The notes under the pieces: generated by a model
The model's database searches: none
What the model was told of the DNA's origin: nothing
Seen by the model: the letters and a program-made list of their open reading frames with translations, nothing else
Shown here: piece by piece, positions 1-64,000 of the stretch
Layout of the letters: each line of letters begins with the position of its first letter
Numbering within the stretch: the stretch's first letter is position 1
Program-made: the position numbers and the translations under genes
Source: Balneola sp.
Lineage (GTDB): Bacteria; Bacteroidota; Rhodothermia; Balneolales; Balneolaceae
Assembly: GCA_002696035.1 (NCBI GenBank)
Contig: NZQV01000021.1
Coordinates: 1-64,000 of the forward strand
Reading direction: 5' to 3'
Length of the DNA stretch: 64,000 bases

Positions 1-3000
1 ACCCGAAGCACATAAATATAAGTACCGTTACCCAGGCGATCATAATCCCGGTCACGGCCATCCCATGAAATACTGGCATAAGAACTTGTAGTTATGAGTT
101 GTTGTTCAATGTGTTGCACCGGTGTTCCACTGAGTGTATATATACGAACTGATACATCCATTGGATTGCCGGGCTGGTTATGTTCGAAAGCAAAACGGGT
201 GGCATCATTCATCGGGTTGGGGAAATTGTACACGTTGCGAACGGTCAACTCCTCACTCGATGCTACTTCAAAGAATACTTCTTGCTCTGAAGGATTGTTA
301 TGAACATCCCATGCTCGAACACTTAGGGTATAACTACCTTCTGAAAGCTGGTCCAGAGGGTACTCGATACGTCCCCTTGTGTAATCGTTTAAATTGCCCT
401 CATAAAAATCGTTGAGGACGAATGTTTGTTGTGGTTTGGTATCGATAGTAGCTATTATTTCATGTCCTACTCCTGTTCCTGTTGTATTTAGGCCTGATTC
501 ATCTTCAAGTTGTACAATTAGTGTGGGTGAGCTGTTTACGAGGTTTCCGTTCACAAATCGCTCATCATTTAAAAACACATCCATGCTTGGTCCGTCTCCG
601 TCATCAACGGCATTTTCGTTGAGCCCGCTGAATCTTACATTAGAGAATGAACCCCCTGCTGTACGACCATCTGCATTTGCAAAAAACACGATACGGCCGG
701 TCTCTGTGGCATTGCTGATATCTTTTGGTATGATGAATGTGGAATTGAATTGTCCGTTCTCAACGGTAGTTTTTCCGGTGAACAGCACGTCACTTTCTAC
801 CTGATAATTGCAACGGCTCAGAAAACAATTCTCGTCTATAACCCAGGTCCGGTCTGTTGGCAGAGGAACGGTACGCGGTGCATCATAAACGGTGAGGGTC
901 ATTTCTCCACTAAAATCGGATAGGGGCTCATCATTCAAATCTGTTATCTCTCCTGAAAGTGAAACTTGCTCAAGGGCTTTGATATTAACAACGGTATCCT
1001 GCTCTGTATTGGTATATTCATTTAAAGAAATAAGAGAGCTCTGCTGCTCAGGAATGCGGAAGGTTGTAGCAGGATCACCGATCAAAATAAATTTCTTACT
1101 GTTTAGTGAAGATATTATAGGACTGCCACCGATCTGAGTGTTTTTAGTTCGAAGATACAGATCTCCCATCCGTAAAGGGCCTCCGTCGTTATTACGCTCA
1201 GCCATTCTCTGGGAGAGAGCTACATTCAATCCAAAATTATTACCGGCTGAAATATCTCTTCCGGTGTAAACAACACGAGTTGTGGTAAAAGCGGCAATAA
1301 TTCCACCATTAGGAGCGAGGAATAGCTGTTCTGCGCCTGATTGTGCATCAATGTCGTCATAGCGTCCAAACTGACAGGTGGCTGTTACCAATGTTGCCAG
1401 ACGGTCTCGGTTGTTGAGATTTGGGATCAGGTTGGTGTTGAAAAGGCCTTCATCTGAAAGCACTTGTTCGTTGCCATGGCCGGAATAATTCATCACCAGG
1501 GTGCCACTGTTCAATGTGTTGATGAATGCATCTGTAGCACCGGGAATTTGCCGTCCGGCTCCAGTGATCTCTTCAGGATAGGCAAACTCATAGATCTTCT
1601 TAATGCGCAAACCCGGCTCCATAATATTCATTCGCTCAGCCGATTGATCTGCATTCAATACGTGAAGGTCTCGGTTCCGGTTGGCATCAGGGAGATCATC
1701 ATCAGCAGCAAAGGTAAACAGACTGTGCCAGTTCCCGGTGTTCTCAGGATTTTCATAGATTTTGATCTTTTCGATGGCAATGGCTGCATCCTGTCGGGTT
1801 TGAGCCGGAATTCTGCCAATGCCGATGTCGAGTAAATGTGAATTTGGAGTAGTACCTGAACCCAGAACTCCTTCATTGTCGTCCAGGAATCCGAAGAAAT
1901 CATCGGTCCCAAAAGAGCGTACACGATGTATTGATTCCGAGGTTTGGTAGGTGATCACATGATTGCTAAAACTGTTTTCGATCACTCCCTTATAATCAAA
2001 AGTGGCATCCCCAAACAGGAGCAAATACTTGGGCGGTTCCTGTCCGTTTGAAAGAGCACGGTCATACAATAATTTTGTAAAATCACGGATCGCAGTAGGA
2101 TCTGCAACACCACCTGAAAATTCATTGAAGATCTGCTCTTGTGTTACCACAAATGGAGTGAGATCGTTATTGCTCTGACGGTAGGAAGCCAGTTCCTCGG
2201 CTTGCTCAAGGAAGTTATCTGACGTTACGATCAGGTAATCGGGATCCGAAGCTACTCCTGCTAAATTTTGATTCTGAATTGCTTCACCCATAGCCGGTAT
2301 CTGGAAATCTGACTGAGCAACAAATTGAAGGTCGTCTCCGGAGCGATAGTTAAAGGAATAGGTTCCTCCGGATGAGGAAGTTGAAAGCAATACAGGAGCC
2401 AATGGATCCGTCACATCCATCACTTTAGGCTGACCTTCAAAACCAGACAGCCGATATTGGGCTAGTTCAGTCGAAGAACCATCAGTGGGAGAGTAGAAAT
2501 ATAAACGGTTATTTTCGGCGATCAGCTGTCTTTCTGCAGTGATCTCGATCCAGTCAATAAAACCACGTGAGTTAGATTCATTATGAAAGTAAGTGGCCTG
2601 AACATCCAGAATATCATTATCGATCAGTGGACTTAAGGTAGAGTTCAAAAAGCCATTTACCCCTGCGTCTCCTTCACTACAATTATAACAGCTGCTGCAA
2701 TTACAGGATAGACGACGAATATTGACCGTGCCTGCATTAGAGCCGTTAACGCCAACCTCGAACCGGGAAGAATTGGTAGATCGGCTTACAAATCGTGCGT
2801 TTACCTTAATGGGCTGGCTTTCAATAATTCCGGGCAAAGTGTCGGTAAGTACAGATATGGAGGTTCCGTTGCTGGAAGCCTCAAAACGACGGCCCAACCA
2901 AAACTGACCTGATTTCAGGCTTTCTTCTGCTTTATTGAGCTCTTCATTTTTCCAGATGAAATCAGAAAAGGCTGTAATGGTTCTGGAGGGGGAGGAGTTG

Positions 3001-3842
3001 TTGCCTAAGGCGGTCAGTCGCTCTCCCGGCTCACTCCCGATCGTCAGAAAAACATAATTATTATTACTGTAGGGGTGAAGCTGGTGGCTATACTCTCCAT
3101 TTGTGCGAGTTACACGATCGGGAGCATTTGCATAGAAAAGAATGCGATCATTGGTGTTGAAGTTGCCGTCGTCCTGTCCTTCAACAGTAATGGGAATTTG
3201 TGTGAAAGGAGGCCGGGGCTGGTCATTTGCTTCCGGTAAAAGATATCCGCCGGTTCCCCAAAGCTGAATATTTCTCGGATCTATATCGCTTGGTTCAATA
3301 CCAAGCTCCTCAAGGTATTCTGCATCCATTTGGTAGATGGCATTTTTTGAGATGGGGATCTTGTACCAGTCACCTGTATTCAGTTCAGAGCCAGAGAGAG
3401 CTTTGGATTTAGCTTTAGGTAAGACCTGATCAGCCTGTTTATAAACCCTTATCTTTAATTTCTTTAGTACCTGAGTCTTATCATCCCCTAAGCGAGTTAT
3501 ATGAATAGATGCCGGGGCCACTTTCTTACCGCGCTGAATTCCGGCTTCAGAAATTTCTATAAGGGAAGTTTGTAGAGAAGAGAGCGAAGATACCATTGCC
3601 ACATCGGAGCTGAGGACCGTATCAACTGAAACAACAGTCTGTTCCAGGATCTGGTAACGGGGAGAATTCCCCTGTACAGGAATCAAAAGTCCTGCCGGTG
3701 GTAATAGATGCAATTCATTATTCACCAACTCATAGTCGGTAAAGGCATCTGTTTCTGCTACTACTTTCAGTTGCTGAGCATGTGCGCTTGCAGCAAATAA
3801 CAAGCAAAGCAAACCACTAAAAAAAAGCAGCTTGTTAAGCAT
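1..3842 (-). CDS. porU: PorU-like type IX secretion sortase (C25 peptidase), C-terminus off window
   Basis: Reading the minus strand from the ATG at 3842 gives about 1280 residues with no stop before the window edge, so the gene is partial at its 3' end. A signal peptide (first ~23 residues, ending AHAQQ) is followed by a long beta-rich region. Next comes a gingipain-type C25 domain with the catalytic pair His789 (in NYSGHGNE) and Cys823 (in TATCQFGR). Near the edge is a T9SS-type C-terminal domain (NFPNPMNDATRF, then an Ig-like strand pattern). PorU in the type IX secretion system removes the C-terminal signal of cargo proteins at the outer membrane and attaches them to a surface anchor. The usual partner porV would lie beyond the window if order is conserved. 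The catalytic residues are seen; the sortase role is from family knowledge. Known PorU proteins are somewhat shorter (about 1160 residues). Confidence 0.88.
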   Translation of the reverse strand, partial: MLNKLLFFSGLLCLLFAASAHAQQLKVVAETDAFTDYELVNNELHLLPPAGLLIPVQGNSPRYQILEQTVVSVDTVLSSDVAMVSSLSSLQTSLIEISEAGIQRGKKVAPASIHITRLGDDKTQVLKKLKIRVYKQADQVLPKAKSKALSGSELNTGDWYKIPISKNAIYQMDAEYLEELGIEPSDIDPRNIQLWGTGGYLLPEANDQPRPPFTQIPITVEGQDDGNFNTNDRILFYANAPDRVTRTNGEYSHQLHPYSNNNYVFLTIGSEPGERLTALGNNSSPSRTITAFSDFIWKNEELNKAEESLKSGQFWLGRRFEASSNGTSISVLTDTLPGIIESQPIKVNARFVSRSTNSSRFEVGVNGSNAGTVNIRRLSCNCSSCYNCSEGDAGVNGFLNSTLSPLIDNDILDVQATYFHNESNSRGFIDWIEITAERQLIAENNRLYFYSPTDGSSTELAQYRLSGFEGQPKVMDVTDPLAPVLLSTSSSGGTYSFNYRSGDDLQFVAQSDFQIPAMGEAIQNQNLAGVASDPDYLIVTSDNFLEQAEELASYRQSNNDLTPFVVTQEQIFNEFSGGVADPTAIRDFTKLLYDRALSNGQEPPKYLLLFGDATFDYKGVIENSFSNHVITYQTSESIHRVRSFGTDDFFGFLDDNEGVLGSGTTPNSHLLDIGIGRIPAQTRQDAAIAIEKIKIYENPENTGNWHSLFTFAADDDLPDANRNRDLHVLNADQSAERMNIMEPGLRIKKIYEFAYPEEITGAGRQIPGATDAFINTLNSGTLVMNYSGHGNEQVLSDEGLFNTNLIPNLNNRDRLATLVTATCQFGRYDDIDAQSGAEQLFLAPNGGIIAAFTTTRVVYTGRDISAGNNFGLNVALSQRMAERNNDGGPLRMGDLYLRTKNTQIGGSPIISSLNSKKFILIGDPATTFRIPEQQSSLISLNEYTNTEQDTVVNIKALEQVSLSGEITDLNDEPLSDFSGEMTLTVYDAPRTVPLPTDRTWVIDENCFLSRCNYQVESDVLFTGKTTVENGQFNSTFIIPKDISNATETGRIVFFANADGRTAGGSFSNVRFSGLNENAVDDGDGPSMDVFLNDERFVNGNLVNSSPTLIVQLEDESGLNTTGTGVGHEIIATIDTKPQQTFVLNDFYEGNLNDYTRGRIEYPLDQLSEGSYTLSVRAWDVHNNPSEQEVFFEVASSEELTVRNVYNFPNPMNDATRFAFEHNQPGNPMDVSVRIYTLSGTPVQHIEQQLITTSSYASISWDGRDRDYDRLGNGTYIYVLR

Positions 3843-4077
3843 AGATATATTGATCGTTTAAAGTAAGCGTATTTTACGCTGAGTAAATAGTAGCAGTGTA
3901 TTCTATAGAGTTATAGTACTTCTTTAAGATTGACCTGTTGAGAATAGTAGAGGTGTTGTATTCGCTCTGATGTTTAGTTAACGATGTAAAATGAATAGTA
4001 GCTTTGTTCTATATAGTAATCGTTGTTTTTAGTTCAGGTCTGCGTCTATAATATGTGAGTGAAGGTATAATGTCAAC

Positions 4078-4121
4078 AAAAAAATGAGGCCCTGTTTCAT
4101 ATTTATTAAAATAGGGCCTCA
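4078..4121 (-). terminator. Rho-independent terminator of the thiolase gene
   Basis: On the minus strand a 9-bp stem (TGAGGCCCT / AGGGCCTCA, 4113-4121 with 4085-4093) is followed by seven U (4078-4084). It lies just past the thiolase stop. Confidence 0.9.
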
Positions 4122-4127
4122 GAGCAC

Positions 4128-5306
4128 TTAAAGCAGTTCAATTACCATAGATGAAGCGCCGCCACCGCCATTACAAATTCCTGCGCAACCGTATTTTCCT
4201 TTTGTACGGCGCAGTGCATGGATCAGGGTAACAATGATTCTGGCTCCGGAGCATCCCAGTGGGTGACCGATACTAACCGCACCGCCATGGACATTCACTT
4301 TTTCGGGATCCAGTTCCAGGATCTGGTTATTGGCTAAAGCCACTACCGAAAAGGCCTCGTTGATCTCAAAAAGATCGATATCATTTTTTGTGAGCCCTGC
4401 TTTTTTGAGAGCCAGAGGAATAGCATCAGAGGGGGCTGTTGTAAACCATTCAGGCGCTTTGGCAGCGCTTGAACTGCTGAGGATCTTGGCTAGAGGTTTT
4501 AAACCAAGTTCTTTGGCTTTGTCGGCACTCATTACCAGTACCGCTGCTGCTCCATCATTAATACTTGAGGCATTTGCGGCAGTCACGGTTCCTTCCTTGT
4601 CAAAAACGGGACGCAGGTCCGGGATCTTCTCAAATCGCACCTTATCGAGTTCCTCATCTTTTTCTACTTCAGTGACGTTTCCTTTGCGATCTTTGACCTT
4701 CATTTTGATGATCTCATCCTTGAACCATCCTTGCTCGGTGGCTTCAATTGCCCGTTTGTAGGAAGTGACCGCATATTCATCCTGTTCTTCCCGGCTGATG
4801 TTACATTCTCGTGCACAAAGGTCTCCGGCATTTCCCATCAGGTATTCATTATAGACATCCCAAAGTCCGTCTTTTACAATACCGTCTTCAACTTTCGAAT
4901 GTCCGTATTTAGCTCCAAATCGTTCTTTTGGGAGATAGTAGGGCACATTGCTCATACTTTCCATTCCGCCGGCTACTATAATGTCTGCCTCACCTAAACG
5001 AATCTGATCAGCAGCTATCATGATGGATTTCATTCCGGATGCACATACTTTATTTACCGTTGTGGCCGGTGTTCTTTGGTGAAGTCCGGCTTTCATGGCC
5101 GCTTGTCGGGCCGGAGCCTGTCCAACACCAGCTGACAGTACATTTCCCATTACTACTTCCTGAACATCGTCAGGTTTAATTCCACCTGATTTTACCGCTT
5201 CAAGAATGGCAGCTGCACCGAGTTCCGGAGCTGAAAATGAGGAGAGGTTTCCACCAAAGGCTCCCATTGGAGTTCGTTTTGCCGATACAATTACTACGTC
5301 TCGCAT
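4128..5306 (-). CDS. Acetyl-CoA C-acetyltransferase (thiolase)
   Basis: A 392-residue thiolase, the normal family length. The acylated nucleophile is Cys88 in VNKVCASGMKS. The C-terminal half has His348 in GHPLGCSGAR and Cys378 in CNGGGG, the other two catalytic residues. It interconverts two acetyl-CoA and acetoacetyl-CoA, or cleaves 3-ketoacyl-CoA, in the cytosol. The length and the GHPLGCSG signature favour the short-chain (AtoB/PhaA/ThlA) type over FadA, but specificity cannot be read directly. The gene is monocistronic: it has its own terminator, and a -7 box (TATCTTTG, minus strand, 5358-5365) lies before the start. A palindrome AAGCGCTT at 5339-5346 falls where transcription should begin and looks like an operator. 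Confidence 0.93.
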   Translation of the reverse strand: MRDVVIVSAKRTPMGAFGGNLSSFSAPELGAAAILEAVKSGGIKPDDVQEVVMGNVLSAGVGQAPARQAAMKAGLHQRTPATTVNKVCASGMKSIMIAADQIRLGEADIIVAGGMESMSNVPYYLPKERFGAKYGHSKVEDGIVKDGLWDVYNEYLMGNAGDLCARECNISREEQDEYAVTSYKRAIEATEQGWFKDEIIKMKVKDRKGNVTEVEKDEELDKVRFEKIPDLRPVFDKEGTVTAANASSINDGAAAVLVMSADKAKELGLKPLAKILSSSSAAKAPEWFTTAPSDAIPLALKKAGLTKNDIDLFEINEAFSVVALANNQILELDPEKVNVHGGAVSIGHPLGCSGARIIVTLIHALRRTKGKYGCAGICNGGGGASSMVIELL

Positions 5307-5338
5307 GATTACTCTGTATTTAAAAAATTAGTTGTTGT

Positions 5339-5365
5339 AAGCGCTTTTTTAACGATTCAAAGATA
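5339..5365 (-). promoter_or_regulatory. Candidate promoter and LacI-type operator of thiolase
   Basis: On the minus strand TATCTTTG (5358-5365) matches the Bacteroidota -7 consensus TAnnTTTG exactly. No good -33 element is seen. The palindrome AAGCGCTT (5339-5346) lies directly downstream of the -7 box, 33-40 bases before the ATG. It resembles the core of LacI/CcpA-family operators, and similar sites precede the E1 gene and ppdK. Confidence 0.45.
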
Positions 5366-5391
5366 CTAAAGGTCTTGGAATGATGGTATGG

Positions 5392-6528
5392 TCAAAATGA
5401 CTGATCCAGGTCGGCGATCAGATCTTCGGCATCTTCAATGCCAACCGAAATACGTATAAGGGAATCCTTTAATCCAGCTTTCTCGCGAACATCTTTCGGG
5501 ATAGAGCCATGGGTCATGGATGCAGGGTGACTGATCAGAGATTCCACTCCTCCAAGACTTTCAGCAAGGGTGAACACTTTTGTGTTCTGCATGAACTTAA
5601 CGGCGGCTTCGATGGAATCGTCTTTTAAAGTGAAGGAAAGCATCGCTCCAAAATCATCCATCTGTTTTTTGGCGAGCTCATGTTGTGGATGAGATCTTAA
5701 ACCCGGGTAAAGCACAGATTCTACTTCATCGTGACCTTCCAGGAACTCTGCGATCTGTTTGGCATTATCGACCGAGCGCTGCACGCGAACACTCAGCGTT
5801 TTTATGCCGCGAAGAGTTAGGTAGCAGTCCATTGGACCGGGAACAGCTCCGGATGTCTTGGTTTGAAAGCGCAAATTTTCCATAATGGCCTCATTGGAAC
5901 TTGCTACCGCTCCATGAATTACATCTGAATGGCCGGCCAGATATTTAGTGGCAGAATGAAGTACAGCATCAGCTCCGAATTCAAGAGGTCGCTGCAAATA
6001 CGGAGAGGCAAAGGTGTTATCAACAACGGTGAGTATATTCTTTGGCTTGGCAATGTCAACCAGCGCTTGTATATCAACAACTCTTAAAAGTGGGTTTGTT
6101 GGGGTTTCGATCCACATTAGTTTTGTGTTTGGGGTGATGGCCTCCTCAACCTTCCCAAGATCGGTCATATCTACAAAAGTGAAATCAATACCATAGGGCT
6201 CAAAAACTTTGGTGAACAAACGGTAAGAGCCTCCATAAAGATCGTTGGTGGTTACCACATGATCTCCAGGACGAAGCATCTTCATAAGGGAATCCATTGC
6301 TGCAACACCACTTGAGAAGCACGCGGCTTCATCAGCTCCTTCAAGACCGGCGATCATTTTCTCGAGCGCCGTCCGGGTGGGATTTCCAACACGGGCATAG
6401 TCGTACCCTTTGTGTTTGTTAGGTGCTTGCTGAGCATAGGTTGAAGTTTGGAAGATGGGGGGCATTACCGCACCGGAAGTTTCCTCTGGTTCTTGTCCGG
6501 CGTGAATGGTCTTGGTATTGAATTTCAT
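5392..6528 (-). CDS. Cystathionine gamma-synthase/lyase family PLP enzyme
   Basis: A 378-residue Cys/Met-metabolism PLP enzyme of usual length. The PLP lysine is Lys195 in SATKYLAGHSD. Asp170 (TVVDNTFASP) should bind the pyridine nitrogen, and YDYARVGNPTR (from Tyr42) carries the Tyr and Arg that bind the cofactor phosphate across the dimer. It catalyses a trans-sulfuration step, either synthesis of cystathionine from an activated homoserine plus cysteine (MetB) or cleavage of cystathionine (CTH/MccB). The two cannot be separated by eye. The stop of the upstream TPR lipoprotein gene is 4 bases before its ATG, so it is probably the last gene of a three-gene operon. The functional link to the lipoproteins is not obvious. 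Confidence 0.92.
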   Translation of the reverse strand: MKFNTKTIHAGQEPEETSGAVMPPIFQTSTYAQQAPNKHKGYDYARVGNPTRTALEKMIAGLEGADEAACFSSGVAAMDSLMKMLRPGDHVVTTNDLYGGSYRLFTKVFEPYGIDFTFVDMTDLGKVEEAITPNTKLMWIETPTNPLLRVVDIQALVDIAKPKNILTVVDNTFASPYLQRPLEFGADAVLHSATKYLAGHSDVIHGAVASSNEAIMENLRFQTKTSGAVPGPMDCYLTLRGIKTLSVRVQRSVDNAKQIAEFLEGHDEVESVLYPGLRSHPQHELAKKQMDDFGAMLSFTLKDDSIEAAVKFMQNTKVFTLAESLGGVESLISHPASMTHGSIPKDVREKAGLKDSLIRISVGIEDAEDLIADLDQSF

Positions 6529-6532
6529 AGAA

Positions 6533-7723
6533 TTAATTATCTGAAGATGAATTTCTGCGTTCTTTTAAGGTTTCGAGCGTTTGTAAGCGAGAAGTATAGG
6601 CCTGGTTATTTGGATCGATGTTTACCAGTTTCTCGTAATACTCGATGGCAAAATCTATTAAGGTATCTGCTTTCTCATTTAGGCGTTGTCGATCACGGTC
6701 AAAAGCTACGGGAAGCAGCGACAAATATTGTGCTGAAAGATTATTGTAGAATACAGCAAGGCTTTCCACATAATCTGTGTTAGCAGTGTCTCTTCGAAAA
6801 GCTTCGATCAGCTGATCTTCTGCTTCATCACCCATGCCTTCTGCTTCAAACAAGATCTGTTCAACCAATACGGTATCATTGGCAGCGTAAGCTTCCTTGA
6901 GGTCGCTCATAATGCCAGATGTGATCTCATACAGCTGTGTGCCATAAACATTCCTTAATTGAGGGCTGTCAGGATTTTCTTCGACCAAAGCGTCCAAAAG
7001 ATCAGCAGCTTTTTCATAATCTCCATTCGAGATGTATGCGTTGATCAAGCCAAAAACGAGATTGCGATCTTCCAAAATATTGGTGTTGGCCTGCTCGTAA
7101 TATTGTGTGGCCTGGTCAGGCTCTCCTTTTTCTAGATGAAGGTAACCAAGGTTTTCCAGAATATCGTTAGACTGTTCTTCTGTGGCATATTCCAACCCAT
7201 TCAGTAGACTTTGAATGGAGGCGTCAATTTCACCCAGATTAAATTGGGCAATAGCCAGATTCTTGTAGGAGCTGACTGCGTCATGACGAAGGATGAGTGC
7301 ATTTTGAAAGTGGATCTTAGCTCTTTGAAACCTGTCAGTAGTGGATTCGTTATCAGAAACTTGTAGCCCTGCATTATGCTCAAATTTCCAATATTGTTGC
7401 CTCAAACTGTCAACTTCAGATAGCTGAGCATTTGCCTGATGGTCTATGGCTGAGGCAAAGTCGTTAGCTGCAGAGGTGTAGTAGTCTGCTCTAACCTCAG
7501 GATCAGATTGTTGGGCAAGCGAAACATTGATCTTTGCTCTTTGAATGTAAAGCGATGGCTGAGCCGGGTCTTCCGTCAGTCGGTTATTAATTTCTGTTAA
7601 TGCCTGCTCGTATTTGTCTTCCGCTACAAGCTCATCAATGTTTAATTGTGTTGAGCTGCAGGAATAAAAAAACCCGGCCACAAGCAGGATACCTGTAAGC
7701 CGGGTAAGTTGTGAAATAGTCAT
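6533..7723 (-). CDS. TPR-repeat lipoprotein (paralogue of the upstream gene)
   Basis: A 396-residue protein. The N-terminus is a lipoprotein signal peptide with lipobox FFYSC, so Cys22 should be lipidated. The rest is alpha-helical tetratricopeptide repeats (for example a repeat near ILENLGYLHLEKGEPDQATQ). It shares with the next gene upstream a motif W-x-FEHNA (Trp112 to Ala118) and the same general layout, so the two are likely tandem duplicates. TPR lipoproteins usually act as scaffolds in the periplasm or at the outer membrane; no specific partner is visible. It lies between its paralogue (25-base gap) and the trans-sulfuration enzyme (4-base gap). Confidence 0.8.
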   Translation of the reverse strand: MTISQLTRLTGILLVAGFFYSCSSTQLNIDELVAEDKYEQALTEINNRLTEDPAQPSLYIQRAKINVSLAQQSDPEVRADYYTSAANDFASAIDHQANAQLSEVDSLRQQYWKFEHNAGLQVSDNESTTDRFQRAKIHFQNALILRHDAVSSYKNLAIAQFNLGEIDASIQSLLNGLEYATEEQSNDILENLGYLHLEKGEPDQATQYYEQANTNILEDRNLVFGLINAYISNGDYEKAADLLDALVEENPDSPQLRNVYGTQLYEITSGIMSDLKEAYAANDTVLVEQILFEAEGMGDEAEDQLIEAFRRDTANTDYVESLAVFYNNLSAQYLSLLPVAFDRDRQRLNEKADTLIDFAIEYYEKLVNIDPNNQAYTSRLQTLETLKERRNSSSDN

Positions 7724-7748
7724 ATATATTTATTTGATGATCAGGATA

Positions 7749-9062
7749 TTACATACCTGCTTTTTCCATTGCTTCTTCAGCTTTCTCTTGCATATCTAAC
7801 TGAACGTAAATGCGAGAGAGAGATTGCCAGTACTGTGAATTATCAGGGTCAAGCTCAACAGCTTTCTCATAATTTTCCATAGCTTTCTGAAGTTCGGCTT
7901 TAGCCTGTTCATTTAACTCATTGGCTGCCTCATTATCGGTGGTAAAGTTACGTTCTTCGTAAAGTGCAGCAGCTTTGTTCTGATATGAAATAGCGAGGTA
8001 TTCGTACGCCTTTGGATCTTCAGGGCGGAGCTCAATAACTTTGCTGAGTTCTTCCTGGGCTCGGTCACTTAATCGGTCCATGTTGTCACCTAATTCCTGA
8101 TTCAATGCGAGCAGCGAATCAATGCTGGCTGTAATAGCTTCAGGATCTTCAGGGTTATCTCTGCGTTCTCTGTCCAGATCATATACCATATCGTAGTTAG
8201 CAGTGATCTCTTCAGAGATCTCAGTTGTGGCCTGAAGTAGTTGAGTACCAAGTGCCAGACGATACTGAGCATTTTCAGGCTCTCTTTCGATCAGTTCTTG
8301 AATAGTTGCAATAGATTTTTCACGCTGACCTGCGGCCATGTATACATCAGCAAGATTTTGAACCAAAGCTACACTGTCAGGATGTTGCTCAACACCGGTT
8401 TCAAGTGTTTCTAAAGCACCCTCAACATTACCGGTATTTCTCTGATAGACACCTAAGCGGAGATAATCGTCTGAATCAGGCGGATTCTTAAGTGACATTG
8501 TTTGCTTCTGAGCTTCAATGGCGGTCTCATAATCTTCCGCAAGACCGGCTACTTGAGCAAGGATACTCCAGGAAAGCACGCTATCAGGATTTATGATGAC
8601 TGCATTTTCCAAATGTGCAACGGAGATCTCCAATGGATTAGGAACAGACTGGCGCACACTGTCATCATTCACATATTCAATAGATGCGTTGTGCTCAAAT
8701 CCCCAGGTTTGCATTACCAGTGGTGTTACCGACTCTGCTTCAGAAGGTGTTTCTTCCATAGCATCGAAAGTTTCACGGGCTGTAAGAATGGATTCACGGA
8801 AGTTCCGGTAATTATCTTTGCGATCAGATACAGGCTGAATGGTGCGTGCTTGCTCAGCATAGGTCATCGCTTTGTAATAGTGAGGAACACCGTTATTTGG
8901 ATTAGCCTGTATGGATCGGTCCAGGATCGCAAGAGCAGAATCGTAATTTTGGGTGAAAATGTTTTTCTGAGCTTCCTGGATCAAGGGATCACTAGTTTCA
9001 CAACTGGCAAGTATCCCAACAAATAGGAAGGCGGTTAAAAAATGTCTAAAGAGCTTTTTCAT
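7749..9062 (-). CDS. TPR-repeat lipoprotein, first gene of operon
   Basis: A 437-residue protein. The signal peptide ends with lipobox ILASC, giving lipidated Cys21. Several TPR units follow, the clearest being near residues 40-70, 150-260 and 330-435 (for example YEKAVELDPDNSQYWQSL). It carries the W-x-FEHNA motif (Trp120 to Ala126) shared with the downstream paralogue. A composition rich in Glu, Gln and Ala is normal for TPRs. A possible promoter lies at 9113-9144. Function is unknown; a periplasmic protein-interaction scaffold is the conservative reading. Confidence 0.8.
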   Translation of the reverse strand: MKKLFRHFLTAFLFVGILASCETSDPLIQEAQKNIFTQNYDSALAILDRSIQANPNNGVPHYYKAMTYAEQARTIQPVSDRKDNYRNFRESILTARETFDAMEETPSEAESVTPLVMQTWGFEHNASIEYVNDDSVRQSVPNPLEISVAHLENAVIINPDSVLSWSILAQVAGLAEDYETAIEAQKQTMSLKNPPDSDDYLRLGVYQRNTGNVEGALETLETGVEQHPDSVALVQNLADVYMAAGQREKSIATIQELIEREPENAQYRLALGTQLLQATTEISEEITANYDMVYDLDRERRDNPEDPEAITASIDSLLALNQELGDNMDRLSDRAQEELSKVIELRPEDPKAYEYLAISYQNKAAALYEERNFTTDNEAANELNEQAKAELQKAMENYEKAVELDPDNSQYWQSLSRIYVQLDMQEKAEEAMEKAGM

Positions 9063-9112
9063 TTTATTGTAAAATTGGATTTGGTTGAAGTCGGGTCATA
9101 TGTATATGTTTA

Positions 9113-9144
9113 CGAAAATAACTATCTGTACAGCTTTCTGCAAT
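9113..9144 (-). promoter_or_regulatory. Possible promoter of the TPR lipoprotein operon
   Basis: On the minus strand ATTG (9141-9144), 20 bases, then TATTTTCG (9113-9120). This resembles the Bacteroidota TTTG-N19-TAnnTTTG promoter with two mismatches. It sits about 50 bases before the ATG at 9062. Confidence 0.35.
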
Positions 9145-9197
9145 TTATTAGCGCATAAGCTTTTTAGTTTTTAAACATTAATGACAAAAATATAAAT

Positions 9198-9575
9198 ATG
9201 AAGAAAATCCACTCAACAAATAAGGCACCTGCCGCTATTGGCCCATATAGCCAGGCAACCTCACATAATGGCATTCTTTATTGCTCTGGCCAAATTCCTC
9301 TCAACCCTGAAACTATGGAGATTGTGGGAGAAACTGCCGCTGAACAAGCCGAACAGGTAATGAAAAATCTTGGAGCTGTGCTTGAAGAAGCCGGTACAGA
9401 TTTCTCAAAAGTTCTTAAATGCAGCATATTTCTCGCAAATATGGATGACTTTTCATCCGTAAATGAAGTGTATGCTGCGCGATTTGAAACTGATCCGCCT
9501 GCGCGAGAAACTGTGGCCGTAAAAACGCTGCCTAAAAATGTACTGGTAGAAGTTGGCTGTATAGCCCATTTGTAA
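9198..9575 (+). CDS. ridA: RidA-family enamine/imine deaminase
   Basis: A 125-residue protein of the YjgF/YER057c/UK114 family, at full length. It begins with the typical KAPAAIGPYSQA segment. It has the residues used for catalysis in true RidA proteins: Arg103 (PARETVAV) and Glu118 (VLVEVGC). RidA hydrolyses reactive 2-aminoacrylate-type enamines released by PLP-dependent serine/threonine dehydratases, protecting other PLP enzymes. A dehydratase of that type is in this window (37436-38392), though not adjacent. It is transcribed alone on the plus strand, divergent from the TPR operon and convergent with the M23 peptidase gene. Confidence 0.93.
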   Translation: MKKIHSTNKAPAAIGPYSQATSHNGILYCSGQIPLNPETMEIVGETAAEQAEQVMKNLGAVLEEAGTDFSKVLKCSIFLANMDDFSSVNEVYAARFETDPPARETVAVKTLPKNVLVEVGCIAHL

Positions 9576-9600
9576 ACTATAGATAGTACCAAAGCCGGAC

Positions 9601-11409
9601 TTACAGCTCTCCCGAAAAGATGGCTGTATTTCCGGTTTTATCTTTAAGTGTGAGCGTTACTTTGTTTAAACTTTGGGGCGAAAACTCTGGAAGATAGTAC
9701 TCAATGATTTCTGTTTCGTAATCATATTCTGCAATTCCCCGTACTCCATTCACATAAAATTGAGCACTCGAAGATTCTATTCCGGAGAGATCATCTGTAG
9801 CACGAACTGATATCCGCCATTCTCCATAATCTGTTCTATAAAGCTTCAGGTCTGAAATTACGGGTGCAATTGTGTCTGCTTTTATAACAAACTCTCCAAA
9901 TTCAGTTGGCCAGGCATGTACCGTATTTCCGATCAATTCAGATTCCACATAATCAAGATCACCATCACGGTCATTTTGGTATAAGCGATATGGTAATCCA
10001 CTCTCAAGTTTATTTCCTATAAAAAATGCAACGCTGTAGGTTTTTCGAACCGGTAGCATTTGCGGCTGAATAGAAAGTAGTGCTTCTTCTTTTTGGAATG
10101 TGTAGGAAGTGGAAATTGTCAGCGTATCAAAGACACTTTCTGGGGGCATTCTAAGTGATAATCGTTGATCAGGAGTACTGATCTTCTGATGACTTTCCGG
10201 GAATATTCGATTGAAATGTATGCTAGCGGCTGAGTCTTTGCTAACTATTGTATGGTTCGTTTTCCATGCATATCCATCGATATCTGACTGCAGATCTATG
10301 GTTCCTTCAAGATCTGGGGATGCCCAATTTTCTGTCCAATACCATGTAGTTGTAGGGAACTGAAGAGGTGCTTTTTCTGAATTTACTGTATCATCGGGTA
10401 CAATTGTGAGTGTTGCCTGAGAGGTATTCCCAAAATAATCGGAGGCAAAAATAGTGTATGTTTCAGCAGAGTCTTTGGGCTGGAGAATAGCAGAAGGACG
10501 CTCGATCAAATAAAACGGATTCTTCTGTCCGTCTTTTGGATACAGTCGCTGATGTCCTCTTCGGGTTGAGCCAAAAGGAGCAATTCGATCCAGAAACATT
10601 TGTTCGCCATCATCAAAACTCATGGTATTAAGCTCTTGATAGAAAAGGGTGTCCGATCCTAGCTTCAAACCAAGGGAATAGACGGCATAAGCGTTGTATA
10701 CATCATTAGCCTGATCATACACATTCACAGCTAGCCCGGCTTTTCCATGGACTTTGATCTCTCCAAAATCAGAGCTATTCTCATTTTTCTGAATTCTGCG
10801 AAAATGGGAGACAGGTCTGCCTTCAACACGACTTTTTTTTGTGATGGGTTCCACGATCAGCGAAGAAAATACCGGTGGTATATCATCCTGTACTTCCAGA
10901 TTTGATGTGAGGGCATTAATCGGATTTTGCAGTGAATCCCGGATCTCAAAATGAAGATGAGGAGGCCCAATGCCTGTTGAACCTGTGAACCCAATGACAT
11001 CGCCCTTTTTTACCCGAACTCCCATCTTGTCTAAAATAGAATCCATTTCAAAAGAATGATCCATAAGGCGAATAGAATCGGCTATTGATCTGAAATGATG
11101 ATTAAACCGTTGTAAGTGTGCATAAACAGTGTAGGTCTGATCGGGATGTTTCAAATAAATAGCATTACCATAGCCGCGCTCGGTAACCAAAAGCCGATAT
11201 AGTATTCCATCTCTGGAGGCATACACTTCATATCCTTCGCGTCCCCAGGTCTTGATGTCTAAGCCGGCATGGAAATGAGCCGATCTGGTTTCTCCAAAAG
11301 TAGAGCTAAGATATTGTCCTGAGTTGGTGGGCCATAAATATTCCTGCGCCGGGAGAGCGCTGGAAATACCGGTGAGAACCAAGAAAAGGGCTATGGTGAA
11401 ATGTCTCAC
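9601..11409 (-). CDS. Secreted M23 (LytM-type) metallopeptidase
   Basis: A 602-residue protein with a signal peptide (cleavage near ALPAQ, residue ~21). The M23 domain comes first (about residues 25-160) with zinc ligands His47 and Asp51 (HAGLD) and the HxH pair His151/His153 (HLHFEI); His98 is in YAH. All four are intact, so an active peptidoglycan endopeptidase is plausible. The long C-terminal part (about 180-602) is beta-rich and Ig-like, with a final segment typical of extracellular adhesin-like modules. It probably trims the cell wall or an outer-surface peptide. It begins three bases after the stop of the FAH-family gene and should be cotranscribed with it. Confidence 0.9.
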   Translation of the reverse strand: MRHFTIALFLVLTGISSALPAQEYLWPTNSGQYLSSTFGETRSAHFHAGLDIKTWGREGYEVYASRDGILYRLLVTERGYGNAIYLKHPDQTYTVYAHLQRFNHHFRSIADSIRLMDHSFEMDSILDKMGVRVKKGDVIGFTGSTGIGPPHLHFEIRDSLQNPINALTSNLEVQDDIPPVFSSLIVEPITKKSRVEGRPVSHFRRIQKNENSSDFGEIKVHGKAGLAVNVYDQANDVYNAYAVYSLGLKLGSDTLFYQELNTMSFDDGEQMFLDRIAPFGSTRRGHQRLYPKDGQKNPFYLIERPSAILQPKDSAETYTIFASDYFGNTSQATLTIVPDDTVNSEKAPLQFPTTTWYWTENWASPDLEGTIDLQSDIDGYAWKTNHTIVSKDSAASIHFNRIFPESHQKISTPDQRLSLRMPPESVFDTLTISTSYTFQKEEALLSIQPQMLPVRKTYSVAFFIGNKLESGLPYRLYQNDRDGDLDYVESELIGNTVHAWPTEFGEFVIKADTIAPVISDLKLYRTDYGEWRISVRATDDLSGIESSSAQFYVNGVRGIAEYDYETEIIEYYLPEFSPQSLNKVTLTLKDKTGNTAIFSGEL

Positions 11410-11412
11410 AGC

Positions 11413-12066
11413 TTATTTGATATCTACACTTAAGGATTGGATTCCATTATCTAACAAAACTTCTAACTTGTCTCCGGGATTAACGGGACCAACACCTTCT
11501 GGGGTACCCGTAAATATAAGGTCTCCGGGATGTAGCGTATAGATCTGTGAAAGAAAGTTGATGAGGTTAGAAATAGGGAAGATCATCTCAGATGAATTGC
11601 CATGCTGCTTCACAAAACCATTTTGGAAAAGTTTGATATCAAGGTTATCAATATCTTGAACTTTGTCAGGGGTAACAAAAGAGCTTATCGGGGCGAAACC
11701 ATCAAACCCTTTGGCAATAGACCAAGGATGTCCTTGTCTTTTAGCGATCTTCTGAATATCTCTTGCAGTGAAGTCAATACCAATTCCTATTCCTCCGATA
11801 TGCTCAGAGGTGGAGCCATGAGAGATGTTTTTGCCAGTCTTCGAAATAGCTACCACGATCTCTGCCTCAAAATGAATATCGTTACTTTGCGGAGGCAGGG
11901 AGATGGAGTCACCATTGTAGCATATGGTGCCAAGTGGTTTAAGAAACACCAATGGTATTTTGGGAACAGGACTCCCCATTTCCTTAGCATGCTGAGCGTA
12001 GTTCCTGCCAATGCAATAGATATTGCGAACAGGTAGATCGAGTCCGGGTATCATTGGTTTTTCCAT
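11413..12066 (-). CDS. Fumarylacetoacetate hydrolase (FAH) family protein
   Basis: About 217 residues from the ATG at 12066. A longer frame from 12096 would start inside the rpmA terminator stem, so I reject it. The family motifs are present: GRNYAQHAKE at the N-terminus, the metal-binding Glu pair in HFEAEIVV, the Asp in GIDFTARD, and IFTGTPEGVG near the C-terminus. Members are Mg2+-dependent hydrolases or decarboxylases of acyl-pyruvates and similar beta-diketones (FahD1-like, oxaloacetate decarboxylase, catechol meta-cleavage enzymes). The size matches the acylpyruvase/FAHD1 group. The next gene (M23 peptidase) follows after three bases; there is no catabolic cluster nearby, so the substrate stays open. 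Confidence 0.87.
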   Translation of the reverse strand: MEKPMIPGLDLPVRNIYCIGRNYAQHAKEMGSPVPKIPLVFLKPLGTICYNGDSISLPPQSNDIHFEAEIVVAISKTGKNISHGSTSEHIGGIGIGIDFTARDIQKIAKRQGHPWSIAKGFDGFAPISSFVTPDKVQDIDNLDIKLFQNGFVKQHGNSSEMIFPISNLINFLSQIYTLHPGDLIFTGTPEGVGPVNPGDKLEVLLDNGIQSLSVDIK

Positions 12067-12079
12067 GGAGGCAAGATAT

Positions 12080-12114
12080 AAAAAAGCCCTGCACATAAAA
12101 CTATATGCAGGGCT
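12080..12114 (-). terminator. Rho-independent terminator of rplU-rpmA
   Basis: A 9-bp stem AGCCCTGCA/TGCAGGGCT (12085-12093 with 12106-12114) is followed on the minus strand by a run of U (12080-12085). It lies 26 bases past the rpmA stop. Confidence 0.92.
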
Positions 12115-12139
12115 GATTTCTTAAAAAGTTTTATGCGGA

Positions 12140-12397
12140 TCAGTTGATAGGATCTACATTCACATGCTTACGTCCGCCGGAACGAACAGTGAAGCTTACG
12201 GTGCCATCAGCAGTAGAAAAGAGCGTATCATCTCCACCGCGTTTTACATTTTCTCCAGGGTGAAATTTAGTACCACGCTGACGAACAATAATGCCGCCGG
12301 CACGAACAAATTCGCCGCCAAATCTTTTTACACCAAGTCGTTTTGATTGTGAGTCGCGACCGTTTTTAGTAGAACCTTGACCTTTCTTATGTGCCAT
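12140..12397 (-). CDS. rpmA: 50S ribosomal protein L27
   Basis: An 85-residue L27 starting [16 protein letters not shown] and containing the [11 protein letters not shown] core. The N-terminus begins directly with the mature-type AHKK sequence that reaches the peptidyl transferase centre. There is no Firmicutes-type cleavable extension. It is the second gene of the rplU-rpmA operon (26-base gap) and is followed by a strong terminator. Confidence 0.98.
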
Positions 12398-12423
12398 AAC
12401 AATAAGGGTTTAGTAATGAAAAA

Positions 12424-12939
12424 TTATTTTAAAGCTTCAATGAGTTCAGCCTTGCGCATGCTGGAATATCCGGTAAGGCCTTTTTCTTTTGCCAAGTCTT
12501 TAAGCTCAGAAACCGTCATTGATTCCAGATCATTGGCTTGCTCTTTTTTAGGAGCTGCTGCCTTGGTTTCTGCTTTTTTAGCTGGGGCGTCTTCTTTCTT
12601 AGCTGTTTTCTTTGCAGAAGAAGAACCACCGGTAGTAATGCTCTCGATTTGAATTTGAGACATTACCTGACGATGTCCGTTCAGCTTTTGATAACCTTTA
12701 CGGCGTTTTTTCTTGAATACAAGAACTTTATCAGCTTTAACTGTATCCAGAAGGGTAGCGGAAATTTCAGCTCCTTCAACAACAGGGGTTCCAACATTAA
12801 CATTTCCGTTGCCATCTTTAATAAGAAGCACTTTATCGAAGGTGAGTTTATCACCGTCAGCAGTTTGCTTATCCACAAACAGCACATCATTTTCAGCTAC
12901 TTTATATTGATGGCCGCCGATTTCAACAATAGCGTACAT
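12424..12939 (-). CDS. rplU: 50S ribosomal protein L21 with C-terminal Rho_N-like domain
   Basis: Residues 1 to about 103 are a standard L21 (MYAIVEIGGHQYKV at the start; KKKRRKGYQKLNGHRQ is the rRNA-binding segment). L21 normally ends there. Here a linker rich in Lys and Ala (about 104-136) leads to a 35-residue helical module (137-171) starting LESMTVSELKDLAKEKG and ending KAELIEALK. This matches the Rho_N/SAP-like nucleic-acid-binding fold, so the protein is about 70 residues longer than usual. A promoter (12979-13009) precedes it and rpmA follows. The tail could add RNA contacts on the ribosome surface; that is inference. Confidence 0.95.
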   Translation of the reverse strand: MYAIVEIGGHQYKVAENDVLFVDKQTADGDKLTFDKVLLIKDGNGNVNVGTPVVEGAEISATLLDTVKADKVLVFKKKRRKGYQKLNGHRQVMSQIQIESITTGGSSSAKKTAKKEDAPAKKAETKAAAPKKEQANDLESMTVSELKDLAKEKGLTGYSSMRKAELIEALK

Positions 12940-12978
12940 AGAATTTCTAAATTTCTTTTGCGTTTAATTGAGAGCTTG

Positions 12979-13009
12979 AAAAGATAACGGATAATGCACA
13001 GAAAACAAA
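12979..13009 (-). promoter_or_regulatory. Promoter of rplU-rpmA
   Basis: On the minus strand TTTG (13006-13009), exactly 19 bases, then TATCTTTT (12979-12986). This is a close match to the Bacteroidota sigma-A promoter TTTG-N19-TAnnTTTG. It predicts a leader of about 30-35 bases before the rplU ATG. Confidence 0.6.
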
Positions 13010-13076
13010 GCAAATCTATACTGATTTATTCAGAAACTTCACTTAAATTCAGGGAAAAGTTAAATCAATTGTTGTT

Positions 13077-13313
13077 ATGAGAAAATTACCTTCTTTACAC
13101 GAACAAGCTTTTAAGTATAAAAACACAAAACGTCTGCAGCATGATGGGGGAAGAGCATGGATCAAAGATTCTCAGCTCCATGAAGCCCGGAAAGATGCTA
13201 ACGGACGATTTGTGACCGTTCCAGCACAAGTAAAAGTTCCTGGAATGAAAACGGAAATATTAGACAATAAAGACCTGCCTACTCATAAACCGGATAATTC
13301 TCCGCTTCCGTAA
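13077..13313 (+). CDS. Small protein of unknown function
   Basis: A 78-residue frame, basic and Pro-rich at its end (DLPTHKPDNSPLP), with no signal peptide, membrane segment or motif that I recognise. Codon use looks like that of neighbouring genes. It fills most of the gap between the rplU promoter region and the lexA stop, on the plus strand, convergent with lexA. No clear Shine-Dalgarno sequence is seen, as for most genes here. I think it is real but cannot name it. Confidence 0.5.
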   Translation: MRKLPSLHEQAFKYKNTKRLQHDGGRAWIKDSQLHEARKDANGRFVTVPAQVKVPGMKTEILDNKDLPTHKPDNSPLP

Positions 13314-13328
13314 TCAGGAAATTCAGTT

Positions 13329-13985
13329 TTAAGCTACTAAAGGAACAGAGCGTTGAAATCCCTGCCGGTTCACATGGCCGATATATTTTCCGATAATCTT
13401 AACTTCTTCGAAAAGGTCAGGTTCAATAAATATGTCATCATATTCGGGGTTGGCAGGTTCTAAACGAAGTCCATCATCATCCCAGTAGATCTTCTTAAGA
13501 CTCGTTTCTCCATTGTATAGAACCGCACCGATATCTCCATTTTTTACATCGGTGTCCATAAGCAATACAAAGTCTCCATCGTGAATGCCCACATCTTTCA
13601 TGCTGAAGCCTGTAACCCGCAATGCAAACAGATCATCCAGATCAGGAAATAAGGTTTGCAGGGTAATACTGCCTAAGTTGGCTTCGACGGCTTCTTGCAG
13701 GGAACCAGCTGCGATCAGGCCGCGAACAGGAATACCTTCTTTTTCTTCAGTTTTTCCCAGCAGACTCTTTTTCTCAGACGGCAGGTCATACTCTTCGTCA
13801 TCCCGTTTAATTAAATAGCCTTTCTTAAGCAGTGCCTGTATATTTTGTGTAACACTGTTTGGAGAAGCATAGCCAAAGTGTTCAGCGATTTCCCGATAGG
13901 TAGGCCATACATCATGATCTTTTTTATACTCAACTATATAAGTGAAAAACTCGTGCTGTTTGCGTGTTAAATGTGCATTATCCAT
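13329..13985 (-). CDS. lexA: LexA-type repressor (S24 peptidase)
   Basis: 218 residues. The N-terminal winged helix (about 1-68) has the LexA pattern LTRKQHEFFTYI ... PTYREIAEHFGYASPNSV. The C-terminal S24 domain has the self-cleavage site Ala93-Gly94 (IAAG), nucleophile Ser128 (GFSMKD) and general base Lys164 (TSLKK). LexA represses DNA-damage genes until RecA filaments trigger cleavage. Three direct copies of ATGTGTAA (14012-14073) lie in the divergent upstream region and may be its operator. No other obvious SOS gene is next to it; radA and mutY are several kb away. Confidence 0.9.
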   Translation of the reverse strand: MDNAHLTRKQHEFFTYIVEYKKDHDVWPTYREIAEHFGYASPNSVTQNIQALLKKGYLIKRDDEEYDLPSEKKSLLGKTEEKEGIPVRGLIAAGSLQEAVEANLGSITLQTLFPDLDDLFALRVTGFSMKDVGIHDGDFVLLMDTDVKNGDIGAVLYNGETSLKKIYWDDDGLRLEPANPEYDDIFIEPDLFEEVKIIGKYIGHVNRQGFQRSVPLVA

Positions 13986-14011
13986 GACAGTATATTTTTA
14001 ATGTAAGAAAT

Positions 14012-14073
14012 ATGTGTAATAAACGGAGTTTGTCAATGAAGTTCAACAGAAAATGTGTAAATAATATGTGTAA
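14012..14073. promoter_or_regulatory. Three direct repeats ATGTGTAA between lexA and the divergent gene
   Basis: The octamer ATGTGTAA occurs at 14012-14019, 14053-14060 and 14066-14073, that is three times within 62 bases, starting 27 bases upstream of lexA. The last two are 13 bases apart start to start, roughly one helix turn. The position suggests an autoregulatory operator, but binding by LexA is a guess. Confidence 0.35.
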
Positions 14074-16081
14074 AATTTTGGGTCTGTTTATGATGATTCC
14101 TCTGCTTATTTCTTGCAACAAGGAAAGTGCATATTCGAGGTTACTCACACAGGAATATCCAAGTCTATATTCACAGGTTTTTGAACGAGATGCAGATTCC
14201 TTACTCACTTTTACTGAACATCAGGATGAATTTATAAGAGCTCAGGCATGGCGGGCTTTGATCAGTACTCCGGTGAAGGTGGAGAATATGGATGACTTCA
14301 TCACAAAAGTACAATATTCGAATACTAAAGAAGCATGGATGGCCCTGAGTGGAAAGGAACTCAGTGATGGTCAATTGGAGCGATTACACAACCTTTGGAA
14401 AGAACGCTCCTCACTACGGAAGGGCATCAGCAGAGTACTGGGAAAACAAGGAAATCAGACTTCTTTAGATGTATTGGTTCAGAATTTTGATGAGATCATT
14501 GATTCAGAAAATGAATTTGAATCTGCTTTAGCCATCGGCCGTTTGATGATGGATCATGAGATCAGTCCGGTAACTAAAAGGAGTGTTCTGCGGTATGCAG
14601 CTGTGATCGAAGACCCAAAATTATACAGGGCTTATTTTTATGGACTCTATCGGAGTAATGAAGCCGTGGAAGATGAGGAAATCCTGAAAGCAATCTGGGA
14701 TGGCTATACGTGGGTTGAAAGTCCTAAGATCAGACAATATATACTTCGAATTGCCTTTAACTCTGCTCCTGAAGAGACCTTTCAAGATCTGCCTGCTTCT
14801 GATATCACGGAAATGAATGTTCAACTTGCGGTAGAGCTTGCACAACAAACTGGTAAAGTAGACTGGAACGAGAAGCTTGCAGAAGTGTACAGGAAACTAC
14901 TTGAGCACCAAAATCCGGTAGTGAATGAAACAACGCTTGGGCAAATTGAAGCTCATTCCGAGAAAGATGCTGACTTTGATGAGTCTGTCATTGAACTGAT
15001 CGTGGAAAATGAAGAAAAAAGTGCCGGAGTAAGACTTTCAGGAATAATGGCGCTAAATGATCCGGAACCTTATATAGATCTGGCTGATGAGCTGGCATCG
15101 GGAAATGAATATCAGCTCATAAAACGATTAAACATCCTTCAGCGGGTAGAGGCCACTGAAAGTTATGTCTCTATATTAAGTGATTACATAGAAAGCGAAA
15201 ACAGAATGGAGGTGCTTTTTGCGGCTCAGGCATTGCAAGACTTTTGGGATGATCTGCCTGCGTCCCGGAAAACCAATTCGTTAAGTGAGCAGGTCAGGAA
15301 CCTGATATTCCAGCTTTTGGATCACCAAGATCGTTCTATAACCTATGTAACCGTTCCGTTTATGAATGAATCCGGGTTGATCAGTAATGATGATTTTTCA
15401 CGAATTGAAGACTACCTGGCCGGTTACAGGTTGCCCGATGACATTGAAGTATATCAGGTATTTGGGCAGTTTTTGATGGATCGATTTGAATCAGCATCTG
15501 TGGAACTTTTAGACTCGCTTTCTGCCTTCGGGAATGTAGCGTTGAATAGTACACTCAGAGATCAGGGTTGGGATATCCAGGAGACCAAAAATGTCCCAAA
15601 ATCTTTCCGTACTCCAGACTGGCAGAGACTGGGAGAACTTGGTGCAAATCCGGTCTGGGTGCTCGAAACGGATAAGGGAAACATTGAAATCGAAATGAAT
15701 CCAATTTCTGCGCCCGCAACCATATCAGGGATGGACAGCCTCACGCGAGCAGGAGCTTACAATGCAGTGGCCTTCCACCGGGTAGTACCAAATTTTGTTG
15801 TTCAGGGCGGAGATATTGAAACCGGTGATGGTTTTGGCGGTCCGGATTATGTAGTGCCAACAGAGGCTTCATCTAAACAGTACGCAAGGGGGATAGTGGG
15901 CATTGCAAGTGCCGGTACCGATACCGAAGGAAGCCAATATTTTGTAATGCATGATTGGGCTCCTCACCTAAACGGTCGCTATACTATTATTGGGGAAGTT
16001 ATATCAGGGATGCAGGTGGTCGACAAGTTAATGGTGGGCGATAAAGTAAATCAGGCATATTGGGTTCAGGTTGAGGAGTGA
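14036..16081 (+). CDS. Lipoprotein with helical (HEAT-like) region and C-terminal cyclophilin domain
   Basis: The frame is open from 14012, but ATGs at 14036 and 14066 better fit a lipoprotein signal peptide (MMIPLLISC, lipobox LISC) and leave room for a promoter opposite lexA. I use 14036, giving 681 residues; 14066 is equally possible. After the signal comes about 500 residues of helical repeat-like sequence, HEAT/ARM-like by pattern. Then there is a cyclophilin-type peptidyl-prolyl isomerase domain (about the last 150 residues) with FHRVVPNFVVQGGD, GSQYFVMH and LNGRYTIIGEV. It should act as a membrane-anchored folding catalyst in the periplasm. The helical part may present substrates or bind a partner. 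Confidence 0.88.
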   Translation: MKFNRKCVNNMCKILGLFMMIPLLISCNKESAYSRLLTQEYPSLYSQVFERDADSLLTFTEHQDEFIRAQAWRALISTPVKVENMDDFITKVQYSNTKEAWMALSGKELSDGQLERLHNLWKERSSLRKGISRVLGKQGNQTSLDVLVQNFDEIIDSENEFESALAIGRLMMDHEISPVTKRSVLRYAAVIEDPKLYRAYFYGLYRSNEAVEDEEILKAIWDGYTWVESPKIRQYILRIAFNSAPEETFQDLPASDITEMNVQLAVELAQQTGKVDWNEKLAEVYRKLLEHQNPVVNETTLGQIEAHSEKDADFDESVIELIVENEEKSAGVRLSGIMALNDPEPYIDLADELASGNEYQLIKRLNILQRVEATESYVSILSDYIESENRMEVLFAAQALQDFWDDLPASRKTNSLSEQVRNLIFQLLDHQDRSITYVTVPFMNESGLISNDDFSRIEDYLAGYRLPDDIEVYQVFGQFLMDRFESASVELLDSLSAFGNVALNSTLRDQGWDIQETKNVPKSFRTPDWQRLGELGANPVWVLETDKGNIEIEMNPISAPATISGMDSLTRAGAYNAVAFHRVVPNFVVQGGDIETGDGFGGPDYVVPTEASSKQYARGIVGIASAGTDTEGSQYFVMHDWAPHLNGRYTIIGEVISGMQVVDKLMVGDKVNQAYWVQVEE

Positions 16082-16136
16082 ATTACCTCATTTGCCCGGC
16101 CTGTGGGAGTCCGTAAAACAATTTTGTGTACAAAGA

Positions 16137-17150
16137 TCAGATGTTTTTGAAAATCCAGTTTTGGAATAGCTCCCTGAAACGAAAAGAAAAATTAAGCCGC
16201 ACAGGCTCATCCTCTCCAGGATACTCATAACACATATCCACAACGTGGAAAAAGCGGTTGGCGCCGGTAATGGTTTTAAGAGTGAAATTGGAAGGAATCG
16301 AATCGGGGTACATCTCACTGAATTCTTGTAATGCCCACTCGCTGTACACGTGTCCGTCATTCTCTCCAAACAGGAAAAGAGCAGGGATCTCAATTTTTTT
16401 GATATAGGGAGCAGGATCAAAATCCCGTTTATTATTCATATGTCGCCAGCTTTTGGTAAGCGGAAGCCATGAAACCCAATTTTGGTGCGATAAAGCTTTT
16501 TGTTCTGCTTTCTGAAGTGCTACTTCCTCAGTTTCTCCCGAGCATATATAATCACTATGATATTCATTCACTAACTGCCGGTAAGCGTTAAAGGGTGCAG
16601 TTCCCAGTGAGGCGACAAATTTTACTTCATCGGGATAGTCAGAAGCTACAATTTGAGCAACCCAGCCATCTTCGCCCATGCCCACCAATCCAATTCGCTG
16701 TGTATCAACTTCACGGCGCTGACTTAAATATTGAATAGCCGCCCGGGCATCTTTTGCAAAATCAGTCGTGGTTGCGCGCCCCCATCTCCCGGTTGACTCC
16801 CCAATTCCCCTGGGATCGTAATAAAGAACACCAATTCCTGCAGGTGGAAAAACCGCTTCCAGGTTCTCTCGGATAAAGCTTTCTCTTTGGGGGTGAAGGT
16901 CGCCCCATTCATACAATCCTCCCATAAATATCACAACAGGAACATTCTCAGCAGAATCGGGAAGAACCAGTCGGCCGTTTATGACCACATCGCCACTTTT
17001 AAAAACTACCTCTTCACCGGAAACGGGCTCTTCCTGAGCTACACTTATGTTTCCGAATAGAAGGACCATTAAAAAAGGAAGGATCCAGAAAACTTTTGAT
17101 TTGATAATTAGCCTCAATTGGTGAAAAGCGTTGCTATTATGTATGCTCAT
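16137..17150 (-). CDS. Secreted alpha/beta-hydrolase-like protein lacking the nucleophile serine
   Basis: 337 residues with an N-terminal hydrophobic signal (about 18-39, ending SVAQEE). The fold is that of acyl-peptide-hydrolase/dienelactone-type alpha/beta hydrolases: YYDPRGIGES before the elbow, IGLVGMGEDGW at the elbow, FLFGENDGHV at the acid position and RFFHVVD near the final His. Normally the elbow reads G-x-S-x-G; here the Ser position is Gly (VGMGEDG), read directly from the DNA. It may be a non-catalytic binding protein, or it may use other residues. Its ATG overlaps the stop of the DinB-like gene (ATGA), so translation is coupled. Confidence 0.82.
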   Translation of the reverse strand: MSIHNSNAFHQLRLIIKSKVFWILPFLMVLLFGNISVAQEEPVSGEEVVFKSGDVVINGRLVLPDSAENVPVVIFMGGLYEWGDLHPQRESFIRENLEAVFPPAGIGVLYYDPRGIGESTGRWGRATTTDFAKDARAAIQYLSQRREVDTQRIGLVGMGEDGWVAQIVASDYPDEVKFVASLGTAPFNAYRQLVNEYHSDYICSGETEEVALQKAEQKALSHQNWVSWLPLTKSWRHMNNKRDFDPAPYIKKIEIPALFLFGENDGHVYSEWALQEFSEMYPDSIPSNFTLKTITGANRFFHVVDMCYEYPGEDEPVRLNFSFRFRELFQNWIFKNI

Positions 17151-17644
17151 GAAATCTTTCTTCGAATTTCTTTCAGCTGATGAATATGTCGTTTGGTGTG
17201 TAAAATACAGAAACTAAGCCATTCAAATCGGGTTAAGCTTCCATAAACAGGATGCTTGTACATCAGGCACAGTTCAGTGGGTTCATTTTCGGAATAGGCC
17301 TGAGCTATTTTCTCGCGATTCGATTTGAAAGATGTGAGAAGCTCGTTCTTATTTTGCTGGTTTTTGGTGGGTTGAATGACTTCCGGGGCTTTGGTCTTTT
17401 TACTGAAGTTCAACAAAGAATCTTCCATTTTCTGCACAAGGGTATCAGGGCGTCTCTCAATGCGGGTGGATTCCCCAAGGAAAAGACGCGCAACCCCAAA
17501 CTCTGATCTGTATAGGTGTTCAAGTACTTCGGCTGCCGACCATTCTTCCTCTGAAGGTTTAATAAAAAAGTCTCCCTCTGAAAAAGAACCGATCAAATCA
17601 GCTAACTGCCCGGTATTTTCCTCAAATTGTTGTAATAGCTCCAT
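17147..17644 (-). CDS. DinB-like (DinB_2) four-helix protein
   Basis: 165 residues with the DinB/YfiT four-helix pattern: EEEWSAAEVLEHLYRSE near residue 35-48 and HTKRHIHQLKEI near the end. The His of EHLYRSE and the two His of HTKRHIHQ match the usual three-His metal site. Many members are metal-dependent thiol transferases or of unknown function; despite the family name it is not the DinB polymerase. It overlaps the start of the alpha/beta-hydrolase-like gene by four bases. The upstream haem-protein gene ends 100 bases before it. Confidence 0.82.
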   Translation of the reverse strand: MELLQQFEENTGQLADLIGSFSEGDFFIKPSEEEWSAAEVLEHLYRSEFGVARLFLGESTRIERRPDTLVQKMEDSLLNFSKKTKAPEVIQPTKNQQNKNELLTSFKSNREKIAQAYSENEPTELCLMYKHPVYGSLTRFEWLSFCILHTKRHIHQLKEIRRKIS

Positions 17645-17744
17645 CTTAAAAATTTTGTGGAGCTAAAAGTAATTCAATGAGTGGAAAAAATCTTAAAATC
17701 TTTGGGATTCCTTAAAAAGGCTTTAAAACCAATCTTAATGGGTC

Positions 17745-18206
17745 TTATTCATCGTGATAGGTTCGCAGTGACGCCAGATAGTTTATCAGTTCCTTACGTT
17801 CCTGTTCATTCAGGTGAGCACCGGAATGCGCCCATACATACACCGGTAAAGGCATTTCCTCGGCCTCGATCAGGTCGATAGCTTCTTCCAGTTTATGATC
17901 GGCACGGTTATCGGTATAATTTCCCCATAAAGAAAAATTCATGTTCTCTCGTCCTTCATCTACATGGCTTTGCATCCACCAGGAAACCGGCGCAAGTTTA
18001 GAGTACCAGGGGTAATTGGTTTTATAGGAATGGCAATCGTAACAGGCATTGATCACCAGCATGGCTGTTTCATGATTGGGTTTATGCATGTTTAGAAAAT
18101 CTTTGTCTGCTTCAGTGGAAGGGACCGAACGGTCTACAGGAAAAAATTGGATCAGAATTAATAACACAACGATTCCTGTAACAACTTGTAGTACACGCGA
18201 TCTCAT
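17745..18206 (-). CDS. Membrane-anchored haem-binding protein (Haem_bd family)
   Basis: 153 residues. An N-terminal membrane anchor or uncleaved signal (about 5-23) is followed by a c-type haem motif C-x2-C-H at Cys55, Cys58 and His59 (NACYDCHSY). The KTNYPWYSKLAPVSWW segment after it is characteristic of the Haem_bd family (PF14376). Met in EEMPLPVY could be the distal ligand. It is a periplasmic mono-haem cytochrome-like protein whose electron partner is not encoded nearby. It stands alone, divergent from the aldolase gene. Confidence 0.85.
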   Translation of the reverse strand: MRSRVLQVVTGIVVLLILIQFFPVDRSVPSTEADKDFLNMHKPNHETAMLVINACYDCHSYKTNYPWYSKLAPVSWWMQSHVDEGRENMNFSLWGNYTDNRADHKLEEAIDLIEAEEMPLPVYVWAHSGAHLNEQERKELINYLASLRTYHDE

Positions 18207-18435
18207 ATATACCTCCGTTAATTATTTAACCTCACTTTAAATATATACGATTCCGAGACAATTTCATCTTTATCTCATAATGTGGGGTTTTAAAGACGCA
18301 TCCCGGGAAGAGCTTAATACATCTTAAATTGTCTGTAAAAACTTTGGAGTTCCTTTTAGCCATTTCGCTGTATTAAGCTTATATTTTTGGCCTCTTACTC
18401 ACTCACATATAAATTTAAATAAGGGAAATAAAATT

Positions 18436-19512
18436 ATGTCACTTGGAATTAATAGTATCGAAGAACTTCTGGGAGATGAAGCTTCCGATCTTCTCGAACA
18501 TAAATGTGAAACTATAAGCGCTGACCGTATTGCGAAGCCATCAGCAAGTTATGTTGATGATGTTTGGTATCACTCTGATCGTAACAACCGCGTACTCAGC
18601 AATTTGCAAAGACTATTGGATAATGGCCGTTTAGGCGGAACCGGATTCCTTTCTATTCTGCCGGTTGATCAGGGTATTGAGCACTCTGCCGGAGCATCTT
18701 TTGCGAAAAATCCGGATTATTTTGATCCTGATCACATCGTTAACCTGGCGATGGAAGCAGGATGTAATGCCGTTGCTTCTACTTTTGGAGCTCTCGCTTC
18801 AGTTTCAAGAAAATATGCGCATAAGATTCCATTTGTTGTAAAGATCAATCACAATGAATTGCTGACCTATCCAAACAACTACGATCAGATCATGTTTGGA
18901 AACATTGATCAGGCTTACGACATGGGAGCTGCTGCTGTAGGAGCAACTATCTATTTTGGTTCCGAAGAATCTAACCGACAGATTCAGGAAGTGGCACAAG
19001 CTTTTTCCTATGCACATGAACTGGGCATGGCAACTATACTTTGGTGCTACACCCGAAACAATGCTTTTAAAGTAGATGGTGTTGATTACCATAGCTCTGC
19101 TGACCTTACCGGGCAGGCTAACCACATCGGTACTACTTTAGGCGCTGATATCATCAAACAAAAACAGCCAACCAACAATGGCGGTTACAAAGCATTGAAT
19201 TCAGGTGATTCCAGCTACGGAAAACTGGATGAGCGTATTTACACCGAGCTTGCTTCAGACCACCCTATCGACCTGACCCGCTATCAAGTAGCGAACTGTT
19301 TTATGGGGCGTGCAGGACTGATCAACTCAGGTGGAGCATCCGGTTCTAACGATTTTGCTGATGCGGTTAAAACAGCCATCATCAACAAGCGTGCCGGTGG
19401 AATGGGGCTCATTAGTGGCCGAAAAGCATTCCAGCGTCCAATTAAAGAAGGTGTGAAATTGCTGAATATGATTCAGGATGTATACCTTAACGACGAGATC
19501 ACTTTAGCATAA
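18436..19512 (+). CDS. fbaB: Class I fructose-bisphosphate aldolase (FbaB/DhnA type)
   Basis: 358 residues, normal for the bacterial class I (DhnA-like) family. [17 protein letters not shown] and [11 protein letters not shown] are family signatures. The Schiff-base lysine should be Lys241 in [12 protein letters not shown]. It cleaves fructose 1,6-bisphosphate into dihydroxyacetone phosphate and glyceraldehyde 3-phosphate without a metal. A -7-like box TATTTTTG is at 18382-18389, but no good -33 element is seen. A strong terminator follows, so it is monocistronic. Confidence 0.93.
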
Positions 19513-19532
19513 TTTTTTATGCAAATTGTTTA

Positions 19533-19565
19533 AGCCTTGCGGGTATAGCCTGCAAGGCTTTTTTT
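19533..19565 (+). terminator. Rho-independent terminator of fbaB
   Basis: Stem AGCCTTGC (19533-19540) with GCAAGGCT (19552-19559), then a run of seven T (19559-19565). Confidence 0.92.
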
Positions 19566-19601
19566 ATCTAAGCTCATTTTTGAACCCGGGATAGCCATCT
19601 T

Positions 19602-20645
19602 TTGACTACCACCTCCGAACATCTTAAACAGCCGCAATCTTTTCTATCCAGAAAGTATCTGATCATTTCCGTTGCACTCAGTATTGCAACAATGGGTGGC
19701 GTTATTTACTGGACCTATACGCCCGGCGTACTTGAACACCTGGCTCCCAAACGATTACCTGGTTTAGTACTTGCACTCGTGGTTTCGCTCTTGCGAGTAT
19801 GGTTTTCTGCAGCTAAGATCCGCTTTCTCTCTGATAGAAAACTCAACTGGATGGCCTCAATTAGAGTAGTGCTGGCCTGGGATTTTACCTCAGCAGTCAC
19901 TCCCTCAACAATTGGCGGAGCTCCGATGGCAACATACGCTATGACCAAAGAAGGATTGAAGTTAGGTGATTCGGGAGCCATTATTTTATACGGGGTATTA
20001 CTTGACCAGATCTGGTTTGCAATGGCTATTCCTATACTTTTATTTGCGGGAATTTTTTATGAAGTGGTTCCTGCCGAGATCGGGTTGGTCGGCGATGTTT
20101 CAATGGGATTACTTTACTTTGGCTTGCTGAGTTACGCAAGCGTGCTGGCCTATGGAGTGTTGGTAAATCCTGCCGCCATTAAAAAAGTAGTAAAGTTTGT
20201 TTTCAAACTTCCATTGCTTCGCCGAATGGGAGACAAGATCGAGGAAGAGGCAGAAAATCTGGAAGAATATGCTCACCGCCTCCGTAAGAAACCCTTTAGT
20301 TTTTTGGTGAAGGCTTTTTTCCTTTCCACAATGTCGTGGCTGGCACGAATTGCACTCCCAACTATTGTTGTGCTCAGTTTACTTCCGGCACCCGAGGTGC
20401 TATCATTTTTAAGAAGTTTAGCCATGAACCTTGCTTTCCTTGTAGTGCCCACTCCGGGCGGAAGTGGTGGAGTTGAAGGTCTTTTTGTTTTATTTCAGGG
20501 ACCGCTCATCGCAAGGGAAGGATTTGTTGGCTTGGCCGTTTTTCTATGGCGGATCATCAGCTACTATATAAGTATCGGATTGGGTATAATGGCCACCACC
20601 TGGTATGTAAATCAACAAGTTGCAGAGATAAAGACACAAAATTGA
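19602..20645 (+). CDS. Flippase-like integral membrane protein (UPF0104/LPG_synthase_TM family)
   Basis: 347 residues with about eight transmembrane helices. The family motif PTPGGSGGVEG lies near residue 290, and the segment TPSTIGGAPMATYAM near 106-120 is also typical. The start is TTG at 19602; it gives a short cytosolic tail before the first helix, and the next ATG would cut into that helix. The family includes the membrane part of lysyl-phosphatidylglycerol synthases and the glycan-biosynthesis protein AglD. Lipid or lipid-linked sugar movement is therefore possible but unproven. The radA ATG begins one base after its stop, so they are cotranscribed. Confidence 0.83.
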   Translation: MTTTSEHLKQPQSFLSRKYLIISVALSIATMGGVIYWTYTPGVLEHLAPKRLPGLVLALVVSLLRVWFSAAKIRFLSDRKLNWMASIRVVLAWDFTSAVTPSTIGGAPMATYAMTKEGLKLGDSGAIILYGVLLDQIWFAMAIPILLFAGIFYEVVPAEIGLVGDVSMGLLYFGLLSYASVLAYGVLVNPAAIKKVVKFVFKLPLLRRMGDKIEEEAENLEEYAHRLRKKPFSFLVKAFFLSTMSWLARIALPTIVVLSLLPAPEVLSFLRSLAMNLAFLVVPTPGGSGGVEGLFVLFQGPLIAREGFVGLAVFLWRIISYYISIGLGIMATTWYVNQQVAEIKTQN

Positions 20646-20646
20646 T

Positions 20647-21987
20647 ATGGCAAAAACGAAGACTCAATATGAGTGCTCAAACTGTGGATATGTTTCCCCG
20701 AAATGGAATGGAAGCTGTCCTTCTTGCGGAGAATGGAATACCTTTGTTGAGAAAACCGTAAGCAAAGGGAAGTCATCATCAAGTCATAAGGCTAAAGTTG
20801 AGGGACTTGAGGCAACGGCTGCTCCCCGAAAGCTGGAAGATGTAGAAACCTCAGAGAAATCCCGCTTCAAGAGTAACATCAGTGAACTGGATCGTGTATT
20901 GGGAGGGGGATTTTTACCGGGTTCGTATGTTTTAATTGGGGGTGAGCCGGGTGTGGGAAAGAGTACGCTCACCTTACAAATTGCGAAGGCAAACCCGGAG
21001 CTCACCATCTTGTATTGTGCCGGGGAAGAATCTGCCGGACAGATAAAACAGCGTGCAGCCCGGCTTGGTGTAGATTCGGACAACCTGTTCATCTATAATG
21101 AAACGCAGGTGGACAACATCATCGCTGAAGCCCAGAAAATGCAGCCAGATCTATTGATCGTGGATTCCATCCAAACGGTGTATAGAACGGAATTGTCGAG
21201 CATGCCGGGAAGCATTCAGCAGGTGAAGGAATGTGCGGCTTTATTTCAGCAGTTAGCCAAGAAGAAGAATATTACTACGCTGGTTATTGGTCACGTGACC
21301 AAGGAAGGAGATATTGCAGGTCCAAGGGTTTTGGAACACATGGTAGATACCGTACTCCAGTTTGAAGGCGATAAACAATACACCTATCGGTTGCTTCGCA
21401 GCTTGAAAAACCGTTTTGGGGCTGCCCAGGAAGTTGGCGTTTTCGAGATGAAATCAGATGGATTGAGTGAAGTTTCAAATCCTTCTGAGCTTTTTATCTC
21501 GGATAAAACATCCGGGGTAAGTGGAAATGCTGTGGTCTGTACCATGGAGGGAACGCGTCCGCTTTTGATCGAAGTTCAGGCTTTGGTAACCCCATCGGCT
21601 TACGGTTCACCCCAAAGAACCGCTAACGGTTTTGACCGAAACCGACTGCTTTTGCTACTGGCCGTTCTTGAAAAAAGAGTAGGCAAGAACTTTTCGAATC
21701 ACGATGTGTATCTGAATATTGCTGGAGGATTTCGACTCAACGATCCTGCCGGAGATCTTGGCGTGTGCTGTGCTCTTGTTTCCAGTTTGGTGGATGATGC
21801 CGTTATCCAGAATATGGCCTTTGTAGGTGAAGTCGGATTGGGAGGTGAAGTTCGCACTGTGCCTCATCTTGAACAGCGGATCAAAGAGGCGAAAAAACTG
21901 GGCTTCAAAGATCTGGTAGCGCCCGACTCCAGGCAAAAAGATGGCGTCCGGTATTTACATCAAGCCATAAAAAAAGCCCTCAGGTAA
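20647..21987 (+). CDS. radA: DNA repair protein RadA (Sms)
   Basis: 446 residues, full length. The zinc finger has Cys10, Cys13, Cys24 and Cys27. The RecA-like ATPase has Walker A GEPGVGKST (99-107) and the RadA signature KNRFG (254-258). The C-terminal third is the Lon-protease-like domain. RadA helps branch migration and processing of recombination intermediates. The last codons lie inside the hairpin that terminates the convergent rpsU transcript (21969-21999). Confidence 0.97.
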   Translation: MAKTKTQYECSNCGYVSPKWNGSCPSCGEWNTFVEKTVSKGKSSSSHKAKVEGLEATAAPRKLEDVETSEKSRFKSNISELDRVLGGGFLPGSYVLIGGEPGVGKSTLTLQIAKANPELTILYCAGEESAGQIKQRAARLGVDSDNLFIYNETQVDNIIAEAQKMQPDLLIVDSIQTVYRTELSSMPGSIQQVKECAALFQQLAKKKNITTLVIGHVTKEGDIAGPRVLEHMVDTVLQFEGDKQYTYRLLRSLKNRFGAAQEVGVFEMKSDGLSEVSNPSELFISDKTSGVSGNAVVCTMEGTRPLLIEVQALVTPSAYGSPQRTANGFDRNRLLLLLAVLEKRVGKNFSNHDVYLNIAGGFRLNDPAGDLGVCCALVSSLVDDAVIQNMAFVGEVGLGGEVRTVPHLEQRIKEAKKLGFKDLVAPDSRQKDGVRYLHQAIKKALR

Positions 21988-21999
21988 AACCAGAGGGCT
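21969..21999 (-). terminator. Rho-independent terminator of rpsU, overlapping the radA 3' end
   Basis: Stem AGCCCTC/GAGGGCT (21975-21981 with 21993-21999), followed on the minus strand by seven U (21969-21975). The left arm and U tract are radA coding sequence; the radA stop is in the loop. Confidence 0.88.
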
Positions 22000-22018
22000 C
22001 GAATTTGTTACACTTCGC

Positions 22019-22213
22019 TTAGAAGTTGTCGCGATTGCGACGTCGTTGTTCTCGCTTGGCTTTTTTCAAAGCTTCGCGTCGTTCAAATGAAGGCTTCTTA
22101 TACTGCTGACGATCTTTGTATTCGTTGAGAACACGTGATCGGGTTACCAGTTTTTTGAAGCGGTTTATTGCACGATCAACACTTTCGTTGTCTTTTACTT
22201 CGACTCCTAACAT
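22019..22213 (-). CDS. rpsU: 30S ribosomal protein S21
   Basis: 64 residues, the usual size. VEVKDNESVDRAINRFKK at the N-terminus and an Arg/Lys-rich tail (KKAKREQRRRNRDNF) are typical of S21. Its own terminator follows and no neighbour shares its transcript. S21 helps pair the 3' end of 16S rRNA with mRNA; in Bacteroidota it is linked to occlusion of the anti-Shine-Dalgarno sequence, in keeping with the weak Shine-Dalgarno signals here. Confidence 0.97.
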   Translation of the reverse strand: MLGVEVKDNESVDRAINRFKKLVTRSRVLNEYKDRQQYKKPSFERREALKKAKREQRRRNRDNF

Positions 22214-22394
22214 GAAGTATCACATCCTTTCTTTTAATTTTATTCCCTTAATTGGGAGCCTTTAATATAACAATACTTTTACTGTATTAAAATAGGTGGT
22301 TGCTTCAACTGGTTCCAACTCAGGGCGTGTGGAACCAGGCAGTGTAAAATTTTGGAACCGGGTAAAAATATTAATTCGCTCTATAGACTTTGTG

Positions 22395-23243
22395 TTACTC
22401 TACCCGCTTGTTTATGATCAACTCTTCCGGTATTTCGGAACCTAAAACTCCTATCCCAAAAAGTGCATAATCATACTTTGCAGGATCTTCAGGATCCAGA
22501 TGTTGCATCCGCTTGGTTAGTTCAAGTACAGCCTTCCAGTCGTTTTGCTTTCGTGAGAGGAGGCCAAGTTTACGTGCCTGCCGCGCCACGTGTACATCCA
22601 GCGGGATCTTGAGCTTAGCAGGAGAAATGAAGTTCATGGTACCGGGATCAACGGGACTGTCATTTCGAATGACCCACCTGAGATACATGTATAATCGTTT
22701 TGCAGAGCTGTTCTTCTCGGGGTTAGAGACATGCTTACGGACTCGTTGTGGAATTTCGGGATGGAAAGTGAAAAATTGTTCATGGAAAACAGCGATCAGT
22801 TCCCGGTTCTCGCGTGTAGCCCGCTCGTGACAGAATGCCCAGAATTTTTCAAAATCACCAAACTTCAGCATGATGGATTGCAGGGTTTTGGTGAGCCAGT
22901 GCATGTCGATTGGTTTGAAGGTGCGGTGTTTGAATCCCTCAAAATTTGGAGCATCACTTTCAGAGTAGTTTAGGATGAATTCAGTCGGCCGGTTATCCAT
23001 CCTGTTCAGCAGATCTTCAACCTTGGCATTCACAATATCGCGTCGCCCCCACGCCATGGTTGCGGCAAAAAAGCCAGCCAACTCCCGGTCATTCTTGTCT
23101 TCAAAAGCATGCATGAATTGAACAGGGTCTTCATTGATGTAATCAGGCTTTTCGATCTGTTCTACCAAATCGTTTAAGAAAGGTTTGAGCGCCAGAAGTT
23201 TTTTATTAGAGATGGTACGATATCTTTTTCGCTTTCGGGGCAA
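22395..23243 (-). CDS. TIGR02757/DUF2400 family protein
   Basis: 282 residues. Recognisable family segments are FAATMAWGRRDIVNAKVEDLL (in part), FKHRTFKPIDMHWL and PLDVHVARQARKLGLL. The fold resembles the HhH-GPD DNA glycosylase superfamily, but a catalytic role has not been shown to my knowledge. The basic N-terminus (PRKRKRYRT) suits nucleic-acid binding. It stands alone between rpsU and the methyltransferase gene, which is transcribed the other way. Confidence 0.8.
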   Translation of the reverse strand: MPRKRKRYRTISNKKLLALKPFLNDLVEQIEKPDYINEDPVQFMHAFEDKNDRELAGFFAATMAWGRRDIVNAKVEDLLNRMDNRPTEFILNYSESDAPNFEGFKHRTFKPIDMHWLTKTLQSIMLKFGDFEKFWAFCHERATRENRELIAVFHEQFFTFHPEIPQRVRKHVSNPEKNSSAKRLYMYLRWVIRNDSPVDPGTMNFISPAKLKIPLDVHVARQARKLGLLSRKQNDWKAVLELTKRMQHLDPEDPAKYDYALFGIGVLGSEIPEELIINKRVE

Positions 23244-23340
23244 TGTATTTCCTACATTTTGAATAGATTAGAGTTTTTACGGGAATCGCCGATAAGGAGA
23301 CTTGGCTCATTCACACTAAAACAAACAAATTACAGGCAAA

Positions 23341-23952
23341 TTGATTCATAAACTCAACGATTGGTTCTTTTCGCTGGTAGATCGCTACATGGACATTCAT
23401 TATGGCGAAAGAAAGCAGGCCTTGCTGGAAGATCATCCCGAAACATTGGTTGAAATAGGTGCGGCGTATGGAGCAAATTTCAGATATTTACGCCCCGGAA
23501 CTAAAGTGATCGCCATAGAACCTAAAAGCTCTTTCAATGCACTTCTGAAGCGAAGAGCAAAACGGTTTGGAATCGAAGTAGAGATCCATAATTACGGGGC
23601 AGAGAATATGAATATAGAATCTGAATCGGTTGAAATGGTGATCGGGAGCCTGGTTCTATGCACGGTAAAAACCCCGGTAAAGGTACTGTTTGAAATTAAA
23701 AGAATACTGAAAAAAGAAGGAAAATATGTATTCATAGAACATGTAAAAGCTGATCGTCACTCCTGGGTCTGTAAAGTTCAGCATTTTGTAAAGAAACCCT
23801 GGAAGTGGTTTTTCGATGGATGTCATGTTACCCGACAAACGGGAAGGATCATCCATAATTCCTTATTCAGCAGTGTTGAGCTGGAGGAGTTTGAGAGTAA
23901 AACGATATTTGTGCCTATTATTCCACATGTTTGTGGAGTAGCAGTGAAGTAA
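23341..23952 (+). CDS. Class I SAM-dependent methyltransferase
   Basis: 203 residues from a TTG start. SAM-binding motif I is VEIGAAYGANF (37-47), followed by the acidic residue of motif II (IAIEPKS) and an IKRILKKEGKYVFIEH segment (motif IV-VI region). The sequence pattern resembles METTL7/UbiE-like small-molecule methyltransferases. The substrate is unknown; a lipid or thiol is possible. It is a single-gene unit between two minus-strand genes. Confidence 0.8.
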   Translation: MIHKLNDWFFSLVDRYMDIHYGERKQALLEDHPETLVEIGAAYGANFRYLRPGTKVIAIEPKSSFNALLKRRAKRFGIEVEIHNYGAENMNIESESVEMVIGSLVLCTVKTPVKVLFEIKRILKKEGKYVFIEHVKADRHSWVCKVQHFVKKPWKWFFDGCHVTRQTGRIIHNSLFSSVELEEFESKTIFVPIIPHVCGVAVK

Positions 23953-24012
23953 TTTTAATTTGAGTAGCGTTCGTAGATTCTGACCTTATAAAATGCTGTA
24001 CAAGGGGGAAAT

Positions 24013-24028
24013 CTCCCTTTGAAGGGAG
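24013..24028. repeat. Extragenic palindrome CTCCCTT-TG-AAGGGAG
   Basis: A perfect 7-bp stem with a 2-base spacer in the gap between the methyltransferase and mutY stops (23953-24068). There is no U tract on either side, so it is not a standard terminator. It may belong to a dispersed family. Confidence 0.5.
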
Positions 24029-24068
24029 GCCGGTTTGCAGCCTTGGCTCAAAACAAGAGGGATGTGAG

Positions 24069-25142
24069 TCAGTCTTCTTTCAGCAATCTTTCCGTTAGCA
24101 CTTTATTAGCCTTTGGAAATGGAAACTCTTGCAGCTGGTCACGGCTTACCCAGCGAACTTCTTGACTTTCCTTCGGCTTGGGCTCACCCGATATCAGTGT
24201 ACAAAACCAGGCATGCATGGTAATGGAAAAGTGAGAATAGGCATGTTTCAGGTTCATTAACTCTTTGTAGGCTTTTACTTCAACCCCGAGCTCTTCTTCC
24301 AGTTCCCGCTCTATGGTTTTCTGAATGGATTCCCCGTCTTTTTGTTTGCCGCCGGGAAATTCCCACATTCCACCGAGCATAGCATCATTGGGGCGAAGCG
24401 CGATCAGGATCTTGTCATCTCTTTCCCGTTCAATAATGCCAACTCCGATTATATGATGAGGCTTTTTCTTGGCGGGAGATTTGTAGGGAATGACTTCCGT
24501 TTTGGCCATTTTAGTGGCTACACATCCGGACTGAACAGGGCAATGTTGGCAATCAGGATTGGAGGGAGTACAGATCTCTGAGCCCAGTTCCATCATGGCC
24601 TGATTGAAATCCCCGGGATTCTCTTCATCAATAAGTTCGTTGGCAAATTCCTGAACTTTACGGCGCGTTTTAGTGCTTCGGGTATCATCTTCAATACCAT
24701 AATAGCGGGTGAGTACGCGGATCACATTTCCGTCTACAACGGCATTGGGTTTGTTGAAGGCTATGCTGGTGACTGCCGCTGCCGTATATGGACCAATTCC
24801 TTTTAGCTTGATGATCTCATCGTAAGATTCGGGGACTTTCCCATTAAATTCTTTAACCACCATTTTTGAGGCTGCATGCAAATTTCGGGCGCGACTATAA
24901 TATCCTAATCCTTCCCATGCTTTCAGTACTTCCTGTTGCTCGGCTTCTGCGAGATCGTAAACGGTAGGAAACAGGGAAATAAAATTCTGAAAATAGGGGG
25001 TAGCCTGATCAACCCGCGTTTGCTGAAGCATGATCTCCGAGATCCAGATCTTGTAGGGATCGGCTTCACCCCGCCAGGGCATTTGTCGTTTGTGATCTTG
25101 ATACCAATTAAGCAGTTCGGTAGCGAATTCCTTGTTCGTCAA
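24069..25142 (-). CDS. mutY: A/G-specific adenine DNA glycosylase with intact Nudix domain
   Basis: 357 residues. The glycosylase domain has catalytic Glu36 (WISEIMLQQTRV), the helix-hairpin-helix LKGIGPYTAAAV (113-124) and catalytic Asp137 (VVDGNVIRVL). The 4Fe-4S cluster uses Cys191, Cys198, Cys201 and Cys207. MutY removes adenine opposite 8-oxoguanine. The C-terminal domain carries a complete Nudix box G-x5-E-x7-REUxEExGU (Gly265, Glu271, Arg279-Glu280, Glu283-Glu284, Gly286). In many MutY proteins this domain has lost those residues. The gene is the last of three on the minus strand (epimerase, Ig-domain protein, mutY; 9-base gap). Confidence 0.96.
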   Translation of the reverse strand: MTNKEFATELLNWYQDHKRQMPWRGEADPYKIWISEIMLQQTRVDQATPYFQNFISLFPTVYDLAEAEQQEVLKAWEGLGYYSRARNLHAASKMVVKEFNGKVPESYDEIIKLKGIGPYTAAAVTSIAFNKPNAVVDGNVIRVLTRYYGIEDDTRSTKTRRKVQEFANELIDEENPGDFNQAMMELGSEICTPSNPDCQHCPVQSGCVATKMAKTEVIPYKSPAKKKPHHIIGVGIIERERDDKILIALRPNDAMLGGMWEFPGGKQKDGESIQKTIERELEEELGVEVKAYKELMNLKHAYSHFSITMHAWFCTLISGEPKPKESQEVRWVSRDQLQEFPFPKANKVLTERLLKED

Positions 25143-25151
25143 AAGAGCTCC

Positions 25152-26690
25152 TTATTCTCCACTATCTCTCGAAATTTCCAATACTTTTAGCGTCACGTCA
25201 ATAGAAGATGCAGCACCCATTCTATCAGTTGCTATCACCTTAAAGGTATGTTCTCCCACTTGTCGTTCTGTGGGTGTCCAGCTAAAAACACCTGATCTTT
25301 CATCAATGGAAGCGCCCTCCGGCAGGTCTACACCAATGTATCGAACCAGGGAATTTTGTGGATTTTCGGGGTCAGTGGCGTTGAATTCGATCTCGTACCG
25401 TTCGTTCATGGCAATAGATGTGGAACGAACGGGGCTGAATCTCGGTGGCGAATTAAAAGACCGGACTTCTACAACAAAACGGGTACTGTCGGATTTTCCT
25501 GATGCATTGGATGCCACAATTGTAAAGGGGTAATTCCCAATCTGATTAACGGATGGCTGCCAGAAAAATCCCTGTCCTCTTATCTTGGCATTGTCCACAT
25601 TTGAGCGGTAAGAAAATTCCACATCACGTACCGAACGCTCCCCTTCAAGCTCCAAAGCAAGCAACAATTGTCCGGGATAGGACACTATCTTATTTGGAAT
25701 GGGTTTAATGCTAAACTCAGAATCAGTAACAGTGGAAATTGAAGCAGAATCTACTTTGAATGTTACTTTAGAAATATTGTCGTTTTCAGCGATCCAAAGG
25801 CCATGATCATTACCGGTGATATAATTGCCTGCTTTGGGATCATCTTTCCATATCTCCAACAAGCCATTGGTATCGGTTACCCAAACCCGGCCGGCTTTTG
25901 TTCTGATAAATAGCCGATCCTGCCAGTTATAAATTTGATCGATGGGTTCGTTAGTTGTACCGATCTTCTTTCCCAAGCCGGAAGAACGGATCTCAAAGAT
26001 CTCGCCATTGGCCGTGCTTCCCCAGATCAGTTCTTTGTCAATAAAAAGATCGGTTATAGATCTGCTTAACGGTATGGATGACGAAAACTGCAAAGTAGTA
26101 TCCGGCTGTGTAAAAACGAGAAGGGAAGGAGCATCCGTCAAAACAAAAAGCTGGTTGCCGATGTTTGAGGAACGGACGTCAATAACAGAATTTCCGCCGA
26201 TCTGATTCTGTGCTAAAATCTCAGGATCAGAATCCACGCTTTCGGGGGTATTGAGGGAAATCTTTCCAAGTCCCTCTTGGTCCATAGCAATATATAAGTG
26301 GTCTTTAAGACGGGCGGTAGCTTTGGGTTGAACCGGAAGAACGGTGGAAGAATATACCCCTAAAACAGATGTGGGCTCCAGGACGGTCATTCTGCGAGAG
26401 TCACCAAATAAATAGGCAAAACGGATGTCGGCCATAATGTTATCTCCCCGGCGCTGCATGCCTTTTGAGGTGTAAAGCCATTGCAGGGATTCGCTGTAAG
26501 TTCGAAATACTGCCAGACCATCTTTTTCCGAAAGCACATAAAGATGTGTTGGTGAAGCCTCCATTGTAATCACATCAGGGATTTCCATCAGTTCGGAATA
26601 ATCATGGGAAGGAGTATCCTGGGCGGTGATGGAAAATCCAAAAAACAGGGAGAAAATGTAGAGCAGGGAGGTCTTTAAAATTCTATTCAT
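25152..26690 (-). CDS. Secreted protein: beta-propeller-like region plus two Ig/cadherin-like domains
   Basis: 512 residues with a signal peptide (cleavage near ITAQD, residue ~24). Residues about 40-300 show repeated short beta segments with Trp/Gly turns, like a six- or seven-bladed propeller. About 320-505 contains two dystroglycan/He_PIG-type domains; the second has NATDPENPQNS and GVFSWTPTERQVGEHTF. Such proteins are usually extracellular binding modules. It starts three bases after the epimerase gene stop, so it shares its transcript with that gene and mutY. A direct link among the three is not evident. Confidence 0.75.
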   Translation of the reverse strand: MNRILKTSLLYIFSLFFGFSITAQDTPSHDYSELMEIPDVITMEASPTHLYVLSEKDGLAVFRTYSESLQWLYTSKGMQRRGDNIMADIRFAYLFGDSRRMTVLEPTSVLGVYSSTVLPVQPKATARLKDHLYIAMDQEGLGKISLNTPESVDSDPEILAQNQIGGNSVIDVRSSNIGNQLFVLTDAPSLLVFTQPDTTLQFSSSIPLSRSITDLFIDKELIWGSTANGEIFEIRSSGLGKKIGTTNEPIDQIYNWQDRLFIRTKAGRVWVTDTNGLLEIWKDDPKAGNYITGNDHGLWIAENDNISKVTFKVDSASISTVTDSEFSIKPIPNKIVSYPGQLLLALELEGERSVRDVEFSYRSNVDNAKIRGQGFFWQPSVNQIGNYPFTIVASNASGKSDSTRFVVEVRSFNSPPRFSPVRSTSIAMNERYEIEFNATDPENPQNSLVRYIGVDLPEGASIDERSGVFSWTPTERQVGEHTFKVIATDRMGAASSIDVTLKVLEISRDSGE

Positions 26691-26693
26691 AAA

Positions 26694-27668
26694 CTATAGC
26701 CAGTTGTGCAGTTTATACCAATGTATGGTTCGTGAAATGCCCTCGGCCAGCGAGGTCTGTGGATGATAATTTAATTCATTTTCGGCTTTATCGTTCGAAC
26801 AAGTCCATTCCAGGATAAGCTCGTTCGCTTTTTCTTTGTTGATAACGGGATATACGCCAAATAATGATGCAGTATTCTCAACAACACCGGCCACTTTCCG
26901 AACCCAGTTTGGTTTGATCTTAAGAGGCAGTGTTTTCTTGCCAAGCACACGGTTTGTCACGGCCCGGATCTCGTTCCAGGAATGAGTACCTTCCCCGGAA
27001 ATAAAGTACGTGTGAACGCCGGTATCGGTTTTTTGTGCTGCTTTCAAAATTCCGTTAACCAGATCAGTTACATACACCATGGATACGCGGGGATTGTTCC
27101 CGTCGCCAATGATCGGACAAATGCCATATTTGCAAGCTTTGAAGAAAGAGTAGATCTGATCTTCACGCGGACCATAAACGGCCGGTGGACGAATGATCTT
27201 AATGCTGTCTTTACTTGTTGCGAGGCCATGAATTTTGGCCTCCATCTCTTTTTTGGATTCTCCGTACATACTTTTTGGCTCCATAGGGTCATCCTCTTTT
27301 TTGGGTGAACCGGCGCTGGGTCCGGCTGCAGCCAGAGAAGATAGGATCACTATATTACGAACGCCTTTTTTCTGAGCAAGGCGAACCAAGGTTTCGGTAG
27401 CATCTACGTTAGCTTGAGTGAATTCCTTTTTTGTGGGAGCCTTTACAATCGCAGCGATGTGGAATAATACATCCGCACCTTCTAAGCCTTTCTCCAATGC
27501 TTTGAAATCCTGAAGATTGCCCGATATTTTTTTGAATGCAGTACCGGACAGCCATTTTTCTTTGTTTCGAACGAGGCATCGAACCTCCTCAAAATTACCA
27601 GAAGCGGTAAGTGCTTCTACTAAATGACTTCCAATAAAACCGGTTCCTCCCGTTACAAAGGCTTTCAT
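26694..27668 (-). CDS. NAD-dependent epimerase/dehydratase (extended SDR), candidate ceramide reductase
   Basis: 324 residues. The Rossmann motif is GGTGFIG (7-13). The catalytic set is Ser110/111 (ILSSLAAAG) and Tyr135-x3-Lys139 (YGESKK). It matches the extended SDR family of sugar epimerases, 3-beta-HSD-like and dihydroflavonol reductases. Bacterial CerR, which reduces the 3-keto group of ceramide precursors, belongs to this broad family, and serine palmitoyltransferase lies 2.6 kb away. A role in sphingolipid synthesis is therefore possible (inference). It is divergent from the first glycosyltransferase with a 99-base gap. Confidence 0.85.
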   Translation of the reverse strand: MKAFVTGGTGFIGSHLVEALTASGNFEEVRCLVRNKEKWLSGTAFKKISGNLQDFKALEKGLEGADVLFHIAAIVKAPTKKEFTQANVDATETLVRLAQKKGVRNIVILSSLAAAGPSAGSPKKEDDPMEPKSMYGESKKEMEAKIHGLATSKDSIKIIRPPAVYGPREDQIYSFFKACKYGICPIIGDGNNPRVSMVYVTDLVNGILKAAQKTDTGVHTYFISGEGTHSWNEIRAVTNRVLGKKTLPLKIKPNWVRKVAGVVENTASLFGVYPVINKEKANELILEWTCSNDKAENELNYHPQTSLAEGISRTIHWYKLHNWL

Positions 27669-27767
27669 TAATTTCCTTATATTTGAAGATTGTTTGGAAT
27701 AAAAAAAGAGATAACTGCAAGAATCATCGCAGAGTTGCTAAGATACAAATCTACCCTCTGCTTTTAA

Positions 27768-28934
27768 ATGTTTATGAAAGAATTACGAGTTGCCCTTTTT
27801 ACAGGGAACTACAATCATATTAAAGACGGAGTTTCACTTACCCTAAATAGGTGGGTGAAGTTTTTGGAAGATCAGGGAGTGCCCGTTTTAGTTTTTGGCC
27901 CAACCATCAAAGAACCGGCGCTTGACCATAACGGCCGTTTGGTTTCGCTGCCATCCATCCGGATGCCGGTTTCAGGACGGGGTGAGTACCGTGTTGCTTC
28001 GGGAATTTCACAAAAAGCAGAGCAGGAATTAGAGAATTTTGCCCCAACACTTATTCATATTGCCACCCCAGATCTGGGTGGATTTAGAGCACTTCGATGG
28101 GCTCAGAAAAATGGAGTTCAGATCGTTGGCTCATATCATACTCATTTCACGAGCTACTTAAAATACTATGGACTTACTCCGATCGAGTTCATTGCATGGA
28201 GATATCTGAGCTGGTTCTATAACTCGCTCACTCAGGTGTATGTGCCTTCGAGGTCCATGATCGAAGAACTGGAAGAGCATGGTTTTGATCCCGGAATGAA
28301 GATCTGGGCTCGTGGCGTAAATACCACTTTATTTTCCCCTGAAAAAAGAGATTTGAAATGGCGACGAGAGAACGGCTTTGATGATGATGACATTGTTGTA
28401 ACCTTTGTCTCCCGGTTGGTCTGGGAGAAGGAGTTAGCTACCTATCGGGATGCTGTACAGCGGGTCGCATCCAGAAATAAGAAGGTTAAACCGCTGGTGG
28501 TGGGTGATGGTCCTGCGAAAGCTGAATTACAGGAACAAATGCCGGAAGCACACTACACCGGGTTTTTGGGAGGAGAAGACCTGGCTAAAGCCTACGCAAG
28601 CAGCGATGTATTCCTGTTCCCCTCACACACTGAAACTTTTGGAAATGTGACCCTGGAGGCGATGAGTAGTGGTTTGCCTTGTTTAGTGGCCAATGCTACA
28701 GGAAGTAAATCGCTGGTAGAAGATGGAGTGAATGGAAAACTTGCCATACCGGAAAATTGCACAGATTTCACAAAAAAGTTATCCCTCATCGTAGAGAATA
28801 AAGAGTTACGTAGTAAGATGGGGAAAGCTTCTCGTAAAAAAGCTTTGCAGTATGAATGGGAGGCCATAAATGGAAAATTACTGGAGTATTATAAGGAAGC
28901 GTTGGAAGAGCCGGTTCCAGTCAGACATTATTAA
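27768..28934 (+). CDS. GT4 glycosyltransferase (GT-B fold)
   Basis: 388 residues. The N-terminal half has FTGNYNHIKDGVSLTLNR and GSYHTHFTSYLKYYG, typical of MgtA/SqdX-type GDP-mannose or UDP-sugar transferases that act on lipids. The C-terminal donor site has FPSHTETFGNVTLEAMSSG, with the E-x7-E motif of GT4. It likely adds a sugar to a membrane lipid at the cytoplasmic face. The second glycosyltransferase begins 15 bases after its stop. The position beside serine palmitoyltransferase suggests a sphingolipid acceptor (inference). Confidence 0.9.
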   Translation: MFMKELRVALFTGNYNHIKDGVSLTLNRWVKFLEDQGVPVLVFGPTIKEPALDHNGRLVSLPSIRMPVSGRGEYRVASGISQKAEQELENFAPTLIHIATPDLGGFRALRWAQKNGVQIVGSYHTHFTSYLKYYGLTPIEFIAWRYLSWFYNSLTQVYVPSRSMIEELEEHGFDPGMKIWARGVNTTLFSPEKRDLKWRRENGFDDDDIVVTFVSRLVWEKELATYRDAVQRVASRNKKVKPLVVGDGPAKAELQEQMPEAHYTGFLGGEDLAKAYASSDVFLFPSHTETFGNVTLEAMSSGLPCLVANATGSKSLVEDGVNGKLAIPENCTDFTKKLSLIVENKELRSKMGKASRKKALQYEWEAINGKLLEYYKEALEEPVPVRHY

Positions 28935-28949
28935 AACAACGATTTTTAC

Positions 28950-30119
28950 ATGAAGATTATAGACGTAGCAGAGTTTTATACCGATCAGGGTGGAGGGGTG
29001 AAAACCTACATCAATCAAAAGCTGCAGGCCGGGCAAAAATATGGGCATGAAATTGTGATCGTAGCTCCAGGTGAGGATTGGGGAGAGGAAGAGCGATATG
29101 GCGGACGCGTGATCTGGGTGAAAGGCCCAAGGTTACCGGTTGACTGGCGCTACTACATATTATGGAGGGAAAAAGCCGTCCATGAAATTTTAGATCGCGA
29201 GCAACCTGATGTGGTAGAAGGATCTTCACCATGGACCGGTGGATGGTTTGCAGCCCGCTGGAACGGGGATGCGGTGAAAACATTTATTTTTCATCAGGAC
29301 CCGGTAGCGGCATATCCCCACACAATTCTGGGCACCAAATTGGGCTTTGATCGCGTAGATAAAATGTTTGGTTTCTATTGGAATTACCTGAAGAAACTAA
29401 GCAATCGCTTTGATGCCACCATAGTAAGTGGTGAATGGCTGGGTGAGCGTATTCAGAGCCATGGCGTCAATAATCCAATTGCCGTTCCATTTGGGATAGA
29501 TAAGGAATTCTTCTCCCCAAAAAGAAGAAATGAGGAAACCCGCAAAAAATTACTGGCTCAATTTGATCTGCCAGAGACCGCTAATTTGATGATAGCGATC
29601 AGTCGGCATCATCCCGAAAAGAGACTGGGATCGCTGATCGAAGGGTTTGATGCAGCCTCAAAAGAGAAGCCAATGGGATTGATCGTTTTTGGGGACGGAC
29701 CGTTACGAAAATATGTGGAGTACAAGGCAAATAAAGCTCCTTATGTAAAGCTGATGGGATTCACAGAAAACAGGGATGAACTTGCCAATATTCTGGCATC
29801 CTGTGATTACTTTGTCCATTCATCTTCTGCTGAAACGTATGGAATTGTGGTTGCAGAAGCAGTATGCAGCGGACTTCCCATTGTGGTTCCAAATCGCGGG
29901 GGAGCCGACGATATTGCTAAACCGGAGATTTCAGAAACATTTCGTCCGGGGGATCCTGAGATGCTGAAGGAGGCTATTTTAAGGATCTTGTCGAGAGATC
30001 GTGATGAGCTTGTGCAAGAGTGTAAGAAAGTAGCAGAACAGGAGATAGGAACTATGGATGATCATTTTAAATTGTTGTTCCGGAAATACGAGGAATTAGT
30101 AAACCAGAAAAATAGTTGA
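28950..30119 (+). CDS. GT4 glycosyltransferase (GT-B fold), second
   Basis: 389 residues. It begins MKIIDVAEFYTDQGGGVKTY; the GGGVxTY loop is common in GT4 acceptor domains. The donor site has SSSAETYGIVVAEAVCSG with the E-x7-E motif, followed by VPNRGGADDI. It is not a close copy of the preceding GT4, so two different sugar transfers are likely. It belongs to the same plus-strand unit (15-base gap). The next gene, serine palmitoyltransferase, has its own promoter. Confidence 0.9.
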   Translation: MKIIDVAEFYTDQGGGVKTYINQKLQAGQKYGHEIVIVAPGEDWGEEERYGGRVIWVKGPRLPVDWRYYILWREKAVHEILDREQPDVVEGSSPWTGGWFAARWNGDAVKTFIFHQDPVAAYPHTILGTKLGFDRVDKMFGFYWNYLKKLSNRFDATIVSGEWLGERIQSHGVNNPIAVPFGIDKEFFSPKRRNEETRKKLLAQFDLPETANLMIAISRHHPEKRLGSLIEGFDAASKEKPMGLIVFGDGPLRKYVEYKANKAPYVKLMGFTENRDELANILASCDYFVHSSSAETYGIVVAEAVCSGLPIVVPNRGGADDIAKPEISETFRPGDPEMLKEAILRILSRDRDELVQECKKVAEQEIGTMDDHFKLLFRKYEELVNQKNS

Positions 30120-30232
30120 TCACGTAAAATTGGGAATTCAAATTCAGTAGCTGAGCTATAAATTTGTTATCTTAGCCAATTGAAATTAAAACCGCATTGC
30201 AGCAGCCGGCAGTTAAAGCTTATTTATAGTAA

Positions 30233-30263
30233 TTTGTTAGAACGTTAATACCTGCTATATTTC
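30233..30263 (+). promoter_or_regulatory. Promoter of serine palmitoyltransferase
   Basis: TTTG (30233-30236), exactly 19 bases, then TATATTTC (30256-30263). This differs from TTTG-N19-TAnnTTTG in one base. It sits about 36 bases before the ATG at 30300 and has the same geometry as the rplU promoter. Confidence 0.55.
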
Positions 30264-30299
30264 GCTGTTTATTTACAATACTTGTTAAGGAATTACCGA

Positions 30300-31541
30300 A
30301 TGGCCGATAAGAAATCAAGCGCCACAAAATCAGATATTTTTTCAAAAGCTTTCAATTTTACGAAAGCCGATGAGGTCAAGGAATTAGGGTTATATCCCTA
30401 CTTCAAACCACTGGAAGCTACCGATGGCACTATCGTAGAAATTGAAGGTAAAAAAGTGATCATGGCGGGCTCCAATAATTACCTGGGGCTCACCAACGAT
30501 CCACGCACCATCAAAGCCGCACAAGAGGCGCTAACCAAATATGGTACAGGGTGCACAGGTTCACGCTACTTGAATGGTACGTTAGACAGTCACCTGGAAC
30601 TGGAAGATAAGCTCGCCGAGTTTATGGGAAAAGAAGGGTGCGTGCTTTTTAGTACGGGCTATCAAACCAATGAAGGTTCTATACAAACCATTGCTGGCCG
30701 TAACGACATTATTTTCTCTGATAAGGATAATCATGCCTGTATTGTAATGGGAACCTTGGTTTCGAATGCAAAAACCATGCGTTATCAGCATAACGATATG
30801 GGTCAACTTCGAAAATTGTTGGAGCGAGCCGATCCGGATGCCGGAAAGATCATTGTAACCGATGGAGTCTTTTCAATGTCAGGAACGCTCGCAAATGTAC
30901 CTGAGCTGGTTAAACTGGCCAAAGAATTTGATGCCCGTCTTTATTTGGATGATGCCCATGCCGTTGGTGTTGTCGGGAAAGGTGGACGCGGATCGGCTTC
31001 TGTATATGACCTGACCGATGAAGTGGATCTGATCAGTGGAACCTTCTCCAAATCATTCGCTTCGCTGGGGGGCTTTTTGGTAGGAGATGAACCGGTGATC
31101 GAATATATCCGGCACAATTCTCCGGCCCATATCTTCAGTGCCTCTATGCCACCGGCAAACGTAGCTACGGTTTTGAAAGCGCTTGAGATCTTGCAGGAAG
31201 AAACCTGGAGACTGGAACGCCTTGATGAGATCGCAAATTATATGCGTAAAGAACTTCGTGGACTCGGTTTCAATGTCTGGAGCAGCCAAAGTCCGATCAT
31301 CCCTGTGGTTATTGGTGAAATGATGGACTGCTTTAAATTCTGGAAAGATCTTTTCGAAGAAGGCGTTTATGCCAATGCCGTTGTGCCACCGGCGGTTCCG
31401 CAAGGACAGTCTTTGCTAAGAACCAGCTACATGGCCAGCCATACGGATGAGCACTTGGATCAGATTCTGGAAGCATTCCGAAAAGTTGGAATCAAGCGTG
31501 GTGTTATTGACAGAAATGGTCATTCAGCGATCGAATCCTAA
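30300..31541 (+). CDS. Serine palmitoyltransferase (alpha-oxoamine synthase)
   Basis: 413 residues from ATG 30300; a TTG 18 bases upstream is also in frame. It is a PLP-dependent alpha-oxoamine synthase. Key residues are the stacking His145 (DKDNHAC), Asp217/218 and His220 (YLDDAHAVGVVG), and the PLP lysine Lys251 (TFSKSFASLGG). The segment GTGCTGSRYLNGTLDSHLELE (in part) and the SPT-like N-terminus (LYPYFKPLEATDGT) resemble bacterial serine palmitoyltransferases more than Kbl, BioF or HemA. It condenses serine with an acyl-CoA or acyl-ACP to 3-ketosphinganine, the first step of sphingolipid synthesis. A GNAT-type gene follows after 27 bases. Confidence 0.88.
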   Translation: MADKKSSATKSDIFSKAFNFTKADEVKELGLYPYFKPLEATDGTIVEIEGKKVIMAGSNNYLGLTNDPRTIKAAQEALTKYGTGCTGSRYLNGTLDSHLELEDKLAEFMGKEGCVLFSTGYQTNEGSIQTIAGRNDIIFSDKDNHACIVMGTLVSNAKTMRYQHNDMGQLRKLLERADPDAGKIIVTDGVFSMSGTLANVPELVKLAKEFDARLYLDDAHAVGVVGKGGRGSASVYDLTDEVDLISGTFSKSFASLGGFLVGDEPVIEYIRHNSPAHIFSASMPPANVATVLKALEILQEETWRLERLDEIANYMRKELRGLGFNVWSSQSPIIPVVIGEMMDCFKFWKDLFEEGVYANAVVPPAVPQGQSLLRTSYMASHTDEHLDQILEAFRKVGIKRGVIDRNGHSAIES

Positions 31542-31568
31542 AATTTTCTTCATTCATTCCATCTGCCT

Positions 31569-32693
31569 ATGAATAGCTCAGGGGTAACTGTTGTATCTAC
31601 CAAAGAGGAAAAAAAGCGTTTCGTAGACTTCATCTATTCTTTTTATGAACAGGCAGAAAATTGGGTTCCTCCACTTCGGATGGACCAGAAAAAGCTGATC
31701 GATACGGATAAAAATCCCTTCTACAACAATGCGGAGATCGAGCTTTTTATTGCTGAGAAAGACGGGAAAGAGGTAGGACGTATAGCGGCAATCATTGACC
31801 ATCGGTATAATGATTATCATGGCTCGAAAACAGGACATTTTGGCTTTTTCGAATGCATTGACGATCAGCATACCGCAAATTTAATGTTCAGGGTAGCGGA
31901 GGATTGGCTTCGCGATAAGGGGATGAAAGACGTACTGGGACCTGCTAATCCCGGAATGATGGATGTGATTGGAGTTCTGATCGAAGGCTTTGATAAAGCT
32001 CCCTACATCCTGATGCCGTACAATTTTCCCTATTATGATCGCCTGATAAAAGATGCGGGTTTCGAAAAAGCCATGGACATGTACGCCTACATTGTGGATA
32101 CAGAAACGGTGGCTGTTGATCGAATGAATCGTGCAATGGAGATCGTAAAACGTCGTATTCCAAACCTGGAAATACGTCCTGTGAACTTAAAAAAAATGAG
32201 TTCAGAGATTAAGATCATTCAGGAAATATTTAATGCAACCTGGAAGAATAATTGGGGATTTATTCCTTTGAGTGAAGAAGAATTCAAAGCACTTGGGAAG
32301 GATCTGAAACTCATTATTGATACCGATTACGCCCATATTGCTGAAATAGATGGAGAGCCGATCGCTTTTTCTGTGGGCCTGCCAAACATCAACGAGATCC
32401 TCATAGATATGAACGGAAAGCTTTTTCCTTTTGGGATCTTCAAACTGCTGTGGCGCAAGAATAAAGTAAAAGGACTAAGAACGGCCTTGATGGGCGTTCT
32501 ACCGGAATGGCAGGGCAAGGGAATAGATGCACTGCTTCATCAACGCTCCATACAAAATGGATTGGAGACTGAAGGTAAAACCGTTTCTGAACTCAGCTGG
32601 ATCTTAGAAACCAATACGGAAATGATTCGCGTGGCTGAAAAAATTGGCGGTTCTCTCGATAAAACTTATCGAATGTATTCGAAGCAACTATAA
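31569..32693 (+). CDS. GNAT-superfamily acyltransferase next to SPT, candidate bacterial ceramide synthase
   Basis: 374 residues, about twice a simple GNAT. The N-terminal part has WVPPLRMDQKKLID and FFECIDDQHTA. The middle has VLGPANPGMMDVIGVLIEGF and YILMPYNFPYYDRLI. A GNAT-like acyl-CoA site, GVLPEWQGKGIDALLH, is near residue 312. Long GNAT proteins of this kind accompany serine palmitoyltransferase, and the bacterial ceramide synthase bCerS described in Caulobacter is a GNAT-type protein. N-acylation of the long-chain base is therefore my preferred role. Homology to bCerS itself was not tested. It shares the SPT transcript (27-base gap). Confidence 0.75.
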   Translation: MNSSGVTVVSTKEEKKRFVDFIYSFYEQAENWVPPLRMDQKKLIDTDKNPFYNNAEIELFIAEKDGKEVGRIAAIIDHRYNDYHGSKTGHFGFFECIDDQHTANLMFRVAEDWLRDKGMKDVLGPANPGMMDVIGVLIEGFDKAPYILMPYNFPYYDRLIKDAGFEKAMDMYAYIVDTETVAVDRMNRAMEIVKRRIPNLEIRPVNLKKMSSEIKIIQEIFNATWKNNWGFIPLSEEEFKALGKDLKLIIDTDYAHIAEIDGEPIAFSVGLPNINEILIDMNGKLFPFGIFKLLWRKNKVKGLRTALMGVLPEWQGKGIDALLHQRSIQNGLETEGKTVSELSWILETNTEMIRVAEKIGGSLDKTYRMYSKQL

Positions 32694-33006
32694 AAGTAGG
32701 TCGCACAGTCTGTTTTACAGTGAAGATTCAAGGAATGATGAACGAACAAACTGTCCGTCTTAAGCTTCAACCTTTTACTTTTTTAGTCTCTGCTATCTTT
32801 CAAAGCCGAATTGATCTGTTAGATCTGATTTAGGGCTCATACTAAAGCTCCGGCTTCTCACCTCTTTTTACCAAGCATTTCATAACATCTACATACTTTT
32901 TTCTTATCTTTTTAAGGCTATAAACCAAAAATATAGACGTTCTGAACGACCAATGGTTTTCTTTCATTTCAGGACGTGAATTTTCAACTTAAAAGAGATC
33001 AAGAAA
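32694..33006. other. Intergenic region before fumC, nothing recognised
   Basis: 313 bases with no convincing frame, hairpin terminator or repeat. The last 130 bases are AT-rich (a TATCTTTT box is near 32905 without a matching -33) and presumably hold the fumC promoter and leader. Confidence 0.4.
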
Positions 33007-34398
33007 ATGAGTGACTTTCGTATTGAAAAAGATTCCATGGGCGAAGTTAAAGTACCAAAAAATGCTTTATACGGGGCTCAAACCCAACGTGCTCACGATA
33101 ACTTTCCTGTTAGTGGTATCAAATTCAGCCGCGAATTCATCGAAGCACTTGGATATGTGAAGAAAACGGCCGCTGCTGTAAACGCGGAACTGGGTTTGAT
33201 CGATGAGAAAGTTGCTACCGCAATCAAAGCTGCCGCTCAGGAAGTAATTGACGGGATGCACGACAAAGAATTTGTGATCGATATATTTCAGACGGGCTCC
33301 GGCACTTCAACCAATATGAATGCCAATGAGGTGATCGCTCATCGCGCTAATGAACTGAAGAAAAATCTGGATGTGAATATTCACCCCAATGATCACATCA
33401 ACTATGGCCAAAGTTCCAATGATGTGATTCCAACAACCATCCGCGTAGCTGCAGTCAAAGCCGTGAAGAACAATTTGATCCCGGCGCTTGAGCATCTCCA
33501 AAAAACCTTCCTTGAAAAAGGAAAAGAATATGATGATGTAGTAAAAACAGGCCGAACTCACCTGATGGACGCCATGCCGGTGACCATTGAGCAAGAATTT
33601 GGCGGATATGCCCGGCAGGTTGAATTGGGAATCAAACGGGTTGAATCGGCTTTGGAACGCGTGAGCGAGTTGCCACAAGGCGGCACTGCCGTGGGTACAG
33701 GACTTAATACGCATAAAGATTTTGGGAAGAAATTTGCTGAAACCATTTCTGAACTTACAGGTGAGAAATTCACAGAAGCTGAAAATCATTTTGAAGCACA
33801 GGCTACGGTGGATGCCCCCGTCGAACTCAGTGGGCAGCTTAAAACCATCGCTGTTGGTATGATGAAGATCGGAAACGACCTGCGCTGGATGAATTCTGGT
33901 CCTAACAGTGGAATTGGGGAAGTTGAATTGGCTGCACTTCAGCCCGGTTCCTCCATCATGCCCGGTAAGGTCAATCCGGTGATCGAAGAATCTCTGACTA
34001 TGGTTTGCGCTCAGGTTATTGGGAATGATTCAACCATCACCATTGGCGGACAAGCAGGTAATTTTGAGTTGAATGTGATGCTGCCTGTTGTGGCTCACAA
34101 CCTGCTGGAATCAATTGATATTTTGGCAAATGCAGCTCGAAATCTGGCCGATCGTTCCGTATCCAAACTGAAAGTAAAGAAAGAAGCTATTGCTGATATG
34201 GTGGGACGAAATCCTATTTTAGTGACGGCTTTGAACCCGATCATAGGGTATGACCTTGCCGCAAAAATTGCTAAGAAATCCTATGCAGAAAATCGCCCAC
34301 TCAAAGAAGTGGCAAAAGAAATGACGGATCTTTCGGATAAAGAGCTTGATAATGCACTTGACCCGATCAAGATGACCAAAGGCGGTTTTACTGAGTGA
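33007..34398 (+). CDS. fumC: Class II fumarate hydratase
   Basis: 463 residues, the standard length. The family signature GSSIMPGKVNP is at 314-324, with the catalytic Ser in that loop, and GRTHLMDA carries catalytic-site His185. The LYGAQTQRA start is typical of FumC rather than aspartase. It is the TCA-cycle interconversion of fumarate and malate. No partner gene shares the transcript. An imperfect hairpin (34412-34437) follows, without a U tract. Confidence 0.94.
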   Translation: MSDFRIEKDSMGEVKVPKNALYGAQTQRAHDNFPVSGIKFSREFIEALGYVKKTAAAVNAELGLIDEKVATAIKAAAQEVIDGMHDKEFVIDIFQTGSGTSTNMNANEVIAHRANELKKNLDVNIHPNDHINYGQSSNDVIPTTIRVAAVKAVKNNLIPALEHLQKTFLEKGKEYDDVVKTGRTHLMDAMPVTIEQEFGGYARQVELGIKRVESALERVSELPQGGTAVGTGLNTHKDFGKKFAETISELTGEKFTEAENHFEAQATVDAPVELSGQLKTIAVGMMKIGNDLRWMNSGPNSGIGEVELAALQPGSSIMPGKVNPVIEESLTMVCAQVIGNDSTITIGGQAGNFELNVMLPVVAHNLLESIDILANAARNLADRSVSKLKVKKEAIADMVGRNPILVTALNPIIGYDLAAKIAKKSYAENRPLKEVAKEMTDLSDKELDNALDPIKMTKGGFTE

Positions 34399-34411
34399 TT
34401 CTAATAAGAAA

Positions 34412-34437
34412 CTGCGGGTGCCTTTCAGGCCTCGCAG
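34412..34437. repeat. Imperfect hairpin after fumC
   Basis: Arms CTGCG (34412-34416) and CGCAG (34433-34437), with a partly paired GC-rich interior and no T run. It could be a weak terminator or another dispersed palindrome. Confidence 0.35.
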
Positions 34438-34528
34438 GGTTCGGTATGAGAGTTTGAGAATTCAAGCTCACAGCTAAAGCAAATTTAACCTAAAAAGAAC
34501 GATAGGGACTGTGAAGACTGTTTCATAA

Positions 34529-34540
34529 AAAAGCGCTTTT
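34529..34540. promoter_or_regulatory. LacI-type palindrome upstream of the E1 gene
   Basis: A perfect 12-base palindrome AAAAGCGCTTTT, ending 62 bases before the ATG at 34603. The same AAGCGCTT core precedes the thiolase gene and occurs twice before ppdK. Confidence 0.45.
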
Positions 34541-34602
34541 CCTTATTATATCGCCCCTTTTGGAAGGGCGCTTTCCCAATTTTTCAGAACAAAAATTTTA
34601 TA

Positions 34603-37026
34603 ATGGCTCAAGTAAAAGATAAGAAGACAAAAACCACGTTTACCGCTGCTCAGAAAAAAGAGATTCTGGCAGATTTCAAGTTGGGTTGGGTAAGCCGGCA
34701 TATGTCGCTGATCGGTAGGAAGGAAGTACTAACCGGAAAAGCCAAGTTTGGGATTTTTGGAGATGGGAAAGAAGTTCCACAGATAGCAATGGCCAAGCAG
34801 TTTCAGAACGGAGATTTTAGATCCGGGTATTATCGCGATCAAACATTTATGATGGCTATCGGTCAGGTTACTCCACAGCAGTTATTTGCCCAGCTATATG
34901 CACACGCCGATGTTGAAGCAGATCCAAGTTCTGCCGGCCGGCAAATGAATTCCCACTTTGCCACCAGACTTATTGATGAAGATGGCAACTGGATCGATCA
35001 AACCAAATCAAAAAATACGGCCTCCGATATTTCCCCAACAGCGGGACAAATGGCTCGCCTTTTAGGACTGGCACAAGCCTCTAAAGTCTATCGAAATGAA
35101 AAGGGATTGAAGGCCAAGGAATGGAAAAAATTCTCAAATAAGGGAAATGAGATCGCCTTTGGAACCATTGGCGATGCAAGTACTTCTGAAGGCATATTCT
35201 GGGAGACTATAAATGCAGGCGGCGTACTACAAGTGCCTATGGTAGTTTCGGTTTGGGACGATGGATTTGGAATTTCCGTCTCCAAGAAATACCAAACTAC
35301 TAAAGAAAGTATTTCAGAGATCCTCAAAGGATTTCAACGTACAGAGGATCAGGAGGGATACGAAATCCTGAAAGTGAAAGCCTGGGATTATCAGGCGCTA
35401 CTGGAGGCCTATGAAAAAGCTGCCAAGATTGCCCGTGAAGAACATGTTCCTGTTTTGGTACATGTGCAGGAAGTTACACAGCCACAAGGTCATTCTACGT
35501 CTGGATCTCACGAACGCTATAAGTCTGAAGAACGACTTAAGTGGGAAGAAGAGTATTGTTGCCTGGATAGGCTCCGTCAGTGGATCCTTGAAAATAAGAT
35601 CGCGAAAAAAGATAAGCTGGATGAGCTCGAAAAGGAAGCTCAGGATGAAGTAAATGAGGCTAAAAAGGCGGCCTGGAAAGCATTCATGGAACCCATCAAG
35701 AAAGAAAAAGCTGAGGTCGTTGACCTGCTCGGTAAACTTCAGGATGAAACCGGCGTGAAAAAAGTAGGGGAGTTCGCCAAGAAACTGAAAAATTATCCGA
35801 ATGCTATTCGGAAAGATATTTTAGCCGCAGCACGAAAATCGCTGGCAGCTACAGTTGGTAATGATAGCGGTTCTGCCCGAAATGAGCTAAAGAAATGGGT
35901 GAAAAGATCCCTCGAAGATAATTATGAGCGTTACAGCTCACACCTGTACAGTGAGACGGATAGATCGCCTTTGAATATAGAAGAGATCAAGCCGGAGTAT
36001 CCAAGTGAACCCAAAAAAGTGGATGGGCGACTGGTGATCCGCGATAATTTCGACAAGCTATTTGATAAATATCCGAACACACTCATTTTTGGGGAAGATT
36101 CCGGAAAGCTTGGAGACGTTAATAAAGGCCTTGAGGGCATGCAGGAAAAGTACGGTGAAACGAGAATAAGTGATACCGGGATCAGGGAAGCCACTATCCT
36201 GGGGCAGGGAATTGGTATGGCTATACGCGGCCTTCGTCCCATCGCTGAAATTCAGTACCTGGATTACCTGCTGTATTGTTTCCAGGGGATCTCAGATGAC
36301 CTGGCTACCATCAGGTATCGAACGAAAGGTGGACAGGCTGCCCCGTTGATCGTTAGAACGCGCGGCCACCGACTTGAGGGAATCTGGCACTCAGGTTCGC
36401 CGATGGGGATGATCGTAAACGGAGCTCGTGGCGTACACTTATGTGTTCCAAGAAATTTGACGGAAGCGGCCGGGTTTTATAACACGCTGCTTCAGGGAGA
36501 TGATCCTGCTATTATTGTGGAACCTCTGAATGGATATCGTCTGAAAGAAGAGCTGCCTTCAAATCTGGGGGAATTTACCACTCCGCTCGGCAAGCCGGAG
36601 ATCCTGAATGAGGGAACTGATATCACAGTAGTTTCTTACGGTTCTACCTTCAACATTGTGGAAAGTTTGATCCCACAGCTGGACGAAGTCGGCATTTCCA
36701 TGGAACTGATCGATGTGCGAACGCTTATGCCGTTTGATCTGGATCATGTGATCGGAAGATCGGTAGGTAAAACCAATCGACTGCTGATAGTGGATGAAGA
36801 TGTTCCGGGCGGAGCTTCTGCCTATATCCTTCATAAGATCCTGGAAGAACAAGATGGGTATTTTAATCTTGATTCCGAGCCCAAATGTTTGACAGCTAAA
36901 GACCACCGTCCTGCTTACGCTTCGGATGGCGACTACTTCAGTAAACCTAATGCCGAGGATATTTTCGAAACGATCTACGGTATTATGAGTGAATCAGATC
37001 CGTCCCGATTTCCGGCAATTTATTAA
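34603..37026 (+). CDS. 2-oxoacid dehydrogenase E1, alpha and beta subunits fused
   Basis: 807 residues. The N-terminal half (to about 420) is an E1-alpha: the thiamine-diphosphate segment FGTIGDASTSEG is at 187-198 and continues to WDDGFGIS. The C-terminal part (from about 485) is an E1-beta: LIFGEDSGKLGDVNKGL, then GIREATILGQGIGMA and RTLMPFDLDHV. The linker (about 330-480) is charged and helical. Such single-chain E1 proteins occur in Bacteroidota and are annotated as pyruvate or branched-chain 2-oxoacid dehydrogenase. The substrate cannot be read here. E2 and E3 are not in the window; the flavoprotein at 54747 is not a classical E3. Confidence 0.9.
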   Translation: MAQVKDKKTKTTFTAAQKKEILADFKLGWVSRHMSLIGRKEVLTGKAKFGIFGDGKEVPQIAMAKQFQNGDFRSGYYRDQTFMMAIGQVTPQQLFAQLYAHADVEADPSSAGRQMNSHFATRLIDEDGNWIDQTKSKNTASDISPTAGQMARLLGLAQASKVYRNEKGLKAKEWKKFSNKGNEIAFGTIGDASTSEGIFWETINAGGVLQVPMVVSVWDDGFGISVSKKYQTTKESISEILKGFQRTEDQEGYEILKVKAWDYQALLEAYEKAAKIAREEHVPVLVHVQEVTQPQGHSTSGSHERYKSEERLKWEEEYCCLDRLRQWILENKIAKKDKLDELEKEAQDEVNEAKKAAWKAFMEPIKKEKAEVVDLLGKLQDETGVKKVGEFAKKLKNYPNAIRKDILAAARKSLAATVGNDSGSARNELKKWVKRSLEDNYERYSSHLYSETDRSPLNIEEIKPEYPSEPKKVDGRLVIRDNFDKLFDKYPNTLIFGEDSGKLGDVNKGLEGMQEKYGETRISDTGIREATILGQGIGMAIRGLRPIAEIQYLDYLLYCFQGISDDLATIRYRTKGGQAAPLIVRTRGHRLEGIWHSGSPMGMIVNGARGVHLCVPRNLTEAAGFYNTLLQGDDPAIIVEPLNGYRLKEELPSNLGEFTTPLGKPEILNEGTDITVVSYGSTFNIVESLIPQLDEVGISMELIDVRTLMPFDLDHVIGRSVGKTNRLLIVDEDVPGGASAYILHKILEEQDGYFNLDSEPKCLTAKDHRPAYASDGDYFSKPNAEDIFETIYGIMSESDPSRFPAIY

Positions 37027-37435
37027 AAGTTTTCAGTTGTAAGGCTTTAGCTCTCAGCTTTATCTACGTAGGTCGGGCAGCTTGCCCGACTAAAGTAAAG
37101 GGACGGGGCAAGCTGTACGTCTTACGCTCACGATAAATTATCCTCCCAAGGATCTCTTATTTGAGATGAGCTATGTGGTTTTTCGAGCGGTGAGTTAAGA
37201 GCATCAGCTAACTCAATATTTTTTCTATCGACACAATCTGTAAAATTCTGAATACTGAAAAGATCAAAATAAGTCTTAGGCTTGAATTCAATTCGTTTAA
37301 CGAAATGCACATCGCACAAGCGGACGCTTACGCTAGTTCCCGACTTCAGCTTTTCTCAATAACTGGTCGGACAGGCTTTCCGAACTATGTTTTATTAGCT
37401 GAAAGCTGAGGACTGATAGCTAACAGCTAATAAAA
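37027..37435. repeat. Gene-free stretch with palindromes and degraded repeats
   Basis: 409 bases with a perfect 8-bp hairpin GTCGGGCA/TGCCCGAC (37072-37090) and the palindrome AAGCGGACGCTT (37318-37329), which recurs at 45611-45622. Near the end is an inverted pair TTTATTAGCTG / CAGCTAATAAA that may serve as terminator DNA for the minus-strand side. A 63-codon minus-strand frame (37128-37319) crosses it, but I do not believe it is a gene. Confidence 0.5.
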
Positions 37436-38392
37436 TTACCAAGGTAAATTATCGAGGTCCACATTTCCACCTGTGATGATGATGCCGACCTTCTTTCCTT
37501 TTACATCCACCTTGCCATCAAAGACGGCGGCTACGGGCACGGCGCAGGATGCTTCAATGATCATATTCAAACGCTCCCAGATGTAGCGCATGGCTTCTAC
37601 AATGGATTCTTCGGGAACTGTGACGATGTCATCTACGTATTCAGTAATGATAGAGAAGGGAAGTTTACCGAGTGAGGTTCGCAGACCATCGGCAATAGTA
37701 TCTGGGTTTTGGACGGGGATCAATTCACCGGCTTTGAAAGAGCGATAAGCATCATCGGCATTTTTTGGTTCGGCGCCAATAACCAGAATGTCCGGTTTGA
37801 TGGATCTGGCAGCCAGGGCAGTTCCACTCAACAAGCCACCGCCACCCACCGGCGCTATGATGACATCTAGATCGGGATGATCTTCCAGCAGTTCGAGAGC
37901 TGCGGTTCCCTGCCCGGCAATAATACGTGCATCATCATAGGGATGGATGAATGTTGCCCCTGTGCGTTCTACTACTTGATCCAAAGTCGTCTCGCGAGCT
38001 TCCAGCGTTGATTCACAGAAAGTAACTTCTGCTCCGTAATTCTTAACGGCTTTTACTTTCACTTTGGGTGCATTTTCCGGCATAACAATATAGGCGGGAA
38101 TACCTTTCATTTTTGCAGCCAATGCAACAGCCTGTGCGTGATTGCCGGAAGAGTGCGTAGCTACTCCTTTTGATGCTTCATCTTCACTTAAAGAAAAAAT
38201 GGCATTACTTGCTCCCCGAAATTTAAAGGCTCCGACTTTTTGAAAATTCTCACACTTAAAAAAGATCTGTCCGCCCGACTTTTCATTCATCTGCTTACTG
38301 CTAAAAACAGGCGTTCGGTGGGCGTGCTCCGATATTAGCTGATGTGCTTTACGGATGTCATCAATGGTAGGTATTTCTGTTTCCTTGTTCAT
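37436..38392 (-). CDS. Threonine/serine dehydratase (PLP, short catabolic type)
   Basis: 318 residues with the PLP lysine Lys57 (GAFKFRGA), the SSGNHAQAVA loop and the glycine-rich phosphate-binding loop VGGGGLLSG. There is no C-terminal ACT-like regulatory domain, so it is of the TdcB/serine-racemase size class and not a full-length IlvA. It deaminates threonine (and serine) to 2-ketobutyrate or pyruvate and releases the enamine that RidA clears. Serine racemase or hydroxyaspartate dehydratase activity cannot be excluded. It starts 27 bases after the stop of the AsmA-like gene. Confidence 0.9.
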   Translation of the reverse strand: MNKETEIPTIDDIRKAHQLISEHAHRTPVFSSKQMNEKSGGQIFFKCENFQKVGAFKFRGASNAIFSLSEDEASKGVATHSSGNHAQAVALAAKMKGIPAYIVMPENAPKVKVKAVKNYGAEVTFCESTLEARETTLDQVVERTGATFIHPYDDARIIAGQGTAALELLEDHPDLDVIIAPVGGGGLLSGTALAARSIKPDILVIGAEPKNADDAYRSFKAGELIPVQNPDTIADGLRTSLGKLPFSIITEYVDDIVTVPEESIVEAMRYIWERLNMIIEASCAVPVAAVFDGKVDVKGKKVGIIITGGNVDLDNLPW

Positions 38393-38419
38393 TAATTATA
38401 ACAATTAGAAAGATTGGTC

Positions 38420-40009
38420 TTACTGAATAACGTCTTTTAATCCACTTAAAAGCGATTTCCACCAATAGGCGAAAATGGATTTATTTTTTTCCCGTTCAAA
38501 ATCAATTTCACCGGTTTCGGCATCATTGCCGGTGTTATTGGAATTGATGGCGAAAGTATTAGCGATAAAGTTTTTTACCCCTTCTTTGAGGCCATTATTA
38601 TCCGGATTATCCTTATTCAAAAATTTCACTTTAAGATCTCGGTATTCCACCAACACTTCTCCGGAAGCTGATTCTGAGTTCAGGTACATCTCGGCATCTA
38701 ATCCGTCTACGAATCCATTTTCAATCTCTACAAAACCGACATTGCGTAACATTCCTCCAACTTCCCTTGGATCGATACTCTCAAGTTGGACCTTCACCGT
38801 ATGTTCATTCTCTATGTTGTACAAAGGATATTCAAGCTGAACCGATAGCGGAGTGGTATTCATAAACAACGTCTCTACATCCCATCGAAAAATAGTCTCG
38901 TTGAATTTGGGATGGTGCATCGTTCTGAAATCAGTTAAAGTGGCAGAAAGATCGTTGAAGGAAACCGATCCGGAAGAGTCGGAAGGCGGTTTATGTTCCT
39001 CGTAAATAATATCGGAACTGGTGACAAGTGTCGTGTTCAACCCAAATGAAAAATCAACAGAACTAGCAATTTCATAAAATAAAGGCTTTACAGACTCTTC
39101 TTCAGGCCGTGGAATTTGTTTGTTTCGGAAAACCTCCATCCAGGCACCTTGTATGCTGAGTGTATCTAATTCAAAATGGTTGTCATCAAGTGAATCTAGG
39201 GTGAAACCACGGAGCTCCATTTGGGGAATTTCAAGGTGAATGCGATCAAGCTGATAGCCCCGCTGCCGGGAGAATTCATATTTAGGAAGCGTAGGGATGA
39301 AGTTAAGCTCAGAAATTGTAGCCGATTCGGAGTTTTTATCAAAGCTGAAATCAGCAATGGTAATTTCGTAGTATTTATCATGAAGCGGCCATTTGATGCC
39401 GGCTCCGTTTACCGTAAGTCCTTCAAGGAAGAAAACTTCAGATTGGGTTAAAAGCTGTTGTAGATTCACTTGTGTGGCTTGCAGCGAAATGTCATCTATG
39501 CTCAAAAGTTCTCTGTCAGATGCTTCTTCAATCACTACACCGCTACCGTTTTTCAGGGTGAATTTGAAGCTGTCGAGGGAGTCCATTGCGGCTGTTTCGG
39601 AAGAGTCACTTCGAAGTTGGCTGGATTGAAAAGAGTAGTTTTCAGGCATCACAATTTCTACGCGGGGTCCAGTCACTTCGATCTCCGAAAAATTTGGCAC
39701 CGTTTGACTCCACCAACTCAGCCACTGGATGCCGTTCATGGAAACGGATGTTGCTGAAATACTTCTGAATTTTGAATTTGAAGTCGGCTCAACCCTGACA
39801 GAATCAATACTTATGCTGCGGGATAGAAAACCGAGATCGATATCGGAAATAGAAATGGAGTAGCTATTATTGGTCTGTTTTTTAAATTCCCGGACTAATT
39901 TTTCCTGAAGAGTATCTGAATAGAAATAAGAAATGAAAAGTGATGTTAATCCTGTCAGTAGCAGCAGGCTTATGATGCCAATGAGTAGTACTTTAAGTGC
40001 TTTCTTCAT
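38420..40009 (-). CDS. AsmA-like membrane-anchored periplasmic protein
   Basis: 529 residues. One N-terminal membrane helix (about 7-31) is followed by a long, beta-rich periplasmic part with the pattern of AsmA/DUF748-type proteins (FKKQTNNSYSISISDIDLGFLSRSISIDSV). Relatives form bridge-like beta structures that carry lipids to the outer membrane or act in envelope biogenesis. No catalytic motif is seen. It is divergent from the M14 peptidase gene and upstream of the dehydratase gene. Confidence 0.65.
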   Translation of the reverse strand: MKKALKVLLIGIISLLLLTGLTSLFISYFYSDTLQEKLVREFKKQTNNSYSISISDIDLGFLSRSISIDSVRVEPTSNSKFRSISATSVSMNGIQWLSWWSQTVPNFSEIEVTGPRVEIVMPENYSFQSSQLRSDSSETAAMDSLDSFKFTLKNGSGVVIEEASDRELLSIDDISLQATQVNLQQLLTQSEVFFLEGLTVNGAGIKWPLHDKYYEITIADFSFDKNSESATISELNFIPTLPKYEFSRQRGYQLDRIHLEIPQMELRGFTLDSLDDNHFELDTLSIQGAWMEVFRNKQIPRPEEESVKPLFYEIASSVDFSFGLNTTLVTSSDIIYEEHKPPSDSSGSVSFNDLSATLTDFRTMHHPKFNETIFRWDVETLFMNTTPLSVQLEYPLYNIENEHTVKVQLESIDPREVGGMLRNVGFVEIENGFVDGLDAEMYLNSESASGEVLVEYRDLKVKFLNKDNPDNNGLKEGVKNFIANTFAINSNNTGNDAETGEIDFEREKNKSIFAYWWKSLLSGLKDVIQ

Positions 40010-40101
40010 ATCTCAAAATTGATATAAATGAGGAAAAAGCAAAGAACTTTATTGTTAATAAATTTGCTCTATTTTCTGTCTACAAATATTATATAAATCA
40101 A

Positions 40102-42708
40102 ATGAAGCTTATGAAATCCACAGTTACAACTTTGCTGCTTTTAGTGTTGATGACTTTCAATCTAATGGCACAAGAAGAGGCCTTTGAGCGTTTCCAATTT
40201 CACCCCGAGTTAAATTACGATGCTGAGATCACATCTCCTGCAGATTACCTCGGCTATGAAATGGGGGCAGAATACACCTTTCATCATCAGGTGATGGATT
40301 ATTTCAAAAACCTTGATGAGGAATCGGATCGGCTTTCCTTTCACAAATATGCAACTACCTACGAAGGACGTGATCTGTATTACGCAGTGATCTCTTCGGA
40401 AGAAAATATGGGTAATATTGAGGAGATCCGCGAAGCCAATCTGGAGCTGGCCAATAACCAGGAATCAGTATCCATTGACAGGAAACCGGTAGTGGTTTGG
40501 ATGAGTTATAACGTGCATGGAAATGAGGCTTCGAGCAGTGAAGCAGCTATGCAAACGGCCTACCGACTGGTTGCAGCCAATGATGCCGAAACCCGAAACT
40601 GGCTGGAAAATTCCGTGGTCATTATCGACCCAATGATGAATCCGGACGGTCGCGATCGCTATGTGTACTGGTATAAATCATCTCGTGCAAATATTCTGAA
40701 TACCGAAGCTAATGACCTGGAGCACGATGAGATCTGGCCGGGAGGACGTACAAATCACTATTGGTTTGACCTGAACCGGGATTGGGTGTGGCTGGTGCAT
40801 CCTGAGTCGCAGGGACGAATTGCCGCCTACCAGGAATGGATGCCGCAAGTGCATATGGATTTCCACGAGCAGGGCTTCAACAACAACTACTTTTTGATGC
40901 CGGGTACCACGCCCAGAAATAAGGAACTGCCTGATAACTACGAGCAATGGACCGATGAATTTGGCCGTGGAGCCGGAGAAGAATTTGATGCTGCAGGACT
41001 TAATTATGCCACCCGCGAATCCTTTGATTTCTTTTATCCCGGATACGGCTCGTCCTATCCAAGCGTAATGGGTGGAATTGGAATGCTGGCCGAGCAGGGC
41101 GGACACAGTCGCGGAGGTCGCGCCGTAGAAACCGATGATGGCTATATTTTGACATTGCGTCAGCGTGTTTTTGATCATTATACGAATGGAGTTTCGATTG
41201 TGAAAACAGCTGTAGAGAACCGGGAAGGATTGCTCGAATATTTCGGGAATGCAGTTTCGCAATCATCTCAAAGAGGAAATACGGAGGCGTACATTCTTCC
41301 CAACAATGAAAATGATTACACCTATCAGGTCCTCAACATGCTGATGAAGCATAACGTACAGATCGAGCGGGCGACCGAAGATTTTAGTCTGCGAGACAGT
41401 TACAGTTACTGGGATGGAAGTTCTTCAACCCGAAATTTCAAAGCCGGCGATTTTATCATCAAGACCGATCAGCCAAAGCACTTGTTTGTCAATACACTGT
41501 TCAGAAGGCAGCTGGAGATCGAGGATTCGGTGATGTACGACATGGCGACCTGGAGTATTCCGATGGCGTATAATCTGGATGGTGCCTGGACCACTCGTGA
41601 TGTGGGCGTATCTACTGAAATCGTCAGTGAAGAATTGGTGTATTCGTCCGATGTTGAAAATGCCGGAGCACAATATGCCTATGTGATCGATTGGGAACAG
41701 CGTCATGCACCAAAAGCCCTTGCTAAATTGTGGGAGATGGATTACAACGTAAGAAGTGCCGGAAGGTATTTTAGCTATGAAGGAAAGCGATATTCAGAAG
41801 GAAGTTTAATCGTGCTGATAGGCCGGAATTATGAAAAACGAGCTCAAATTCAGGCTGATATGAGAACATTGGCTGAAGAGGCCAACGTGGTGATCGAAGG
41901 GTTTGATACTGGGCGTATGGATGCGGGAATGGATCTTGCCTCCAGCGATAGCGAGCCAGTTCAAAAGCCCAAAGTAGCTTTGATGGTCGATTCACCGTTC
42001 AGCTCTTATACTGCCGGACAGTTATGGTTCTTGTTCGATCAATGGACCGAGTTTGGTATCGATCGCATTCGTTCCGGAAGTTTTAACCGTATCGACCTTG
42101 CTGAATACGATGTAATCCTGATGCCGGGTTCTTGGGGAGGATTGAATGGTGTTTGGAGTGAATCTCAGATCGAAGGCCTGAAAGATTGGGTTCGGGAAGG
42201 TGGCGTGCTGATCGGGACAGAAGGTAGTGGTTCCTGGCTCACCAAAGATCGTTCAGGTTTTACCAATGTTGAGCTTTTTGAAGAAGAAGAGGAAGAAGAT
42301 TCCACCAAAGTAGACGAAAAAGCCTATACCCAATATGCCCATCGCGAAGATGTATTTGGCTTAGATAGAATTCCCGGATCAGCCTTCAAAGCACATATTG
42401 ATAATACCAATCCTTTGGCTTTTGGTTTGCCGGAGACGTTGTATTCTCTGAAGTTTGGGGATGATGGACTTGTGCCATCTACTGATTTCCAAACCGTGGG
42501 CTATTATGTGAAGGAGGGAGAAGTACTGGCCTCCGGTTATGCCTCAGAGGAAAATCGAGAAGAAGCCAAAGGAATGGCCTTTGCTGCGGTGGAAAATATG
42601 GGAAGTGGAAAAGTGGTCTTCCTGTTGGATAACACCCAATACCGCATGTTTTGGGTTGGTCCCAGTCGCATGGTGCAAAATGCAGTGATGTTGCTACCCG
42701 GATTCTAA
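40102..42708 (+). CDS. Secreted M14 zinc carboxypeptidase with C-terminal glutaminase-like domain
   Basis: 868 residues from ATG 40102, nine bases before a second possible ATG. The longer frame from 39997 overlaps the divergent AsmA-like gene and lacks a signal peptide at its start. The signal peptide ends near LMAQEE. The M14 domain has zinc ligands His139 and Glu142 (NVHGNEASSSE), the Arg segment NPDGRDRY and third ligand His255 (HMDFHEQG). After about residue 600 there is a class I glutamine amidotransferase-like alpha/beta domain (VILMPGSWGGLNG, GVLIGTEGSGSWL). It is probably an extracytoplasmic exopeptidase; the second domain may bind substrate. Confidence 0.9.
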   Translation: MKLMKSTVTTLLLLVLMTFNLMAQEEAFERFQFHPELNYDAEITSPADYLGYEMGAEYTFHHQVMDYFKNLDEESDRLSFHKYATTYEGRDLYYAVISSEENMGNIEEIREANLELANNQESVSIDRKPVVVWMSYNVHGNEASSSEAAMQTAYRLVAANDAETRNWLENSVVIIDPMMNPDGRDRYVYWYKSSRANILNTEANDLEHDEIWPGGRTNHYWFDLNRDWVWLVHPESQGRIAAYQEWMPQVHMDFHEQGFNNNYFLMPGTTPRNKELPDNYEQWTDEFGRGAGEEFDAAGLNYATRESFDFFYPGYGSSYPSVMGGIGMLAEQGGHSRGGRAVETDDGYILTLRQRVFDHYTNGVSIVKTAVENREGLLEYFGNAVSQSSQRGNTEAYILPNNENDYTYQVLNMLMKHNVQIERATEDFSLRDSYSYWDGSSSTRNFKAGDFIIKTDQPKHLFVNTLFRRQLEIEDSVMYDMATWSIPMAYNLDGAWTTRDVGVSTEIVSEELVYSSDVENAGAQYAYVIDWEQRHAPKALAKLWEMDYNVRSAGRYFSYEGKRYSEGSLIVLIGRNYEKRAQIQADMRTLAEEANVVIEGFDTGRMDAGMDLASSDSEPVQKPKVALMVDSPFSSYTAGQLWFLFDQWTEFGIDRIRSGSFNRIDLAEYDVILMPGSWGGLNGVWSESQIEGLKDWVREGGVLIGTEGSGSWLTKDRSGFTNVELFEEEEEEDSTKVDEKAYTQYAHREDVFGLDRIPGSAFKAHIDNTNPLAFGLPETLYSLKFGDDGLVPSTDFQTVGYYVKEGEVLASGYASEENREEAKGMAFAAVENMGSGKVVFLLDNTQYRMFWVGPSRMVQNAVMLLPGF

Positions 42709-42796
42709 AATTTAACTACAGAGGGCACGGAGGAACACAGAGAGAAATGCTTTGTGTTGATTCGCGTCTTTTTCTTTAAAAAGCCACATTAAAGAA

Positions 42797-42911
42797 TCTG
42801 CGGAAATCAGCGCTTCATCTGCGTAACTCTGCGTGAAATGTCTTGGTTTTAAAGTCTTGATGTACGAATAAACAAATAGGTATCACGCAGATTTTCGCTG
42901 AGTTTCGCAGA
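42797..42911. repeat. Long-range inverted repeat of CTGCG-type sequence
   Basis: TCTGCGGAAATCAGCG (42797-42812) and its near inverse (42896-42911, 14 of 16 positions) flank an 83-base spacer that also contains inverted ATCTGCGT/CACGCAGAT pieces. It starts soon after the M14 gene, next to an ACAGAGGGCACGGAGG segment (42719-42734). Confidence 0.5.
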
Positions 42912-42932
42912 TGTATAGCTCTGTGTTTTCTT

Positions 42933-44519
42933 TTACCAGTCTAAGCCAGGCTGGGTTATTTCAAAGTCTTCTTCGGCTTTGGCGGCTTCTACCATTTCGG
43001 CTACATCCTTCAGAAGTTCTTTGGCGTCAAAGACAATTCCATCTTTGATGGTATAGCGAACACCGCCTTTTCGAACCGGTACATTTTCATCATTCACGTA
43101 AATCGCTCCAGTGCCATAAAGAACTTTCAGGTTTTTCATGGGATTGGCATCCAAGATCACCATATCTGCGAGTTTGCCCACTTCGATGGTGCCAAGCTGA
43201 TCATCCACACCCAACACTTCAGCTCCTTTGAGAGAAGCAGATTGAAATATTTCTAAAGGATGAAAACCGGCTTCACGCATCATCTCCATTTCCTGAATGT
43301 AGCCGAATCCGTATAGCTTATAGATATATCCGGCATCAGAACCTAGTGTGACACGACCGCCCTTATTTTTGTATTCATTAATGAACTGCATCCAAATTCT
43401 ATAATTCTCTTTCCATGCGATCTCCTGCTCAGTTCCCCATTCCAGCCAGTAGGAACCATGCGATCTTTTGGAAGGCTCGTAAAATTCCCATAGCGAAGGA
43501 AGCGTATATTTTTCATGCCATTCGGCCCGGCGTTGTGCACTCAAGTTTCGGTTGGCTTCGTAAATGGTGAAGGTTGGGTTGAGTGTAAAATCCAGCTTGA
43601 TCATCTCTTCCATCACTGAATTCCATTTTTCTGAACCCGGAGCTGCCGCTTGTTTCCATAGGTTTCCGGCTTCTTCAAACCGGTGCTGCTCGTTGTTGTA
43701 GTTGTAATCCAAAGGGTAATCCTGAATGATCTTATCCTCAAACATGGCCTCAGGCAAGCCATACCAGTGAGTGAGGGATGTTAATCCATAACGGGCAGAT
43801 TGAAGCGCGTTATTGTAAACGACACGCGTTTGGGCATGGTGTGTCATGGTTCCGAGTCCGCGTAGATTGGCTTCATCAATTGCAGCTTTATAGATCTCAG
43901 GTTGTGCTCCAAAGAACTTGATGCCATCCGCCCCAGCCTCGTCTATCATCTTAACCCAGTCGCGAGCTTGTTCAGGAGTGGTGATGTCTTCCTCTGCACC
44001 CATTCCAAAACCGATCCATGCAGAAATCCGGGGTGCAGTGATCTCATTATTAGCACTTCTTTCTTTGTGCCGTAACGTCCAGTCCATTCCATTAAAAGAA
44101 CCCGGTTCACGAATAGAAGTGATGCCGTGAGCCAGCCATAATTTATAAACATACTCAGGGGTTGTTCCCTGAGAGCCACCACCGGTATGGGCGTGCATAT
44201 CAAAAAATCCGGGGAGCACATACATGCCTTCGGCTTCAATTACTTTGGTGTTTTCATCCGCTTCAGGGCGGCGATTCTCATTGATGGGCAGTCCGGGATA
44301 ACCCACGGTCTGAACTGATTTAATACGATTGCCTTCCACTACAATATCCACAGGTCCGGTGGCAGGAGATCCTGTTCCATCGATCAAATGTACACCGCGG
44401 ATAATAAGGCGTTCGTATGGACCTTCGCCATCAGTTCGGTCCGGAGCATCTGGCATTTGGGCCATGACTGAAAAAGTGCCGGCGAGGAAAAACAGAAAGA
44501 GTAGTTTTAGGAATTTCAT
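42933..44519 (-). CDS. Secreted amidohydrolase-family protein
   Basis: 528 residues from ATG 44519, which begins the signal peptide (MKFLKLLFLFF ... VMAQM). A frame starting 33 bases earlier would bury that signal. The metal-dependent hydrolase signature is PGFFDMHAHTGGG with His109 and His111. A later VTLGSDAGYIYK supplies the conserved Asp. The C-terminal part (LGTIEVGKLADMVIL) matches imidazolonepropionase/dihydroorotase-like amidohydrolases. The substrate is unknown; the export signal suggests a periplasmic peptide or cyclic amide. It is monocistronic. Confidence 0.88.
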   Translation of the reverse strand: MKFLKLLFLFFLAGTFSVMAQMPDAPDRTDGEGPYERLIIRGVHLIDGTGSPATGPVDIVVEGNRIKSVQTVGYPGLPINENRRPEADENTKVIEAEGMYVLPGFFDMHAHTGGGSQGTTPEYVYKLWLAHGITSIREPGSFNGMDWTLRHKERSANNEITAPRISAWIGFGMGAEEDITTPEQARDWVKMIDEAGADGIKFFGAQPEIYKAAIDEANLRGLGTMTHHAQTRVVYNNALQSARYGLTSLTHWYGLPEAMFEDKIIQDYPLDYNYNNEQHRFEEAGNLWKQAAAPGSEKWNSVMEEMIKLDFTLNPTFTIYEANRNLSAQRRAEWHEKYTLPSLWEFYEPSKRSHGSYWLEWGTEQEIAWKENYRIWMQFINEYKNKGGRVTLGSDAGYIYKLYGFGYIQEMEMMREAGFHPLEIFQSASLKGAEVLGVDDQLGTIEVGKLADMVILDANPMKNLKVLYGTGAIYVNDENVPVRKGGVRYTIKDGIVFDAKELLKDVAEMVEAAKAEEDFEITQPGLDW

Positions 44520-44652
44520 AGTAAAAATTAGTTGGTTTTGGAATGATGCCAATGTAGGAGATTCGAGGGAAGAAGTCCGTAAAAGTTGGTTAGATGCTGC
44601 GAGCTTTGGAATAAGAGATTAAAATCATCAATCAATAAGAAAAACAATGAGA

Positions 44653-44670
44653 TTCCCGCCTGCGCGGGAA
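44653..44670. repeat. Extragenic palindrome TTCCCGC-n4-GCGGGAA
   Basis: A perfect 7-bp stem (44653-44659 with 44664-44670) and 4-base spacer CTGC. Same family as 44733-44752 and 45671-45690. Confidence 0.7.
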
Positions 44671-44732
44671 TGACCTATGGGGAGTTTAACGCAGGTATCA
44701 ACGATAGCTCCCTAATCACCTGCCAGCCCGTC

Positions 44733-44752
44733 ATCCCCGTGCAGACGGGGAT
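44733..44752. repeat. Extragenic palindrome ATCCCCGT-GCAG-ACGGGGAT
   Basis: A perfect 8-bp stem with GCAG spacer, 62 bases from the preceding copy. The rest of the 318-base gap between the amidohydrolase and ogt shows nothing else. Confidence 0.7.
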
Positions 44753-44837
44753 CTAAATATCACCATTAAACCAGTTGTTCTCACCTAACGCCGAAGTAGA
44801 ACAGGTTCTGTGCAGTAGAGCCCATACTCAAACCAAA

Positions 44838-45293
44838 TCAAATAAGAAGAGCACCCTCATGCTTCAAAAGCCATTCTTTTCGATCTGCTCCGCCGGCGTA
44901 ACCCGTAAGTTTATTGTCAGAGCCGATTACCCGGTGGCAGGGAATCACGATAGCAATAGGGTTTTTGCCGTTCGCACGACCTACAGCCTGAGATGCGTTT
45001 TTATCTCCGATCTTTTTAGCGAGTGAGCCATAGGAAGTAGTTGAACCTTTTGGGATCTCCAGAAGTTGTTCCCACACTTTTTGTTCGAATTGTGTGCCAT
45101 CGGGTTGAAGGTTAAGCTGGAAGGAATCCCGGTTGCCTTCAAAATATTCCCGCAATTGTGTTCGGGCAGATTCGGTGTGAGTATCGGGGTCTTCAGGCCC
45201 ATCCGAGTCCATGAATTTTATTTCGGTGATGGCCGATCCATCGGAAAGAATGCGGAGGTACCCAACAGGACTTTTGTAGTAGCTAACGTACAT
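44838..45293 (-). CDS. ogt: Methylated-DNA--protein-cysteine methyltransferase
   Basis: 151 residues, the Ogt size. The methyl-acceptor is Cys119 in IVIPCHRVIG. The preceding helix-turn-helix contains GSTTSYGSLA and the Arg finger in VGRANGKNP. It repairs O6-alkylguanine by irreversible transfer to its own cysteine. There is no N-terminal Ada domain. It stands alone on the minus strand. Confidence 0.95.
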   Translation of the reverse strand: MYVSYYKSPVGYLRILSDGSAITEIKFMDSDGPEDPDTHTESARTQLREYFEGNRDSFQLNLQPDGTQFEQKVWEQLLEIPKGSTTSYGSLAKKIGDKNASQAVGRANGKNPIAIVIPCHRVIGSDNKLTGYAGGADRKEWLLKHEGALLI

Positions 45294-45429
45294 CAGATTT
45301 TTGACTATTCAATTGAAGTTCAGCGGAGAATATATATCAATTTCAGCTCATCATTTGTGCTGATAAAGTTTAATGATCAGGGAGGAAAAAAAGGGAAGAA
45401 TCACCTTGAAAAAATAATTTCAAATAAAA

Positions 45430-45583
45430 TGTAACAAATGGGAGTGTGGCTACTCTTGTATGTAGCATGTAAGGTGAGATTAATGTTTATACCCTATATA
45501 ACAGCTAGTCAACTATACTCCTTATAGCTGAAACCTAAAGCAAAAGCCTCGAGATGGAACACTCTCGGGGTTTTCTTTTTTGG
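45430..45583 (+). ncRNA. Candidate small RNA ending at an orphan terminator
   Basis: A plus-strand terminator (45547-45581) has no protein gene upstream on the same strand. The 115 bases before it contain no frame longer than a few codons but do hold a short hairpin (GCTAC 45449-45453 with GTAGC 45462-45466). This suggests a small transcript. The 5' end given is a guess, and no clear promoter was found. It resembles no RNA family I can name. Confidence 0.3.
45547..45581 (+). terminator. Orphan Rho-independent terminator
   Basis: Stem CCTCGAGA/TCTCGGGG (45547-45554 with 45563-45570, one T-G pair) followed by TTTTCTTTTTT. It is flanked by complementary A and T runs, so it could act on both strands, but the T run is stronger on plus. 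Confidence 0.7.
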
Positions 45584-45610
45584 ATGATATGTTAAAAGGC
45601 TTATTGGTCC

Positions 45611-45622
45611 AAGCGGACGCTT
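45611..45622. repeat. Palindrome AAGCGGACGCTT (second copy)
   Basis: Identical to 37318-37329. Here it is extended to 10-base arms (GGTCCAAGCG / CGCTTGAACC) with one mismatch. Confidence 0.5.
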
Positions 45623-45670
45623 GAACCAGGTGAGGTAGATGGATAGGTTCAAGCCATAAAGGATAATTAG

Positions 45671-45690
45671 ATTCCCGCGCAGGCGGGGAT
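45671..45690. repeat. Extragenic palindrome ATTCCCGC-GCAG-GCGGGGAT
   Basis: An 8-bp stem with one T-G pair and the same GCAG spacer as 44733-44752. Confidence 0.65.
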
Positions 45691-45729
45691 ACTATTATAA
45701 CCAAAGACTATATTGTGGAATTACACCCC

Positions 45730-45764
45730 GAACGCTGCGAGGAGCTTCGGACGCTCGCAGGTTC
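45730..45764. repeat. Hairpin next to the TonB receptor stop
   Basis: GAAC-g-CTGCGAG (45730-45741) pairs with CTCGCAG-GTTC (45754-45764), with one bulged base and a 12-base loop. It lies 38 bases past the receptor stop. There is no clear U tract on minus, so its role as terminator is uncertain. Confidence 0.5.
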
Positions 45765-45801
45765 TCTATTATTGCTCTTCCAGAAGATTAGACCTCACAC
45801 A

Positions 45802-48048
45802 TCAAAAATAAATGCGGTACAGCAGATTTGCGTTAAACCCAGGCTCCGGACGCAGATCCTTGATGCGCGAAAGGTGATTGTAGTATTCCTGATTCAGCAC
45901 GTTGTTGAGATTCAGTGCAAAGGTGTGCAAGAATTTATTTCCGTCAATTCGGTATTGTGCAAAAGCATCCAACAAAGTGTAGCCCTCGGTTGGGGTTTCA
46001 AACTCACCAACACGATCTTGTTTGGCTGAAAAACGAATACGAGTTCCAAGTTCCAATCCATCATTATTGATGTATCTGAAAGATAGTTTCGATTTTAATG
46101 GAGGAATCTGAGGCAGGGGGCGGCTTTCACTATCATATCCGGTGGTCTGTTGTTCACTTTCAGTGACCATGCGTTCTGCAATGGTATAACTTACGGAGCC
46201 GTCTATCATAAAATTATTCATGAACTGAAGGTCTCCGGAGAATTCAGCTCCATAAAGAACGGCCTCAGTACCCACAAATTGATAATTATTCAGATCTGGG
46301 CGACGATTATTGGGCTGACCAGTATCTCGTGCGTATAGGTAATTGCTGAAATCGTTATGAAAGAGCGCCAGTTCTGAGTTTACCTTATTGGTTCTGTATC
46401 TGATGAAAAGTTCTTTGGCCAAGCCTCGTTCAGGATCCAGCTCAGGATTTCCAATTTCATAGGAATAGGAAGCAAGATGCGGCCCCTCGGAATATAGCTC
46501 TTCAAGAGAAGGAGCACGAAATGAGTGCAGCAGGCTCACCCCGAGAGAAAGCTGGTTCTCAAAAGAATAAATACCTGCAAATGAACTAGCCAGGGCTGAG
46601 AATGTTCGGGATCTGATATTTCCGATGGGTGAATCTGGTTCGTCTTCAACAGGCTGATTCATGATCCATTCAAAGCGAAGTCCGCCTTCCAGGTGAAGGT
46701 TTCCAAAGTCTGCCTCTTCAATCAGGAAAGCCGCCAGTTTATAGCTGTTGGCATCCGGCGTTCCTGATCCAATAACTGCGTAGTCTTCCACTTCACCCCA
46801 AATTCCGAAACTCCCTGAATCCAGAAATCCCAAGCCGTTGTGTTGGGCCTTTATTTCTGCGTTGGTGGTTACAAGTCCGAATTGTGTTCCAAGGCTTCCG
46901 TTCGACTCAATTTCCTTATGGGTATAATTTTTGATGGAAAAATCGCCCTCAACAACTTTCAGAAAATCATTGTTTATAAGGATCTCTGATTTAAGGTCGT
47001 ACTGAAATTTCTTCATTTCGATATCTACGCCATTTGGATGCCCTTGTGGATCCGGGGGAATTCCATAGTGATTCAGATAGGTGCTGAATGCTCCACCGAG
47101 ATATCCCCAATCCTGAACCCAGCTTAGCCCTACCGCATCGTTGGTGGCAGTGTAACTGGTGTTTTCAATTTCTCCAAGAGGGGTGGAGATGTCAGATCCG
47201 GTACGTCCGTTGAGGTCAAAGCTAAGTGCGAATTCTTTAATGGGAATTGTTACGTCAAGTGCAGCTGACAAACCTTTGTTTACTGATTCGCCATTTAATG
47301 TTGCGCTGCCCGTTATGCGGGACGGTACATTTGACTCGATCTGATTGCGGACTACGTTGATCACACCGCCTATGGCGTTAGAGCCGTAAGCTAGTGCTGC
47401 AGGTCCACGAGCAATTTCAACTTCTTGTGCTGAAACAGGGTCGATGGTTACGGCGTGGTCGGATGACTGTGCTGAGACATCACCGGAACGCATTCCGTCT
47501 TGCAATATGAGTACACGTTCGTCTCCCAGTCCGCGTATTACTGGTCGGCCGGGCGCACTGCCCATACTTCGTTCATCAAAACCGGCGAGGTTAGAAAGTG
47601 TTTGGGAAAGGGTGCTGCCTAAATTTCGGCGAAGATCGGAACCCACCATTTTTTTAGAGGCATGTTCCAGGTTTGAACCTTCCAGCTGTTCTTGCTGGCC
47701 GACAACGTCCACGGATTCTGATCCTGCTACGGTGGGCCGGAGTTGTACATCCACGATCTCATCGGCTTCTTTGATGGCAATTTCTTTGGTTAGGGTCCTA
47801 TAGCCAATTCGGTGGATAGAGAGCGTGAAATTTCCCGAGGGTACGTTTTTGATCTCGTATTGACCATTTACATCGGCAACGGTCGTTCGATTCAATTCTT
47901 CGATGTGAACATATGCGAAGGTTATAGGTTCGCCGGTTTCAGCATCAGTGATGGTTCCGGATAACAAATAACTATTTTCAGCAAGAACCGTCCCCGAAAA
48001 GGAGAAGGTTCCCGCCAAAAAAAGTATGATAAATATTGCGTACTTCAA
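45802..48048 (-). CDS. TonB-dependent outer-membrane receptor, ZnuD-like
   Basis: 748 residues from a TTG start directly after the lipoprotein stop (TAATTG). The signal peptide ends near VLAEN. A CarboxypepD_reg-like domain (about 27-110: GTITDAETGEPITFAYVHI) is followed by the plug (about 130-245: GRPVIRGLGDERVLILQDG, DHAVTIDPVSAQEVEIARGP) and a beta-barrel ending in LLYRIYF with the usual terminal Phe. The DHA-x2-D ... VEI-x-RGP-x3-YG pattern is like ZnuD-type zinc receptors. It should import a metal or metal chelate across the outer membrane. The two upstream His-rich genes support a metal, most likely zinc (inference). Confidence 0.9.
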   Translation of the reverse strand: MKYAIFIILFLAGTFSFSGTVLAENSYLLSGTITDAETGEPITFAYVHIEELNRTTVADVNGQYEIKNVPSGNFTLSIHRIGYRTLTKEIAIKEADEIVDVQLRPTVAGSESVDVVGQQEQLEGSNLEHASKKMVGSDLRRNLGSTLSQTLSNLAGFDERSMGSAPGRPVIRGLGDERVLILQDGMRSGDVSAQSSDHAVTIDPVSAQEVEIARGPAALAYGSNAIGGVINVVRNQIESNVPSRITGSATLNGESVNKGLSAALDVTIPIKEFALSFDLNGRTGSDISTPLGEIENTSYTATNDAVGLSWVQDWGYLGGAFSTYLNHYGIPPDPQGHPNGVDIEMKKFQYDLKSEILINNDFLKVVEGDFSIKNYTHKEIESNGSLGTQFGLVTTNAEIKAQHNGLGFLDSGSFGIWGEVEDYAVIGSGTPDANSYKLAAFLIEEADFGNLHLEGGLRFEWIMNQPVEDEPDSPIGNIRSRTFSALASSFAGIYSFENQLSLGVSLLHSFRAPSLEELYSEGPHLASYSYEIGNPELDPERGLAKELFIRYRTNKVNSELALFHNDFSNYLYARDTGQPNNRRPDLNNYQFVGTEAVLYGAEFSGDLQFMNNFMIDGSVSYTIAERMVTESEQQTTGYDSESRPLPQIPPLKSKLSFRYINNDGLELGTRIRFSAKQDRVGEFETPTEGYTLLDAFAQYRIDGNKFLHTFALNLNNVLNQEYYNHLSRIKDLRPEPGFNANLLYRIYF

Positions 48049-48522
48049 TTACTCAGCAGCATTTACAGTGATAGGGAAAGCAGGTATCTCAAAGTCAGGA
48101 TGCCCATTGTGCATCAGGAAAATTTTGAGTGTTGCTGTTCCTTCTGAGTGTGCATGGACGTGGAATTCCCACATTTCGCCCTCATGTTGCTCGATCTCAA
48201 ATACATTGTTATCGGAGATCTCGAAGTCAAGAGATAACCCTTCTTCGTCAGGAATGAACTCATCTCCATCATGATCAATGAAGTAAACCTGGATAGCGGC
48301 TGTTTCATCTCCTGTAGTAAGTTCAGGGAAGTTATTGATGATCTCCTGATCTGGGTATTTCTCCACAATAGTATCACCGTTGAGCTTTAATACAAGCCCT
48401 TCAGCTTCGGGATGTTCCTGTTCTTCTCCAGATGTTGAATTGGAGCAAGCTGAAATTAATCCGGCAATGATAAATAGCGCAAATACAGTCTTAATATTAT
48501 TGAATAGAGTCTTGTTATTCAT
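48049..48522 (-). CDS. His-rich lipoprotein upstream of the TonB receptor
   Basis: 157 residues. The lipobox is GLISAC, so Cys26 is lipidated. The mature part has histidines at 84, 113, 121, 123, 125, 138 and 141, concentrated in WEFHVHAHSEG and FLMHNGHPDFE. This H-x-H-x-H cluster on a beta-strand suggests metal binding. The fold looks Ig-like. Its stop directly abuts the receptor start, so translation is coupled. It probably hands metal to, or receives it from, the receptor. I do not recognise a named family. Confidence 0.75.
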   Translation of the reverse strand: MNNKTLFNNIKTVFALFIIAGLISACSNSTSGEEQEHPEAEGLVLKLNGDTIVEKYPDQEIINNFPELTTGDETAAIQVYFIDHDGDEFIPDEEGLSLDFEISDNNVFEIEQHEGEMWEFHVHAHSEGTATLKIFLMHNGHPDFEIPAFPITVNAAE

Positions 48523-48595
48523 AGGTCTATAATGATTTAAATAAGTGTGAATAGGTTGTAATAATCCTGAAATTATATCAGGTAAAAAAAGCTAT

Positions 48596-48904
48596 TTAAA
48601 TCAAAGTCGGTGGTGCGCGACCTAAGAGAGACGTAAAAGGCTGCTGTGATAAAAACAGGGGATTAGCAATAATGATCTCTTCAGGAAATTTAATCAGATC
48701 ATCAAACAATGGTTGTGCTTCGGCTCCATTAACAGCCACAATACCGGCAGCAGGACAGAGCAGTTCATTTTGGGTATAATGCTGTTCTTCAGCGTGATGA
48801 AGACATTCCAATCCTTCGCTGTGATAATGCATCATAGAAAGCATGATGCCAAACACTGCGGCAAAAAGGAATAAAAATGATATGTGGTTTTTGGATGTCT
48901 TCAA
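48596..48904 (-). CDS. Small His/Cys-rich membrane protein, first gene of the metal locus
   Basis: 102 residues. One N-terminal hydrophobic helix (about 8-25) is followed by a short segment dense in metal ligands: His26, His28, Cys34, His36, His37, His42 and Cys50 (MHYHSEGLECLHHAEEQHY). The rest is Pro- and Leu-rich. Small proteins of this sort precede metal-related TonB receptors in Bacteroidota, as I remember it. It may be a sensor or metal trap. It lies 73 bases before the lipoprotein gene. Confidence 0.65.
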   Translation of the reverse strand: MKTSKNHISFLFLFAAVFGIMLSMMHYHSEGLECLHHAEEQHYTQNELLCPAAGIVAVNGAEAQPLFDDLIKFPEEIIIANPLFLSQQPFTSLLGRAPPTLI

Positions 48905-49014
48905 GTAATGAAAGCTAATTTTACCTCATCTTATATAGTATGAACTTAAAATCGGGAATAATGCGTTCCTTATATAATTCATTGTTCACTTATTACACAA
49001 TTTAAAAAATCCTG

Positions 49015-49365
49015 ATGACAGAACTTATTGAGATTGTACAAGACTGGTTTTTCAGTCTGGGCGAAAATTATGGAGTCAATCCCATTATATTTGGCAGTAT
49101 TTATGTGGGAGCCATACCTTTTTTCTCACTGTGTATTGGCTGGCTGGTTAATAACTACCGAAAGGACAGATCTATTGTATTGCCTGCCCTGGGGGCTACG
49201 TTTTTCTTTATCTCCGCATATCTGTATTTGATGATCGCCGGAGAGAACGTACCCTGGTGGGTGTATGCCATTGTGGTTTTGATGATCGCATATGGGGCAT
49301 GGTCAACAGTGCGCAAAGTTAAGAGCAAAATTGCCGATAATAATGAAGCTGAACCTTTGAAATAA
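49015..49365 (+). CDS. Small integral membrane protein of unknown function
   Basis: 116 residues with about three transmembrane helices (about 22-45, 53-74, 79-96) and a basic, then acidic, cytosolic tail. The segment NPIIFGSIYVGAIPFF is distinctive. It is divergent from the metal locus across a 110-base gap that may hold shared regulation. No function can be assigned. Confidence 0.7.
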   Translation: MTELIEIVQDWFFSLGENYGVNPIIFGSIYVGAIPFFSLCIGWLVNNYRKDRSIVLPALGATFFFISAYLYLMIAGENVPWWVYAIVVLMIAYGAWSTVRKVKSKIADNNEAEPLK

Positions 49366-49424
49366 AAGCATTTATTCCGTTAATTCAGTGGTCAAAACTC
49401 ACCCTAACATCAGGACATTCATCC

Positions 49425-51350
49425 ATGCGTAAAGTAAAGCTCATTCTGGTTTTTATACTACTTCCCTTAACATTAATTCAGGCTCAGGTTGAACTTCCCA
49501 AACTGATAAGTAATGGCATGGTACTGCAGCGCGATACTGAATTGACGATCTGGGGATGGGCAACGCCCGGTGAGGAAGTAATGGTTTCTTTCAGAGATCA
49601 GAAATGGACAACACAGACTAATAATTCTGGAAATTGGTATATCCAGCTGGGAGAACAATCAGCGGGAGGTCCGTTTAGCATGGAGATAACGGCTTCGAAT
49701 TCCATCACTATCCAGGATATTTTGGTGGGAGATGTGTGGCTGGCCTCAGGGCAGTCGAATATGGAGTTGCCAATGTACCGGGTGGCACCATTGTATCGGG
49801 AGGAGATGAAAACCGCCAATTATCCTGAGATCCGACACTTTAAAGTTCCTCAGGAATACAGTTTTGAAGATGAGAAAAGTAACTACAGCGGTGGCCAGTG
49901 GGTCGCTATTTCACCGGAAACGATATCGCAGCGATCGGCAGTAGCGTATTTCTTCAGCAAAAAATTGCATGAAGATTATGAAGTTCCCATTGGTATTGTG
50001 AATGCCAGCCTGGGAGGTTCTCCCGCCGAAGCCTGGATGGATGAAGACGCCCTGAAAGAATTTCCGCACTATCATCAGGAAGCGCTTATTTATAAAGATG
50101 AAGAGATGAGGGAAAAGATCGCAGCTTCTGATCAGGCTCGAAATAGCAGATGGCATGAAGTATCTGTTGAGCAAGACCGTGGATACCAAAACGAACACTG
50201 GGCAAATCCTGAAGTTGATGATTCTGGTTGGAAAACCATGAGTGTGCCCGGCTATTGGAATACAACGTCACTTGGGAATATCAACGGTGTTGTTTGGTTC
50301 AGGAAGGAAATTGACGTACCGGAATCCATGGCCGGAAAAGAAGTGGAACTGGAATTAGGCCGTGTTGTAGATGCTGATTCCACCTTTGTGAATGGCGAGT
50401 TTGTGGGGAATGTAACCTACCAATATCCGCCGCGCTGGTACACTATTCCCGAAGGTGTGTTGAAGGCAGGCAAGAATACCATTGCTGTGCGCGTGATCAA
50501 TCAATCCGGCAATGGTGGGTTCTTTTATGATAAACGGTATGAGATCAGGAGCGAAACAGATACCCTGGATCTGAAAGGAAAGTGGAAGATGATGCTGGGA
50601 GTTCAAATGCCTTCGCTGCCCGGACAGACATTCATCCGCTGGAAACCAGTTGGGTTGTTTAACGGAATGATAGCCCCTGCACTGAATTATGAATTCAAAG
50701 GAGCGATCTGGTATCAGGGTGAATCGAATGTGGGAGCTGCGGAAGAATACAAGACTTTGTTTCCGGCTATGATCCAAAATTGGAGAGAGCGTTTTAATGA
50801 ACCGGGATTCCCCTTCGTGTATGTTCAATTGGCGAATTTCATGAGAACTTACGACGACCCTACCGAAAGTGGTTGGGCACTTTTGAGGGAGGCTCAGTTC
50901 CAAACGCTTGAACTTCCAAAAACAGGAATGGCGGTCGCTATTGATATTGGCGAATGGAACGACATTCACCCCTTAAATAAAAGAACGGTAGGCGAACGTC
51001 TTGCAATTTCTGCGAAAGGAGTAGCTTATGGAGAGGATATCGTTTATTCCGGTCCAATTTATGAATCGATGGAAGTTAAAGGAGATCGGGTCGAGATCTC
51101 GTTTTCCAGCACAGGCAGTGGGTTGGTGACAAAGGATGGAGGCCCGGTTCAGGAAGTTGCCATCGCCGGTTCTGATAAGGAATTCAAATGGGCTCAAACT
51201 AAAATTGAGGGAAATAAACTGATTGTCTGGCACGAGGATATTTCCGACCCCGTAGCCGTTCGGTACGCTTGGTCTGATAATCCTGATGATGCCAATTTAT
51301 ATAATGAAGAAGGATTGCCGGCTTCGCCATTCCGAACGGATGACTGGTAA
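49425..51350 (+). CDS. Sialate O-acetylesterase
   Basis: 641 residues with signal peptide (LIQAQVELPK). The SGNH-type nucleophile is Ser111 in ASGQSNMELPM. The IWYQGESNVG block follows at about 434, and the catalytic Asp513-x-His515 is in DIHPLNKR. A galactose-binding jelly-roll is inserted between the two halves of the esterase (about residues 240-380), as usual for this family. It removes acetyl groups from 9-O-acetylated sialic acid or xylan-like glycans in the periplasm. No other sialic-acid gene is nearby, so another acetylated glycan is possible. Confidence 0.92.
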   Translation: MRKVKLILVFILLPLTLIQAQVELPKLISNGMVLQRDTELTIWGWATPGEEVMVSFRDQKWTTQTNNSGNWYIQLGEQSAGGPFSMEITASNSITIQDILVGDVWLASGQSNMELPMYRVAPLYREEMKTANYPEIRHFKVPQEYSFEDEKSNYSGGQWVAISPETISQRSAVAYFFSKKLHEDYEVPIGIVNASLGGSPAEAWMDEDALKEFPHYHQEALIYKDEEMREKIAASDQARNSRWHEVSVEQDRGYQNEHWANPEVDDSGWKTMSVPGYWNTTSLGNINGVVWFRKEIDVPESMAGKEVELELGRVVDADSTFVNGEFVGNVTYQYPPRWYTIPEGVLKAGKNTIAVRVINQSGNGGFFYDKRYEIRSETDTLDLKGKWKMMLGVQMPSLPGQTFIRWKPVGLFNGMIAPALNYEFKGAIWYQGESNVGAAEEYKTLFPAMIQNWRERFNEPGFPFVYVQLANFMRTYDDPTESGWALLREAQFQTLELPKTGMAVAIDIGEWNDIHPLNKRTVGERLAISAKGVAYGEDIVYSGPIYESMEVKGDRVEISFSSTGSGLVTKDGGPVQEVAIAGSDKEFKWAQTKIEGNKLIVWHEDISDPVAVRYAWSDNPDDANLYNEEGLPASPFRTDDW

Positions 51351-51394
51351 AAGGCTTCGATAGGTTTCCATATTCTATTTTCTGTCCTGCTTTG

Positions 51395-51416
51395 TTCCGA
51401 TGCAGAGCAGTCGGAA
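51395..51416. repeat. REP-like hairpin (degenerate copy)
   Basis: TTCCGA-n10-TCGGAA. The loop TGCAGAGCAG resembles a decayed version of the ACGCAGAGCGT core of the family. Confidence 0.5.
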
Positions 51417-51471
51417 TGAGTCGCATTTTCGCTACTTTCTAAAGTCAAAGAATCGAATTCCAGTGCTGACT

Positions 51472-51497
51472 CGCTCCTGACGCTCTGCGTCGGAGCG
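51472..51497. repeat. REP-like hairpin, ACGC-TCT-GCGT core
   Basis: CGCTCC-T-GACGC-TCT-GCGTC-GGAGCG: an 11-bp stem with one bulged T. It lies 55 bases after the degenerate copy. Confidence 0.75.
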
Positions 51498-51670
51498 GAA
51501 TTCTGGGGCAAGAACGCACTCCTTACCGCTGCATTTATTTAAGTACCATCAATATATATCAGTTAACAAAGCCATCAAGAGAAAAGCCATAAGCAATACC
51601 ACATCAACTCCCCTAAGTTGATTGATAACAGAATCTCAAAGTTCCAGATAACTAACAGACAGGTCATCTT

Positions 51671-51774
51671 ACTAAAAGCGCTTTTTAGTGCTTTATAAAT
51701 ACTTCACATTGTTTTTGCATACTAAAGGCAACCGATTTTTCCATCCGTCAACTTGGCTGTGGAAATAAGCGCTT
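51671..51774 (+). promoter_or_regulatory. Two LacI-type palindromes upstream of ppdK
   Basis: ACTAAAAGCGC followed by TTTTTAGT (51671-51689) is a nearly perfect 18-base palindrome around AGCGCT. A second AAGCGCTT is at 51767-51774, ending 61 bases before the ppdK ATG. Two sites about 96 bases apart would suit DNA looping by a LacI-family repressor. The regulator is not encoded in this window. The rest of the 51351-51835 gap holds the two REP-like hairpins. Confidence 0.45.
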
Positions 51775-51835
51775 TTTTTGGCGTGATGAAGAAACCGGCA
51801 CTTCACTTTTCAATCAAACTAAAAGAGGTGCTGTT

Positions 51836-54520
51836 ATGGCTAATCAGGAACACTTTGTATATCGGTTCGGGAAGCTGCATACCGATGGAAATAAAACCAT
51901 GAAACAACTGCTGGGTGGAAAGGGAGCTAACCTGGCTGAAATGAGTTCTATTGGGATTCCAGTCCCTCCGGGGTTTACCATCTCTACAGAAGCCTGTCGG
52001 CAGACCGTGGAAAATCAGATGAGCTGGCCGGAATATCTGGATAAGCAGGTGGAAGAAGGTGTACGACATATTGAAGCTGAAATGGGATTGCGATTAGGAG
52101 ATGAAGAAGATCCGTTGCTTATTTCGGTTCGTTCCGGTGCAGCTGTTTCTATGCCGGGCATGATGGATACAATTTTAAACCTTGGGATCAATGACCGGGT
52201 TGTGGAAGCTATTGTCCGAAAGACCGACAATGAACGCTTTGCCTACGACAGCTATCGCCGTTTCATTGACATGTTTGGTGATGTGGTGATGGGCGTGCCT
52301 CACGAGCATTTTGAGGAAGCCCTGGAGAAACTGAAAAAAGAAGCCGGCGTTCAAAACGACATCGAATTATCGGCCTCCCAACTCAAAGAACTTACTGATC
52401 GCTACAAGGCGATCTATCGCAAACAAACGGGACACATGTTTCCCGATGACCCGATGGAGCAGCTTAAATTCGCCATCAATGCGGTATTCAATTCCTGGAA
52501 TAGTGCCCGTGCTATCAAATATCGTAAGATCAGTAATATCTATGGATTGATAGGAACAGCCGTAAATGTTCAGGCAATGGTGTTTGGAAACATGGGCGAG
52601 AAAAGTGGTACGGGCGTTTGCTTTACCCGAAATCCGGCCACCGGAGAGCCTAAGCTATACGGTGAATTTCTGTTGAACGCGCAAGGCGAAGATGTGGTAG
52701 CAGGAATTCGTACGCCAAGTCCGATCTCAGAACTCAAAGATCGAAATCCAAAGGTGTATCAAGAGCTACTTTCTTATACCCGAAAGCTTGAAGAGCATTA
52801 CAAAAATATGCAGGATATCGAGTTCACCATGCAGGAAGGGACGCTATATATCCTTCAAACCCGAAATGGAAAACGAACGGGAGCCGCAGCTATCAAAATT
52901 GCTGTAGACCTGGTGAATGAAAATATCTTGAGCAAGAATGAAGCTATTCGAGACCTCGTTGAGCCGGGGCATATTGAGCAGCTGTTGCATCCGCAATTCC
53001 GGGAAGATTCACTGAATGGCAGCAAGATCCTTGGAACCGGATTACCGGCTTCACCGGGTGCCGCTGTAGGTAAGGTCGTGTTTGATTCTAAACTGGCTGA
53101 GGAAAAAGCCGAGAAGGGGGAAGATGTGATCCTCGTACGCATCGAAACCAGTCCGGAAGATGTGGGCGGAATGTCATCAGCAAAAGGGATCCTGACCTCT
53201 CGCGGAGGCATGACAAGTCACGCTGCCGTGGTGGCTCGCGGTTGGGGCAAACCTTGTGTAGCTGGCTGTAGTGATATCGTTATCAACTATAAAAATCAAA
53301 CGTTCACCAATGGTGAGGTCACGGTAAAAGAAGATGACTGGATCTCCCTGAATGGAAATACCGGGGAAGTGATCCTTGGTAAAAAAGAACTCACCGAACC
53401 TGAGTTCAGTAAAGAGTACCGCATGTTCATGGATTGGGTTGAAGCCGTTGAAGTAATGAACGTACGCACCAATGCGGAAACACCAGAAGATGCAGCTCTT
53501 GCACGAAGTTACGGAGCCCGGGGGATTGGATTAGCCCGAACGGAGCATATGTTCTTCAAACCCGGCCGTGTTAATTTTATGCGGAAGATGATCATCGCCA
53601 ATACCAAAGATGAGCGCAAAGCAGCGCTTGCTAACTTACTTCCATTCCAGAAACAGGATTTCATCGAGATCTTTGAATCCATGGAAGGCCTTCCCGTAAC
53701 TATTCGCTTGCTCGATCCTCCACTGCATGAATTTCTGCCAAGTGAAGAAGATGAGATCAAAAAAGTAGCAAAAGAACTCGACATAACTTTTGATAAGCTT
53801 CAAGCAAAAGTGAATCAGCTCAAGGAGTTCAATCCTATGCTGGGACACCGTGGATGCCGGCTGGGAATTACCTATCCTGAGATCACCGAGATGCAGACGA
53901 GAGCGATTATTGAAGCCGCTCTGGAACTAAAGGAAGCAGGCAAAACCGTACTGCCGGAGATCATGATACCGTTAGTTGGTAGCCTGGAAGAATTCCGGCA
54001 TCAACGGGAAGTTGTGGACAGAACAGCTAAGCAGATCATTAAAGAATCTGGTGAAAAACTGGACTATAAAGTGGGAACCATGATCGAGATCCCACGGGCC
54101 GCCATCATGGCCGACCAAATTGCAGAAGAAGCCGATTTCTTCTCCTTTGGGACCAACGATCTAACCCAGCTCACTTTCGGATTCAGTCGCGATGATGCGG
54201 TTAAATTCCTTCCTACATACATAGAAAAAGGAATTCTGATACAAGATCCGTTCCAGGTACTGGATGAAGAAGGCGTGGGACAATTTGTGCAAGCCGGAAC
54301 ACGACTCGGTCGCATGACGAACCCAGATCTGAAGATCGGAATTTGCGGTGAGCATGGCGGCGATCCGGATAGTGTCGATTTCGCTTATCGCACGGGTTTG
54401 GATTACGTATCCTGCTCGCCATTCAGAGTTCCGGTGGCCCATTTGGCATCGGCTCAGGCGGTCCTTCGGAAGAACAAAGAGGAAAGCACCACCGGCGAAT
54501 TAAAACCATTTGATGTTTGA
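51836..54520 (+). CDS. ppdK: Pyruvate, phosphate dikinase
   Basis: 894 residues, full length. An N-terminal ATP-grasp domain (GGKGANLAEMSSIGIPVPPG) is followed by the swivelling phospho-His domain with His462 in GGMTSHAAVVARG. The C-terminal PEP-binding TIM barrel has GFSRDDAVKFLP and the catalytic Cys loop GICGEHGGDP. It interconverts pyruvate + ATP + Pi and PEP + AMP + PPi in either glycolytic or gluconeogenic direction. A GAGGTG Shine-Dalgarno-like sequence is just before the ATG. Operator-like palindromes precede it and a terminator follows. Confidence 0.97.
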   Translation: MANQEHFVYRFGKLHTDGNKTMKQLLGGKGANLAEMSSIGIPVPPGFTISTEACRQTVENQMSWPEYLDKQVEEGVRHIEAEMGLRLGDEEDPLLISVRSGAAVSMPGMMDTILNLGINDRVVEAIVRKTDNERFAYDSYRRFIDMFGDVVMGVPHEHFEEALEKLKKEAGVQNDIELSASQLKELTDRYKAIYRKQTGHMFPDDPMEQLKFAINAVFNSWNSARAIKYRKISNIYGLIGTAVNVQAMVFGNMGEKSGTGVCFTRNPATGEPKLYGEFLLNAQGEDVVAGIRTPSPISELKDRNPKVYQELLSYTRKLEEHYKNMQDIEFTMQEGTLYILQTRNGKRTGAAAIKIAVDLVNENILSKNEAIRDLVEPGHIEQLLHPQFREDSLNGSKILGTGLPASPGAAVGKVVFDSKLAEEKAEKGEDVILVRIETSPEDVGGMSSAKGILTSRGGMTSHAAVVARGWGKPCVAGCSDIVINYKNQTFTNGEVTVKEDDWISLNGNTGEVILGKKELTEPEFSKEYRMFMDWVEAVEVMNVRTNAETPEDAALARSYGARGIGLARTEHMFFKPGRVNFMRKMIIANTKDERKAALANLLPFQKQDFIEIFESMEGLPVTIRLLDPPLHEFLPSEEDEIKKVAKELDITFDKLQAKVNQLKEFNPMLGHRGCRLGITYPEITEMQTRAIIEAALELKEAGKTVLPEIMIPLVGSLEEFRHQREVVDRTAKQIIKESGEKLDYKVGTMIEIPRAAIMADQIAEEADFFSFGTNDLTQLTFGFSRDDAVKFLPTYIEKGILIQDPFQVLDEEGVGQFVQAGTRLGRMTNPDLKIGICGEHGGDPDSVDFAYRTGLDYVSCSPFRVPVAHLASAQAVLRKNKEESTTGELKPFDV

Positions 54521-54550
54521 TGGTTAGGTGAAAACGAAGCATAAAACCAT

Positions 54551-54585
54551 AAAAGGCGGGACTCGAAAGGGTTTCGCCTTTTTTT
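54551..54585 (+). terminator. Rho-independent terminator of ppdK
   Basis: AAAGGCG pairs with CGCCTTT, with a partly paired interior, followed by seven T (54579-54585). Confidence 0.85.
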
Positions 54586-54746
54586 GTTATAGAATCAGAC
54601 AAAAACCAACAGAGCTGTCAATGCGAGAAATCTCACAGTTTTCCCAATGCGTAGATTCAGAAAACACTCCTTCCATTTTTATACCTTCAATGAAATGAAG
54701 TAAGATGTGAATCGGTTCATCCCTCAAAAGAGAAAAAAGGAAATGT

Positions 54747-56231
54747 ATGGCAAAGTATGATTTTGATATGATCGTGATTGGTGGAGGCGCCGCTGGGTTA
54801 ACGGCCGCCGGACTCGCAGCCAATTTTGGGGCAAAAACCATGATGGTGGAAGCGGATCGGCTGGGAGGAGATTGTACATGGACCGGTTGCATTCCATCTA
54901 AAACACTCCTCAAAGCCGGGAAAGTAGCCCGACAGATCAAGGATGCCGGTAAATATGGATTGATCGATGGAGAGCCGAATATTGACTTCAAAAAAGTTAT
55001 GGCGCATGTGGATGAGATCCGGAAGGAAGTGTATGAAGATGCCGATCGACCTGAGATCTTTGAAGATATGGGGATCGAAGTGGTTCATGGCAAAGCTGCA
55101 TTTGAAGATGATCATACCATCAGCATTCAGGGCAAAGATGGAAGCAAGCGTAGCGTATCATCTAAAAAGATCATCATTGCTACCGGAGCCAAAGCTTTTG
55201 TTCCGCCGATTCCGGGAATTGAAGAGGTAGATTATCTGACCAATGAAAGTCTGTTTGAGATTGAGGACCTGCCCAGGAAATTGCTGATCATTGGGGGCGG
55301 GCCGATCGGTACGGAGATGTCGCAGGCGTTTGTTAATCTCGGTTCGGAAGTGACAGTGATAGATATGGCTCAACAGATCATGGCAAATGATGATCCCGAG
55401 CTGGTTGATATTCTTCGGGGAGTACTTGAAGATCAGGGGGTGAAGTATGAGCTGAATGCTTCTGTTCAAAAAGTGGAAGAAGTTGATGGTGAGATCAAAG
55501 TTTATGTTGAACAGGATGGAAAGACCAAGATTATATCCGGGGAAGCACTCCTCATGGCAACTGGACGCAAAGCGAATATTAGAGAATTGAATTTGGAAGC
55601 TGCCGGTGTCAATACCGAAAAGGGAAATGTGGTTGTAAATGAATCTTGCAGAACCAACAAGAGCCATATTTACGCAGCCGGTGACGTTACCGGTCGATAC
55701 CAATTCACCCATATGAGCGACCACATGGCTAAGATCGCAGCCACTAAAGCGTTACTCAAATTTGTGCCGATGAAAATTGAAAAGAACATGGTTTCCTGGG
55801 TCACTTTCACCGATCCGGAATTGGCGCATGTTGGTAAGACAGAACAACAGCTTCGGGATGAAGGGGAAAAGTTTGAAGTCTATAGATTTCCCTATTCCAA
55901 GATCGACCGTGCACTGGCAGAAGGGGAGACCACCGGACTGGTAAAGATATTTGCTAAAAAATTATCCGGTAAAATCCTGGGAGCTACGGCTGTTGGTGCT
56001 CACGCGGGAGAGTTTATTTCAGAATATGCTGTAGCGATCAAAAATGGTGTTTCCATGCGGGGCATAGCCGATACCATACATCCATATCCAAGCTGGGGAC
56101 TGGGAGCCCGCCGCGCTGCTGATCAGTGGTATATCAAGAACCAAAGCGAGTGGTCAGTGAAACTGATCAAAGCTGTGTTTGGCTATCGTGGAGCAGTGCC
56201 GGATTTTAGTGATCCGGATCGGGTGGTTTGA
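54747..56231 (+). CDS. MerA-like FAD-dependent disulfide oxidoreductase
   Basis: 494 residues. FAD motif GGGAAGLTAAG (12-22), redox-active disulfide Cys43/Cys48 (GGDCTWTGCIPSK) and NAD(P)H motif GGGPIGTEMSQAF. In the C-terminal domain the position of the catalytic His-Glu pair of lipoamide dehydrogenase (HPT-x2-E) reads YPSWGL, with Tyr instead of His and no Glu. Tyr at that place occurs in mercuric reductases. It lacks an N-terminal HMA domain and the C-terminal Cys pair needed for mercury. The substrate is unknown; electron transfer to a quinone or disulfide is possible. It is monocistronic. Confidence 0.88.
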   Translation: MAKYDFDMIVIGGGAAGLTAAGLAANFGAKTMMVEADRLGGDCTWTGCIPSKTLLKAGKVARQIKDAGKYGLIDGEPNIDFKKVMAHVDEIRKEVYEDADRPEIFEDMGIEVVHGKAAFEDDHTISIQGKDGSKRSVSSKKIIIATGAKAFVPPIPGIEEVDYLTNESLFEIEDLPRKLLIIGGGPIGTEMSQAFVNLGSEVTVIDMAQQIMANDDPELVDILRGVLEDQGVKYELNASVQKVEEVDGEIKVYVEQDGKTKIISGEALLMATGRKANIRELNLEAAGVNTEKGNVVVNESCRTNKSHIYAAGDVTGRYQFTHMSDHMAKIAATKALLKFVPMKIEKNMVSWVTFTDPELAHVGKTEQQLRDEGEKFEVYRFPYSKIDRALAEGETTGLVKIFAKKLSGKILGATAVGAHAGEFISEYAVAIKNGVSMRGIADTIHPYPSWGLGARRAADQWYIKNQSEWSVKLIKAVFGYRGAVPDFSDPDRVV

Positions 56232-56461
56232 GTGTTCTAGTTTTTAGGTGGTCATTCTTTTGTGCCGACAAAAGAATCAAAAACTCCCGGCTGCGAATAA
56301 ATGGCTAAAGCTGACTCCATTCCGCTAAAATAAATCAATGCTCCTTTAAACTAAGAAGCAGTTCCAGAAATAGTCAGCGGTGAGATTTATTTCTTAACGC
56401 TTCATTACGTCATCTTTTTAACGCCATTTTTTCTAAGGCCGAATTTAGTTGTAGCTCTTAT

Positions 56462-56489
56462 TCGTTCCAACGCAGAGCGTTTGGAACGA
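56462..56489. repeat. REP-like hairpin, reverse orientation
   Basis: TCGTTCC-AACGC-AGA-GCGTT-T-GGAACGA: a 12-bp stem with one bulged T on the right arm, the mirror image of the other copies. Confidence 0.8.
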
Positions 56490-56551
56490 GTCCGGATTGC
56501 GGATAGAAAAGTGTTGGTTAAAGTAAAAAGTAGAGAACTCACAAAGCACTC

Positions 56552-56574
56552 GCTCCTACGCTCTGCGTTGGAGC
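56552..56574. repeat. REP-like hairpin, ACGC-TCT-GCGT core
   Basis: GCTCC-T-ACGC-TCT-GCGT-T-GGAGC, with one T-T mismatch at the position that is a bulge in other copies. It forms an opposed pair with 56462-56489. Confidence 0.8.
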
Positions 56575-56590
56575 TGAATAAGGGGGCATC

Positions 56591-57307
56591 CTACTCCGGC
56601 GGACCCGCCTGAATCTCATCCAGCTTCTTCATGGCGCGGTCTTTGAGGTTGTTGAATTGGTCTTCGGGAATATGTCCGGCGGTGAATTCAAAATAGAGCC
56701 AGACGATGTAGGTTGCCATCACATCTTCATAGCAATAATGTTCGATCAGGTCAAGCTCGTCGCGTTTGTACATGGCAAAGACTTCATTGCCTTCACCGGT
56801 TTGTTTGAAAGGGATCCCGATCAGTTGCCCTAAATGTTTGAGCTTGGGCCACGAACTAGCTCCGTAATTACTGAATTCATCTACCAGATCCACGTTATGC
56901 TTGCTGTACCGGTAGCGGATATCGTAATCATTCATGCGGACCGGCATTTGCAATCCGTGCTTCATAGCGCGGTAGGTGAGCACCGGAATATCAAAACCCT
57001 TTCCGTTGTGGTGGATCAGTCCGAAATCTTTATAGGTGCCAATGGCATCAAAGATCTTGAGAAGGCCTTCTTTCTCATCTTCCCCGCTCCATGCTACTTT
57101 CTGCTTGGGGCCACCGGTATTCTCGATCCAGAGTCCCACCCAGGAAACCATGCGATGATACATCGGCGGCAGAAAACCGGATGCATTTCGTGCCAGTTCC
57201 TCACTTGCGCGTTCCAGCAATTTCTCTTCTTCAAGCTCCGGTTCATGCAGTACGTCACGAATGAAATCAATATCCGGGATGGTCTCTAAATCAAAAATGA
57301 AAAACAT
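56591..57307 (-). CDS. 3'-5' exonuclease of the DNA polymerase B exonuclease-like family
   Basis: 238 residues. The DEDD-type motif I is FDLET (Asp6, Glu8). Motif II lies in HHNGKGFDIPVL and motif III in YCYEDVMATY. It resembles the predicted PolB-like 3'-5' exonuclease family (DNA_pol_B_exo2), free-standing enzymes of nucleic-acid metabolism. All acidic positions appear intact. No polymerase is linked to it. The asparaginase gene upstream on the same strand ends 88 bases away with an inverted repeat between. Confidence 0.85.
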   Translation of the reverse strand: MFFIFDLETIPDIDFIRDVLHEPELEEEKLLERASEELARNASGFLPPMYHRMVSWVGLWIENTGGPKQKVAWSGEDEKEGLLKIFDAIGTYKDFGLIHHNGKGFDIPVLTYRAMKHGLQMPVRMNDYDIRYRYSKHNVDLVDEFSNYGASSWPKLKHLGQLIGIPFKQTGEGNEVFAMYKRDELDLIEHYCYEDVMATYIVWLYFEFTAGHIPEDQFNNLKDRAMKKLDEIQAGPPE

Positions 57308-57313
57308 CTGTAT

Positions 57314-57386
57314 AGGTTTTAGGTGTTAGAAATGAGGTGTTAGTTTTTTAGTACAAGACCAAACTAAAACCTTGCACCTAAAACCT
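57314..57386. repeat. Inverted repeat of AGGTTTTAGGTG
   Basis: AGGTTTTAGGTG (57314-57325) and its exact inverse CACCTAAAACCT (57375-57386). Further GGTGTTAG/CTAACACC pieces extend both sides. It occupies the gap between the asparaginase and exonuclease genes. Confidence 0.6.
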
Positions 57387-57395
57387 AACACCTGT

Positions 57396-58385
57396 TTACA
57401 ATTCTCCGACTAACGACTGCTGGAACAAGTCTTCAATATCGGTTTTGGAATCGTAATGTGCTAATAAAAACATGAGTTTGGTGAGGGCCGCCTCCAGCGT
57501 CATATCATTTCCACTGATTGCCCCGTGCTTCAGTGCAGCGCGCCCGGCTGTGTATTGGGTCAGATCAATGGAGTCGTAGTCAGCCTGAGATACAATGGCG
57601 ACGGTAACTCCGGCTTCACGACAATTGTCCAGAAATGGAAGCAGGCTTTTTTCTCCTTTCACACAAAAATTTCCACTTCCAAAAGCCCGGATGATCACGG
57701 CACGAATTTTTTTCAGGCTCAGTCCTTCCAACAATGTAGGATTTAGATTAGGGTGAGCCGTCAGCACGAACACTTCATCCGAATACGAGGCTGCATTTTC
57801 CAGCTTTCCCTTCCCAAATTTCTCTGCAACCCGCGTTTGGATCTGAATTCCAATATCAGCTAAGGGATTGAAGTTTGGAGAGCCAAATGCATCAAAATCT
57901 CCGATACTCATTTTGGTTGCACGATTTCCGCGATACAGGGCGTCATTAAAGCAAATTCCGACTTCTTTGAAATCCATGGTGGCCAGCTCTATGGCGTTCA
58001 CTAAATTCCGGCGGGCATCACTTCGGATGGAACTCATAGGTAGTTGGCTTCCGGTGAAAATGACGGGTTTGCCCAGGTTCTTCAACCCAAAACTGAGTGC
58101 TGAAGCAGAATAAGCCATGGTATCTGTGCCGTGGAGGATCACAAATCCATCATATTGGGAGTAATTTTCTTCCACACAATTGGCCAGTTGAATCCAGTGG
58201 GAAGCATTCAGATCGGAACTGTCTTCGAAGAAAAGGGGAAAAGTAGAGATCTCAGCAATATCACTTAGTTCAGGAATTTCCTCATACAGCACTTTAGACC
58301 AAGAATCAGGATCAAGTTCTACCCCCGCACCTTTGGCATTCATGGCAATAGTCCCACCGGTTTGTATGAGTAAGATCTTTTTCAT
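57396..58385 (-). CDS. ansA: Type I L-asparaginase
   Basis: 329 residues. The nucleophile Thr12 is in LIQTGGTIAM. The second catalytic Thr is Thr87, in HGTDTMAYSAS with Asp88. There is no signal peptide, so it is the cytoplasmic AnsA type and not the secreted AnsB type. It hydrolyses asparagine to aspartate and ammonia. It is monocistronic. Confidence 0.93.
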   Translation of the reverse strand: MKKILLIQTGGTIAMNAKGAGVELDPDSWSKVLYEEIPELSDIAEISTFPLFFEDSSDLNASHWIQLANCVEENYSQYDGFVILHGTDTMAYSASALSFGLKNLGKPVIFTGSQLPMSSIRSDARRNLVNAIELATMDFKEVGICFNDALYRGNRATKMSIGDFDAFGSPNFNPLADIGIQIQTRVAEKFGKGKLENAASYSDEVFVLTAHPNLNPTLLEGLSLKKIRAVIIRAFGSGNFCVKGEKSLLPFLDNCREAGVTVAIVSQADYDSIDLTQYTAGRAALKHGAISGNDMTLEAALTKLMFLLAHYDSKTDIEDLFQQSLVGEL

Positions 58386-58597
58386 GTTGATTTATTCGTG
58401 ACTCCGTTTATTTTTGTTCTTCACATTCTGTTCAAGAAGAATGAGTACTGTTCATTTGCAAGGTTGTCTGTTATTGGAAAATAGTTATTTGGTAATTCAA
58501 TCTAACCGAGTAACCATTTACCTATAATCAAAAGGCATTCAGAAGTTAAAATCTGTTTCCATTAAAACACACTTTAATATTTACTGCTATTGATGTT

Positions 58598-58622
58598 GGT
58601 TCCTACGCTTTGCGTTGGAACC
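58598..58622. repeat. REP-like hairpin, ACGC-TTT-GCGT core
   Basis: GGTTCC-T-ACGC-TTT-GCGT-T-GGAACC. It sits 48 bases before the EF-G-like ATG. The loop has TTT instead of TCT; the arms remain fully complementary. Confidence 0.8.
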
Positions 58623-58657
58623 GATGAGGTTGGCGAAGCAGTAATAATAGTGCAAAA

Positions 58658-58663
58658 AAGGAG
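58658..58663 (+). promoter_or_regulatory. Strong Shine-Dalgarno sequence of the EF-G-like gene
   Basis: AAGGAG, six bases before the ATG. Most genes in this window lack such a match, so it is unusual here. Confidence 0.6.
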
Positions 58664-58669
58664 TCTCCT

Positions 58670-60790
58670 ATGAAAGTATATGATCCTACCCGAATCCGAA
58701 ATGTTGTGCTTTTGGGCCATTCCGGCTCTGGAAAAACAACGTTAGCTGAAACGATGCTTTTCGAAGCCGGAGCCATTAAAAGACGAGGCTCGATCGAAGA
58801 AAAAAATACGGTCTCGGATTATCATCCCCTGGAAAAAGAAAAACAGAAATCCATCCATTCCTCTTTTCTGAATCTGGACTGGCGAGGACATAAGATCAAC
58901 CTTATCGACACTCCGGGCACCTCGGATTACATTGGGGAAGTAGCAGGAGCCGTTCGCATCGCAGATACGGCTATTTTTGTATTGAACAGCGAACAGGGGG
59001 TGGAAACATCCACCGATTCCCTCTGGAATTACGTACAGGAATATTCAGTGCCGTCCATGTTTGTGGTAAATAAACTGGATACGGAGAAGTCCGATTTCTG
59101 GAAAACGGTGGATGAGGCCCGCGAGCATTTTGGGCGGGAAGTTACCGTGGTTCAATTTCCGTATAGTGAAGGATCTGACTTCCATGCCATCATTGATGTA
59201 CTTCGGATGACGATGTACGAATTTCCTGAAGAGGGAGGGAAGCCTGATAAACTTCCGATCCCGGATTCCCTGAAAACCCAAGCCGAAAAACTGCATCAGG
59301 AACTGGTAGAAACCATCGCTGAGAATGATGAATCCCTGATGGATATCTATTTTGAGCAGGGCGAGCTGGATGAAGAGCAGATGGAAAAGGGACTTCATAT
59401 TTCATTGGTAAACGGACAGATATTTCCGCTTTTCTGCTCAACGGCTTCACGGAATATGGGAACAGGTCGCGTTATGGGTTTTCTGGATGATGTGGCTCCA
59501 AACCCCTTGCAGGGAAATCCCCCTAAAACCGAGGATGGTAATAAGTTCAAGCTGAGTGAAAATTTCAGTCCGGTGATGTTCCTCTTTAAAACACATTCCG
59601 AATCGCATGTAGGAGATCTGATCTACTTTAAGGTGTATGGAGGCAGTGTTCGTCCCGGCATGGATCTGGTGAATAGCTCCAACGGTTCGTCTGTACGACT
59701 GGGAAGTTTGTTTTTGACGGAAGGGGAGAAACGTATTGAGATCAACGAGATACGCACCGGAGACATTGGCGCAGTCGTGAAATTAAAAGATGGTGAAGTG
59801 AATGATACGCTTCATGAAAAGGGGCATGACATTAAACTGCAGGAAATTGAGTTTCCGCCTACCACTATCCGAACGGCTGTAAAATTGAAGAATGAAGGCG
59901 AAGAGGATAAACTCGGACATGCCCTCCATCAGCTTCACCGGGAAGATCCCTCAGTGGTGATCGAACATAGTCAGGAGCTGAGGCAGGTGATCATTCATGG
60001 TCAGGGCGAGGAGCATTTATCTGTGATCGAAGATCAGCTGAAAAACCGCTTTAAACTGGATGTGGAATTTGTGAAACCTAAGATCCCGTATCGGGAAACC
60101 ATCACTAAAAGTGTTCGCACGCATTACAAGCACAAAAAACAATCAGGCGGAGCCGGTCAGTTTGCCGAAGTCGAAATGCTCATCGAACCGTACACAGAGG
60201 GCATGAATCCCCCGGATGACCTGAAAGTACGTGATGTTCAGGAGATCGATCTCGATTGGGGTGGAAAATTAGTATTCCAGAATTGTATTGTCGGCGGGGT
60301 GATCGACAATCGGTTTATGCCAGCCATCATTAAAGGCATCATGGAAAAAATGGAAAATGGTCCGATGAGTGGTTGCCGTGCTCGTGATATCCGCGTGTCG
60401 GTATATGACGGCTCCATGCACTCCGTAGATTCCAACGAAGCCGCTTTCAAAACAGCCGGATTGATGGCCTTCAAAGATGGATTCATGAGAGCAGGTCCCA
60501 AGTTAATGGAGCCTGTGTACGAAGTTGAGGTGACCGTTCCTTCTGATCATATGGGAGATGTAATGAGCGACCTGAGCACCCGGCGCGGCCAGATTCAGGG
60601 CATGGATGGGGAAGGATCCATTCAAAAAATAAAAGCTCATGTTCCCCTGGAAGAACTGGATCATTACTCGACCAGACTCAAATCTATGACGCAGGGAAGC
60701 GCAAGCTATACCCGGAAGTTTTCTCACTACGCAGCTGTTCCTCATGATGTGCAAGAGCGGGTGGTGGAGGCGAATTTACAGGAAGCTTAG
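58670..60790 (+). CDS. Elongation factor G-like GTPase (EF-G paralogue)
   Basis: 706 residues with EF-G domains in order: GTPase (1-280), beta-barrel domain II, and domains III-V. G1 is GHSGSGKTT (16-24), G3 DTPG (80-83), G4 NKLD (134-137). In ordinary EF-G, G3 reads DTPGHVDF, whose His activates water for GTP hydrolysis; here it is DTPGTSDY, with Thr. G1 also differs from GHVDAGKTT. It is therefore a divergent paralogue of the EF-G2/FusA2 sort, not the main translocase. It may act in ribosome recycling or stress. It has an unusually good Shine-Dalgarno sequence. Confidence 0.9.
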   Translation: MKVYDPTRIRNVVLLGHSGSGKTTLAETMLFEAGAIKRRGSIEEKNTVSDYHPLEKEKQKSIHSSFLNLDWRGHKINLIDTPGTSDYIGEVAGAVRIADTAIFVLNSEQGVETSTDSLWNYVQEYSVPSMFVVNKLDTEKSDFWKTVDEAREHFGREVTVVQFPYSEGSDFHAIIDVLRMTMYEFPEEGGKPDKLPIPDSLKTQAEKLHQELVETIAENDESLMDIYFEQGELDEEQMEKGLHISLVNGQIFPLFCSTASRNMGTGRVMGFLDDVAPNPLQGNPPKTEDGNKFKLSENFSPVMFLFKTHSESHVGDLIYFKVYGGSVRPGMDLVNSSNGSSVRLGSLFLTEGEKRIEINEIRTGDIGAVVKLKDGEVNDTLHEKGHDIKLQEIEFPPTTIRTAVKLKNEGEEDKLGHALHQLHREDPSVVIEHSQELRQVIIHGQGEEHLSVIEDQLKNRFKLDVEFVKPKIPYRETITKSVRTHYKHKKQSGGAGQFAEVEMLIEPYTEGMNPPDDLKVRDVQEIDLDWGGKLVFQNCIVGGVIDNRFMPAIIKGIMEKMENGPMSGCRARDIRVSVYDGSMHSVDSNEAAFKTAGLMAFKDGFMRAGPKLMEPVYEVEVTVPSDHMGDVMSDLSTRRGQIQGMDGEGSIQKIKAHVPLEELDHYSTRLKSMTQGSASYTRKFSHYAAVPHDVQERVVEANLQEA

Positions 60791-60842
60791 GAACATCCAA
60801 CAAGGAATATTCAATATTGAAGTAAGAAGTCTAAACCTCGAC

Positions 60843-60869
60843 TCGCTACTACGCTCTGCGTCGTAGCGA
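60843..60869. repeat. REP-like hairpin, ACGC-TCT-GCGT core
   Basis: TCGCTAC-T-ACGC-TCT-GCGT-C-GTAGCGA. The arms differ from those of the other copies but are perfectly complementary; a T-C mismatch flanks the core. It is the first element after the EF-G-like stop. Confidence 0.8.
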
Positions 60870-60879
60870 AGTCTGAGAT

Positions 60880-61038
60880 TTAAATGGAAGCTATTTTCGC
60901 GATAAAGCTATCTTTACATCTCTCTTTAAGATCATCTACTGAGTAAAGGATTTCCTCTTCCTCTAGAAAATCAAAGGAACTGGAACTTTCAGAAAGTTTT
61001 TGAATGCCTTTCCTGATTGAGTTTTCATCTTGTCGCTT
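60880..61038 (-). pseudogene. Possible remnant of a small antitoxin-like gene
   Basis: A 52-codon minus-strand frame with no start codon and a stop immediately upstream. It reads ... FDFLEEEEILYSVDDLKERC ... in style like the C-terminal half of small antitoxin or regulator proteins. It may be the end of a decayed gene. The remaining part of the 60791-61160 gap holds one REP-like hairpin and otherwise nothing. Confidence 0.25.
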
Positions 61039-61160
61039 TCAAATCAAGGTTCAAAAAGGAAGAAGTTTAACCAATACATTTACCGATTTTAGCTCGATCA
61101 TATTTCTCCAATTTGTATCTTTGCCTCCATAGATTCATCAAAACAAAAGACGAATTGGCA

Positions 61161-62066
61161 ATGAGCGCATCTCAGAAAAGAACAGACGATTCTAGTATTG
61201 GCATCCTAATCATGGCCCACGGGGGCGGAACCACCTGGAACAAGATGGTGAAAGATGCCGCAAAACCATTGATCAAAAAACACCCGGTAGAATTTGCGTG
61301 GGGGATGGCTAACTTTGTATCCATTCAAAAGGCGGTTCAAAACCTGGAAGCTGGAAAGTTAGATCGGATCGTAGTAGTACCACTTTTTATTTCAAAACAC
61401 AGTCCTATTCTACGTCAGGCTGAATATTTACTGGGTTTGCGGGATGAACTGGCCGATCAGCCGATGCCCGTGATGCATTACACGGAGGAATTCATGGAGA
61501 TGTCTGGTGTGGATCTGGATGAATCTCATAAAATGCACAACATGTTGTTCCCTCCCACGCTCAATCAAGTGGAGCTGAACACCCCGGTTCAATTCACCGA
61601 TGCCCTGGACGATCACCCCGCAGTGGCCGGGATTTTGAGAGATCGAATGTTGGCGCTTAGCGAAGATCCTGCAAACGAAACCGTGGTGCTTGCTGCTCAC
61701 GGTCCGAATGGAGAGAATGACAATACCGGCTGGGTAAAAAACATGGAGTCGCTGGCAGCTCAGGTTCAGGAACTTCAAAAGCAGGATGGGAAGAAACCAT
61801 TCAAGAATATAAACGCGCTAACCGTTCGGGATGATGCCCCGAAAGACATTCACGAGCAAGCCAGGCAACATCTGAGAGCGATAGTTCGGCAGGGCAACAT
61901 CTCCGGCGATGTAATTGTGATCCCTGTATTTCTATCACCGGGCGGAAGAGAAAAGTCCATCGCACAGCGCCTCGAAGGACTGGATTTTAAGTGGAGCGGA
62001 AAGACCTTATTGCCAGACTCCCGGCTAACGGATTTCCTGGTGGGAAGTGTTGAAAAAGTCATTTAA
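61161..62066 (+). CDS. CbiX-like (sirohydrochlorin/cobalto-chelatase family) protein
   Basis: 301 residues from ATG 61161. An in-frame TTG 48 bases upstream gives a basic extension that looks non-coding. Two tandem CbiX-like halves are seen: GILIMAHGGGTTWNK with His20, and VVLAAHGPNGENDN near the middle. The first His and the PLFISKHSPILRQ motif are the metal-binding elements of the family. It may insert or carry a divalent metal into a tetrapyrrole, but no other tetrapyrrole gene is nearby. It is monocistronic and convergent with the GNAT gene. Confidence 0.82.
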   Translation: MSASQKRTDDSSIGILIMAHGGGTTWNKMVKDAAKPLIKKHPVEFAWGMANFVSIQKAVQNLEAGKLDRIVVVPLFISKHSPILRQAEYLLGLRDELADQPMPVMHYTEEFMEMSGVDLDESHKMHNMLFPPTLNQVELNTPVQFTDALDDHPAVAGILRDRMLALSEDPANETVVLAAHGPNGENDNTGWVKNMESLAAQVQELQKQDGKKPFKNINALTVRDDAPKDIHEQARQHLRAIVRQGNISGDVIVIPVFLSPGGREKSIAQRLEGLDFKWSGKTLLPDSRLTDFLVGSVEKVI

Positions 62067-62079
62067 TGAGCACTTAATA

Positions 62080-62610
62080 CTATTGGAAAAAAGCCTCCGG
62101 ATAAACGATCTCGCCACTTACCTTTATTAAACTGTCCGGGAATAATTCGATAGCCATGCAATTTTCAGCGGGTGCCTCAAAAGGAAATGAAATGCCAAAG
62201 TCTTGTGCTTCTTTGTACCCAAATTTGGGATAATAATCTTCGTGTCCGATCAGGACAACAGATCGAAAACCTAACTCCTTTGCTTTGTTGTGGGCTGTAC
62301 GGATCAACATTTTTCCAACACCTTTTCGTTGATGATCCGGTAGCACGCTTACAGGCGCAAGAGCAAGTGAATCGAATGTAGTGGTCGCACCCTTAATCTG
62401 GATCTTAGTCAAAAGAATGTGTCCAACAACGGTATTATCAACTTCAGCAAGCAGCGAGAGTTCAGGAATAAAGGCTGGGGAATCCCGAAGTTTCTTTACT
62501 AAAAGATGTTCTTTTTGGTCACTCATCGGCTCCGGTTCAAATGCTTTTCTGATCACTTTTTCAACCCTTGAACGGTCAATTTTTTGTTCTTGTCTTACCG
62601 TGATATCCAT
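62080..62610 (-). CDS. GNAT-family N-acetyltransferase (YhbS-like)
   Basis: 176 residues. The acetyl-CoA loop is HQRKGVGKML (around 94-103), followed by VVLIGHEDYYPKFGY, typical of the YhbS/COG3153 group. The substrate is unknown. It lies 11 bases after the start of the LptA/OstA-like gene, in the same orientation, and may share its transcript. Confidence 0.88.
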   Translation of the reverse strand: MDITVRQEQKIDRSRVEKVIRKAFEPEPMSDQKEHLLVKKLRDSPAFIPELSLLAEVDNTVVGHILLTKIQIKGATTTFDSLALAPVSVLPDHQRKGVGKMLIRTAHNKAKELGFRSVVLIGHEDYYPKFGYKEAQDFGISFPFEAPAENCMAIELFPDSLIKVSGEIVYPEAFFQ

Positions 62611-62621
62611 AAAGAAACCAT

Positions 62622-64000
62622 CTATTCGTCAGCCGTTGTACGTTCCAGATACTCCACAAATCGCCGGGGTAAGGAAAAAGGCCGTTCTTTGGGAACAGGT
62701 GGAAATCTTGGAGTTAGGGTAGTATCTGGCCGGGTTGGTCGCAGATCGGGATTCCATGCAAATCCATCCAGTTTACGGTCGGCAAGCCCCGGGAATTCTT
62801 CAAAGAAATAGCCCTCGTTCTTTCCGGCAACTACGCGCATCAGGCTTCCATTATTGAAGTACATGGTGGTTTTTGGGGACGTATATTCAACGGCACCGTC
62901 GGGTTCATCTTCTGCATTTTTGGTGTGATAGAGTACCTGACTATTGGGATAGATCTCGATGCGTGAAATGTCCCCGTTTTTAAAGTTGGCGACCAGCGTA
63001 TCCCCTTTGATCTGATGAAGCCGCCCGGTGGCACTGTCTTCCTGAACGGCAATTGTTCTATGAAATGACCGAAGTTTTTCCACATTATTACTATCCATTT
63101 GTACGGAAATATAGGGGCCGGTAAGCTGGATATTCTTATGCCAGGCGATGGGGTTCGAAATGAGCTCAAAGATCTCCGTTGATGAATCATATAATAAAGT
63201 ATCTGAGACGGAAGAAAAGTCAACAGACCAGACCCGAACATCTCCAAAGCCGCGAATGTAATTCACCGAATCCCGATCTATCATCAGTAATTGTCGGGAA
63301 TTGATGTGTGTGGTGTCGGTGGTATCGGCGCTGATGCGGCGGAGGTAAGCATTGCCATCAACAAAACGGCGTCCGGAGGAATCGGCTTCCAGGTAATCTC
63401 CGGTTAAAATGCCATTGTTGGTGCTGTCTGCCACAAACAAATTACTGTATAGTTGCAGGTATTTACTCTCCCGGTTGATGAAAAGGCTGTCGCCCTCGGC
63501 GTATTGGGAGGAATCGGAGAGCTGTACATCACCCCTGAATATAGCGCTGTCCTGTCGCTGAAAATAAGCCCCGCGTTTGGCAATAAGTGTACCTTCAGCA
63601 TCTTCCAGACGGATCCCATCTTCAAAAAAAGCTTCCTTTGTAAAGAAATTGTAGTCCACTTTTTCGCCGAAAAGGGTAGTGCTGTCTTGCTGAATGACAA
63701 CGCGCCCCCGTAACAAGCTAAGGTCCCGATTGGTGTAATAGTAAAGCGTATCGGCCCAGATGATCTCATCGGGAGTGTCGATCTGAATGTTACCAAAAGC
63801 CCGCATCTCATTGGTTTCAATGAATCGCCAGGCGCTGTCAGCCACCATCTCGATATTCCCCGTAGATAGCCGGGTATTATACAATTTCTGTATCTGCTGT
63901 CCGTCAATTATTGCGCCCTGAGCCCGACTGAAAGATTCAATATTGATGACATTCTGCGCTTGCAAGGGGATCGCAAAGAAATACCCAATGATGAGAGCTA
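62622..64000 (-). CDS. OstA/LptA-like protein, N-terminal end off window
   Basis: At least 447 residues. The frame stays open past the first TTG (63965) to the window edge, with hydrophobic residues (ALIIGYFFAIPLQAQ) that form the end of a signal peptide, so the start codon is outside. The mature part is made of repeated short beta strands with the OstA pattern: EMRAFGNIQIDTPDEIIWAD, LLRGRVVIQQDSTTLFGEKV, AIFRGDVQLSD. LptA-like proteins carry lipopolysaccharide across the periplasm to LptD. Proteins of this sort in Bacteroidota are longer than E. coli LptA. It is partial at the 5' end. Confidence 0.8.
   Translation of the reverse strand, partial: ALIIGYFFAIPLQAQNVINIESFSRAQGAIIDGQQIQKLYNTRLSTGNIEMVADSAWRFIETNEMRAFGNIQIDTPDEIIWADTLYYYTNRDLSLLRGRVVIQQDSTTLFGEKVDYNFFTKEAFFEDGIRLEDAEGTLIAKRGAYFQRQDSAIFRGDVQLSDSSQYAEGDSLFINRESKYLQLYSNLFVADSTNNGILTGDYLEADSSGRRFVDGNAYLRRISADTTDTTHINSRQLLMIDRDSVNYIRGFGDVRVWSVDFSSVSDTLLYDSSTEIFELISNPIAWHKNIQLTGPYISVQMDSNNVEKLRSFHRTIAVQEDSATGRLHQIKGDTLVANFKNGDISRIEIYPNSQVLYHTKNAEDEPDGAVEYTSPKTTMYFNNGSLMRVVAGKNEGYFFEEFPGLADRKLDGFAWNPDLRPTRPDTTLTPRFPPVPKERPFSLPRRFVEYLERTTADE

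Follow-up and report, generated by a model that had tools for sequence, protein, structure and literature searches.

Bacterial ceramide synthesis has been described in Caulobacter crescentus, where it involves the genes for Spt, bCerS (CC_1154, CCNA_01212) and CerR (CC_1164, CCNA_01222) (PMC11324152, PMC11087976). In the same organism, the neighbouring glycosyltransferase genes sgt1 and sgt2 are responsible for sequential glycosylation of ceramide (PMC6445935). Glycosyltransferase family GT4 is a retaining family with known ceramide and diacylglycerol acceptors (PMC9692976). The parallel sulfonolipid pathway uses enzymes that carry Lys281 (as numbered in SulA), a position read from a mutagenic primer (PMC9304779). 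Unidentified glycolipids have been recorded in Balneolaceae species (PMC5167729), and our literature search found no paper linking Balneolaceae or Balneolota with sphingolipids.

The window (the whole 64,000-nucleotide stretch of Balneola sp. DNA that was analysed) carries a five-gene locus that appears to combine a ceramide trio with two GT4 glycosyltransferases. The trio is of an already known kind, and its arrangement with two inserted GT4 genes in Balneolales is new. We estimate a probability of about 0.68 that the locus as a whole makes a glycosylated dihydroceramide. The host is placed with Balneolaceae, and its nearest named relative is Gracilimonas sp. As the preliminary description had stated, genes for an SDR, two GT4 enzymes, a serine palmitoyltransferase (SPT) and a GNAT protein lie within 6 kb; all five ORFs are intact, belong to the families named and retain their catalytic motifs. 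The SDR was placed correctly in that description, which did not mention its orientation: the gene is read from the minus strand and diverges from the remaining four genes. About 100 bases separate the SDR from the first glycosyltransferase gene (GTa), 15 bases lie between GTa and the second (GTb), and about 180 between GTb and SPT; the gap of 27 bases given earlier between SPT and GNAT is correct. A scan for sigma-70 promoters and terminators gave no signal above shuffled expectation, and therefore no operon boundaries are proposed.

The SPT gene (30300..31541, plus strand) encodes an alpha-oxoamine synthase of the Bacteroidota type. Its reading frame opens at a TTG at 30282, and the likely start is the ATG at 30300, which is preceded by AAGGA. 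The nearest solved chain found by phmmer is the SPT of Sphingobacterium multivorum (417.8 bits), compared with 289 bits for 8s1y, the next chain that is not an SPT, 272 for Kbl, 232 for SulA and 230 for CFAT. The PLP lysine, Lys257, is intact, and Ala287, which lies 30 residues beyond it within the sequence FSASM, aligns with Lys281 of SulA. The same position holds alanine rather than lysine in all 54 of the other aligned SPT rows. The best NCBIfam model, SerpalmtaseCFB (NF047600), leads the next by more than 110 bits, and its score of 499.7 bits lies below the curated cut-off of 640 bits. For this reason we do not claim membership in that narrow equivalog, and the assignment rests on the other features. 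Thus, the earlier naming of this gene is borne out by its closest solved relative and by the alanine, and its predicted identity as a serine palmitoyltransferase is well supported.

The GNAT gene (31569..32693, plus strand) encodes a 374-amino acid tandem-GNAT protein of the YghO/bCerS family with the motif QGKGID at residue 315, for which Pfam gives only Acetyltransf_1 (24.5 bits). The protein is 36-42% identical, over nearly its full length, to GNATs from the SPT loci of Sphingomonas parapaucimobilis and Sphingobacterium, and it is through such proteins of Alphaproteobacterial and Bacteroidota relatives, not through the CCNA_01212 or BF9343_4218 sequences, that it is linked to bCerS. In a tree, it falls inside the SPT-linked clade with the Sphingomonas protein, and its paralog from the same genome falls far outside. 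Among 80 loci found blind, by GNAT homology alone, an SPT gene lies no more than 1 kb upstream of the GNAT homologue in 61, spread over at least 10 phyla and including Sphingobacterium, and 48 have both an SPT and an SDR gene. In three genomes the homologue is fused in frame to SPT, which argues independently, at the level of the genome, that the GNAT acts on the product of SPT. The order of N-acylation and reduction is debated even in Caulobacter, and the fusions bear on this dispute. An AlphaFold model (pLDDT 91.6) shows a tandem GNAT whose nearest solved folds are small-molecule tandem GNATs, with N-myristoyltransferases further down the list; the comparison points to the tandem-GNAT class only, and the match lists contain no solved bCerS. 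A phmmer search of the protein against the PDB gave no meaningful match. Taken together, the protein is probably an N-acyltransferase acting as bacterial ceramide synthase.

The divergent SDR gene (26694..27668, minus strand) encodes a 324-amino acid extended SDR (Pfam Epimerase/3Beta_HSD) that begins directly at its nucleotide-binding (Rossmann) motif. Its motifs are intact (TGGTGFIG, S110/S111, Y135 and K139), and the S110/S111-Y135-K139 set is kept in 28 SDRs from SPT loci. When the SPT-locus SDRs of Aureispira, Klebsiella and Sphingomonas are searched against the genome (4 Mb, E<=1e-5), each matches this protein and no other. The SDR scores under every NCBIfam cut-off, and its best-named model, "hopanoid-associated sugar epimerase", is also the best model for the SPT-locus SDRs of Sphingobacterium, Aureispira and Sphingomonas. 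Kinship to CerR was judged through these SDRs from SPT loci elsewhere, not through the CCNA_01222 sequence. We consider the protein to be CerR-type, a probable 3-oxo-ceramide or 3-ketosphinganine reductase. The preliminary description had proposed both this role and that of the GNAT as bCerS, while allowing that the proteins might group with sugar epimerases and small-molecule acetyltransferases. Neither grouping occurred: the GNAT clusters with SPT-linked GNATs, and both proposals gain support, the one from the fact that SPT-locus SDRs of three distant lineages match no other protein in the genome and the other from the frequent adjacency to SPT and the fusions.

The five-gene order is kept in all 22 Balneolales genomes sampled, and trios of SPT, GNAT and SDR genes turn up in different phyla; thus, the arrangement is not due to chance. 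The neighbourhood survey that had been suggested also reveals that the two GT4 genes are a feature specific to Balneolales, where they are inserted exactly in the ancestral gap between SDR and SPT (22 of 22) and at no sampled locus outside this order. There are also SDR-SPT-GNAT loci beside which no GT4 gene was detected. However, the MutY and Ig-domain genes next to the SDR hold their places as consistently as the glycosyltransferases do, and the fumarase and dehydrogenase neighbours are likewise conserved within Balneolaceae. Because such unrelated flanking genes are equally conserved, synteny alone does not place the glycosyltransferases in the pathway.

GTa (27768..28934, plus strand) and GTb (28950..30119, plus strand) are both Glycos_transf_1/Glyco_transf_4 proteins in Pfam and carry the EX7E motif of GT4 enzymes, as ETFGNVTLE at residue 289 and ETYGIVVAE at residue 295, respectively. 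The best NCBIfam scores of GTa are for lipid glycosyltransferases, all below cut-off, with 142 bits for GlcN-PG synthase (N-acetylglucosaminyl-PG synthase, NF053787; curated cut-off 480 bits) and 90 bits for monoglucosyl-DAG synthase. GTb also scores best with the GlcN-PG synthase model (159 bits, again below cut-off). GTa is the constant member of the pair, present at 22 of 22 Balneolales loci; among the 19 named loci it is found in 15, and the remaining four are short contigs. The second slot is variable. GTb is 72-83% identical within the genus, and an unrelated GT4 replaces it in most other genera; when the second-slot GT4 of other Balneolales was sought elsewhere in this genome it was not found, the best match being 33% identical over partial length. 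In two other genera, GTb is located away from SPT, beside an MMPL/HpnN-like transporter. A flippase-like gene occupies 19602-20645 of the window, 7 kb upstream of the locus, and scores 45.9 bits with a GlcN-PG flippase model whose cut-off is 320. Glycosylation is the weakest part of the original proposal: GT4 membership, position and lineage restriction support it, and ceramide is somewhat favoured as the acceptor of GTa and GTb.

We infer the following activities and order of steps. SPT would condense L-serine with an acyl thioester to form 3-ketosphinganine, which the tandem GNAT would N-acylate to 3-oxo-ceramide, and the SDR would then reduce the ketone to yield dihydroceramide. GTa would then add the first sugar in a retaining mode, and GTb would add the second, as in the case of Caulobacter Sgt1/Sgt2. 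That SPT, bCerS and CerR together make ceramide is very likely. Given this trio with two glycosyltransferase genes set between its members, the Balneolota group therefore probably makes glycosylated ceramides. More tentatively, these could form a new glycosylceramide class in Balneolales, in which GTa fixes the first sugar and the exchangeable GT4 swaps the second, and which could correspond to the unidentified glycolipids of taxonomists. If the main reading is true, Balneolota join the makers of glycosphingolipids, lipids listed in taxonomy only as "GL" gain an identity, and one compact locus unites the full set of enzymes with which bacteria make ceramide and, beside them, candidate glycosyltransferases. 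The GT4-exchange slot would then amount to a natural experiment on the sugars of the ceramide head group.

The glycosyltransferases might instead act on diacylglycerol or phosphatidylglycerol and owe their position beside a ceramide-making trio to inherited gene order. The GlcN-PG synthase and monoglucosyl-DAG synthase scores agree with such acceptors, as do the flippase-like gene and the presence of GTb beside a transporter in other genera, and the equal conservation of the MutY and Ig-domain genes fits inherited order. However, the pair sits precisely between SDR and SPT, where other phyla have an empty gap, and the flippase score is far under its cut-off. We judge this alternative to be rather unlikely.

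Doubts about the trio itself are harder to sustain. A sulfonolipid (capnine) locus, whose aminotransferase would take cysteate in place of serine, is suggested by the parallel between the two pathways and by the related Rhodothermia genus Salinibacter, which makes halocapnines (PMC5167729) and has an SPT-GNAT pair with an SPT 66% identical to that of Balneola. The alanine at the Lys281 position, here and in the other SPT rows, and a score of about 417 bits to SPT versus 230-232 to SulA and CFAT led us to reject this highly improbable reading. Slightly less probable still is that SPT is the only sphingolipid-related gene, while the glycosyltransferases are served by an SDR that is a sugar epimerase and the GNAT is an ordinary acetyltransferase. 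Although the Pfam names, the nearest solved GNAT folds and the best-named SDR model all point in that direction, it was rejected on the cross-phylum linkage to SPT, the SPT-GNAT fusions and the unique genome-wide SDR matches, and the SDR-SPT-GNAT loci with no GT4 detected alongside also speak against it.

The glycosylated-ceramide reading can be set beside several known systems. Compared by description and without direct alignment, the Caulobacter and Balneola trios share the types alpha-oxoamine synthase, N-acyltransferase and dehydrogenase. However, the Caulobacter trio is accompanied by a dedicated ACP, an acyl-ACP synthetase, and phospho-ceramide and Lpt-type transport genes, whereas the 6-kb locus described here is without these accessory genes and has two GT4 genes. 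In addition, Caulobacter CerR is periplasmic (PMC11087976), whereas the SDR described here starts at its nucleotide-binding motif. Three Sphingobacterium species have contiguous homologues of SPT, GNAT and SDR, but there the SDR gene is downstream on the same strand and GT4 genes are not present. Sgt1 and Sgt2, compared by description, resemble GTa and GTb as products of two adjacent genes, but sgt1/sgt2 (ccna_00793/00792) lie away from spt. The alpha-GalCer synthase of Bacteroides fragilis, BF9343_3149, again compared by description, is a GT4 enzyme with a ceramide acceptor (PMC9692976), but according to published descriptions it lies outside any contiguous SPT-bCerS-CerR locus. Finally, SulA of Alistipes shares the enzyme superfamily of the first step, with Lys281 where the Balneola SPT has alanine.

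All five genes of the locus are intact at the coordinates of the preliminary description, as confirmed from open reading frames and Pfam/NCBIfam families. The SDR gene (26694-27668) lies on the minus strand and diverges from the first glycosyltransferase gene, GTa (27768-28934). It is followed on the plus strand by GTb (28950-30119) after 15 bases, by the serine palmitoyltransferase (SPT) gene (30300-31541) after about 180 bases, and by the GNAT gene (31569-32693) after the 27 bases noted previously. SPT probably starts at the ATG at 30300, which has AAGGA upstream. The base composition of this stretch (0.441) matches that of the window (0.444), and thus there is no sign of recent import. The genome (3.97 Mb, 27 contigs, the window being on contig 25) belongs with the Balneolaceae. 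Among named relatives met in the GNAT scan, a Gracilimonas MAG is the closest (77%), and its gene order is identical (L141).

For the SPT protein, the match to the solved Sphingobacterium multivorum SPT reaches 417.8 bits, versus 272 bits for E. coli Kbl and 230-232 bits for SulA and CFAT, which belong to sulfonolipid synthesis. Lys281 of SulA, 30 residues past the PLP lysine, distinguishes this enzyme from Spt, which carries Ala (Radka et al., PMC9304779). Ala occupies the position in the window SPT and in 54/54 other aligned rows. Although its score of 499.7 bits falls under the cut-off of 640, NCBIfam SerpalmtaseCFB is the top model for this protein; one other strong match exists in the genome (290 bits).

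The GNAT protein has only a weak Acetyltransf_1 match in Pfam, and no NCBIfam match was found. A tblastn search against plasmids places it in a family annotated YghO. Its homologue in Sphingomonas parapaucimobilis resides in a region with SDR, ACP, SPT and LptF/LptG genes. Gene order is SDR(-)/SPT-GNAT in Aureispira and SPT-GNAT-SDR in Rubrobacter, and the three genes are contiguous in three Sphingobacterium species. Homologues in E. coli, Klebsiella and Pseudomonas veronii lie opposite an alpha-oxoamine synthase and SDR cluster, in which ACP and fatty acyl-AMP ligase are annotated for the first two. Judged by its gene content, the gammaproteobacterial yghO locus looks like a ceramide-type lipid locus behind uninformative names.

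Scanning GTDB genomes with the GNAT alignment alone, irrespective of neighbors, yielded 80 loci from at least ten phyla, with SPT no more than 1 kb upstream in 61 and an SDR gene as well in 48. Three genomes of the same phylum, representing two families, carry SPT and GNAT as a single open frame of about 800 residues (L100:4940-7402, L110:6723-9122 and L111:7001-9394), with neither stops nor masked bases within. In a quick tree, the window GNAT falls inside the SPT-linked clade and the only paralog in the genome sits on a long outside branch; as a quick tree with this paralog for outgroup, it is supporting evidence only. The paralog (contig 10, 308847-309944) is 29% identical and lies between coaBC-like and lipase-like genes.

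The AlphaFold model of the GNAT protein (pLDDT 91.6, pTM 0.90) is a tandem GNAT, as are its top solved matches (7q3a, Z 25.3, rmsd 3.3 over 304 residues), and N-myristoyltransferases appear further down the list at Z about 16. Such a predicted common fold would not in itself establish function.

Plasmid records offer additional observations. Those from E. coli, Klebsiella and P. veronii (L047, L045 and L046) have yghO facing an alpha-oxoamine synthase-ACP-SDR-acyl-AMP ligase-type cluster, and the E. coli locus also includes LptF/LptG-like permeases. On plasmid 1 of the actinomycete Rubrobacter radiotolerans (L048), type I-D CRISPR genes precede the trio and an LTA-synthase-family gene follows it.

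The best-named NCBIfam model for the SDR, under its cut-off, is 'hopanoid-associated sugar epimerase'; this model also ranks first for SDRs encoded at SPT loci in Aureispira, Sphingobacterium and Sphingomonas. The whole genome was searched (E<=1e-5) with three SPT-locus SDRs, taken from Aureispira, Klebsiella and Sphingomonas. Every search returned a single match, the window SDR (E 8e-57, 2e-25 and 5e-22, respectively). We consider this sequence search the decisive test for SDR identity. Catalytic residues are kept across 28 SPT-locus SDRs. The earlier proposal of a ceramide trio therefore holds, given the SPT scores and Ala residue, the GNAT-SPT linkage and fusions, and the unique genome-wide SDR matches. 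The trio is an already known kind of pathway; the Balneolota locus and the fusions may be new.

The part deserving follow-up is the Balneolales variant, with one fixed and one exchangeable GT4. The usual order, seen for instance in Ignavibacteria, Zixiibacteriota, Gemmatimonadota and KSB1, is SDR(-)/SPT-GNAT with an empty gap. Two GT4-type genes fill this gap in 22/22 sampled Balneolales loci, and searching sampled loci outside the order with a GT4 profile revealed nothing comparable adjoining the trio. GTa and GTb both carry the EX7E motif of GT4 enzymes. GTa is kept across Balneolales (47-80%). The second slot holds GTb in every member of the window's genus. At 16 other loci, spread over several families and many genera, it holds another GT4, which BLAST did not match to GTb above the threshold used; at L145 and L149 the space is too small for a second gene. 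GTb is present in 10/57 family genomes, seven of this genus and three others, where it sits elsewhere. The second-slot GT4 of the other lineages was not found elsewhere in the window genome. The simplest reading of these sequence patterns is that the second glycosyltransferase has been exchanged by non-orthologous replacement. A MutY gene and an Ig-domain gene beside the SDR keep their places just as constantly as the glycosyltransferases do, and therefore position alone is no proof that the latter are involved.

In two of the three genomes outside the genus, both from other Balneolaceae genera, GTb adjoins an MMPL/HpnN-like lipid transporter and a recO-like gene, away from SPT (L131:2867-6638 and L132:7305-11371). 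The transporter homologue of the window genome is on a contig other than that of GTb (C11:227394-229877). The Ig-domain gene (25152-26690, minus strand) begins 3 bases past the SDR stop on the shared strand, a position kept in 22/22 Balneolales loci. Its 512-residue product starts with a signal-like segment and carries Ig domains at the C-terminus; it possibly serves the lipid locus as an envelope partner, or is a mere neighbor. A LPG_synthase_TM/flippase-like membrane protein is encoded 7 kb from the locus (19602-20645, plus strand). It matches a GlcN-PG flippase model weakly (45.9 bits, cut-off 320) and might be a lipid flippase.

Most likely, Spt, ceramide synthase (bCerS) and ceramide reductase (CerR), with activities as predicted, would make dihydroceramide, to which GTa and then GTb would add sugars. 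GT4 is the retaining family in which enzymes acting on ceramide or diacylglycerol are known (PMC9692976). In polar-lipid tables, Balneola, Fodinibius, Aliifodinibius and Gracilimonas are entered with unidentified glycolipids, and Rubricoccus and Rubrivirga are stated to have none (PMC5167729). SPT-GNAT is present in 9/11 sampled Rhodothermia loci and GTa in none of the 11; Salinibacter, of this class, nonetheless has glycolipids. The distribution agrees with ceramide glycosylation, and equally with glycosyl-glycerolipids.

The window GNAT is likened to the ceramide synthases of Caulobacter and Bacteroides fragilis by way of alphaproteobacterial and Bacteroidota relatives. In Caulobacter, Sgt1 and Sgt2 glycosylate ceramide one after the other (PMC6445935), and it is to these two sequential ceramide glycosyltransferases that the proposed roles of GTa and GTb are compared.
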